A stretch of DNA of 38,245 nt from the NCBI GenBank assembly GCA_944321715.1, contig CALUMJ010000027.1, positions 1 to 38,245 on the forward strand, in the 5' to 3' direction. Under the pieces are notes generated by a model. That model did not search any database. It was given only the letters and a program-made list of their open reading frames with translations, and had not been told where the DNA came from. Positions 1 to 38,245 of this stretch are shown here, piece after piece; the stretch's first letter is position 1; every line of letters begins with the position of its first letter. This DNA is from an uncultured Muribaculaceae bacterium. GTDB taxonomy: Bacteria; Bacteroidota; Bacteroidia; Bacteroidales; Muribaculaceae. A program made the position numbers and the translations under genes.

Positions 1-106
1 AACTCAGTAGCCCGCACATTTTTTTCACCCAAAAATATGCCCTATAACATACATCCCAGCAAATCCCCCCAAAAAACACCACAAACCAGCAACATTATTT
101 AACACA

Positions 107-138
107 ATGGCAGCCCCTTCCTACGAAGAGACTGCCAT
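107..138 (-). terminator. Strong 3' hairpin after small lipoprotein gene
   Basis: Two 14-nt arms (107-120 and 125-138) flank a 4-nt loop. Read as minus-strand RNA every position pairs, two of them as G-U. Read as plus-strand RNA those two positions are A-C mismatches, so the structure belongs to the minus-strand transcript. It lies about 20 nt past the stop of the 161-472 gene. The downstream U tract is poor, so it may act as a 3'-stabilising hairpin and not a classic terminator. Nothing else is recognisable in 1-106. Confidence 0.6.
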
Positions 139-160
139 AAATTTCATCACAGACACATCG

Positions 161-472
161 TCACTGATTGCGGCGTACCTGCCTCAACTTGGACAACAAA
201 CCCAAATTCAAAAATATTCCAAGAATGAAACCAACCCAATATACCAACCCTTCATTTTGATAAGAAAACAGATTTATATCCCAGTTGCCATATTCAGGAT
301 TGATAGCGTGTGCCACAATCGCTACCAATTTTGCCACCAACGACACAATTATAATCACACCGTGCCACAATCCTCCCCAAAAACCATAAAGAGCCAATGG
401 CTCTTCGCTTGCAAAACAGGATGTAAGTGACAACATAAGTAAAAACACGAAAAACAGTGATAACTTCTTCAT
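161..472 (-). CDS. Small membrane lipoprotein, unknown function
   Basis: This 103-residue protein has a short basic start, a hydrophobic run and a lipobox-like LTSC (Cys19), so it is predicted to be a lipoprotein. The mature part has two hydrophobic stretches, roughly residues 33-57 (GLWHGVIIIVSLVAKL) and 75-93 (YWVGFILGIFLNLGLL), and a basic tail ending RRNQ. No enzymatic motif is visible. It could be a lipid-anchored inner-membrane protein or a plain two- to three-segment membrane protein whose Cys is incidental. It stands alone on the minus strand, about 440 bp from the ferritin gene, and ends just before a strong hairpin. The start gives a proper signal sequence; a longer open frame in another phase over 294-620 is a shadow. 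The family is not recognised. Confidence 0.75.
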   Translation of the reverse strand: MKKLSLFFVFLLMLSLTSCFASEEPLALYGFWGGLWHGVIIIVSLVAKLVAIVAHAINPEYGNWDINLFSYQNEGLVYWVGFILGIFLNLGLLSKLRQVRRNQ

Positions 473-840
473 AACAACTACTTAATAAGCATTTAAATTT
501 CAACGCAAACCATTTGACACTTCTCTCACCAAGAACATATCTTATGCAAAAAAGGATAACAAACCGTTCAAAAATAAATTCCAAAGCAATGAAATGTTTC
601 GACAATTTGCGACAAAACAAAGATAATAATCATTAATCTGAAAAACAAACATTCGCTCACTACGAAAATATTTTCGCCTCTATTTGTTAATTCATTTACC
701 TAATCACGACTTTGACAAATTCAAGAACAAAACACTCATGCGCAATGCTACGATACAGAAGGCTGAATAGATTAAAACATCGATACAACACATTTAACGC
801 AAAAAGACGAAGCACTCTTCTACAATGCACAAAATACATA
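473..840. other. AT-rich intergenic region
   Basis: No convincing gene lies here. On the minus strand TATTTTTG (569-576) fits the Bacteroidetes -7 consensus TAnnTTTG and could serve the lipoprotein gene, although no clear -33 box is seen. A perfect 14-bp palindrome, CGAAAATATTTTCG, sits at 663-676 and could be an operator. The rest is AT-rich and unremarkable. Confidence 0.4.
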
Positions 841-893
841 CACAAATAAAAACTGGACTGTAACGGTATAATATCAGCCGCTACAGCCCAGCT
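841..893 (-). terminator. Rho-independent terminator of ferritin gene
   Basis: A 16-nt stem pairs 878-893 with 851-866 across an 11-nt loop. Three positions pair only as G-U in the minus-strand RNA. The stem is followed by a U-rich stretch (complement of 841-850). It lies about 20 nt downstream of the ferritin stop codon. Confidence 0.85.
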
Positions 894-915
894 ACGTTTT
901 CAATACGGACACTTA

Positions 916-1434
916 TTATTCGCCAGCAAGAGGTGCGGCTTGTGTATAGGTGCGAGCACCCAGCTCCTTGTCGAGCATATACAAGCCATATCCATTGTCA
1001 CCTATCATCTTAAGGTTGTCGATGATGTTTTGTGCGGTTTCTTCTTCCTCTACCTGCTCGTCGATAAACCACTTCAACATGCTGCTTGTGGCATAGTCGT
1101 TTTCTTGCGATGCAAGTGCGCACAGGCCATTAATCATGTTCGTAACTTTCTGCTCATGTGCAAGTGCACCTTCATACACTTTCAATACCGAATCCCATTC
1201 GGTAGGCACAGCCTTGATAGCGTCGAGCTTAACGTTGCCGCCACGCGAAATCACATATTTGAACAATATCATGGCGTGGTCTTGCTCTTCTTTAAACTGA
1301 ACCTCGAACCACTTGCCCATGCCAGGGCGGCCGTTTGCATGGCAATACGAAGCCATCGAAAGATACAAATATGCCGACCACATCTCGGCGTTAATCTGGC
1401 TATTGAGAGCCTCTTCAATTTTCTTGTTTAACAT
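916..1434 (-). CDS. ftnA: Non-haem ferritin (FtnA type)
   Basis: This 172-residue cytosolic iron-storage protein assembles into a 24-subunit shell that oxidises Fe(II) and stores the ferric mineral. The four-helix ferritin fold is complete. Ferroxidase ligands are visible at Glu17 (QINAEMW), Glu50 and His53 (FKEEQDHA), Glu94 (AHEQ) and Gln127 (DEQVEEEE), with Glu49, Glu126, Glu129 and Glu130 available for the third iron site found in bacterial FtnA proteins. A bacterioferritin would carry a haem-ligand Met in another context; that pattern is absent. Length is normal for FtnA (about 165-175). The gene is monocistronic, with a strong terminator downstream and the esterase gene 105 bp upstream. 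No Fur-type operator was recognised. Function is close to certain from motifs alone. Confidence 0.96.
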   Translation of the reverse strand: MLNKKIEEALNSQINAEMWSAYLYLSMASYCHANGRPGMGKWFEVQFKEEQDHAMILFKYVISRGGNVKLDAIKAVPTEWDSVLKVYEGALAHEQKVTNMINGLCALASQENDYATSSMLKWFIDEQVEEEETAQNIIDNLKMIGDNGYGLYMLDKELGARTYTQAAPLAGE

Positions 1435-1539
1435 TGTCGTATATGTTTTATAAGTTGATTATATGTCATGTCCAATGGGTCACGACCCTTCACCGATAGT
1501 ATATAGCAAAAATGTTGCCAAAGTAGCACGCGACTTCTA

Positions 1540-3311
<1,772 letters not shown>

Positions 3312-6062
3312 ATGGAACAATCACGACATTACACGGGATTGACCGATGCCGAGGTGCTTGAAAGCCGTCGGCAGCATGGTGTCAATATCCTTACGCCACC
3401 CAAGAAAGATTCACTTTGGAAAAAATTTTTCGAGAAACTTGTCGGACCTTTTGGTCGTTACATCAACGGTTGGGAAAACGGCGACCCACTAATTTTTATC
3501 CTCGAAATTGCAGCATTACTGTCAATAGCCATTGCTTGCAGCGAATTTTGGGGCTGGTTTGGCCTGACGCCGAGGGATGCTTCGGTATTTCTTGAACCTG
3601 TGGGCATATTGCTCGCCATTTTCCTCGCAACGGGCGTGGCATTTTTCTTCGAGGTGAAAGCCGACAAGGCTTTTGCAATCCTCAACCAAGTCAATGACGA
3701 AGAACCAGTAAAAGTGATACGCAACGGCTACACCACCGAAGTGCCAAAGAAAGACGTGGTAGTGGGCGACATCGTCATCATCAACACAGGCGACGAAGTG
3801 CCTGCCGATGCCGAACTGCTTGAGGCCGTGACACTGCGAATCGACGAATCGACACTCACCGGCGAACCCGTCTGCGACAAGACCACCGACCCTGCCGAGT
3901 TTGACAAAGATGCCACATTCCCATCCGACCACGTGATGAAAGGCACAAAGGTGATGGAGGGCCATGGCGTGTGCCGCGTATTCGCTGTCGGCGACAAGAC
4001 CGAAAATGGCAAGGTGTTCGTAGCCGCCCAAATCGACAACAGCGTGAAAACACCGCTCAACGAGCAGCTCGACCGCCTTAGCCACCTTATCACATGGGGT
4101 AGCTACATCGTTGCAGCCCTTATCATTGTCGGACGCATCATAATGTTCTTCTCAAGTACGGCTGGGGCATTCTCATGGCCCGACTTCCTTGCATACTTGT
4201 TACAGACTGCCATGATTGCCGTGACACTCATAGTGGTGTCGGTACCCGAAGGATTGCCGATGGCTGTGACGCTGAGCCTCGCCTACAGCATGCGCCGAAT
4301 GCTCAAGACCAACAACCTTGTCCGCAAAATGCACGCTTGTGAAACAATGGGCGCAACCACCGTCATTTGCACCGACAAGACTGGCACGCTCACACAAAAC
4401 CAAATGCGCATACACCGCACCAACTTCTACGCCCTGCCCGACGACCAACACCTCGGCAGCGATGACATAAGCCACCTCATCACCGAGGGCATCGCCGTCA
4501 ACTCCACAGCATCGCTCAACCTCTCAGACCCTGCCAAGCCGCAAGTGCTGGGCAACCCAACCGAGGGCGCATTGCTATTGTGGCTGCACGCCAACGACAT
4601 CGACTATCAGGAGCTGAAAGACAAAGCCCCAGTAGTAGAAGAATTGCCATTCTCGACCGAGCGCAAGTACATGGCGACGGTGGTAAAATCGGCATCGGGC
4701 AAAAAAGTGCTTTATGTGAAAGGTGCGCCCGAGATTGTATATTCGCTCTGCTCCGAGTCGTGCGGCAATGTCACCAAAGAAACTATCGACAAGCAATTGC
4801 TTGCCTACCAAAACCAAGCAATGCGCACACTTGGATTTGCCTACAAGGTTCTCACCGACAATGAAACAGCCATTGCCGATGGCAAGGTAGCTGTCGGCAG
4901 CCTCACTTTCCTCGGCATTGTAGCCATTGCCGACCCTGTGCGTCCCGACGTTCCGGCTGCCGTTAGAGAATGCCTTGATGCAGGTATTGCCGTGAAAATC
5001 GTCACTGGCGACACACCTGGCACAGCCAAGGAGATTGGTCGCCAAATAGGCCTGTGGACCGATGCCGACACCGACCGCAACATCATCACCGGACCTGAAT
5101 TCGCCGCACTGAGCGACAAAGAACTCTCCGACCGCATCCTCGACTTGAAAATCATATCGCGCGCCCGCCCGATGGATAAAAAACGGCTCGTCGAAACATT
5201 GCAGCAGAAAGGGCAAGTGGTGGCAGTGACCGGCGACGGAACCAACGACGCCCCGGCACTGAAAGCCGCCCAAGTGGGCTTGTCGATGGGCGACGGCACA
5301 TCGGTTGCCAAGGAAGCCAGCGACATCACCATCATCGACAACTCGTTTGCCAGCATCGGCCGAGCCGTGATGTGGGGCCGCTCGCTCTACCAGAACATAC
5401 AGCGGTTCATACTCTTCCAAATGACTGTGAACGTGGCAGCATGCCTCATCGTGCTTGCCGGCGCATTCATGGGCACCGAGTCGCCGTTGACTGTGACACA
5501 AATGCTGTGGGTCAACCTCATCATGGACACATTCGCAGCCATGGCACTCGCCTCGCTGCCGCCATCCGAAAGCGTCATGAAAGACAAGCCGCGCGACCGC
5601 CGCGCATTCATCATCGACCGCTTCATGGGCTGGGCAATCGTTGCCACAGGCGTGGTATTCTTCGCACTGCTGCTGGCTCTGCTCTACATCTTCCAGCACG
5701 CCGACATCACCTGCCTCACCGACCTTGCCCACCTGCACCTTGACGCTCCCGACAAGCACCTCACGCCATACGAACTTTCGATGTTCTTCACCATATTCGT
5801 GATGCTGCAATTCTGGAACATGTTCAACGCCCGCGCATTCAAGACGGGCCGTTCGGCATTCCACTTCAAGGGCTGCAACGGATTCGGGCTCATTGCCCTC
5901 ATCATTCTCATCGGCCAGGTGTTCATAGTCACCGTCGGCGGCGAGATGTTCAACGTCACCCCCATCAAGACTATCGACTGGGTAATAATCATCGCCGGCA
6001 CATCGGTGGTGCTGTGGGTAGTAGAGCTCGCCCATCTCATCGCCCGCACCCTCCGCAAATAA
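3312..6062 (+). CDS. Calcium-translocating P-type ATPase, PMCA type
   Basis: This 916-residue inner-membrane pump of the P2 group couples ATP hydrolysis to export of Ca2+. All diagnostic motifs are intact: actuator TGEP (183-186), the membrane ion-binding VPEGLP (Pro312-Glu313) of segment M4, the phosphorylated Asp355 in CTDKTGTLTQNQM, the nucleotide-binding KGAPE, and the hinge TGDGTNDAPAL (640-650; Asp642, Asp646). The protein starts with a cation-ATPase N-terminal domain (YTGLTDAEVLESRRQHG) and ends with the usual C-terminal set of membrane segments. Length matches the Bacteroides PMCA-type family (about 880-910). PEGLP in M4 favours Ca2+ over Na+/K+ or heavy metals; Mn2+ as an extra substrate cannot be excluded. 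It is monocistronic, with its own -7 box and terminator. A 486-codon antisense frame at 4575-6035 is a codon-bias shadow. Confidence 0.93.
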   Translation: MEQSRHYTGLTDAEVLESRRQHGVNILTPPKKDSLWKKFFEKLVGPFGRYINGWENGDPLIFILEIAALLSIAIACSEFWGWFGLTPRDASVFLEPVGILLAIFLATGVAFFFEVKADKAFAILNQVNDEEPVKVIRNGYTTEVPKKDVVVGDIVIINTGDEVPADAELLEAVTLRIDESTLTGEPVCDKTTDPAEFDKDATFPSDHVMKGTKVMEGHGVCRVFAVGDKTENGKVFVAAQIDNSVKTPLNEQLDRLSHLITWGSYIVAALIIVGRIIMFFSSTAGAFSWPDFLAYLLQTAMIAVTLIVVSVPEGLPMAVTLSLAYSMRRMLKTNNLVRKMHACETMGATTVICTDKTGTLTQNQMRIHRTNFYALPDDQHLGSDDISHLITEGIAVNSTASLNLSDPAKPQVLGNPTEGALLLWLHANDIDYQELKDKAPVVEELPFSTERKYMATVVKSASGKKVLYVKGAPEIVYSLCSESCGNVTKETIDKQLLAYQNQAMRTLGFAYKVLTDNETAIADGKVAVGSLTFLGIVAIADPVRPDVPAAVRECLDAGIAVKIVTGDTPGTAKEIGRQIGLWTDADTDRNIITGPEFAALSDKELSDRILDLKIISRARPMDKKRLVETLQQKGQVVAVTGDGTNDAPALKAAQVGLSMGDGTSVAKEASDITIIDNSFASIGRAVMWGRSLYQNIQRFILFQMTVNVAACLIVLAGAFMGTESPLTVTQMLWVNLIMDTFAAMALASLPPSESVMKDKPRDRRAFIIDRFMGWAIVATGVVFFALLLALLYIFQHADITCLTDLAHLHLDAPDKHLTPYELSMFFTIFVMLQFWNMFNARAFKTGRSAFHFKGCNGFGLIALIILIGQVFIVTVGGEMFNVTPIKTIDWVIIIAGTSVVLWVVELAHLIARTLRK

Positions 6063-6090
6063 CCCTATAAAATAAACATACTACCATTTG

Positions 6091-6131
6091 AACTGCATCG
6101 TAAAATAGTATTACGGTGCAGTTCTCGTTTT
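6091..6131 (+). terminator. Rho-independent terminator after the ATPase
   Basis: A 13-bp stem (6091-6103 with 6111-6123, one G-U pair) encloses a 7-nt loop and is followed by CTCGTTTT. It lies about 30 nt after the stop codon. Confidence 0.85.
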
Positions 6132-6278
6132 AAGAATCAATGAGGAAACTCTATTTGATACGATAAAGTCGCCCGACCACACAACCGACAATGACAAACA
6201 AATCGAATCATCGTTCCTAATGAAGTTTATAATAAACTGCATACCTTATCACAATTAGGTGGTGTGGGGGGAAATTTG

Positions 6279-6286
6279 TAACTTTG
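6279..6286 (+). promoter_or_regulatory. -7 box (TAACTTTG) very close to the DUF2027 start
   Basis: An exact TAnnTTTG box ends only 16 nt before the ATG at 6303. With the usual -7 spacing the transcript would begin about 10 nt before the start codon, so this would be a near-leaderless mRNA. No clear -33 box was seen. Confidence 0.5.
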
Positions 6287-6302
6287 CTGGAAATTGAATT
6301 TT

Positions 6303-7358
6303 ATGGCAAAGGTTAACGATATTGTGCGCTTCCTCAATTCCACTGGTGGAGGGCGCATCACACGGATTGAGAATGGAATGGCATACGTCGAGGACGAGGA
6401 CGGGTTTGAGCAGCCCGTGCTGCTGCGCGAGTGCGTGGTGGTTGACGAGTCGAAGCCGCGGTTGACGGCATACGACCGCCCGGCAATACCCGCACCGAGC
6501 AAGGAAGAACCCAAGCCCACTCCGCAGCAACCCGTGGTTGAAGAAACCGAGGGGGGCGAAAAGCTCAACATCACTCTCGCCTACGAACCACGGGAAATCA
6601 AGCACCTGAACACCACCACATTCTATGCCTACATAGTGAACGACAGCAACTACTACCTCTATTACAGTTACATGACGCGCAGCGATGACGATGGCAAATG
6701 GACTACGTGGAGTCATGGAATAATTGAACCGAATATACAGGTACTACTTGAGGAATTTGACTCGCGGCGGCTCACGTCGATGTCGCGTGTGGCTGTGCAA
6801 TATATTGCATTCAAGCAAGACAAGCCGTTCAAGCTCAAAAATCCGGCACTTGTGGAGCATCGGTTAGACACCACCAAGTTTTACAAGCTGCATTGCTTCC
6901 ACGACAATGAATATTTCGACACGCCAGTCATCGCCCTTGACATCGTGCGCAACGACGTGCCTGCGCGAATGATGGTGATTGACAGCACCGACCTCGAACG
7001 CGCCATGCAGGAAAAACGCCGCGCCGACCGCCCCACGCACAAACCAGTGCAGAAACACACCAAGGAGAAAAACGGCATCATCGAGTGCGACCTGCACATA
7101 CACCAGCTGCTCGACACGACGGCAGGACTCTCGAACCGCGACATGCTCGAAGTGCAGTTAGACAAGTTTCGTGAAGTGATGGACGCCAACATCAACACAC
7201 CTGGAGCACGCATAGTGTTTATCCATGGCAAGGGCGAAGGTGTGCTGCGCAAAGCCCTGCTCGACGAGCTTAAACGCCGCTATCCACATTGCGAGGCACA
7301 AGATGCCAGTTTCCGCGAATACGGATTCGGAGCGACGCTTGTGAAACTCCGCAAATAG
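6303..7358 (+). CDS. DUF2027 and Smr-domain protein
   Basis: This 351-residue cytosolic protein follows the Bacteroidetes DUF2027 layout. An N-terminal SH3-like barrel (about 1-48, VNDIVRFLNSTGGGRI) is followed by a Pro/Glu-rich linker (about 58-86), a beta-rich middle domain (about 88-225), a basic linker (RRADRPTHKPVQKH) and a C-terminal Smr domain (about 258-351). The Smr signature is visible as ECDLHIHQLL and HGKGEGVLR (308-316). Smr domains in MutS2 and relatives are nucleases or nucleic-acid binders linked to recombination control or ribosome rescue; which applies here is unknown. I start at the ATG at 6303; an in-frame TTG at 6294 would add three residues but sits where transcription should begin. 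The next gene starts 13 nt after the stop, suggesting co-transcription with EFR1. Confidence 0.88.
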   Translation: MAKVNDIVRFLNSTGGGRITRIENGMAYVEDEDGFEQPVLLRECVVVDESKPRLTAYDRPAIPAPSKEEPKPTPQQPVVEETEGGEKLNITLAYEPREIKHLNTTTFYAYIVNDSNYYLYYSYMTRSDDDGKWTTWSHGIIEPNIQVLLEEFDSRRLTSMSRVAVQYIAFKQDKPFKLKNPALVEHRLDTTKFYKLHCFHDNEYFDTPVIALDIVRNDVPARMMVIDSTDLERAMQEKRRADRPTHKPVQKHTKEKNGIIECDLHIHQLLDTTAGLSNRDMLEVQLDKFREVMDANINTPGARIVFIHGKGEGVLRKALLDELKRRYPHCEAQDASFREYGFGATLVKLRK

Positions 7359-7371
7359 CATCCCTACGGCC

Positions 7372-8136
7372 ATGATTTACTGGTTCTCTGGCACGGGCAA
7401 CAGCCGGTGGGCAGCCGAGCAACTTGCACAGCGGCTCGGTGACAGGCTCGCAAGCATAGCCGACTGCATAGCCAGCGGCGACTATCGCCACAGCCTTGCC
7501 CCCGGCGAAAGCATCGGCTGGGTGTTCCCCACCTATTCATGGGGGCCACCGCCGGTAGTGCTTGATTTCATCGCCCAGTGGCACATCGACGGATACGAAA
7601 AGAATTCAACATATTGCTATATGGCAACCACTTGCGGCGACGATGTGGGGCTGGCGGTCGATATATTTGCCAAGGCTCTTGGCTATATCGACCTCGTCGC
7701 CGCTTTTTCAATACAGATGCCAAACAACTACATTCTGCTACCAGGCTTCGACACCGACCCGGCACAAGTCGAGCTTGACAAGAAAGCACGAGCCGTGGCT
7801 CGCATCGAGCAAGTGGCTACGGCCATAGCCGGCCACACTCGCACAGTCGATGTAGTTACAGGCCGATACAAGTGGTTGAAATCACGCATCATACGTCCAT
7901 TTTTCGTGCGACACATGATGAGCGACAAGCATTTCACAGCCGATGCCGACCTGTGCAACGGCTGTGGCACATGTGCCGCCGTCTGCCCCATGCGCAACAT
8001 CACCATCGGCGACGACCACCGTCCACAATGGCATGGCAACTGTGCCGTATGCCTCGGTTGCATACACCGCTGCCCACGTCGCGCCATCCAGTATGGCTCC
8101 ATCACCCGCCACAAAGGCCGCTACCACTTCAAGTAA
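7372..8136 (+). CDS. EFR1-type flavodoxin/2[4Fe-4S] ferredoxin fusion
   Basis: This 254-residue cytosolic redox protein has an N-terminal flavodoxin-like domain whose FMN phosphate loop is SGTGNS (6-11). The C-terminal bacterial ferredoxin domain carries two complete cluster motifs: Cys195, 198, 201, 205 (CNGCGTCAAVC) and Cys224, 227, 230, 234 (CAVCLGCIHRC). This matches the EFR1 family of anaerobes, in which FMN and two 4Fe-4S clusters pass low-potential electrons to an unidentified partner. Length is typical (about 250-270). It lies 13 nt behind the DUF2027 gene. No partner reductase is adjacent, so its donor and acceptor are unknown. Confidence 0.9.
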   Translation: MIYWFSGTGNSRWAAEQLAQRLGDRLASIADCIASGDYRHSLAPGESIGWVFPTYSWGPPPVVLDFIAQWHIDGYEKNSTYCYMATTCGDDVGLAVDIFAKALGYIDLVAAFSIQMPNNYILLPGFDTDPAQVELDKKARAVARIEQVATAIAGHTRTVDVVTGRYKWLKSRIIRPFFVRHMMSDKHFTADADLCNGCGTCAAVCPMRNITIGDDHRPQWHGNCAVCLGCIHRCPRRAIQYGSITRHKGRYHFK

Positions 8137-8297
8137 CACCACAAAAGTGGGTGACTGCCTATCACACAACCCTTATGTATTTAACCCAAATCGGTCATTA
8201 GATTTCAAAACAATTATATTCTATTATCGAGCAGATTGGTTGCCGATAAGAGAATGAAAGTGTTTTGGAAAGCTAAGAGAAATTCACATTTTGGGGG
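8137..8297. other. 3' intergenic stretch before repeat copy A
   Basis: This is the first part of a convergent intergenic region (8137-8581). I see no gene and no strong terminator for the EFR1 gene here. A G-run occurs at 8293-8300, at the edge of the repeat element that follows. Confidence 0.4.
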
Positions 8298-8470
8298 GGG
8301 TTAGCAAAATTGGCAGTACCCACCTCGTAGGGACGCACGGCTCGTGCGTCCGTGTGCCGAAAGGTGCCATTAAATTACTATGTTTCAAACTGATATACGC
8401 CTAATTGCGCAGCGGACGCACGAGCCGTGCGTCCCTACAAAATTGCACAAATCTGTATTTTGATACACCT
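8298..8470 (+). repeat. MITE-like palindromic repeat, copy A
   Basis: The degenerate left terminus (GGGTTAGCAAAAT) and intact right terminus (ATTTTGATACACCT) enclose two hairpin arms. The left arm is GTAGGGACGCACGG then CTCGTGCGTCC (8328-8351); the right arm is its inverted copy (8413-8438). Between them is an AT-rich spacer ending CCTAATTGCGCAG. The element lies between two convergent genes. Copies B to F share the layout. Confidence 0.85.
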
Positions 8471-8515
8471 CCATTGAGGCTCAACTACTGGTTTCAAATG
8501 CAAGAGTGGAGCTGC

Positions 8516-8557
8516 ATAAAAAAGTTGGGCTGCAGCCGATTTCGGCACAACCCAACT
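8516..8557 (-). terminator. Rho-independent terminator of the three-module secreted protein gene
   Basis: On the minus strand the arms (8543-8557 and 8523-8538) pair through AGTTGGG/CCCAACT plus an inner GCCG/CGGC segment. A run of six or more U follows. It begins about 25 nt after the stop codon. Confidence 0.85.
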
Positions 8558-8581
8558 CCATGACATTTTATGTATCTTGTT

Positions 8582-9925
8582 TTACTTCACAAGCACCTTG
8601 TGAGCCTCGCCGTCGATTACCACGATATAAACACCTGCTGGGCAAGTGATTGTTTCAACGTCCGAAGCAATGAGCATACCGCTTGCCGTGTAAACGTTCA
8701 CTTCGTCAGCATCACCAACAATCAGGATTTCGCCATCACCAGCAACTACACGGGCAGCAGCCTCGGCATCAACGTCGCTGACACCCGTATGAGCATCAGT
8801 AAGCGTAATCCAACCGCCACCAACGCATGTCAACTGTACTGTACATGTATAAGTGCCCGGAGCAATCGAAAACGATATGTCACCATTCATCGCAACAGGC
8901 ATCATCACATCCTCTTCCATTGCGCCAATGCCAGTAGCAGGTACATAACGATAGGTTTTCAACCCGTCCCAATCTTCGGCATTGGCAGTAAGTTGGGCTA
9001 CAAAACCGAAATAAGAACCTCCCTCGGCAATAGTAATTTCAGTAACATATTCACCTGGATTATCTTCACTTTCTTGTACTTCCATCCCAGAATCGGTTGC
9101 CCAACCAGCACCCTCGATGTCGCCAATGAAATATATTGCATCGGGGAAATCATAGTCGATGACACCTGTCGGCACGAAAGAGGCAGAGCCAATGTTCAAA
9201 TCGACAGTCACTTCATACTCGCCGCCCGACAAACCGAACGACCACTCATTCCGTGCCAATACATAATAATATTCAGGTACGATAACTTGATTATATTTCT
9301 GCGGGCCATAACGATTGGCGTTGAATGTACTCCAGTCGCTTTCATCTGCACCTAACTGCGAAGTGAAAGTCACATAACCGAGGCTGCCCACACCGTCAAC
9401 GCCCTCTGTCCCAAGTACAGTAGCGGTAGCCGTATATACGCCTTCTTCTACTTGCTCCATTTTCACGCCTTTATCGGGATCCCACATACATTCGGGGATA
9501 GCACCGCACAAATAAAGGCATTCAGGCAATAGTTCGGTCGAATTAGCTTTCACAGTCATGGCGTTCAAGTCCACCACCACTTCATACGTGCCCGAATTAA
9601 TCATGTTGTAGGCGTTGGCATTCTTATAAAGAGTTGCCTGTATGCCGTTTGTCAAATAATAACCATCATACTCGGCACCATAACGGTTGGCATTAAGCCC
9701 CTCCCAGTCATCGGCATTAGCACCGAGTTGCGAGGCAAACCCAAATGCGCCATTGATAGTGATGTTGATTTCATACACATTAGCTGAAGTTTCAGTCATC
9801 GGCACGCCGAGATTGGCACTCCAGCCAGCTCCTTCCACTTCGCCGATAATATACATGTCGGCCTTGGCATGGAACGACATCGCCACGAGAAGCATAGCAA
9901 AAATTAAAGTAATACTTTTTTTCAT
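8582..9925 (-). CDS. Secreted protein with three related beta modules and C-terminal sorting-like tail
   Basis: This 447-residue protein has a signal peptide (about 1-22, cut near FHAKA). Three related modules follow at about 24-127, 136-252 and 262-377. Each opens with a (I/L)Y-hydrophobic-hydrophobic-G motif (MYIIGEVEGAGW, LYLCGAIPECMW, IYFIGDIEGAGW) and carries FxxQLxAxxxDW followed by an RY pair (residues 64-82, 187-206, 307-327). Each ends in a strand pair of the type GTYEVVVDLNAMTV. The opening motif recalls starch-binding SusE/SusF and other Bacteroidetes carbohydrate-binding modules, but no SusCD genes are near. The tail (about 384-447), ending GVYIVVIDGEAHKVLVK, resembles a type A sorting domain. 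I infer a surface or secreted glycan- or protein-binding protein; its ligand is unknown. It is monocistronic, with its own promoter and terminator. Confidence 0.8.
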   Translation of the reverse strand: MKKSITLIFAMLLVAMSFHAKADMYIIGEVEGAGWSANLGVPMTETSANVYEINITINGAFGFASQLGANADDWEGLNANRYGAEYDGYYLTNGIQATLYKNANAYNMINSGTYEVVVDLNAMTVKANSTELLPECLYLCGAIPECMWDPDKGVKMEQVEEGVYTATATVLGTEGVDGVGSLGYVTFTSQLGADESDWSTFNANRYGPQKYNQVIVPEYYYVLARNEWSFGLSGGEYEVTVDLNIGSASFVPTGVIDYDFPDAIYFIGDIEGAGWATDSGMEVQESEDNPGEYVTEITIAEGGSYFGFVAQLTANAEDWDGLKTYRYVPATGIGAMEEDVMMPVAMNGDISFSIAPGTYTCTVQLTCVGGGWITLTDAHTGVSDVDAEAAARVVAGDGEILIVGDADEVNVYTASGMLIASDVETITCPAGVYIVVIDGEAHKVLVK

Positions 9926-10027
9926 ACGTAAAAAATTTTATTAGGTTATTGATAAGTGAATTTCGCTAATAGGTTAGTCCTGTATATACAAGCAGATTGC
10001 AATTGCAGAAGCCTATAAAAGTCTATG

Positions 10028-10035
10028 CAAATTTA
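10028..10035 (-). promoter_or_regulatory. -7 box (TAAATTTG)
   Basis: On the minus strand TAAATTTG fits TAnnTTTG. It would give a leader of about 95 nt for the gene starting at 9925. No clear -33 element was seen. Confidence 0.45.
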
Positions 10036-10080
10036 TAAAAACCGCATCGACAAGCAGCTAATGCCACGTTAATAATTACA

Positions 10081-10127
10081 AAAAACGAGCATGACCCATG
10101 ATGCGAATGCTCATGACCCATGCTCGG
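10081..10127 (-). terminator. Rho-independent terminator of the TPR/barrel operon
   Basis: On the minus strand CGAGCATG (10120-10127) pairs with CATGCTCG (10087-10094) and is followed directly by six U (complement of 10081-10086). The loop contains a second small hairpin and a direct repeat of ATGGGTCATG. It lies about 20 nt past the stop of the barrel gene. Confidence 0.85.
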
Positions 10128-10149
10128 AATATAATATGCAATTACTTCG

Positions 10150-11883
10150 TCAGAACAGCAGGCTCACTCCTCCTATCACGCCAATGGGCTGTGTACCCAT
10201 TCCATAGTGGGTATCCCACCGCTTGTTGAGCAAGTTGTCTAAAGATACGAAAAATCCAACAATTTCGTTAAGCCGGTAGTTGGCACCAAGTTTCAAGTTA
10301 TTTACATCTTGCAACTCTTGCTTGTACCACACTCCAGCAGCATCGGCAAACATCAACGAGCGGTGCGCACGCAGCTGGTAAGCTATGCCGACTGTCAATT
10401 TTTTTATTGGGCGCAACTTGATTCCGGCATTCAGCACCAATTCGGCACGGTCGTCGCCAAAAATATAACCCTCATCGTTGTCCTGCGGCGAATATTCGAG
10501 CGAAACGTAGGCATCGGCCATTGTGGGGAACACGTATGCGACTTCGCCGCCGGCGCACCACCCTTTCACATCGAATGTGGCAAACTGCGACATGCTGCAA
10601 TTATATGTAGCTTCCGACACCGACGGATTGACATACAACGCTGGATGCATGGCATCCTTCACCTTTGCCCAACCTCCATATATAGTGGCGTTGAAGCCTG
10701 CAAACGGCCCAATCTTGAAGCCTCCTTGAATGTCGAGCGGAGTGTAGGGATTGACCGGGAGTGTACGCGGCGATATGTAGCGATTGGTGGCAAACATGCG
10801 GCTCAACGAGTTGGCCATCTTGCCGCCATCGGCCTCGGCATAGAACTGCAAGCCACGCAGCAGGTCGTAACGAAACTCAAAGTGCGGAGCCACACGGAAC
10901 ACAGCACCGTCGTTGAACGACACATCGAGATGCACACCAGCCTTGAGGCTCATGCGCCCGCTACGATAGGCATAGTATGGCATGATTTTAAACAAGCCCA
11001 TATTCTCATGCCCCACCGACGATGTTTCGTCTAATGTGTTGAAGTGGTGTATATTGTAGTTGATATAATCATACTTGAGGTCGAGGCCTATGTGGGAATA
11101 CTCGCTGCTGGCAAACTCGCCGCCGAATTGCACTCGCAGGTGGTTCTCGCTGTTGCCCTCGATGGGATTGAACGCATCGTTGCCAAACCCGAAATAGTTA
11201 TACATCACCCTGAACGAATAATTCAGCCCCTCGGCTTCGTGGAACGGGCCTTCCCATCCCACATCGATGCGAAATTCGTTGACTGTCTGGGTAGAATCAG
11301 TTCCATACCATCTGTCCTGCATTCGCCCGAAGTAATTAAAATTGTCGTAGTGGTAAAATGCGTTGGTCGATAGTGTTCCCTTGTCGAAACGGTGTGAAAA
11401 GTCGATGCCGATTACATTGTCGTTCCAATGCTGGTCGATGGCAAATAGCGAATTGTCCGACTTGTTTTCGCCCGTCCATGTGGAATTGTGCTGTAACCAT
11501 ATCCCCAATTTAGTACGGTCTAAATCCACAATCCGGTAGCCTGCGCTACCCATCATGTTGAGGCATGTACCAAGTCCGAAATCGAAATATCCGCGATTAA
11601 GGCTGAAGTCGCGCGAAGTCTTGTAACCGTAAGGCGACAACGTGACTACCGACGATGGCACCTCGGCAGGAACTGCCCAGTCGCTGTAACCAATCGTTCC
11701 AGCAGTCGCCGACGATTGCGGATGGTAAACCTCGGGCAACTGGTTTGACTTGGATGCCTTTTGCTCGACAGGCACAAATTGGCTGTCGATGGTTATTTCT
11801 TTGTTCAATTCCTGCTCTTGCGCGGCAACCGAGCCGCAAGCAATCAAGGCAGCCACCAAAAGTAATATATATTGACGTTTCAT
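10150..11883 (-). CDS. Outer-membrane beta-barrel protein, plug-less TonB-receptor-like
   Basis: This 577-residue protein has a signal peptide (about 1-21, cut at SVAAQ). A short periplasmic stretch of about 80 residues is followed by alternating amphipathic strands to the end, which finishes in the hydrophobic/aromatic pattern GVIGGVSLLF typical of outer-membrane barrels. Strands such as AGYRIVDLDRTKLGIWLQHN and LKLGANYRLNEIVGFFVSLDNLLNKRW resemble the last strands of TonB-dependent receptors. No plug domain and no TonB box are seen, so calling it a receptor would be too strong; a plain barrel partner is safer. It starts 19 nt after the stop of the 1003-residue TPR gene and shares its terminator, so the two are an operon and their products probably work at the same outer-membrane site. 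Confidence 0.8.
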   Translation of the reverse strand: MKRQYILLLVAALIACGSVAAQEQELNKEITIDSQFVPVEQKASKSNQLPEVYHPQSSATAGTIGYSDWAVPAEVPSSVVTLSPYGYKTSRDFSLNRGYFDFGLGTCLNMMGSAGYRIVDLDRTKLGIWLQHNSTWTGENKSDNSLFAIDQHWNDNVIGIDFSHRFDKGTLSTNAFYHYDNFNYFGRMQDRWYGTDSTQTVNEFRIDVGWEGPFHEAEGLNYSFRVMYNYFGFGNDAFNPIEGNSENHLRVQFGGEFASSEYSHIGLDLKYDYINYNIHHFNTLDETSSVGHENMGLFKIMPYYAYRSGRMSLKAGVHLDVSFNDGAVFRVAPHFEFRYDLLRGLQFYAEADGGKMANSLSRMFATNRYISPRTLPVNPYTPLDIQGGFKIGPFAGFNATIYGGWAKVKDAMHPALYVNPSVSEATYNCSMSQFATFDVKGWCAGGEVAYVFPTMADAYVSLEYSPQDNDEGYIFGDDRAELVLNAGIKLRPIKKLTVGIAYQLRAHRSLMFADAAGVWYKQELQDVNNLKLGANYRLNEIVGFFVSLDNLLNKRWDTHYGMGTQPIGVIGGVSLLF

Positions 11884-11902
11884 GTCGTTTGCAACAATTT
11901 AT

Positions 11903-14900
11903 TTATTTCGTATTCCATTTTTCCAAGCGAGAATCAATCATCTCGGTTATGTCGGCCTCCGTGCCAGGGTAATTTTCCTTGAGGCTCTTGAGATATTGCA
12001 CCGCCTCGAATGTCTTGCCTTGCTTGTAATATACATCGGCAAGCAATATGAACCCGCGTGCAAGCCAATACTGGTGTGGAGTTCCCGTCTCAATGAAGCG
12101 GTTTAGCACATCCTCGGCTGCAACATTGTCACCGGCATTGAAATAATACTCGGCAAGGTCGTATGCGCCTTGGGCTCCATACACATTACGTGTGTCACGG
12201 GCAAGCGTTTCAAAGTCGCCGATGGCGGCTTGGCCGTTGCCCAGCTTCACATTGGCCGTTGCACGGCAATATCGGGCTTCTTTTTCCTCCTCGGCGGTCA
12301 GGCCTCCAGCCTTGAGCAGGCGGTCGGCTGCATCGCGCATTTCGGCAAAGCGGCTCAGCATCAGCGCGGCTCGCATGATTCCCAAGTTGGCATTCAATGT
12401 TTCGTCCTTCGTGGTTGCCTTCTGCGACATGAGTGTGTATGTGTCGAGTGCTTCGGCTGCACGGCTTTGCTTTATCAATATTTCACCTTTTATGCGCAGC
12501 GCATCGGCGGCGTATGTGGCATCGGCGCCCGAAGCAATCACTTCGTCGATAGTCGCCAAAGCCTTATCATATTCACCTGCCTCATATTGCGATATGGCTA
12601 TGTAATACCGAGCTTTCGACACGTATGCGCCCTGTGGGTGAGCATTGACGTAGGCTTCGAGTTTGGCTACCCCGCGATGTTCCAAGTAGGCATTCTCGGC
12701 AGCCTCATATTCGAGCCTGTCGATGTCGTTCACGTCCACTTGCGGGGCATTAGGCACAGTCTTGATGAATGCCACATACTCGTCGAGGCGGCCAGCCTCG
12801 GCATACATCAGCTTCAAGTCCTCGGCGGCAACAGCAGCTTCCTCGCTCGTCGGATACAGCTTGATGGCGTTCTTGTAGGCATCTATGGCACGTTCGGCAT
12901 TGCCGGCGTTGCGTTCGGTGATGGCCAATTGCAACAACCCTTTGCGGGCATCGGCCGACCCGGGATATTGCGATATGAGCAGCTTGTAGGTGTCGATTGC
13001 CGACAAATTGTTGCCCGAGTTGACGTATGCGTCGGCCTTTTGCAACAGCGCCGACGAGCATAACGGCGATTGCGAATACTGCCGCAGTAGCTGGTCGAGC
13101 ATGTTGATTTTTCCCTTGTAGTCGCGCTGCAAGCCCAGCATCATCGCTTTCTGGTAGAGTGCATAGTCGCCACGGGTGTTATCGCCAGTATAGGCACGCT
13201 CATAATATTCCTCGGCGGTTTCATAGTCGCGGGCATAATAGTAGGTGTCGCCTATGCGGTTCAACGCATCGGCGCGAAGGCCGGCATTCAATGCTTCATC
13301 GGCCGCAGCCTTGTTGAAGGCCGTGCGCGCGCCATTGTAATTGCGTTGCTGGAAACGGGCATAACCGAGGTTATATTGCGCCAGCGCAGCATTGGCGGCA
13401 TCGCCACCCGCAGCATTGGCGATATACGCGTCGAGCAACTTCTCCGAAGCTGCATAGTTGCCTTCACGGTATCGGCACTCGGCAAGCCACAAGTTGCAGT
13501 TGTTCACCACTTGCTTGTCATATCGGCCCACAGATTGCGCTTGGCCGAAATATTTTGCCGCAGCGGCCACGTCGTCGTTCGACAACGACTGCACGCCCAA
13601 CTGGAACAACACATTCTGCTTGGCGGCAAGCACCTTGCTTGACGGCTTCTTGATGCGACCGATGCTTTGCAACGCCCGCTCATAGTCGTTGCTTGTCGTG
13701 TAGGCATTTATCAGGTAATCTTCGACATCGCTGGCATACCGCGAGTTGGGAAAACGGTTGAGGAACGTTTCAAAAATGTCAATCGAGCGGTTGAACGGCG
13801 TACGTCCGCCCTCGTTTTGCGATATGGCATAGTTATAGAACGCAGTTTCTTGTATCGAGCTGTTATAGTCCATGTTCAAGGCTTTCTCGAATGCTATCGA
13901 AGCAGCATTCTTGTTGCCAACCTTTATGTATGCTTGGCCCAAATACAAGTATGCGCTTTGTGCCAGCTCGTCGTCCTCGTCGGTGACTCCTGCAAAACAA
14001 TCTATTGCACTCTGCCACTCGGCATTGCGGTAGTGCAGCACACCCATTATGTAACACGACGAGCGTGCTGGATTGGCGACTTGTGCATTCTCCACATATC
14101 GAGCCACGTACTCGCCAGCCTTGTCATCGTCGCCATTGTGGTAGTAGCTTTCGCCCACTATTCGGCTCATTTCGCCAGCATATTCCTCATTGTCGCCAGC
14201 GGCCGTGAGCAACTGCTTTCCGAGCGTCAACACCCGGTCGTAGTCGCCGTCGGCAAAGGATATTTGGCACTGATAGTATTGCGAAGCACGAGCCAGCTCA
14301 CCCGACGGCGGCAGCTGGGCAAACTTCTTCGATGCCTCGGCATAGTCGCCATTGGCGTATGCCACATACCCGTCGTAAAACAGCCCAGCCTGGCGGTAGC
14401 GCGACGTGTGGCTTAACCCGACAAACAGTTTCCGCGCCCGTTCGTGTTGCCCCAGTTTGAGCAAGCTGTAGGCATAACGGTAAGTGAGGTCTTGCTTATA
14501 CTCACTGTTGAATGCCGATGGCACTATTTTATCATCTTCGGCAACGGCATCCTCATATTGCCCGTTTAGGAAGTAGCAATCGCCTATCTTGGCATGGGCA
14601 TACACCACCTTTATCGAAGCGGGATACTTGGCTATGAACTTCTTAAACATTTCAATGCAGTTGAAGTCGCCATGCTCGTATGTGCTGAGTGCTATGAAGA
14701 AGTCGGCATCTTCGCCATGCTTCTCGCCCCCCTCCATCATGAAGAGATGCGACAGCTGGTCGATTGCCCCAATGTAGTTTTCGTTTTCATACATCATCAA
14801 TCCCCTCGAATGATATCCCTCGGGCGATGACGTTTTCACCCCCGTGTAATCACCGGCAATCACCGGCAATGCCACACCAAGGCTCAATAGTATTGCACCA

Positions 14901-14914
14901 ATTTTCATATACAC
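11903..14914 (-). CDS. Large periplasmic TPR protein
   Basis: This 1003-residue protein begins with a signal peptide (about 1-20, cut near VIAGD) and is then almost wholly tetratricopeptide repeats. Many copies of the alternating pattern are visible (for example YRYAYSLLKLGQHERARKLF, ALAQYNLGYARFQQRNYNGA, ALNRIGDTYYYARDYETAEE). Spacing suggests more than a dozen helix pairs forming a long solenoid in the periplasm. Such proteins scaffold other envelope proteins, and the immediately downstream barrel gene (19-nt gap) is the natural partner. The family recurs in Bacteroidetes, but I know of no proven function for this exact pair. A -7 box (14942-14949) lies 28 nt before the start. Confidence 0.88.
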   Translation of the reverse strand: MYMKIGAILLSLGVALPVIAGDYTGVKTSSPEGYHSRGLMMYENENYIGAIDQLSHLFMMEGGEKHGEDADFFIALSTYEHGDFNCIEMFKKFIAKYPASIKVVYAHAKIGDCYFLNGQYEDAVAEDDKIVPSAFNSEYKQDLTYRYAYSLLKLGQHERARKLFVGLSHTSRYRQAGLFYDGYVAYANGDYAEASKKFAQLPPSGELARASQYYQCQISFADGDYDRVLTLGKQLLTAAGDNEEYAGEMSRIVGESYYHNGDDDKAGEYVARYVENAQVANPARSSCYIMGVLHYRNAEWQSAIDCFAGVTDEDDELAQSAYLYLGQAYIKVGNKNAASIAFEKALNMDYNSSIQETAFYNYAISQNEGGRTPFNRSIDIFETFLNRFPNSRYASDVEDYLINAYTTSNDYERALQSIGRIKKPSSKVLAAKQNVLFQLGVQSLSNDDVAAAAKYFGQAQSVGRYDKQVVNNCNLWLAECRYREGNYAASEKLLDAYIANAAGGDAANAALAQYNLGYARFQQRNYNGARTAFNKAAADEALNAGLRADALNRIGDTYYYARDYETAEEYYERAYTGDNTRGDYALYQKAMMLGLQRDYKGKINMLDQLLRQYSQSPLCSSALLQKADAYVNSGNNLSAIDTYKLLISQYPGSADARKGLLQLAITERNAGNAERAIDAYKNAIKLYPTSEEAAVAAEDLKLMYAEAGRLDEYVAFIKTVPNAPQVDVNDIDRLEYEAAENAYLEHRGVAKLEAYVNAHPQGAYVSKARYYIAISQYEAGEYDKALATIDEVIASGADATYAADALRIKGEILIKQSRAAEALDTYTLMSQKATTKDETLNANLGIMRAALMLSRFAEMRDAADRLLKAGGLTAEEEKEARYCRATANVKLGNGQAAIGDFETLARDTRNVYGAQGAYDLAEYYFNAGDNVAAEDVLNRFIETGTPHQYWLARGFILLADVYYKQGKTFEAVQYLKSLKENYPGTEADITEMIDSRLEKWNTK

Positions 14915-14941
14915 GCAATTTTGCTATTATCAAATCAATTG

Positions 14942-14949
14942 CAAACTTA
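14942..14949 (-). promoter_or_regulatory. -7 box (TAAGTTTG) of the TPR/barrel operon
   Basis: TAAGTTTG on the minus strand matches TAnnTTTG and lies 28 nt before the ATG at 14914. The upstream -33 region is T-rich without an exact TTTG. Confidence 0.55.
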
Positions 14950-15286
14950 CAGAAAATCCACGTAAAAACCGCCGAAAAAGCCACATATTAACGCAATAAC
15001 AACATGACTCTCCAATTTAGAAACTGTTTTGCTTTTTTGTTCAACGATTTGAATTGTATTTTCAAAGCGTTTTTCCCCGACAAGACTACAGCCTATCCAA
15101 CGGCGGATTACCATAAATTGAGTTTATCCACATTGCAAAAAGTTTGTCGGCCACCGAGATAAGTTGGACAACATTGCTTCGTTGGCACGAGTTGCCAGCA
15201 TACCTCTATCCAATACAAGGATGCGGCGATGAGAGGCAAGCGTCTATCTCTTATTAGGGCGTCGAAGCCGTCCAACTTTCATATAA
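14950..15286. other. Intergenic region without a gene
   Basis: This stretch lies upstream of the TPR operon and next to repeat copy B. It holds AATTTAGAAACTGTTTTG (15014-15031), whose exact inverted copy occurs at 28428-28445. No open frame or structured RNA was recognised. Confidence 0.4.
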
Positions 15287-15460
15287 GGGGCTGTATCAAA
15301 ATTAGCACCAATCTGGTTCGTAGGGACGGCTCGTGCGTCCGCGTGCTACAAGCTACTATTAAATCACTATGCGTCAACCTAATATATACCTATTGGCGCA
15401 GCGGACGCACGAGCCGTGCGTCCCTACGAAATCGCTTAAATCTGCATTTCGCAACACCCT
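15287..15460 (+). repeat. MITE-like palindromic repeat, copy B
   Basis: The left terminus is GGGGCTGTATCAAAATT. The left arm carries a 4-bp deletion (GGGACGGCTCGTGCGTCC), while the right arm is intact (GGACGCACGAGCCGTGCGTCC). The right terminus is degraded (GCATTTCGCAACACCCT). Orientation is as copies A and F. It lies just past the 3' end of the glycosyltransferase gene. Confidence 0.85.
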
Positions 15461-15535
15461 CTACACAATTTTGCCTGCTTGTGCTGATTGTTTCAGTCAT
15501 GGAAAGCGTGGTGAGCTGGCTCACAAGCCATGCAC

Positions 15536-16687
15536 CTACGCGTATGGACTCAATGCCGACTTAATATTGCGCAAAAAGCGCATGAAACGATGGGTATAGT
15601 AATGCGATTTTTCAGGTTCAGGCTTACGCACAAGGTGGTCAACTATTACTTCTATATTATTTACCCAAAATACAAAACGGCTGTCGGGCTGATAATTCCC
15701 CGCAAATTCAAGCAATTTGCCCAAGTCAAACTCGTCACTTACGATTCCCGCCCCTGCCAGCATGGCATCATGGGCATTGCACTCTTGCTCGATGTGTGCC
15801 GGCACCATCAGTATGGGTTTGCCCATATACATGGCTTCGCAGATTGACTCGAACCCAGCCGTGCTGGCGTATGCACGGCAACCGGCCATGTGCTCAAGGA
15901 AGGTCTTGTCGTCGAGCGGATGGAACATGAGCGTGTCGTCAACCTGCTTGACTTCGGTTTCGCCCTTGCGGTCCCAGAAGAAACACAGCGGCACATCGGG
16001 CCGCTTGCTATGCCACTGCTCCACTTGCTCGGCAAAACCAGAATTGACCATATAGCCATGAATATAATCGCCCTGCACCGGCGACTGCTGCAAAGCCTCG
16101 CGACGCAACAATGGCGGAACCACATAGATGTGCTGCTGCAAGTCGTCGGGCATGCGGGTGAACGACAATGCCAACAACCTGTTAGCCCCTATAGATGTCA
16201 AGCGTGTAAACATCTTGAGCATTTCGAGAGAAAGGCGGTTGACACGCGGAAACTTGAAATCGCCGTGCAAAAACAAGTATTGGTGGCCGATACAGATTTG
16301 CGGCACACGCGGACGGCAAAACAGGTAGGTCAACCCCGTAAGCAGTTCATAGAAGTTAACCACCACGTCGGCACCCGATTCCTTGATATGGCGGTTGATA
16401 TAGGCGATGCTACGCATGAACGTAGGCAACTTGAGCATATTGTAGGCAACACTGCGCATCAGCTTGTTGCGCCGGTTGGCAGGCGTAGGCAAGAAATTGG
16501 GGCTTTCAAAGCGGAAAAGCGGCGCGTGCAGCCTGTCGCGGAAAAAAGCCGGCAAGTCGCGTTGGCGGCTTTTGCCAACCAACACACCCACCACCTCGTG
16601 GCCGTGGTTCATCAGATGTTCCTCAAGCGTCAATGCCTGTGTGAGGTGTCCACGACCCTCGCCTTGTACTACAAACAAGAATTTCAT
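15536..16687 (-). CDS. GT28/MurG-like glycosyltransferase
   Basis: This protein of about 383 residues has a GT-B fold. The N-terminal acceptor half opens with MKFLFVVQGEGRGHLTQAL, the glycine-rich loop of the MurG/GT28 and MGT group. The C-terminal donor half contains GYMVNSGF, the CFFWDRK strand and the sugar-nucleotide signature ASTAGFESICEAMYMGKP followed by PAHIEQECNA. I start at the ATG at 16687, because upstream in-frame codons give an Arg-rich, non-family extension. That ATG overlaps the TGA of the phosphatase gene (ATGA, 16684-16687), so translation is probably coupled. Pairing with an LpxH-like lipid A enzyme suggests sugar transfer onto a lipid or envelope acceptor; this is inference, and the donor and acceptor are unknown. 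Confidence 0.85.
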   Translation of the reverse strand: MKFLFVVQGEGRGHLTQALTLEEHLMNHGHEVVGVLVGKSRQRDLPAFFRDRLHAPLFRFESPNFLPTPANRRNKLMRSVAYNMLKLPTFMRSIAYINRHIKESGADVVVNFYELLTGLTYLFCRPRVPQICIGHQYLFLHGDFKFPRVNRLSLEMLKMFTRLTSIGANRLLALSFTRMPDDLQQHIYVVPPLLRREALQQSPVQGDYIHGYMVNSGFAEQVEQWHSKRPDVPLCFFWDRKGETEVKQVDDTLMFHPLDDKTFLEHMAGCRAYASTAGFESICEAMYMGKPILMVPAHIEQECNAHDAMLAGAGIVSDEFDLGKLLEFAGNYQPDSRFVFWVNNIEVIVDHLVRKPEPEKSHYYTHRFMRFLRNIKSALSPYA

Positions 16688-17487
16688 GATGCTATAGTAA
16701 TCATTTGCGCCTCGCCCCGGTCTTGCGGCAGGGAATCGGCAATATCGGTATAATAAACCACGTTCCAACGGCCATCTTCGTCCTCGGTGAGTGCCGACAT
16801 GGTTTCGACCCAGTCGCCAGAATTGAGGTAATGCACACCCTCGTAATAAGTATTGTCGGGGTGGTGTATATGGCCGCAAATAATACCATCGAACTTGCGC
16901 GCACGGGCAAACTCGGCAAGCGTGTGTTCAAAATCGGATATGTAGTTCACCGCCGACTTCACTTTTTGCTTCACTTGTTGCGAGAGCGAGTAATAAGGCT
17001 TCCCACGGCGCATGCGCCAACGGTTATATATGCTGTTGAACGACAGCAAGAAAGTATAACCAATGTCGCCCAATAGCGCGAGCCACCGCATCTGCGTGGT
17101 CACACGGTCGAAAATATCGCCGTGGGTGACGAAGTAGCGCCGTCCGCCGCTTTCAAGCTCGTAGTCACGCACTATGCTGATGTTGTAGAACGTCAGCGGG
17201 GCAAGGCTGTCGAGGAAATCGTCGTGGTTGCCTCGCACATACACCACCTGCGTGCCTTTACGCTCCATCATGCGCATCAATATCTTGAAGAATCGCGTGT
17301 GGTAGTTTTGCCACCTGCGCATTCCGCTTTTCTTCAAGTGCCATCCATCGATTATGTCGCCATTCAATATCAGGCGGTCGCAATCTACGTTGCTCAAGAA
17401 GTGGCACACTTCGTCGGTCTTGGAATGTGAAGTGCCGAGGTGGATGTCCGATAACACAATCGTTCGATAATACTTTCTTTGTTCCAT
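16684..17487 (-). CDS. LpxH-like UDP-2,3-diacylglucosamine diphosphatase family metallophosphoesterase
   Basis: This 267-residue calcineurin-like phosphoesterase keeps all metal motifs: SDIHLG (Asp14, His16), NGDIIDGW (Asp44), RGNHDD (Asn87, His88), THGD (His122) and GHIHHP (His206, His208). A further conserved NSGDWVE follows. Family members hydrolyse UDP-2,3-diacylglucosamine to lipid X in lipid A synthesis at the inner-membrane face. Bacteroidetes carry several paralogues of this family, so the protein may be the lipid A enzyme or a relative with another pyrophosphate substrate. The ATGA overlap with the following glycosyltransferase gene marks a two-gene operon. Two -7 boxes lie just upstream. 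Confidence 0.85.
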   Translation of the reverse strand: MEQRKYYRTIVLSDIHLGTSHSKTDEVCHFLSNVDCDRLILNGDIIDGWHLKKSGMRRWQNYHTRFFKILMRMMERKGTQVVYVRGNHDDFLDSLAPLTFYNISIVRDYELESGGRRYFVTHGDIFDRVTTQMRWLALLGDIGYTFLLSFNSIYNRWRMRRGKPYYSLSQQVKQKVKSAVNYISDFEHTLAEFARARKFDGIICGHIHHPDNTYYEGVHYLNSGDWVETMSALTEDEDGRWNVVYYTDIADSLPQDRGEAQMITIAS

Positions 17488-17515
17488 TTATTCACTTGCG
17501 TTTTTCTAAACGTCA

Positions 17516-17536
17516 CAAAGATACTCTGCAAATATA
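17516..17536 (-). promoter_or_regulatory. Two overlapping-spaced -7 boxes upstream of the LpxH-like gene
   Basis: On the minus strand TATATTTG (17529-17536) and TATCTTTG (17516-17523) both match TAnnTTTG exactly, 13 bp apart. They may give two alternative starts with leaders of about 25-40 nt. Confidence 0.5.
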
Positions 17537-17732
17537 ACAATTTAATTGCGTTTCAGTAATAAACATGTAACAAATATTTGCCAAAGCCTGCATCTCGGCC
17601 TCAAAGCCAACGTGGCGGCGCACGTCATGTGCATGGTGTGTGCGATTGGCATTTTTCCCACATAAAATTGTACATTTTACGATTTCGATGTTAAAATTGG
17701 CAAGTATCGCACGATTTTAAACGGATTAGCTA
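17537..17732. other. Divergent intergenic region between LpxH-like and sulfur operons
   Basis: I see no gene here. It must hold upstream promoter and operator elements for both divergent operons. A GC-rich patch (about 17585-17650) contains short CATGTG/TGTGTG repeats but no clear operator. Confidence 0.3.
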
Positions 17733-17740
17733 TATATTTG
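17733..17740 (+). promoter_or_regulatory. -7 box (TATATTTG) of the sulfur operon
   Basis: An exact TAnnTTTG match lies 133 nt before the permease ATG. A start near 17747 would give a leader of about 125 nt holding the hairpins listed next. Confidence 0.55.
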
Positions 17741-17758
17741 CATACTTTAATTATTCAC

Positions 17759-17857
17759 ATGCCGAATGTTAACGGCATCGACAAGTTTTTTTAACCGCAC
17801 ATGGCTCGCCATATAACGAAGCCAGTGAACAACCATGTGCGCAAATGCCTGAAGGCA
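17759..17857 (+). promoter_or_regulatory. Structured 5' leader of the sulfonation operon
   Basis: Three hairpins lie in the predicted leader. ATGCCG/CGGCAT (17759-17764, 17773-17778) is followed 7 nt later by seven U (17786-17792), like a weak intrinsic terminator. CGCACATGG/CCATGTGCG (17796-17804, 17833-17841) encloses a competing GGCT/AGCC pair. TGCC-TGAA-GGCA (17846-17857) lies 15 nt before the ATG. No known riboswitch class was recognised. An attenuation or protein-binding role is inference. Confidence 0.45.
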
Positions 17858-17872
17858 ATTAACTGACACATT

Positions 17873-19432
17873 ATGAACTTTGAAATAGCATTAGTGTTAT
17901 CGGCCATCGTGCTGATGCTTGCGGCCTTGATTGCCGACCGCCAACGCCCTGGCATGATACTGTTTTCAGTGGTCGTGTTCTTCCTCTGCTGCCGCATAAT
18001 CTCACCCCGAGAGCTGCTCGAAGGGTTCAGCAACAAGGGTATGATAACAGTCGCCCTGCTTTTCCTCGTCAGCGAGGGGGTCAGGCAATCGGGCGCACTT
18101 AGCCAAGTAATCAAGCGAATACTGCCACAAGGCAAGGTTTCGGTGTGGAAAGCGCAATTGCGCATGTTGCCGGCAATCGGCTTCATCTCGGCATTCCTCA
18201 ACAACACGCCAGTCGTAGTGATTTTTGCCCCAATCATCAAGCGGTGGGCACAGTCGGTGGGGCTGCCGGCGACAAAATTCCTTATACCTCTATCATATAT
18301 CACAATCCTCGGCGGCCTGTGCACATTGATTGGCACCTCGACCAACTTGGTGGTACACGGAATGATGATTGAAGCCGGATATGGAGGGCTAAGCATGTTT
18401 GGACTGGCATGGATAGGCGTACCAATAACCATCGCCGGCATCGTTTACATCATGCTCGCCTCTAAACGAATGCTGCCCGACGAACGACGAGGCCCCGAAA
18501 TCGCCGAAGACGAAGAGGAAACACAAAAAGACCTGCACCCGGTGGAAGTGGTACTCGGGCCGCGTTTCCCAGGCATAAACAAGACTTTGAAAGATTTTGA
18601 CTTCAAACGCCACTACGGCGTGGAAGTGAAAGAAATAAAGCGCAGCGGCAAAGCAATGACCAAACGCATCGACAGGATACGCCTGTGCGAGGGCGACACG
18701 CTCGTGCTGCTTGCCGACGACTCGTTTGTCAGCACATGGGGCGAATCGTCGGTATTCCTCATGATTGCCAACGGCAAGGACGCAATACCGCAACCCAAAC
18801 GAGGCAAACGGGCTTTTGCGCTGACACTGCTAATACTGATGATTGTGGGCGCGACAATAGGCGAATTGCCCATCACGCAAGAAATGTTCCCGGGCATAAA
18901 GATGGATATGTTCTTCTTTGCCGCTGTGACAACGGTCATAATGGCATGGACCAACACATTCCCGGCGCGGAAGTACACCAAATTCATTTCATGGGACATT
19001 TTGATTACAATCGCTTGCGCTTTCGCTATCAGCAAGGCGATGACCAACTCGGGCCTTGCCGACCTGATTGCCAATTTCATAATCGGACTCAGCAACCAAC
19101 ATGGCCCATACGTGTTGCTGGCAATCCTTTACATCATCACAAACCTCATCACCGAGCTCATCACCAACAATGCGGCAGCGGCACTTGCGTTCCCACTCGC
19201 ATTGTCGATTGCCACACAGCTCGGTGTTGACCCAATGCCGTTCTTCATGGTGATATGTATAGCCTCTTCGGCCGGCTTCACTACCCCCATCGGATACCAG
19301 ACCAACCTCATCGTGCAAGGTATCGGTAACTACAAGTTTACCGACTTTGTACGCATCGGGTTGCCTCTCAACATAATAGTATTCTTAATTTCAATATTCT
19401 TAATCCCTCAAATCTGGCCTTTTGAATTTTAA
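17873..19432 (+). CDS. SLC13-family anion permease with RCK_C domain (probable sulfate importer)
   Basis: This 519-residue inner-membrane carrier has two homologous membrane halves. The SLC13/DASS signatures are FLNNTPVVVIFAP with LIGTSTNLVVHG in the first half and ITNNAAAALAFP with GFTTPIGYQTNLIVQG in the second. A cytosolic RCK_C/TrkA_C-like domain lies between them (about 225-295; FDFKRHYGVEVKEI, LCEGDTLVLLADD). Many bacterial relatives carry two such domains, and I can see only one clearly. Family members take up sulfate, dicarboxylates or phosphate with Na+ or H+. A 3-nt gap to cysC, followed by cysDN, points strongly to sulfate. It is the first gene of the operon and is preceded by a -7 box and a structured leader. 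Confidence 0.9.
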   Translation: MNFEIALVLSAIVLMLAALIADRQRPGMILFSVVVFFLCCRIISPRELLEGFSNKGMITVALLFLVSEGVRQSGALSQVIKRILPQGKVSVWKAQLRMLPAIGFISAFLNNTPVVVIFAPIIKRWAQSVGLPATKFLIPLSYITILGGLCTLIGTSTNLVVHGMMIEAGYGGLSMFGLAWIGVPITIAGIVYIMLASKRMLPDERRGPEIAEDEEETQKDLHPVEVVLGPRFPGINKTLKDFDFKRHYGVEVKEIKRSGKAMTKRIDRIRLCEGDTLVLLADDSFVSTWGESSVFLMIANGKDAIPQPKRGKRAFALTLLILMIVGATIGELPITQEMFPGIKMDMFFFAAVTTVIMAWTNTFPARKYTKFISWDILITIACAFAISKAMTNSGLADLIANFIIGLSNQHGPYVLLAILYIITNLITELITNNAAAALAFPLALSIATQLGVDPMPFFMVICIASSAGFTTPIGYQTNLIVQGIGNYKFTDFVRIGLPLNIIVFLISIFLIPQIWPFEF

Positions 19433-19435
19433 GTT

Positions 19436-20038
19436 ATGGAAAACAACATATATCCCATATTCGACAAGATGCTCGGCCGCAGCGACAAGGAAGCCCTGCT
19501 GGGCCAACGCGGAATGATGGTGTGGTTCACCGGGCTCAGCGGCTCGGGCAAAAGCACCATAGCAATAGCCATCGAGCGGGAATTGCAGCAACGGGGCATA
19601 TTGTGCCGGCTGCTCGACGGCGACAACATTCGCACAGGCATCAACAACAACCTTGGCTTCAGCGAGGCCGACCGCATGGAAAACATTCGCCGCATCGCCG
19701 AGGTCGCCAAGCTGTTTGTCGATACAGGCATTGTCACTTTGGCTGCTTTTATCAGCCCGTTGCGGCAAATGCGCGACATGGCTGCCGACATCATCGGGCG
19801 TGACGACTTCTATGAAATATACGTCAGCACACCCATCGAGGTGTGCGAACGGCGCGACGTGAAAGGGCTGTATGCCCGGGCGCGGCGCGGCGAAATAAAG
19901 GATTTCACAGGCATCTCGGCTCCATTCGAAGCTCCCGCAGCTCCTGCACTCACGCTCGACACATCGCGAATGCCGCTGGGACAGTCGGTCGAGGCTGTGC
20001 TGCAACTCATTTTACCACACATTAAGAAACAGTATTGA
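19436..20038 (+). CDS. cysC: Adenylylsulfate (APS) kinase
   Basis: This 200-residue cytosolic enzyme phosphorylates APS at the 3' position to give PAPS, the universal sulfuryl donor. The P-loop is GLSGSGKST (33-41), followed by DGDNIR (61-66), the lid serine in AFISPLR (Ser107) and [11 protein letters not shown] (140-150), all diagnostic of CysC. Length is that of a stand-alone kinase; here it is not fused to CysN as in CysNC proteins. It starts 3 nt after the permease stop and 10 nt before cysD. A stand-alone kinase matters here because the operon has a sulfotransferase and no PAPS reductase, so PAPS is the product used. Confidence 0.97.
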
Positions 20039-20048
20039 ACTACACAAT

Positions 20049-20960
20049 ATGGAAGAATCTTACAAGCTAAGCCACCTGAAGGAACTCGAAGCCGAGTCAA
20101 TCCATATCATACGCGAGGTGGCGGCAGAATTTGAAAATCCCGTAATGCTATATAGCATCGGCAAGGACTCCAGCGTGATGGTGCGCCTTGCCGAAAAGGC
20201 GTTCTATCCCGGCAAAGTGCCATTTCCGCTCATGCACATCGACTCGAAGTGGAAATTCAAGGAAATGATACAATTCCGCGACGAGTATGCTAAAAAACAT
20301 GGCTGGAACCTGATTGTCGAAAGCAACATGGAGGCATTCCGTGCCGGCGTGGGGCCATTCACCCACGGCAGCAAGGTACACACCGACCTGATGAAGACCC
20401 AGGCGTTGCTGCACGCTCTCGACAAATACAAGTTCGATGCGGCATTCGGCGGCGCACGGCGCGACGAAGAGAAATCGCGTGCCAAGGAACGCATTTTCTC
20501 GTTCCGCGACCGTTTCCACCAGTGGGACCCGAAGAACCAGCGACCCGAGCTGTGGGACATATATAACACACGCATTCACCGTGGCGAAAGCATACGCGTG
20601 TTCCCTTTGAGCAACTGGACCGAACTCGACATCTGGCAATACATACGCCTTGAAAATATCCCCATCGTACCGCTGTATTTTGCAAAAATGCGCCCGGTTG
20701 TGGAAATCGACGGCAACCTTATCATGCCCGACGACGACCGCCTGCCCGAAAAATACCGCGACAAAATTCAAATGAAGATGGTACGCTTCCGCACCCTCGG
20801 CTGCTGGCCGCTGACCGGGGCCGTGGAAAGCTCGGCCGACACAATCGAAAAAATCGTGGAAGAAATGATGACCACCACCAAGAGCGAGCGCACGACGCGC
20901 GTCATCGACTTCGACCAGGAAGCAAGCATGGAGCAAAAAAAGCGCGAAGGATACTTTTAA
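20049..20960 (+). CDS. cysD: Sulfate adenylyltransferase subunit 2
   Basis: This 303-residue catalytic subunit makes APS from ATP and sulfate together with the GTPase CysN. The PP-loop is YSIGKDSSV (35-43); the family usually has SGGKDSS, so the second position is changed from Gly to Ile. Family blocks follow in order: [15 protein letters not shown], the conserved arginine block [39 protein letters not shown] and [16 protein letters not shown]. The C-terminus [10 protein letters not shown] is canonical. CysD-type enzymes share their fold with PAPS reductase but differ in the C-terminus; this end and the cysN neighbour settle it as CysD. The gap to cysN is 49 bp and contains a short AATTGACAAT repeat. 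Confidence 0.97.
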
Positions 20961-20993
20961 CAATTGACAATGGACAATTGATAATTGACAATT
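20961..20993 (+). repeat. AATTGACAAT-type short repeat between cysD and cysN
   Basis: The spacer consists of imperfect repeats of CAATTGACAA, with GGACAATTGATAATTGACAA as its second half. It is internally palindromic through CAATTG. Similar ATTGACAATT strings recur between genes in many Bacteroidetes; their role is unknown. Confidence 0.6.
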
Positions 20994-21009
20994 AAGGAAG
21001 AATACACAG

Positions 21010-22473
21010 ATGGACGACAATAGCAAAATAGACATTAAGGCTTTTCTCGACCGCGATGAGCAGAAGGACCTATTACGGTTTTTGACTGCCGGCTCGGTCG
21101 ATGACGGCAAATCGACACTAATCGGGCACTTGCTATACGACAGCAAAAAGATTTATGAAGACCAGCTCGACGCCCTGAAGCGCGACAGCAAGCGCGTGGG
21201 CAACGCCGGCGACCACATAGATTACGCCCTGCTGCTCGACGGACTCAAAGCCGAGCGCGAACAGGGCATCACCATCGACGTGGCCTACCGATACTTCTCG
21301 ACCAACAACCGCAAATTCATCATAGCCGACACTCCGGGACACGAACAATACACCCGCAACATGATTACGGGCGGCTCGACTGCCAACCTCGCCATAATTC
21401 TTGTCGACGCCCGCTTGGGGGTAATCACGCAGACACGCCGCCACACTTTCTTAGTGTCGCTGCTCGGCATCAAGCACGTGGTATTGGCTGTCAACAAAAT
21501 GGACTTGGTTGACTTTTCCGAGGCTCGTTTCAACGAAATAGTCGCCGACTACATGGCATTCATAGGCCAATTGGGGATACCCGACGTGACGTGCATCCCA
21601 CTGTCGGCCCTTGAAGGCGACAACGTTGTCGAAAAATCAAGCCGCACGCCGTGGTACAGCGGCAAGACACTGCTCGACTACTTGGAAACAGTCGAAATAG
21701 ACAACGACCACAACCTCGCCGACTTCCGTTACCCAGTACAATATGTTTCCCGCCCCAACTTAGATTTCCGCGGCTTCTGCGCCAAAGTGGCTTCGGGAGT
21801 GATACACAAAGGCGACGAAGTGATGGCTTTGCCGTCGGGCAAACGCTCGCACGTGAAGAGCATCGTGACATACGATGGCGAACTCGAATACGCATTTCCT
21901 CCGCAATCGGTCACAATCACACTCGAAGACGAAATCGACGTGTCGCGTGGCGAGATGCTCGTGCACCCCGACAACTTGCCCTGCATAGGGCGTAACTTCG
22001 AGGCCATGCTCGTGTGGATGGACGAGGAAACTATGGATATGGGCAAATCGTTCTTCATCAAGCAAACCACCAACACCAGCCGTGCGCACATTACCGGCAT
22101 AAAATATAAAGTAGATGTGAACACAATGGAACACCTGTCGGTCGAAAATGGCAAACTCACACGCGACACGCTGCCATTGCAGCTCAACCAAATTGCTCGC
22201 GTGGCGGTGGCCACCTCGCGCGAACTGTTCTTCGACCCGTTCAGCAAGAACAAGGCGACAGGCTCGTTTGTACTCATCGACCCCATCACCAACAACACTT
22301 GCGCCGTGGGCATGATTATCGACCGCATAGACGACCGCGACTTGAACGCCGACACAGGACTGCCCACGCTCGACTTGCCAAAATTAGGCATCACGCCCGA
22401 GCATTACGATGCTGTGGAACGAGCCGCAGCCGAGTTATACCGACAGGGAATTGAAGTCAAAATCATCAAATAA
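21010..22473 (+). CDS. cysN: Sulfate adenylyltransferase subunit 1 (GTPase)
   Basis: This 487-residue EF-Tu-like GTPase drives APS synthesis by CysD. GTP-binding motifs are complete: GSVDDGKST (28-36), DTPGHEQY (107-114) and NKMD (162-165), with switch I around [15 protein letters not shown]. Domains II and III follow to the C-terminus [11 protein letters not shown]. There is no C-terminal APS kinase, consistent with the separate cysC upstream. Length is that of stand-alone CysN (about 470-490). It is followed 8 nt later by the sulfotransferase gene, which ties PAPS production to a sulfuryl acceptor. Confidence 0.97.
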
Positions 22474-22481
22474 CCAGATTA

Positions 22482-23591
22482 ATGGGACTTATAGAATTTA
22501 ACAAGTTGCCAGTCAACACCCTTGTCGGTGCCGACTGGCGCACTTTCAAGAATATCACGGCAGGACGCACCATCGGCAAGGGCTACCGTGGGAAATACAC
22601 CCTCACCAAGTACATCTGCCGGTTGATGTCGCTCTTCGCCGCCATACAAGACCGCCGCTATGCAAGCACATTGCAGGAACAGCCACTACGACACGACCCG
22701 GTGTTTATCCTCGGGCATTGGCGCAGCGGCACCACTTTTGTCCACAATGTGATGGCTTGCGACAAGCATTTCGGCTACTGCACAACCTACCAGACAGTGT
22801 TTCCGCACCTGATGATGTGGGGGCAGCCATTCTTCAAGAAGACCATGAGCTGGCTCATGCCCGACCATCGCCCCACCGACAACATGGAACTTGCCGTGGA
22901 CTTGCCGCAAGAAGAAGAATTTGCCCTCGGAAACATGACGGCTTGCAACTACTACAACTTTTGGTTCTTCCCGCAGTCGATGCAAGAATATGCCGACAAA
23001 TACCTGCTCATGAACGACATCACCGACGACGAGCTGCACGAATTTGAAGAAGCCTTCATCAAGCTAATCAAAGTGTCGTTGTGGAACACTGGCGGAACAC
23101 AATTCCTCAGCAAGAACCCACCGCACACTGGGCGTGTGCGCGAGTTGGTGAAGTTGTTCCCAAACGCCAAGTTCATATACCTGATGCGCAACCCCTACAC
23201 GGTATTTGAAAGCACTCGCAGCTTCTATAACAACACCATCAAGCCACTCATGCTGCAACCCATCAGCCCCGAGGAATTGGAACGCAACATACTTTCGATT
23301 TATGCCAAGCTGTACCACAAATACGAAGCCGACAAGTCGTGCATTCCAGCCGGCAACCTAATCGAAGTGAAATTTGAAGATTTCGAGGCCGATGCGATGG
23401 CAATGACCCAGAAAATCTACGAAACTCTGTCAATTCCTGGATTTGACGAGGCCCGCCCTGCCATCGAGGCATACGTGGGAGGCAAGAAAGGTTACAAGAA
23501 AAACAAATACAAGTATGACCAGCGCACAGTGCAATTGGTGCAGGACAACTGGAGTTTCGCACTGAACGACTGGGATTACCACTTAGAATAA
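22482..23591 (+). CDS. PAPS-dependent sulfotransferase
   Basis: This 369-residue protein transfers a sulfuryl group from PAPS to an unknown acceptor. The 5'-phosphosulfate loop is FILGHWRSGTTFVHN (75-89), and the 3'-phosphate-binding strand and helix contain FIYLMRNPYTVFEST (231-245; Arg236, Ser244). KNPPHTGRVREL (211-222) is the usual conserved block between them. The layout fits the bacterial Sulfotransferase_3-like group. An acidic PQEEEFALGN (142-151) and MPDHRPTDNM (126-135) probably line the acceptor pocket. There is no signal peptide, so the reaction is probably cytosolic or at the inner membrane face. The gene sits 8 nt after cysN in the same operon. Gut Bacteroides have been reported to sulfonate sterols and steroids from a comparable PAPS-plus-sulfotransferase cluster, so a sterol, steroid, lipid or glycan acceptor is possible; sequence alone does not decide. 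Confidence 0.92.
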   Translation: MGLIEFNKLPVNTLVGADWRTFKNITAGRTIGKGYRGKYTLTKYICRLMSLFAAIQDRRYASTLQEQPLRHDPVFILGHWRSGTTFVHNVMACDKHFGYCTTYQTVFPHLMMWGQPFFKKTMSWLMPDHRPTDNMELAVDLPQEEEFALGNMTACNYYNFWFFPQSMQEYADKYLLMNDITDDELHEFEEAFIKLIKVSLWNTGGTQFLSKNPPHTGRVRELVKLFPNAKFIYLMRNPYTVFESTRSFYNNTIKPLMLQPISPEELERNILSIYAKLYHKYEADKSCIPAGNLIEVKFEDFEADAMAMTQKIYETLSIPGFDEARPAIEAYVGGKKGYKKNKYKYDQRTVQLVQDNWSFALNDWDYHLE

Positions 23592-23605
23592 CGCTACAAT
23601 AAAAC

Positions 23606-24562
23606 ATGAAAGCATTGCTGAAACAAGCCATCTTGCCGCTACTGTTGCTTGCCGCCAACGTGGCAATGGCGCAACCTGGCGTTTACATGATTAACTACGG
23701 CGACATGGACCACTGGATTGACCGGCAAATAAAGGAATCGGGCATAATAGGTGGTGCCACAAAACATGTGTGGGCCATCGGTCCTACGATGACAATCGAG
23801 GGCGACGAGGCATATATCAACAAGGGCGGCTCGCCGTGGGGCTCGTCCAACGTTATGGCAAAGGTGGTGGGCATTACCAAGACCAACACATCGGTATTTC
23901 CCGAAAAACGCGGCGACGGATATTGCGCACGCCTCGAAACACGCATGGAAAAAGTGAAAGTGCTGGGGCTGATTAACATGGAGGTGCTTGCCGCCGGGTC
24001 GATTTTCCTCGGCAACGTGCACGAGCCCATCAAGGGAACCAAAAATCCGCAAAAGATGCTCAACTCGGGCATTCCGTTCACCAAGAAGCCTCGGGCATTG
24101 ATGTTTGACTACAAGGTGCAGATGTCCGACAGGAAAAACCGCATCAAATCTACCGGATTTGGCAGCAAGGAGGAAATCGCCGGACGCGACCTGCACGAGG
24201 TCAACCTGTTCTTGCAGAGCCGCTGGGAAGACGAGGAAGGCAACATATATGCCAAGCGCATCGGCACGATGGTGGTGCGCTTCGACAAGGATTGCGACTG
24301 GCAGAACGGCGCCTCGTTCACAATCATGTATGGCGACATCACTGGCGACCCGTCATACGACGAGAGCATGATGGGCCTCAACTCCATCCGTTACGGAGTG
24401 AATAGCAAGGGTGAAAGCGTTCCCATTCAGGAAGTTGGCTGGGGCGACCCCAACGACACTCCTACCCACCTGCAATTACAGTTCACAGCCAGCCACGGAG
24501 GTGCCTACATAGGTTCGCCAGGCAACATATTGTGGATTGACAACGTGAAACTCGTCTATTGA
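23606..24562 (+). CDS. Secreted PCMD-domain protein
   Basis: This 318-residue exported protein has a signal peptide (about 1-22, cut at VAMAQ). The mature part fits the PCMD family (putative carbohydrate metabolism domain) of Bacteroidetes. It has an opening NYGDMDHW block, the LAAGSIFLGN segment, the NSGIPFTKKPRALMFDYKV signature (about 153-171) and a closing beta strand GNILWIDNVKLVY. PCMD proteins are lectin-like beta sandwiches often found near polysaccharide-use genes; their ligands are mostly unknown. It lies 14 nt after the sulfotransferase gene and before a terminator hairpin, so it is the last gene of the operon. A surface protein here suggests that the sulfonated product, or its precursor, is met at the cell envelope; that is inference. 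Confidence 0.82.
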   Translation: MKALLKQAILPLLLLAANVAMAQPGVYMINYGDMDHWIDRQIKESGIIGGATKHVWAIGPTMTIEGDEAYINKGGSPWGSSNVMAKVVGITKTNTSVFPEKRGDGYCARLETRMEKVKVLGLINMEVLAAGSIFLGNVHEPIKGTKNPQKMLNSGIPFTKKPRALMFDYKVQMSDRKNRIKSTGFGSKEEIAGRDLHEVNLFLQSRWEDEEGNIYAKRIGTMVVRFDKDCDWQNGASFTIMYGDITGDPSYDESMMGLNSIRYGVNSKGESVPIQEVGWGDPNDTPTHLQLQFTASHGGAYIGSPGNILWIDNVKLVY

Positions 24563-24599
24563 CAAGCCACACACATCAATCAAAAAATACTTTTTTACA

Positions 24600-24638
24600 G
24601 ACCCGCGATGCATCATAAAAAGCCATGCGTCGCGGGTC
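24600..24638 (+). terminator. Hairpin ending the sulfonation operon
   Basis: Arms 24600-24613 and 24625-24638 form a 14-bp GC-rich stem with one U-G pair and an 11-nt loop. The tract after it (GTCTATATATT) is only moderately U-rich. It lies 38 nt past the PCMD stop codon. Confidence 0.7.
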
Positions 24639-24737
24639 GTCTATATATTATATCCATTTTTCCACAAAAACAATTCAATTCAAGAATTATGCTAAAAAAA
24701 AGACACAATTTATTACCTTTATTAGGTGAAAATATAT

Positions 24738-24745
24738 TATTTTTG
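24738..24745 (+). promoter_or_regulatory. -7 box (TATTTTTG) for the GLUG/Big_2 surface protein
   Basis: An exact TAnnTTTG match lies in a very AT-rich stretch, giving a predicted leader of about 35 nt before the ATG at 24787. Confidence 0.5.
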
Positions 24746-24786
24746 CCGTCATATTATTTCAATTTATTTACACAAATTTTTATGCA

Positions 24787-27700
24787 ATGAAAAAATTTAC
24801 CAAATTCATGGGAATTGCCATGCTTTCGGCCGCAATCATCGCCCCAAGTGATGCTACAAGCCTCCAAGCAAAAGGCAACCAATTGAACCAAGCTGTATTA
24901 GAAAAGTTGAAAGGCAATCCAGCTCAAACAGCATTTACCAAGCCTGCTGTAAAAGCCAACAGCCCTCTAATACAAGTAGCAAACACCTCCGCAAAAACAA
25001 ATTTCGGCACAAAAGCCATCGAAGGCGGCGTCAGCACCATAGGGCCCGCATCCCAATGGCAGACAATCGACGGCCCAGATGGCAATATGTGGTTGCTGAC
25101 ACAGGAATTTGTTTACAACAATTATCAAGTCACCTCATCGACCGTCACATTCTATGACGGAACAGGCGCACAAGTGGGAGAACTAACCATTACTCCTCCT
25201 GCCGATGAATATGCCAACGATATTCAGATATTGTATATCAACAACACATTCTTCGACAGCAATTCAAGCACCTACGAAGTCACTACATACACCCACTTCA
25301 TCGGCGACGACTACTCCACCTATGGGCGTTTCGAGATATACTCATTGACCGACGGCACATTGCTTAAAACCATTCCTGGCTCGGTAGCGATGTACGTGAG
25401 CCATACAGCCAACTACTCGACCTATCAGCGCTACTTGATTTGCAACGAAGAGGCAGGCGAAGATGGCAAGTATTACATAAACGTCGATGTATATGCCCCA
25501 GTATCATGGCAGTCGGAAGAGCCTACAATCGAGCACACCTTCAGCATTCCGTATGAAAACCTTAACTATAGCGACGGGCCGTATGTAAATACATACTTCC
25601 TAAACGACGAGTTGTACATCGCCCTTTCTCAATATGAGAAACCATATATGGACAACTCGACGTATGAGCCGACTCCCGACAACCACTACCTTGTAAACGT
25701 TTATGACAACGAATACAACGAAGTGGCTGCACTGTCAATTCCCGTTGAAACAGCAAGCGGCATGCTATATTCGATGTACTCCATGGGATATTTCTCTTAC
25801 GAGGACCTGTCTATCGGTAGTTATAGCGGCGATGACAAATTCAATTTCATTATCACCCGATATGACTACACTCCATCGGCCGAAGACTTCCTCTACAGTT
25901 TCTTCGTATATGACCAGGACGGCAACCTCATCAACACTATCGACGAGGAGGCAACAGCTTGGTCAAAATTAAGCCCGATTTCAGGGGAAGAGACTCAATA
26001 TGCCATGATACACACTTATGGCGATAGTGAATCTATTAAAATGGTCAACTTGCCAAGTTGCGAAACTGTGACTACGTTCCCTGGATACCTCGATGGGAAC
26101 CTCCTTTCATCCAATCTCGACCGCTACCCAGTCAACGACACATACCAGTATGTCATCCCGCATGGCAATGGTTATGACGATGGTAACGGCAACACCGTCA
26201 CACGCATTGGTTGGTACAACATCGACCAAACACTCGACCACTATGTCGATATCAACCTTGGCCCCAATGCCACTCTTGCACAGCACGTTTTCATGACAAA
26301 TTCACTCGACCCATACTTGTTCAACTGCGATGACGAGCATGAATACATCCTCTTGGTTACTACGTTGCAAGACGACGGCACCTCCACCACTTCGCTGTGC
26401 ATCGCCAACGACAGTGGAGAGATAATCCGCCAGTTTGGGGCAGATGAAACAAAAGGCAATTACAATTATGGATACTTAATCAACACCAACTCCAATGGCA
26501 AGAATAGCCTGCTCGTGGGTTACGTCGATGACAACTGGCAATATATAATCGACACGTATGAATTGCCATTCAGCAAATTTGAAGGCGGAGGTGATGGCAC
26601 CGAAAGCAACCCATATATCATCAGCACCGCGGGCGACCTCAATTACGTGCGCGATACCCCAAGCGCATACTATGCTCTCGGCAACGACATCGACATGAGC
26701 ACTTTCTATGGCGACTTCGAACCTATCGCAGACTTCACAGGCTCGCTCGACGGCAAAGGCTACAGCATCGACAACCTCTCAATCGCTGGTTCGGACATGG
26801 AAGTTGGCTTGTTCCAAGGCATTGCGTCTGACGGAACAATCAAGGATGTCACATTCAACAATCCTGTTGTCAAGCTCTCGGGCAACTGCATGTACGCTGG
26901 CGTAGTAGCTGGCAACATCATGAGCAATGGTGGCGGATACACCATCTCCAACGTACACGTCAACAATGCCGTGTTCACTTCCGACGGTTCAGTATCGCCA
27001 TCAATCGGTGGTATTGCAGGGCAGCTTACTATTTTCTCAAAAGTTAGCGACTGCTCGGTCAACAACATCAATATCGACGTACCCGAAGCTTCAAATGTAG
27101 GCGGCATCGTGGGTACTACTCGCACAAGCTCATCTGTCAGTGCTTCACGCGCAAGCGGCACTATCAATGCTGGCACGACTATCGGCGGTATCGTGGGCGA
27201 CAATGGTACTGGCGGCTCAATCACCAACTGCTATGCCGACATGCAAATCACTGGCGAGAACGAAATCGGCGGTATCGTAGGTGCTACAGTCCGTGGAGCC
27301 TCATCGACAACCTCAACCACAGGATATGCAAGCGCAGTAAGCAACTGCTACGCTACTGGCTCTATCACAGCCACGACTCCCAACCAATGGACCGGAAACT
27401 TCAGCGTTGGCGGCATAGCTGGTTCTATCACGACTAACTGGGGTGCACAGAATCGCGATTATTCAATCTACAACTGCCTTGCAGCCCTTGACGCAATCAA
27501 CCTGCCCGAAGGCACCGAAGAAGCTCTTGCCGTGGGTCGCATTATAGGCTTTACCATCGCCAATGAAGATTACATGGAAGGCGAAGAAGTGCTTCAAGAT
27601 GCAGGCCTTGTCAACAACTATGCTGTTGCAAGCATGACAGTGAACGGTAGCACCATCACAAACGATGATGCAACCACACCGCAAGGTGCCGACATCGCTG

Positions 27701-28299
27701 CCGATGCCATCGACACCGATTTCTTCACCACGACACTTGGATTCGCTTTTGGCAGCACCACTGATGAACCGTGGAAAGCAACTACCGAGCTGCCTATCCT
27801 ATACTTCGAACAACGTGCCACTGGCATTACGCTCGACGTTACCTCGGCTGCTGCCGGCATCGACAATTTGATTACAATCACAGCCACTGTTGAAGGCACT
27901 ACTGCCGACCGTGTAGCATTCACGTCGTCCGACGAAGAAGTCGCTTCGGTCATCGCAATCGCAATAGATGGCAACACAGCAACTGCAACAGTACGCTGCC
28001 ACACCGAAGGCTCGGCCGAAATCACTGCCGAAATTGACGGATTGACAGCTACCTGCACCTTAGATGTAACAACAAGCGTTGAAGCCATCGAAACATCGCA
28101 ACTGCGCATCTACACAGCCAACGGCAGCATCTTCGCTCCATCGGCTACCAATATCGCAGTTTACTCGATTGGTGGCGCACAAGTTGCCAACGTGAATGCC
28201 GAGAGCATTGAAGCTGGCGTTGTTGCCAACGGCATCTACATCGTAGTAGCAACCGATGCTACAGGCAACCGTGCCGTAGAAAAAGTGATTGTGAAATAA
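24787..28299 (+). CDS. Large surface protein: beta-rich region, GLUG repeats, Big_2 domain, sorting-like tail
   Basis: This 1170-residue exported protein has a signal peptide (about 1-28). Residues about 45-595 are Tyr/Asp-rich beta segments that may form a propeller. From about 598 the sequence GDGTESNPYIISTAGDL begins a GLUG-type repeat region running to about 950, with repeated GGIVG and YATGSI-like strings. A Big_2-like Ig domain lies at about 1008-1095 (ATGITLDVTSAAAG, FTSSDEEVASV). The tail, about 1097-1170, contains RIYTANGSIF and ends NGIYIVVATDATGNRAVEKVIVK, a type A sorting-like domain. GLUG repeats occur in adhesins and IgA-peptidase-like proteins, so an adhesive role is plausible but no catalytic motif is seen. 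It is monocistronic, with its own promoter and a perfect terminator. Confidence 0.85.
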   Translation: MKKFTKFMGIAMLSAAIIAPSDATSLQAKGNQLNQAVLEKLKGNPAQTAFTKPAVKANSPLIQVANTSAKTNFGTKAIEGGVSTIGPASQWQTIDGPDGNMWLLTQEFVYNNYQVTSSTVTFYDGTGAQVGELTITPPADEYANDIQILYINNTFFDSNSSTYEVTTYTHFIGDDYSTYGRFEIYSLTDGTLLKTIPGSVAMYVSHTANYSTYQRYLICNEEAGEDGKYYINVDVYAPVSWQSEEPTIEHTFSIPYENLNYSDGPYVNTYFLNDELYIALSQYEKPYMDNSTYEPTPDNHYLVNVYDNEYNEVAALSIPVETASGMLYSMYSMGYFSYEDLSIGSYSGDDKFNFIITRYDYTPSAEDFLYSFFVYDQDGNLINTIDEEATAWSKLSPISGEETQYAMIHTYGDSESIKMVNLPSCETVTTFPGYLDGNLLSSNLDRYPVNDTYQYVIPHGNGYDDGNGNTVTRIGWYNIDQTLDHYVDINLGPNATLAQHVFMTNSLDPYLFNCDDEHEYILLVTTLQDDGTSTTSLCIANDSGEIIRQFGADETKGNYNYGYLINTNSNGKNSLLVGYVDDNWQYIIDTYELPFSKFEGGGDGTESNPYIISTAGDLNYVRDTPSAYYALGNDIDMSTFYGDFEPIADFTGSLDGKGYSIDNLSIAGSDMEVGLFQGIASDGTIKDVTFNNPVVKLSGNCMYAGVVAGNIMSNGGGYTISNVHVNNAVFTSDGSVSPSIGGIAGQLTIFSKVSDCSVNNINIDVPEASNVGGIVGTTRTSSSVSASRASGTINAGTTIGGIVGDNGTGGSITNCYADMQITGENEIGGIVGATVRGASSTTSTTGYASAVSNCYATGSITATTPNQWTGNFSVGGIAGSITTNWGAQNRDYSIYNCLAALDAINLPEGTEEALAVGRIIGFTIANEDYMEGEEVLQDAGLVNNYAVASMTVNGSTITNDDATTPQGADIAADAIDTDFFTTTLGFAFGSTTDEPWKATTELPILYFEQRATGITLDVTSAAAGIDNLITITATVEGTTADRVAFTSSDEEVASVIAIAIDGNTATATVRCHTEGSAEITAEIDGLTATCTLDVTTSVEAIETSQLRIYTANGSIFAPSATNIAVYSIGGAQVANVNAESIEAGVVANGIYIVVATDATGNRAVEKVIVK

Positions 28300-28328
28300 G
28301 TCCCGTCACATCACATACCCAATAATCC

Positions 28329-28369
28329 GCAAGGCTGGGAACACCATTTCCCAGCCTTGCTCGTTTTTT
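28329..28369 (+). terminator. Rho-independent terminator of the GLUG/Big_2 gene
   Basis: GCAAGGCTGGGA (28329-28340) pairs perfectly with TCCCAGCCTTGC (28349-28360) across an 8-nt loop. TCGTTTTTT follows. It lies 29 nt after the stop codon. Confidence 0.95.
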
Positions 28370-28724
28370 ATCAACTACCATATTTGCCCAAGAAACTTTT
28401 TTCTACCGAAATTTTTCTGCAAAAATTCAAAACAGTTTCTAAATTAGCTCCCCGACCGCAGCACATTTGCAAATACCCACCACTACCATCGTGACCGCCA
28501 CAGCCTATAAGCCATTTTAAACGGCCGTAACAGCAATTTATGCTCCCCAACGGCCATTTATACTCCGCAAGATATACACGCCCTGTATGCCCCAAAAAAA
28601 CAGCGCAACTTCCTGATGAAAATCCATGGACACATATAGACTTTCAAAACATTCCGCAAGGCATGATTTTCACCAACCTCGCCATTGCCCCCTGCATATT
28701 TGCAAATACATCTACCTTGTTGTA
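28370..28724. other. Gene-free convergent intergenic region
   Basis: No convincing gene is present. It holds CAAAACAGTTTCTAAATT (28428-28445), the inverted twin of 15014-15031. It also has two near-repeats, AACAGCAATTTATGCTCC and AACGGCCATTTATACTCC (about 28527-28567). Short open frames here show no family features. Confidence 0.35.
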
Positions 28725-28902
28725 GGAGGCTATCAAAATGCAAAATTTTGTGCAATTTTGTAGGGACGCACGGCCCGTGCGTCCGCTGCGCAATTAGGCG
28801 TATATTTTATTGATTTACAGATGATTAATCGAATCTTGTAGCACTCGGACGCACGGGCCGTGCGTCCCTACGAGGTTGGTCATGCCAATTTTGATACACC
28901 CT
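28725..28902 (-). repeat. MITE-like palindromic repeat, copy C (reverse orientation)
   Basis: The termini are GGAGGCTATCAAAAT and ATTTTGATACACCCT. Both hairpin arms are intact (GGGACGCACGGCCCGTGCGTCC at 28762-28783 in type, and its inverted partner at 28847-28868). It is inverted relative to copies A, B and F and lies between two convergent genes. Confidence 0.85.
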
Positions 28903-28978
28903 CGATGACAGCTCGAATACAACCGTAATATGCTGTAAATTTGGCAGTAACGTAATGCTGATTGTTTCAGACATCGCT

Positions 28979-28993
28979 ATTTTGATACACCCT
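28979..28993 (-). repeat. Isolated terminus of the MITE-like repeat
   Basis: ATTTTGATACACCCT, followed by CTACACAA, matches the element end and the flank seen at copies B and D, but no hairpin arms are next to it. It lies 76 bp from copy C. The preceding TGCTGATTGTTTCAG also occurs beside copy B (about 15482-15496). Confidence 0.6.
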
Positions 28994-29129
28994 CTACACA
29001 AATGCAATAATGGTACACTCTCAATGGCTTACCCCCCCCACTGGGAAAACTTTTGCATAATAGCTGTGTCACAGAAAACAAAGCGCAGCATAGGAAGCCT
29101 CACCTTATATGAGAGATTTGGTAGGGAAT

Positions 29130-29168
29130 AAAAAAACAGCGGCACCCATGCCATCGCAAAGGTGCCGC
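29130..29168 (-). terminator. Rho-independent terminator of the TPR/PstS-like operon
   Basis: On the minus strand GCGGCACC (29161-29168) pairs with GGTGCCGC (29139-29146), extended by wobble pairs. UGUUUUUU follows (complement of 29130-29137). It begins about 35 nt after the TPR stop codon. Confidence 0.85.
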
Positions 29169-29204
29169 CACTTTTTCAATTACTTTATATACCTCAATAT
29201 CGCA

Positions 29205-30926
29205 TCATTTGAGTGTTTCGATATACTGACGCAGTGCATCGTTCGTCGGGTCAACTTCAAGCCACTTTTGATAATAAAGCTTCATGTTCTCATTATCCTT
29301 GTTCAGGTAGTAATGAACAGCCTTGTAACGGAAAATTTCGATATAAGTGGCAAGCTCATTGTCCGGATTATCGGGGTTCTTGTATTCTGGGTCGGCATCA
29401 AGTATAGCAAGCATCTTGTCGTAAGTAGGCATTGCTTCGCCATAACGTGCATAATCGCGACCCGAGAAGCGCATCTCGTGAACCATTTGTATGTTGGCTA
29501 TCTGCGAAAGTATGCGCAGGTCGTTGGGTACTATCGAGTCAACCATTTCGGCATACTTGAGAGCCTTCTGCATCACTTCCTCGCGAGCAATCGAGTCGGT
29601 TGCTGTGGTATCAGCGATTGTAGAACCCCAATAGAGGTAACGGCGCGAAAGCACAAACAAGTCGTTGGTCTTGTAGTCGGCCTTGTCCACATACATTTGG
29701 AAAAACTCGGCTGCGCTCTTGTAGTCTTTTGCGTCGGCACAAGCCTCGCTGGCTTGCTTGAGCAAGTCGGTCTTTTCGGGGTTAGCCTCATAAGCCTTCT
29801 TGTACATTTCCACACTGCCAGGAACATCACCAAGTGCTGTGAGCACTATTGCATAGTCGCTGTAATCCTTAGGCTCGTATTTGGCAGTTGACGGTACGGT
29901 CATCGAGAGGAAATCCTTGGCATGGGCATCGGCGCGGCTCCACAATTCGGCTGCGGCAATCGAGTCGCTTTCCTCTTCCTGAGCCATTGCCACCAAGTTG
30001 TAAAGTTGCAGACGCTTCATGTAGAACACGTCGGCATCGCCTGCTGCATGTTCGCTGATGATTTTCGATGCGAGGTCAAACGATTCTTGGTAACGCTTGC
30101 CGTAGAAAAGCAGACCGGCATAACGGTTCTCGTCTTGCTTGAAGTGGTTGGGGTTCTGCATATACACGCCATACTTCTCGGCGGCCTTGGTCCATTGGTC
30201 GTCCTTGTAGTATTTCTCGGCGAGTTCACGTTGTGCAAGTGCCGAGTTTGGCTTCGATGCCACAAGGTTTTCAAGAGTCTGAATCGCAACAGCGGGATTA
30301 ACGTAGAAATAAGTGTTTGCATATTTCACGTATGACTCGATGTTGTCCTTGTTGGAACGCATGGCCATTTCATACCAGCTTGCGGCATTACCCCATTGTT
30401 TCTGGTCGGCAAGGATGTCGCCCTCGAACACATAAAGGTCGGCACTCTGCTTGTCGCGCTTCTTGGCATCTTTCTTGGCGTCTTCAATCTTCTTGGCATA
30501 CTTCACCGGGTCAACGTCATAGTAAGCGCGGCCGATGGCAACCATCACAGCATCATCTTTCTTGCCACACAGGTCCTTAGCGTTGTCAAAGAGCTTTTCG
30601 GCTTCTTTTTCGTTGTCCTTGGTGCCTTTTTTCAATTCAAGCTGGCCAAGCCCTACATAGTTGTAACCATATTCGGGGTCGGCAGCCACACCTTGGTCGA
30701 AGTATTTTACTGCCTCAGCATCATTGTCACCCACAAGTTCTATGCAACCGAGATAGTAATAAGCCTCGGCCTTGTTGGTTGCTGGGTCATTGAGGTTGCG
30801 GAGCAACAGTTCCTTGGCATTGTCATACTGTTCCACTTTGTAGTATTCAATACCGTCTTTGTACCCTTGTGCCATACAGGTGAGCGAGGCACCCAGGGCT
30901 AATGATAGAAATAATTTGAATTTCAT
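29205..30926 (-). CDS. Periplasmic TPR protein
   Basis: This 573-residue exported protein has a signal peptide (about 1-20, cut at CMAQ) followed by tetratricopeptide repeats along most of its length. Examples are YDNAKELLLRNLNDP, AYYYLGCIELVGDNDAEAVKYFDQG, YVGLGQLELKKG, LAQRELAEKYYKDDQWTKAAEKY and VEMYKKAYEANPEKTDLLKQ. There is no catalytic motif; the role is probably scaffolding in the periplasm. The gene starts 41 nt after the PstS-like lipoprotein gene on the same strand and ends at a strong terminator. In Bacteroidetes this pair is often found beside exbB/exbD/tonB genes; none is visible here, only a small membrane protein upstream. Confidence 0.88.
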   Translation of the reverse strand: MKFKLFLSLALGASLTCMAQGYKDGIEYYKVEQYDNAKELLLRNLNDPATNKAEAYYYLGCIELVGDNDAEAVKYFDQGVAADPEYGYNYVGLGQLELKKGTKDNEKEAEKLFDNAKDLCGKKDDAVMVAIGRAYYDVDPVKYAKKIEDAKKDAKKRDKQSADLYVFEGDILADQKQWGNAASWYEMAMRSNKDNIESYVKYANTYFYVNPAVAIQTLENLVASKPNSALAQRELAEKYYKDDQWTKAAEKYGVYMQNPNHFKQDENRYAGLLFYGKRYQESFDLASKIISEHAAGDADVFYMKRLQLYNLVAMAQEEESDSIAAAELWSRADAHAKDFLSMTVPSTAKYEPKDYSDYAIVLTALGDVPGSVEMYKKAYEANPEKTDLLKQASEACADAKDYKSAAEFFQMYVDKADYKTNDLFVLSRRYLYWGSTIADTTATDSIAREEVMQKALKYAEMVDSIVPNDLRILSQIANIQMVHEMRFSGRDYARYGEAMPTYDKMLAILDADPEYKNPDNPDNELATYIEIFRYKAVHYYLNKDNENMKLYYQKWLEVDPTNDALRQYIETLK

Positions 30927-30967
30927 TTTTTGTAAAATATTTACGTGTTTTTGATTAGTTCATTTTT

Positions 30968-31942
30968 TCACTCCAACGACACCAGCCGAGGTTGTACCCT
31001 CGCCGGCATTACGCCGGTGTTGAGTATGATTTTCTGCCCGACAAATCCCGTCAGGAACGAGTAAAACCCGTGCGAGAGCGAGCCGTTAGGCTCGGTCGTG
31101 GTCACATACACACTGCGGTAGAGCGGGTAGCTGCCATCATAAATGTAGGCTTGGTAAGGCTTGCAGGCCTCTATGTCGTTGTCACGGCGTATTTTCATCA
31201 CCTTGATTTTGCTCGTGAAGTCGATTGCTGCCGTGTCTGACTTGTTCAACTCGGCCATGCGCTGCTCCATGTCGGTGGTGGGAGCCGCAAGGTCGGCGGT
31301 AATCCAGCTCACCCCGATGAAACCTATGGCATCGCGCCGTCGCTCGACCTCGGTGAACACTTGCTGCAAACTGTCAACCGAATACACGCGCCCGAATTTC
31401 TCGCCGCGCATAATCGAGTCGCTCACATATTTCACAATGCTCGACCCCGGATGGTCGAAAATTACGCGTATCGTGTCTAACTTCGATGGGAAAACATCCT
31501 TCCACCGCGGCGTGGCACCAGTCAATATGTCGCGAAGCTCCGAAACCGACAATTCGTCGATGTCATTATCCTTGTTGACAATGACGGCTACTGCATCAAC
31601 GGCTATGCGCTGCGTGCGTGGCGGGAAACGCTTGACGCTGTGCAGGTAGTCACGCTGCTCCTGCGTCAGTTCTTGTGCCGTCACTATTAGCGATGTGCGC
31701 CCGTCGAGCATCGAGTCGATTGCCGACTTAGCATCGACATAATACGGAATTACGTTCGCATTGGGATAGGTGTATTCAAACACGTCGATTTCCTGCTGTA
31801 TGATATTCTCGAACGTCTGGTCGCACATCACAGTCACAAGCCCCGACGTGCTTGAATCGGTGGGTTGGTGGCACGATGTCGCAACCACAGCTGCCACGAT
31901 TCCTATGATGCCAAATTTTATTTTCTTCACGGTCTTATACAT
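30968..31942 (-). CDS. PstS-like periplasmic binding lipoprotein
   Basis: This 324-residue lipoprotein (lipobox VATSC, Cys24) has a phosphate-binding-protein-like fold: TVMCDQTFENIIQQEIDVFE, the central VDAVAVIVNKDN hinge, LTGATPRWKDV, and HPGSSIVKYVSDSI near the ligand site. The C-terminus contains SYPLYRSVYVTT and GFYSFLTGFVGQKIILNTG, which are family hallmarks. No pstCAB transport genes follow, so it is probably not part of a phosphate ABC importer. Coupling to the downstream TPR gene (41-nt gap) is typical of Bacteroidetes, where the ligand is untested as far as I know. The anchor places it in the periplasm, at the inner or outer membrane. Confidence 0.87.
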   Translation of the reverse strand: MYKTVKKIKFGIIGIVAAVVATSCHQPTDSSTSGLVTVMCDQTFENIIQQEIDVFEYTYPNANVIPYYVDAKSAIDSMLDGRTSLIVTAQELTQEQRDYLHSVKRFPPRTQRIAVDAVAVIVNKDNDIDELSVSELRDILTGATPRWKDVFPSKLDTIRVIFDHPGSSIVKYVSDSIMRGEKFGRVYSVDSLQQVFTEVERRRDAIGFIGVSWITADLAAPTTDMEQRMAELNKSDTAAIDFTSKIKVMKIRRDNDIEACKPYQAYIYDGSYPLYRSVYVTTTEPNGSLSHGFYSFLTGFVGQKIILNTGVMPARVQPRLVSLE

Positions 31943-31966
31943 TTGCCTCCGAAACTTAAGTGTGTG

Positions 31967-32272
31967 TTAATAAATGCCCCTGAACTGGCGGTAGCCGCGC
32001 CAAAAGCCATATAGGATAAACAATGCGCCGAGGCTGTAACGCGCCCACGCATAGTTGTCGCCCCAACCAAAGAAATTCACCATCATCAAGTAACCCATTC
32101 CTAAATATATGATTATCATGAAGATGCCGAATGCATATTTCATCCCTTTCGGCGCACCTGTATTGGCACTGCTGTCACGGTAACTGTGCGAGCCGGTTTC
32201 TCGGGTGGATTCGTTTTTTTCTGTTTGGGTCATATCAGTTTTTTCAAATTTGACTATTGTATCCGACGGCAT
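31967..32272 (-). CDS. Small two-segment membrane protein
   Basis: This protein of up to 101 residues has a polar N-terminal half and two membrane segments, about 46-67 (YAFGIFMIIIYLGMGYLMMV) and 77-91 (ARYSLGALFILYGFW), ending in a basic RGYRQFRGIY. An internal ATG at 32233 would give 88 residues starting MTQTEKNE. I cannot choose between the starts, since neither has a strong ribosome site. It is 24 nt upstream of the PstS-like gene and is the likely first gene of that operon. The function is unknown; position suggests an inner-membrane accessory to the lipoprotein/TPR pair. Confidence 0.72.
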   Translation of the reverse strand: MPSDTIVKFEKTDMTQTEKNESTRETGSHSYRDSSANTGAPKGMKYAFGIFMIIIYLGMGYLMMVNFFGWGDNYAWARYSLGALFILYGFWRGYRQFRGIY

Positions 32273-32663
32273 GTTGCATCGGGTTTTCGTGCCACGAGCT
32301 TGTTTCTACACTCTTGCAGCGTAAAATTACATAAAAAATGAATTAATTCGACAAAAGGTTGCACCTTATTAGAAATTCTTAACCATACAAGCGGCTGATA
32401 AAATAAATTTAGGTAAAACCGCCGCACGTCCTGCGCATTTATCCCAAGCGGCTGATAAATGCCGACAAGATGATGAAACTGTTTTGTAAACGCTTAGTGG
32501 AACTCACACTTTGCTGCCTAACGACAAATTAGGGATTATTGCCCGCAAGGTGGCCGATGGCGAAATATTGACAGCATAAACCGACAAAAATAGACAATCT
32601 GGCACTACACGACACACCGTCAAGCCCGTTTGCTGCCGTGGCATGACCTTTGCAATACCGTTA
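32273..32663. other. Intergenic region upstream of hsp20, with a 15-bp direct repeat
   Basis: CAAGCGGCTGATAAA occurs twice, at 32388-32402 and 32445-32459, 57 bp apart, and could be a pair of binding sites. The best -7-like string for hsp20 is GACCTTTG (32645-32652), one base off TAnnTTTG. A short frame over 32490-32579 reads like a gene end (LGIIARKVADGEILTA) but is too small to call. Confidence 0.4.
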
Positions 32664-32686
32664 GTGGGTTTCGCAATGAAACCCAC
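32664..32686 (+). promoter_or_regulatory. Perfect 9-bp hairpin/palindrome in the hsp20 leader
   Basis: GTGGGTTTC (32664-32672) and GAAACCCAC (32678-32686) flank a 5-nt spacer. It lies just after the predicted transcription start and 38 nt before the ATG. It could be an operator or a 5'-end RNA hairpin. The sequence differs from the CIRCE element. Confidence 0.55.
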
Positions 32687-32711
32687 CAAAACAGAGATTA
32701 AAACAAGAATT

Positions 32712-32717
32712 GGAGGT
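32712..32717 (+). promoter_or_regulatory. Strong Shine-Dalgarno (GGAGGT) of hsp20
   Basis: GGAGGT lies 7 nt before the ATG at 32725. Such a strong site is unusual in Bacteroidetes and fixes this ATG over the in-frame TTG at 32710. Confidence 0.8.
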
Positions 32718-32724
32718 AAATACT

Positions 32725-33156
32725 ATGTCAGCTATTCAAAAGTACAATCAGAATTGGTTGCCAAGTTTCTTCAATGATTTCTTTGACAACAATTGGATGT
32801 TGAAAATGGGCGCTACAATCCCTGCCATCAACGTAATCGAGAACGAAAAGGATTACAAGGTGGAAGTTGCCGCTCCGGGTATGACCAAAGACGATTTTGA
32901 CATTCACATCGGCGAGGACAACCAACTCGTAATCTCGATGGAAAAGAAAAGCGAGAACAACGAAAAGGCCAAAGACGGCGAAAAATACCTGCGCCGCGAA
33001 TTTTCCTACACAGGCTTCCGTCAAGCTTTCGACTTGCCCGACAACGTTGACATCGAGCATATCGGTGCCGCAATGGAAAACGGCGTGCTGGCCATAACAT
33101 TGCCAAAACTTACAGCCGACACAGCCAAGCCCAAGCGTGTGATTGAAATCCACTAA
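32725..33156 (+). CDS. Hsp20/alpha-crystallin small heat-shock protein
   Basis: This 143-residue ATP-independent holdase chaperone prevents aggregation of unfolding proteins in the cytosol. A short N-terminal arm (about 1-33) is followed by the alpha-crystallin domain (about 34-130) with YKVEVAAPGMTKDDFDIHI, LVISMEKK, YLRREFSYTGFRQAFDLPD and the signature GVLAITLPKL. The C-terminal extension contains VIEIH, an I-x-I-type anchor used in oligomer assembly. Length is typical of bacterial class A small Hsps. The gene is monocistronic, with a palindrome and a very strong ribosome site in the leader and a perfect terminator after it, which suits rapid, abundant expression under stress. Confidence 0.95.
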   Translation: MSAIQKYNQNWLPSFFNDFFDNNWMLKMGATIPAINVIENEKDYKVEVAAPGMTKDDFDIHIGEDNQLVISMEKKSENNEKAKDGEKYLRREFSYTGFRQAFDLPDNVDIEHIGAAMENGVLAITLPKLTADTAKPKRVIEIH

Positions 33157-33184
33157 CCTGCACAATCACCTCGCATAAACGACA

Positions 33185-33225
33185 ACGGGGATGCACCGCA
33201 AACGCGATACATCCCCGTTTTTTTA
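33185..33225 (+). terminator. Rho-independent terminator of hsp20
   Basis: ACGGGGATG (33185-33193) pairs with CATCCCCGT (33210-33218) and is followed by seven more T. It begins 28 nt after the stop codon. Confidence 0.93.
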
Positions 33226-33246
33226 TTGCCATATCAGCAGCCACTC

Positions 33247-33271
33247 AAAAAGCCTCCCCTTCGGGGGGAGG
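33247..33271 (-). terminator. Terminator of fumarase gene, also a repeat-type hairpin
   Basis: On the minus strand CCTCCCC pairs with GGGGAGG (33265-33271 with 33253-33259), followed by CTTTTT. The 25 bases at 33252-33276 recur exactly at 35654-35678, so this terminator is a member of a dispersed hairpin repeat. Confidence 0.75.
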
Positions 33272-33296
33272 TTTGGTAGTGGCTTTAGTAGGGGCT

Positions 33297-34940
33297 TTAC
33301 TTACACCCGCATGATTTCTGTTTAATCTGAGTGAAGAAGTCGTTGCCCTTGTTATCGACAAGGATAAATGCCGGGAAATCTTCAACCTCGATTTGCCAGA
33401 TGGCTTCCATGCCAAGCTCGGGATATTCAAGGCACTTGATGCTCTTGATATTGTTCTGTGCAAGTATTGCGGCCGGCCCGCCTATGCTGCCGAGGTAGAA
33501 ACCGCCATGCTTGCGGCAAGCGTCGGTCACAGCCTGGCTGCGGTTGCCCTTGGCGAGCATCACCATGCTGCCGCCGTGGCTCTGGAACAGGTCAACGTAT
33601 GGGTCCATGCGCCCAGCCGTTGTCGGGCCCATCGAGCCGCAAGGCATCCCTTCGGGGGTCTTTGCCGGGCCTGCGTAATAGATTGGGTGGTCCTTGATAT
33701 ACTGCGGCAAGTCTTCGCCTCGGTCAAGGCGTTCCTTCAAGCGGGCATGGGCGATGTCGCGGCCAACGATAATCGTGCCGTTGAGCGACAAGCGAGTCGA
33801 TACTGGATACTTGTCAAGCTCTTTCAATATTTCGCTCATCGGCTGGTTCAGGTCGATGCGCACTGCATTCCCTTCGCCGGCATTACGCAATTCCTCGGGT
33901 ATCAATTCGGTCGGGTTGTCGTCTAATTTTTCAATCCATATACCGTCGCGGTTGATTTTGCACTTGATGTTGCGGTCGGCCGAGCAGCTCACGCCCATGC
34001 CCACCGGGCAAGATGCACCATGACGTGGCAAGCGCACCACGCGCACGTCGTGTGCGAAATATTTGCCGCCGAATTGCGCTCCAAGGCCTATCTTATGAGC
34101 TTCTTCGAGCAAGCGAGCCTCAAGTTCCACATCACGGAACGCACGGCCCAACTCGTTGCCTGTCGTCGGCAGCGAGTCATAATAGTGCGTCGATGCCAAC
34201 TTCACCGTCAACAGGTTTTTCTCGGCCGATGTGCCGCCTATTACAAATGCGATGTGGTAGGGAGGGCAAGCAGCGGTGCCCAGCGTCTTCATCTTCTCAA
34301 CGAGGAACGGAACGAGCGTGTCGGGGTTGAGAAGCGCCTTTGTTTCTTGGAACAAGTAAGTCTTGTTGGCCGAACCGCCGCCCTTTGTAACGCACAAGAA
34401 GCGGTATTCCATCCCTTCGGTGCATTCGAGGTCGATTTGCGCCGGCAAGTTGCAACGGGTATTCACCTCGTCATACATCGTGAGCGGTGCGTTTTGCGAG
34501 TAACGCAGGTTTTCTTGCGTGTAAGTGTTGTAAACGCCACGTGCAAGGGCCTCCTCGTCGCAATAGCCTGTCCACACCTGTTGCCCCTTCTCGCCGTGGA
34601 TAATGGCAGTACCGGTATCCTGGCACAGCGGAAGGCGGCCTTTTGCCGACACCTCGGCGTTGCGCAAGAATGTCAGAGCCACATATTTGTCGTTTTCGCT
34701 CGCCTCAGGGTCGCTGAGCACCTTTGCCACCTGCTCGTTGTGGCTGCGGCGCAGCAAGAACGACACATCACGGAAAGCCTGTTGCGCCATCCGCGTGAGG
34801 CCCTCTTTTTCGATTTTCAGTATTGGGTGGCCTTCAAACTCGCCCACCGAAACATAATCTTTCGTAAGCAAATAATATTCGGTATCATCGGGACCCAACG
34901 GGAATGGGGCCTGATACTTAAACTCCGGTGTTGTTGCCAT
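33297..34940 (-). CDS. Class I fumarate hydratase (4Fe-4S, FumA/FumB type)
   Basis: This 547-residue single-chain, oxygen-sensitive enzyme interconverts fumarate and malate. Cluster ligands are Cys106 (PLCQDTGTA), Cys225 (TAACPPYH) and Cys319 (VSCSADRN), matching the three cysteines of E. coli FumA with a one-residue shift. [25 protein letters not shown] and the C-terminal beta domain ([24 protein letters not shown] in parts, [27 protein letters not shown]) are complete. In anaerobic Bacteroidales the enzyme works in the reductive branch from oxaloacetate to succinate. The gene is monocistronic. Its promoter lies at the end of an unusual tandem palindrome array (34981-35281), which may affect its expression. 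Confidence 0.96.
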
Positions 34941-34972
34941 AGTTAGTTATTTATTAGTTAAGTCTATGTATG

Positions 34973-34980
34973 CAAAGATA
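34973..34980 (-). promoter_or_regulatory. -7 box (TATCTTTG) of fumarase gene
   Basis: An exact TAnnTTTG match on the minus strand, 32 nt before the ATG at 34940. It abuts unit 1 of the tandem array. Later unit junctions carry the related string TACTTTCG. Confidence 0.6.
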
Positions 34981-35281
34981 GTGCAAGGCGAGCGAAGAAA
35001 AAACAAATTCATTTGTTTTTTTCTCCCGAGCCGAAGCCTATCTTATCGAAAGTAGTGCAAGGCGAGCGGAATGCAAAAAAAATAGCTCGCTAATTTTTTT
35101 GCTTTCCCGAGCCGAAGCCTATCTTATCGAAAGTAGTGCAAGGCGAGCGTAATGCAAAAAAAATAGCTCGCTAATTTTTTTGCTTTCCCGAGCCGAAGCC
35201 TATCTTATCGAAAGTAGTGCAAGGCGAGCGAAGAAAAAACAAATTCATTTGTTTTTTTCTCCCGAGCCGAAGCCTATCTTA
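34981..35281 (-). repeat. Four-unit A-B-B-A tandem array of palindromic units
   Basis: The units are 34981-35054, 35055-35135, 35136-35216 and 35217-35281. All share the edges GTGCAAGGCGAGCG and CCCGAGCCGAAGCCTATCTT. Units 1 and 4 have one palindromic core (AAAAAACAAAT/ATTTGTTTTTT). Units 2 and 3 have another (GCAAAAAAA/TTTTTTTGC with TAGC/GCTA inside). It is not a CRISPR array, because the variable part is itself palindromic and reused. It directly adjoins the fumarase -7 box. Confidence 0.9.
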
Positions 35282-35349
35282 CCAAATAACGCCGCAGTAA
35301 CGGCTCGTTACTGCAACCGAGAACACCACCAAACAGCAAAAATGTGTAG
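35282..35349. other. Short spacer between the tandem array and repeat copy D
   Basis: No gene is seen. It contains a small inverted pair, GCAGTAACG/CGTTACTGC (35292-35313), on either side of a 4-base loop. Confidence 0.4.
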
Positions 35350-35525
35350 AGGGTGTATCAAAATGTAGAATTGCGCGATTTTGTAGGGACGCACGGCCCG
35401 TGCGTCCGCTGCGCAATTAGGCGCATATTCTATTAATTTACAGATGATTAATCGAGTTCTGCGGCAATCGGACGCACGGTCCGTGCGTCCCTACGAGGTG
35501 GGTCATGCCTATTTTGATACATCCT
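35350..35525 (-). repeat. MITE-like palindromic repeat, copy D (reverse orientation)
   Basis: The termini are AGGGTGTATCAAAAT and ATTTTGATACATCCT, with both hairpin arms intact (GGGACGCACGGCCCGTGCGTCC-type left arm, inverted right arm at about 35470-35493). It has the same orientation as copy C. Confidence 0.87.
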
Positions 35526-35568
35526 CGATGTGCGCAACCGTGAACGACACACATTGTGGCGGACATCG

Positions 35569-35619
35569 AGGGTACATCAAAATGCAGATTGGTGCGATTT
35601 TGTAGGAACGCACAGCCGC
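35569..35619 (-). repeat. Truncated MITE-like repeat, copy E
   Basis: AGGGTACATCAAAAT, then GATTGGTGCGATTTTGTAGG and a broken arm (AACGCACAGCCGC). The rest of the element is missing. It lies 43 bp from copy D; the flanks CCTCGATGT and ACATCGAGG are inverted between them. Confidence 0.7.
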
Positions 35620-35653
35620 TGGATTCAGAAATCCAACGAAACAGGCACAGCGA

Positions 35654-35730
35654 GCCTCCCCTTCGGGGGGAGGTTTGGAGGGGGCCCCCATCACGAAACG
35701 AGGCGGGTCGCTTCACAGCGGTCCGCCTCG
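35654..35730. repeat. Second copy of the CCTCCCC hairpin plus CGAGGCGG hairpin
   Basis: The 25 bases at 35654-35678 equal 33252-33276 (CCTCCCC-TTCGG-GGGGAGG then TTTGG). A second hairpin, CGAGGCGG/CCGCCTCG (35699-35706, 35723-35730), follows. No U tract fits a terminator on either strand, so this copy looks like an intergenic repeat only. Confidence 0.65.
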
Positions 35731-35811
35731 AATCATCACAAATTATTGTCAAGTACTCTGTCTGTATATTGCGTGCTTAACAATCGTTTTCATAATCTGC
35801 CTACAAGGCAG

Positions 35812-37947
35812 TTACTTCACCACTTTCACCGAGCTGCCGTCGTCGAAGCGCACGATGTAAACGCCCTTTGCGAGCGACGAACCGTCGATGGTGGCCATGC
35901 CACGCACCTCGCTTGCTGCCACGGCCTGGCCGGCAATGTTATAAACCGTTGCGGCACCGATACTCTCGGGCGCGGTAATCACGAAGTTTTCACCGTCAAC
36001 CACCACACTGGCAGCCGATGCGCCAGCAGCCACGTCGGCGACGCCAGCCGGCGACGATGGGAATGTGGCATCTATGTTGATGATGAACGAGCCATACATC
36101 GTGCCAGTGCTGATGCTGAATGCCGGAAGGCCATAAATGTTGTTAGTGGTTTCACCGTCAGTCGTAATATCGACACCGAAGTAGCCATAATACAGCTCGT
36201 TGGGGTCGGGATAGTAAGTATTTAATATTGTCACGTTGGTATTGCCGATGTTCGTTGCCGACACCTTGACAAGTATTGCGCAGTCAACATTAATCGACCC
36301 TTCCGACCACAATCCATCTTCCATATACTGAATATTGAAAGGAATTACGCAATAGTCTGGGTCAGAAGCTACCGGGAACACCACATCACGCCCCACGCAT
36401 TCACCGATGGCGAGCGTTTCGCCAAGGGTGCCGCTCTCATCAATTGCCACCACTTCGAGGTTAAACACTGTGAGTGGGTCAACTGTGCCAGTGCCGAACA
36501 CCGTCACACGCGAAAGCTCGTAAGGCACTGCCGGAGCATCAAACATATTGCCAATGAACGACAAGGTCGCATAATTGTTTTCGTCGGGGGTGCTGACGAA
36601 TAATCCCGACCATATCGACTGCATCTCGGAGTTGAAGCCAAACAAGCCTGCCGTGTTGCTGCCACCGACAGTCACCATACTTTGCGTGTCGATATTATAC
36701 GTTCCAAGCCCGTAAGTGCTCTCAGGGTCGGGGCCGTTACCGGCTTGCAAATATTCGCTGTCACCATATTCGCTGGTAGCATCACCGGTAGCCGCTGTGA
36801 GCGTCGGTGCCACATACAAGCCGTCGGAATATTTAACTGTGAGGTTGGTTTCGTCGGTCGTGACAATATTGTTCTCGCCATTGCCGTCGTCATACGACCA
36901 CGTGAACATCTCACTATCGACACTGCTGGTGTTAATCCACGTCTGGTCAACCCCTGCCGGTATCAGCAGCCTGTGGTGAGTATATGACATATACTCCTCG
37001 CTGAGGCCGAAGTGCAACGACCCGACAGGCGACACGAAGCAAGCCTCGGGCTGTGCCGCACCCACTGCCACTGCATCGACATACAGGGTGTTGCCGTTGA
37101 TGCCAACATACTCGAATGCAAACTGCACCTGCTCGCCTGCATAGTCCGACAGGTCGATAGCATAATCATACCACATCATATCGGAATAATTGTCAAGTAA
37201 TTCCTCAAACGACATTCCCATATACAGGTCGGCAAGGTCGAGCAATTCGGTCCAGCTGCTGCCGCCGTCGGTCGATGCAAGCACCTTGAGCGTGGCCGAC
37301 GGCACTTGCTCTATCCATTGCATCGTTTCCCAATCCACTTGCACGAGGTCGTACAAAAATACTGGGCCATAATCCACCACGAAATATAGATAGTGGCCGT
37401 CGCCGACTGTGACTGATGGAGTGACGAGCCACTCATCCTGTTCAACCATAGCAAATTGGATGCCCATCATGTAATTGCCGTCGTATGGCTCCGCACCGAG
37501 CATTGGCACACCTTCCGATACGTGCCATGTTTCCAAAGCATCAATATCGCCGATAGTTTCGCTCACATACTGCGTCCAGCCGTCGGGCAGCCAGTTTTCG
37601 GTTTCGCCATCCCATCCCTCGAAGCTCTCATTTAGCACCGAGTTCTCGGGGTCAACACCTTTCGGGGTTACTGTCGCGGCCTTGCCACGATTGATATGGC
37701 GGTCGCTGCCGGCCTTGACTATGCGCTTGCAAGGCGTTCCGTTCTCGTCGATGATGATTTGCAACTTGGCATCCTTGCCAAGCTGCTCCGTGTGGGCCTC
37801 GGCGATGCGTGAAATTCTCGAAACTGCGTTAACCTCGACGGCAGCCGGTTGGGCTGCTACCGATTGGTAGGCCTCGGCGCTGTGAACGCCAGCCGTGAGT
37901 GCCATGCTTGCCGAAGCGGCAACGAACGAAAGTAATAATTGTTTCAT
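35812..37947 (-). CDS. Secreted choice-of-anchor J-type protein with sorting-like tail
   Basis: This 711-residue exported protein has a signal peptide (about 1-25). A short propeptide-like stretch is followed by a MAM/choice-of-anchor J-like beta sandwich at about 102-300 (NESFEGWDG, GWTQYVSE, DEWLVTPSVTVG, KVLASTDGGSSWTELLDL, VQFAFEYVGINGNTLYVDAV). Such domains occur in cleaved adhesins and surface hydrolases. The middle (about 300-630) is beta-rich with no motif I recognise. The tail (about 640-711) contains TVYNIAGQAVAASEV and ends KGVYIVRFDDGSSVKVVK, a type A sorting-like domain. No protease or glycosidase active site is seen, so a binding role is more likely. It is monocistronic with a -7 box at 37994-38001. 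A 5-bp hairpin (CTGCC/GGCAG, 35797-35811) follows the stop but lacks a U tract. Confidence 0.82.
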   Translation of the reverse strand: MKQLLLSFVAASASMALTAGVHSAEAYQSVAAQPAAVEVNAVSRISRIAEAHTEQLGKDAKLQIIIDENGTPCKRIVKAGSDRHINRGKAATVTPKGVDPENSVLNESFEGWDGETENWLPDGWTQYVSETIGDIDALETWHVSEGVPMLGAEPYDGNYMMGIQFAMVEQDEWLVTPSVTVGDGHYLYFVVDYGPVFLYDLVQVDWETMQWIEQVPSATLKVLASTDGGSSWTELLDLADLYMGMSFEELLDNYSDMMWYDYAIDLSDYAGEQVQFAFEYVGINGNTLYVDAVAVGAAQPEACFVSPVGSLHFGLSEEYMSYTHHRLLIPAGVDQTWINTSSVDSEMFTWSYDDGNGENNIVTTDETNLTVKYSDGLYVAPTLTAATGDATSEYGDSEYLQAGNGPDPESTYGLGTYNIDTQSMVTVGGSNTAGLFGFNSEMQSIWSGLFVSTPDENNYATLSFIGNMFDAPAVPYELSRVTVFGTGTVDPLTVFNLEVVAIDESGTLGETLAIGECVGRDVVFPVASDPDYCVIPFNIQYMEDGLWSEGSINVDCAILVKVSATNIGNTNVTILNTYYPDPNELYYGYFGVDITTDGETTNNIYGLPAFSISTGTMYGSFIINIDATFPSSPAGVADVAAGASAASVVVDGENFVITAPESIGAATVYNIAGQAVAASEVRGMATIDGSSLAKGVYIVRFDDGSSVKVVK

Positions 37948-37993
37948 AAGTTAAAAGATTTTGTTGATTGGTATTGCGGTTAAAATATCGTTG

Positions 37994-38001
37994 CAAATAT
38001 A
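37994..38001 (-). promoter_or_regulatory. -7 box (TATATTTG) of the anchor-J protein gene
   Basis: An exact TAnnTTTG match on the minus strand, about 46 nt before the ATG at 37947. No exact -33 element was seen. Confidence 0.5.
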
Positions 38002-38096
38002 TAAAATTATTGATACTTTCGCACACAAATCCCACATAAAATGAGAAAAAATATTGTTTTTCGCCAAAATCCAAAGCAAAATGACATCCTCAATGT

Positions 38097-38245
38097 AGGG
38101 GGTGTATCAAAATTGGCATGACCCACCTCGTAGGGACGCACGGACCGTGCGTCCGAGTGCAGCAAAGCCCAGTTAACCATCTGTAAATTAATAGAATATG
38201 CGCCTAATTGCGCAGCGGACGCACGAGCCGTGCGTCCCTACAAAA
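38097..38245 (+). repeat. MITE-like palindromic repeat, copy F (cut by window end)
   Basis: The left terminus GGGTGTATCAAAAT is intact, followed by GACCCACCTC, the left arm (GGGACGCACGGACCGTGCGTCC), the AT-rich spacer with TGTAAATTAATAGAATATGC and the full right arm. The right terminus lies beyond the window. Confidence 0.88.

Follow-up and report, generated by a model that had tools for sequence, protein, structure and literature searches.

The window, a stretch of 38,245 nucleotides, corresponds to contig C27 of a Muribaculaceae genome of 2.82 Mb that is 92.9% complete. It carries six genes on a single strand, separated by intergenic gaps of 3, 10, 49, 8 and 14 bp, in exact agreement with the original prediction. 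The first gene (17873..19432, +) encodes a DASS/SLC13-type permease, a putative sulfate importer (CitMHS, 205 bits; Na_sulph_symp, 61 bits). It is followed by the APS kinase gene cysC (19436..20038, +; APS_kinase, 218 bits; apsK, 236 bits) and by the genes for the small and the large subunit of ATP sulfurylase, cysD (20049..20960, +; TIGR02039 CysD, 504 bits, NCBIfam cut-off 396.6) and cysN (21010..22473, +; PRK05124 CysN, 704 bits, cut-off 590). The fifth gene (22482..23591, +) encodes a PAPS-dependent sulfotransferase (Sulfotransfer_3, 136 bits) from the ortholog group of the Bacteroides cluster enzymes, and the sixth (23606..24562, +) a predicted exported protein with a PCMD domain (78 bits) and mainly beta strands. 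When compared with locus L037, all six genes displayed dN/dS ratios of 0.017-0.091, with several dS values above 1. The six genes are predicted to be co-transcribed.

Upstream of the permease gene, the string TATATTTG (17733..17740, +) was identical in all six upstream regions aligned from close relatives (two of these regions being nearly identical throughout) and represents a probable promoter -7 element, fitting the Bacteroidota consensus TAnnTTTG. The longer string TANNTTTGCATACTTTAAT occurs a single time in the window, and no partner element was seen by eye upstream of TATATTTG at the spacing usual for such promoters. A leader RNA was also considered and discarded, as Rfam yielded no matches in the window and the upstream conservation lies on the promoter side rather than in a leader. 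The hairpin predicted to follow the operon was confirmed by folding and is strong (24600..24638, +; -26.1 kcal/mol, z -5.9; 14 pairs), with none of 200 shuffled sequences being equally stable. Because its loop comprises 11 nt, a T run does not follow immediately and a terminator scan did not list 24600-24638, the hairpin is a likely transcript end but not a textbook one. Divergently oriented genes for a metallophosphoesterase (16684-17487, -) and a glycosyltransferase (15536-16879, -) adjoin the operon. A role as PAP phosphatase and partner was weighed for them; the pair lies beside the operon in loci L034-L038 and is missing at L044, so that both look like mere neighbours.

Relatives were searched for in genome contigs, and the best 80 of the 181 stretches encoding one were used, with the loci of B. 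faecis, B. xylanisolvens and B. fragilis standing in for BT_0411-0417. The search of Bacteroidales genomes suggested by the original prediction recovered the order permease-cysC-cysD-cysN-sulfotransferase in 64 of the 70 loci with enough upstream sequence (among the best 80 of 181), the exceptions being L043, L055, L059, L062, L077 and L101. B. fragilis and P. vulgatus share this five-gene order, at a sulfotransferase identity of 77%. According to the accessible part of PMC9417993, BT_0412 is the proposed sulfate importer, with BT_0413-0415 proposed to synthesize PAPS and BT_0416 to sulfonate cholesterol, the deletion of Bt_0416 in B. thetaiotaomicron abolishing the latter activity. Like the window, the BT_0411-BT_0416 cluster unites an importer gene, the genes for PAPS synthesis and a sulfotransferase gene in a single run; in both, cysC, cysD and cysN are contiguous and lie directly 5' of the sulfotransferase gene, and an importer gene lies 5' of cysC. 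The likeness to the reported Bacteroides sterol-sulfonation clusters that had been claimed was thus borne out by gene order and by an orthologous sulfotransferase. Unlike the Bacteroides cluster, the operon resides in a Muribaculaceae host and has no cysQ at its head, nor was one found in the genome. In B. thetaiotaomicron, Bt_0412 and Bt_0416 are not strictly one unit, since lactose induces the former and not the latter, with cholesterol inducing both (PMC9417993, accessible part).

The SLC13 importer had been described as an addition to the published clusters. It is not, because the Bacteroides cluster already includes BT_0412 as a proposed importer (PMC9417993, accessible part), and a permease gene was present in most of the non-Muribaculaceae loci. 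The permease of the window reached 94.6 bits with the NCBIfam model dass, below the cut-off of 198.6; its substrate assignment therefore rests on its position, the place held by BT_0412, and by this analogy the substrate is probably sulfate.

Within the family, the operon is confined to few lineages. Among 198 sampled Muribaculaceae genomes, a sulfotransferase was detected in 13, comprising all nine sampled members of the window's own genus and four of a second genus, i.e. two of the 30 sampled genera. All four regions read from the second genus contain the five-gene cluster without cysQ and without an adjoining PCMD gene. In a quick tree, the seven Muribaculaceae sulfotransferases formed a supported clade (98) beside Bacteroidaceae. 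A tree of PCMD proteins (57 rows, comprising the window protein, 36 of the available operon copies and 20 copies located in selected regions of 45 genomes) placed the operon copies of the genus inside a supported group of 35 rows (99), most of them operon copies from Bacteroidaceae; three resident PCMD copies, which stem from family members in which no sulfotransferase was matched, fell elsewhere. This contrast had been noted before the first tree was made. The clade test was performed on a careful tree of 50 rows, from which seven long-branched rows had been dropped by a decision made after the first tree, and it rejected a single group of the genus's operon PCMD and the three family residents (p-AU 8.6e-5).

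The operon could alternatively be ancestral in the Muribaculaceae and have been lost in most genera. This account is compatible with the sulfotransferase clade of the genus adjoining the Bacteroidaceae rather than lying firmly within them, and with a test on 52 sulfotransferases (the window enzyme, 47 chosen out of the larger set, and four additional ones) in which holding the two Muribaculaceae genera together was not rejected (p 0.09). It fits poorly with the restriction of the operon to two of 30 genera, with the different gene complements of these two, and with the rejected union of PCMD proteins. In addition, the PCMD protein of the genus is 57-70% identical to the aligned named Bacteroidaceae operon copies, as opposed to 46-51% for the three family residents, the latter values having been obtained with a different alignment method. 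An ancestral operon is therefore doubtful, though far from outlandish. Transfer is the better reading than loss elsewhere in the family, and on these phylogenies a gain of the operon by the genus, from a Bacteroidaceae-like source, is probable.

The acceptor was assigned, like the importer substrate, by orthology. The sulfotransferase of the window is 72-80% identical to non-Muribaculaceae enzymes (best 80 of 181 loci), 77-78% identical to the stand-in enzymes of B. faecis, B. xylanisolvens and B. fragilis, with which, as proxies for BT_0416, it shares one clade, and the outgroup rows show 37-38% identity. The motifs GHWRSGTT and RNPYTVFES, presumably responsible for PAPS binding, are mostly invariant in 41 aligned rows. 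Of 228 alignment columns with at least 97% invariance across 74 non-Muribaculaceae orthologs, the window enzyme keeps 212. The other 16 near-invariant positions are changed, including I11V, S92A and T156N in seven of seven Muribaculaceae copies, so that the range of acceptors may differ. An AlphaFold2 model of the enzyme (pLDDT 90.4) best matched STF9 and STF1 in the PDB, with human SULT2A1 entries lower in the list. Orthology argues for a sterol-like acceptor, cholesterol or another steroid akin to it being the likeliest. In a study on selective steroid sulfonation by BtSULT, the BT0413-BT0416 genes reportedly sulfonated steroids with a flat A/B ring fusion. A variant in which the Bacteroidaceae-derived operon of this one Muribaculaceae genus operates without CysQ, using NrnA-type clearance of PAP, and its sulfotransferase has shifted to a different acceptor, is unlikely.

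The PCMD gene had been regarded as a second addition to the Bacteroides clusters. It lies downstream in 61 of the 75 loci with enough downstream sequence (best 80 of 181) and in 53 of 61 full cores, which include six of six Muribaculaceae and 47 of 55 other cores, and is therefore no addition either. Its product had been designated a surface protein; inspection of the translation by eye revealed an N-terminal signal-peptide-like stretch that has no lipidation cysteine, which leaves a surface location unproven. A model of the protein (pLDDT 88.7) best matched the PDB entries BT_2081, BT3745 and BACOVA_00087, all entered there as putative glycoside hydrolases, and showed a weak resemblance to carbohydrate-binding modules. 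Across 295 genomes of the order, a sulfotransferase match was obtained in 56 at E 1e-10 and a close one (at least 58% identity) in 25. PCMD matches were found in 24 of these 25 genomes versus 21 of the 270 others. The two genes stand side by side in 13 of the 24 genomes with both and apart in 11. The idea that the pathway strictly requires the PCMD protein was dropped given these 11 genomes, and its association with the sulfotransferase may reflect shared lineage.

These properties bear on a different function, in which the sulfotransferase would modify a surface glycan, lipid or peptide of the bacterium itself and the beta-sandwich PCMD protein would bind or process the product outside the cell. 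The relatedness of PCMD to putative glycoside hydrolases and its weak similarity to carbohydrate-binding modules suit such a role, as do the clade-specific substitutions in the sulfotransferase and the fact that the experimental structures closest to it belong to STF9 and STF1 rather than to sterol SULTs. It is nevertheless rather unlikely, because B. fragilis and P. vulgatus, both reported cholesterol sulfonators, carry orthologs with 77% identity within this same operon, because the PCMD gene does not adjoin the sulfotransferase gene in 11 of the 24 genomes with both, and because the operon contains no glycan-synthesis gene. At the locus of P. vulgatus ATCC 8482 (L074), where only the locus itself was examined, PCMD is missing, and cholesterol sulfonation is reported for B. 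vulgatus as well as for B. ovatus, B. fragilis, B. caccae, B. uniformis and B. thetaiotaomicron (PMC9417993, accessible part). A sterol-like acceptor thus remains the preferred assignment. PAPS-dependent BT_0416-like enzymes were found by BLAST mainly in Bacteroides, followed by Parabacteroides (PMC10932419, accessible part).

The original prediction had noted that cysH, sulfite reductase and cysQ are absent and had proposed that PAPS feeds the sulfotransferase; a search of the whole genome (92.9% complete) did not find any of the three genes either. Its sole PF01507 (PAPS_reduct) match is the CysD of the operon, six related Muribaculaceae genomes contain one PF01507 match each, and no NIR_SIR match was obtained at E 1. 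The NIR_SIR model detected its target in 12 of 14 known genomes used as controls, the exceptions being Bacteroides ihuae and Lactococcus lactis. An assimilatory cysH-sir pathway that would draw on these cysCDN genes was looked for in the genome and not found. Sulfotransfer_3 gave a single match genome-wide, the window enzyme. CysD was detected in 13 of the 198 sampled family genomes, and these are the identical 13 genomes that encode the sulfotransferase. As they are confined to two genera, they represent two lineages and not 13 independent events. This co-occurrence provides strong evidence for a shared function of the two proteins, so that PAPS very probably feeds the sulfotransferase. In many bacteria, cysCDN constitute the opening steps of assimilatory sulfate reduction (cysDNC-cysH-sulfite reductase), which has CysD, CysN and CysC in common with the operon, yet it is highly improbable that they serve this route here with the sulfotransferase as an incidental neighbour, because the genome has no match for PAPS reductase or sulfite reductase and CysD tracks the sulfotransferase exactly across the 198 genomes.

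The gene cysQ lies directly 5' of the permease gene in 58 of the 64 cores, and the six exceptions are exactly the six Muribaculaceae cores (58 of 58 elsewhere versus none of six). Such a position is common in relatives, and the accessible part of PMC9417993 does not state it as defining. CysQ was not detected at E 1e-40 in any of the 198 sampled Muribaculaceae genomes. Scores above the curated CysQ cut-off, which is strict in that only two of 14 control genomes reach it, were obtained for eight of eight non-Muribaculaceae genomes searched versus none of six Muribaculaceae genomes. The control Bacteroides ihuae contains CysD and has no CysQ at E 1e-40; CysQ is therefore not universal even in Bacteroides, and its lack is not confined to the Muribaculaceae. 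The sole Inositol_P match in the genome, on contig C13, was rejected as CysQ (93 bits, cut-off 228.8); this protein best matched an inositol-monophosphatase model (187 bits), below the cut-off of 332.

CysQ is the enzyme that usually removes PAP, the by-product of sulfonation. PAP can inhibit sulfotransferases (PMC8268124, accessible part), and since no CysQ was found, something else should clear it. A DHH/DHHA1 protein encoded in L116 (346 aa as scanned) had NrnA as its best NCBIfam match, at 103 bits and thus under the cut-off of 350. NrnA is a bifunctional oligoribonuclease and PAP phosphatase. By this similarity, the protein is a candidate for an NrnA-type DHH phosphoesterase that may clear PAP.

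The locus is an operon of a known sterol-sulfonation kind in a less expected host, in a family mostly without the operon, and CysQ is missing. In the proposed mechanism, the permease would import sulfate, CysDN would convert it to APS and CysC would form PAPS, which in this genome would not enter sulfur assimilation. The cytoplasmic sulfotransferase would then sulfonate a sterol-like acceptor that enters the cell, at its hydroxyl, and PAP would be cleared by the NrnA-type DHH phosphoesterase encoded elsewhere, not by CysQ. The PCMD protein would be exported and accessory, dispensable for catalysis, and the six genes would have been acquired by the genus as a block from a Bacteroidaceae-like source. 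Taken in full, PAP clearance and origin included, this explanation as a BT_0416 (BtSULT)-type sterol-sulfonation operon is considered likely. Among the open-access papers listed by literature searches, no title or abstract opening described this operon in Muribaculaceae, or its lack of CysQ.

What is new is modest, namely the probable Bacteroidaceae-like origin of the genus's operon and the lack of CysQ across 198 family genomes. The latter allows tests of how PAP is disposed of in cells whose PAPS is made solely for a sulfotransferase. Cholesterol sulfonation by microbes has been demonstrated in Bacteroides and linked to the cholesterol levels of the host (PMC9417993, accessible part). If it is true that a Muribaculaceae genus sulfonates cholesterol, the trait moves between families, and this movement would affect how the abundance of the trait is read from community data.

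The operon was compared in 250-base bins with the corresponding locus of Candidatus Avimuribaculum pullicola (L034). Identity was mostly 96–100% across positions 17251–21750 and 24501–28250 (with a single bin at 90.8%), whereas it amounted to just 81–92% in the segment 22251–24500, which comprises the end of cysN, the sulfotransferase gene and most of the PCMD gene. Similarly, the dS between the two loci was 0.87 for the sulfotransferase gene but 0.008 for the permease gene. Based on this drop in identity relative to the flanks and the contrast in dS, segment 22251–24500 looks to have been replaced by recombination.

Downstream of the operon, on the same (+) strand, lies a gene (24787–28299) whose 1170-aa product carries a GLUG motif and a T9SS-type tail that scored below the threshold (20.8 bits, cut-off 23). 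The cysD-cysN spacer (20961–20996) is made up of short direct repeats of the CAATTGACAATTGA type. When up to three mismatches were allowed, this 15-mer gave seven overlapping matches, all inside the spacer or at its edge, compared to 1.9 expected for the whole window.

Among the best 80 of 181 sulfotransferase loci, six with close orthologs (L043, L055, L059, L062, L077 and L101), four of them Prevotellaceae records, lacked cysN immediately upstream. A search of the L055 genome for CysD returned no strong CysD-like match (top hit 131 bits, in an 845-aa frame). Three loci of one order family, f78 (L023, L024 and L025), carry a CysC-like stretch (34–38% identity) between cysN and the sulfotransferase gene, which is perhaps part of a CysN-CysC fusion.

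Positions 17500–17740, between the operon and the divergent phosphoesterase gene, contain blocks common to all six aligned upstream regions of close relatives, including CACATAAA and GTTAAAA, which are possible operator sites.
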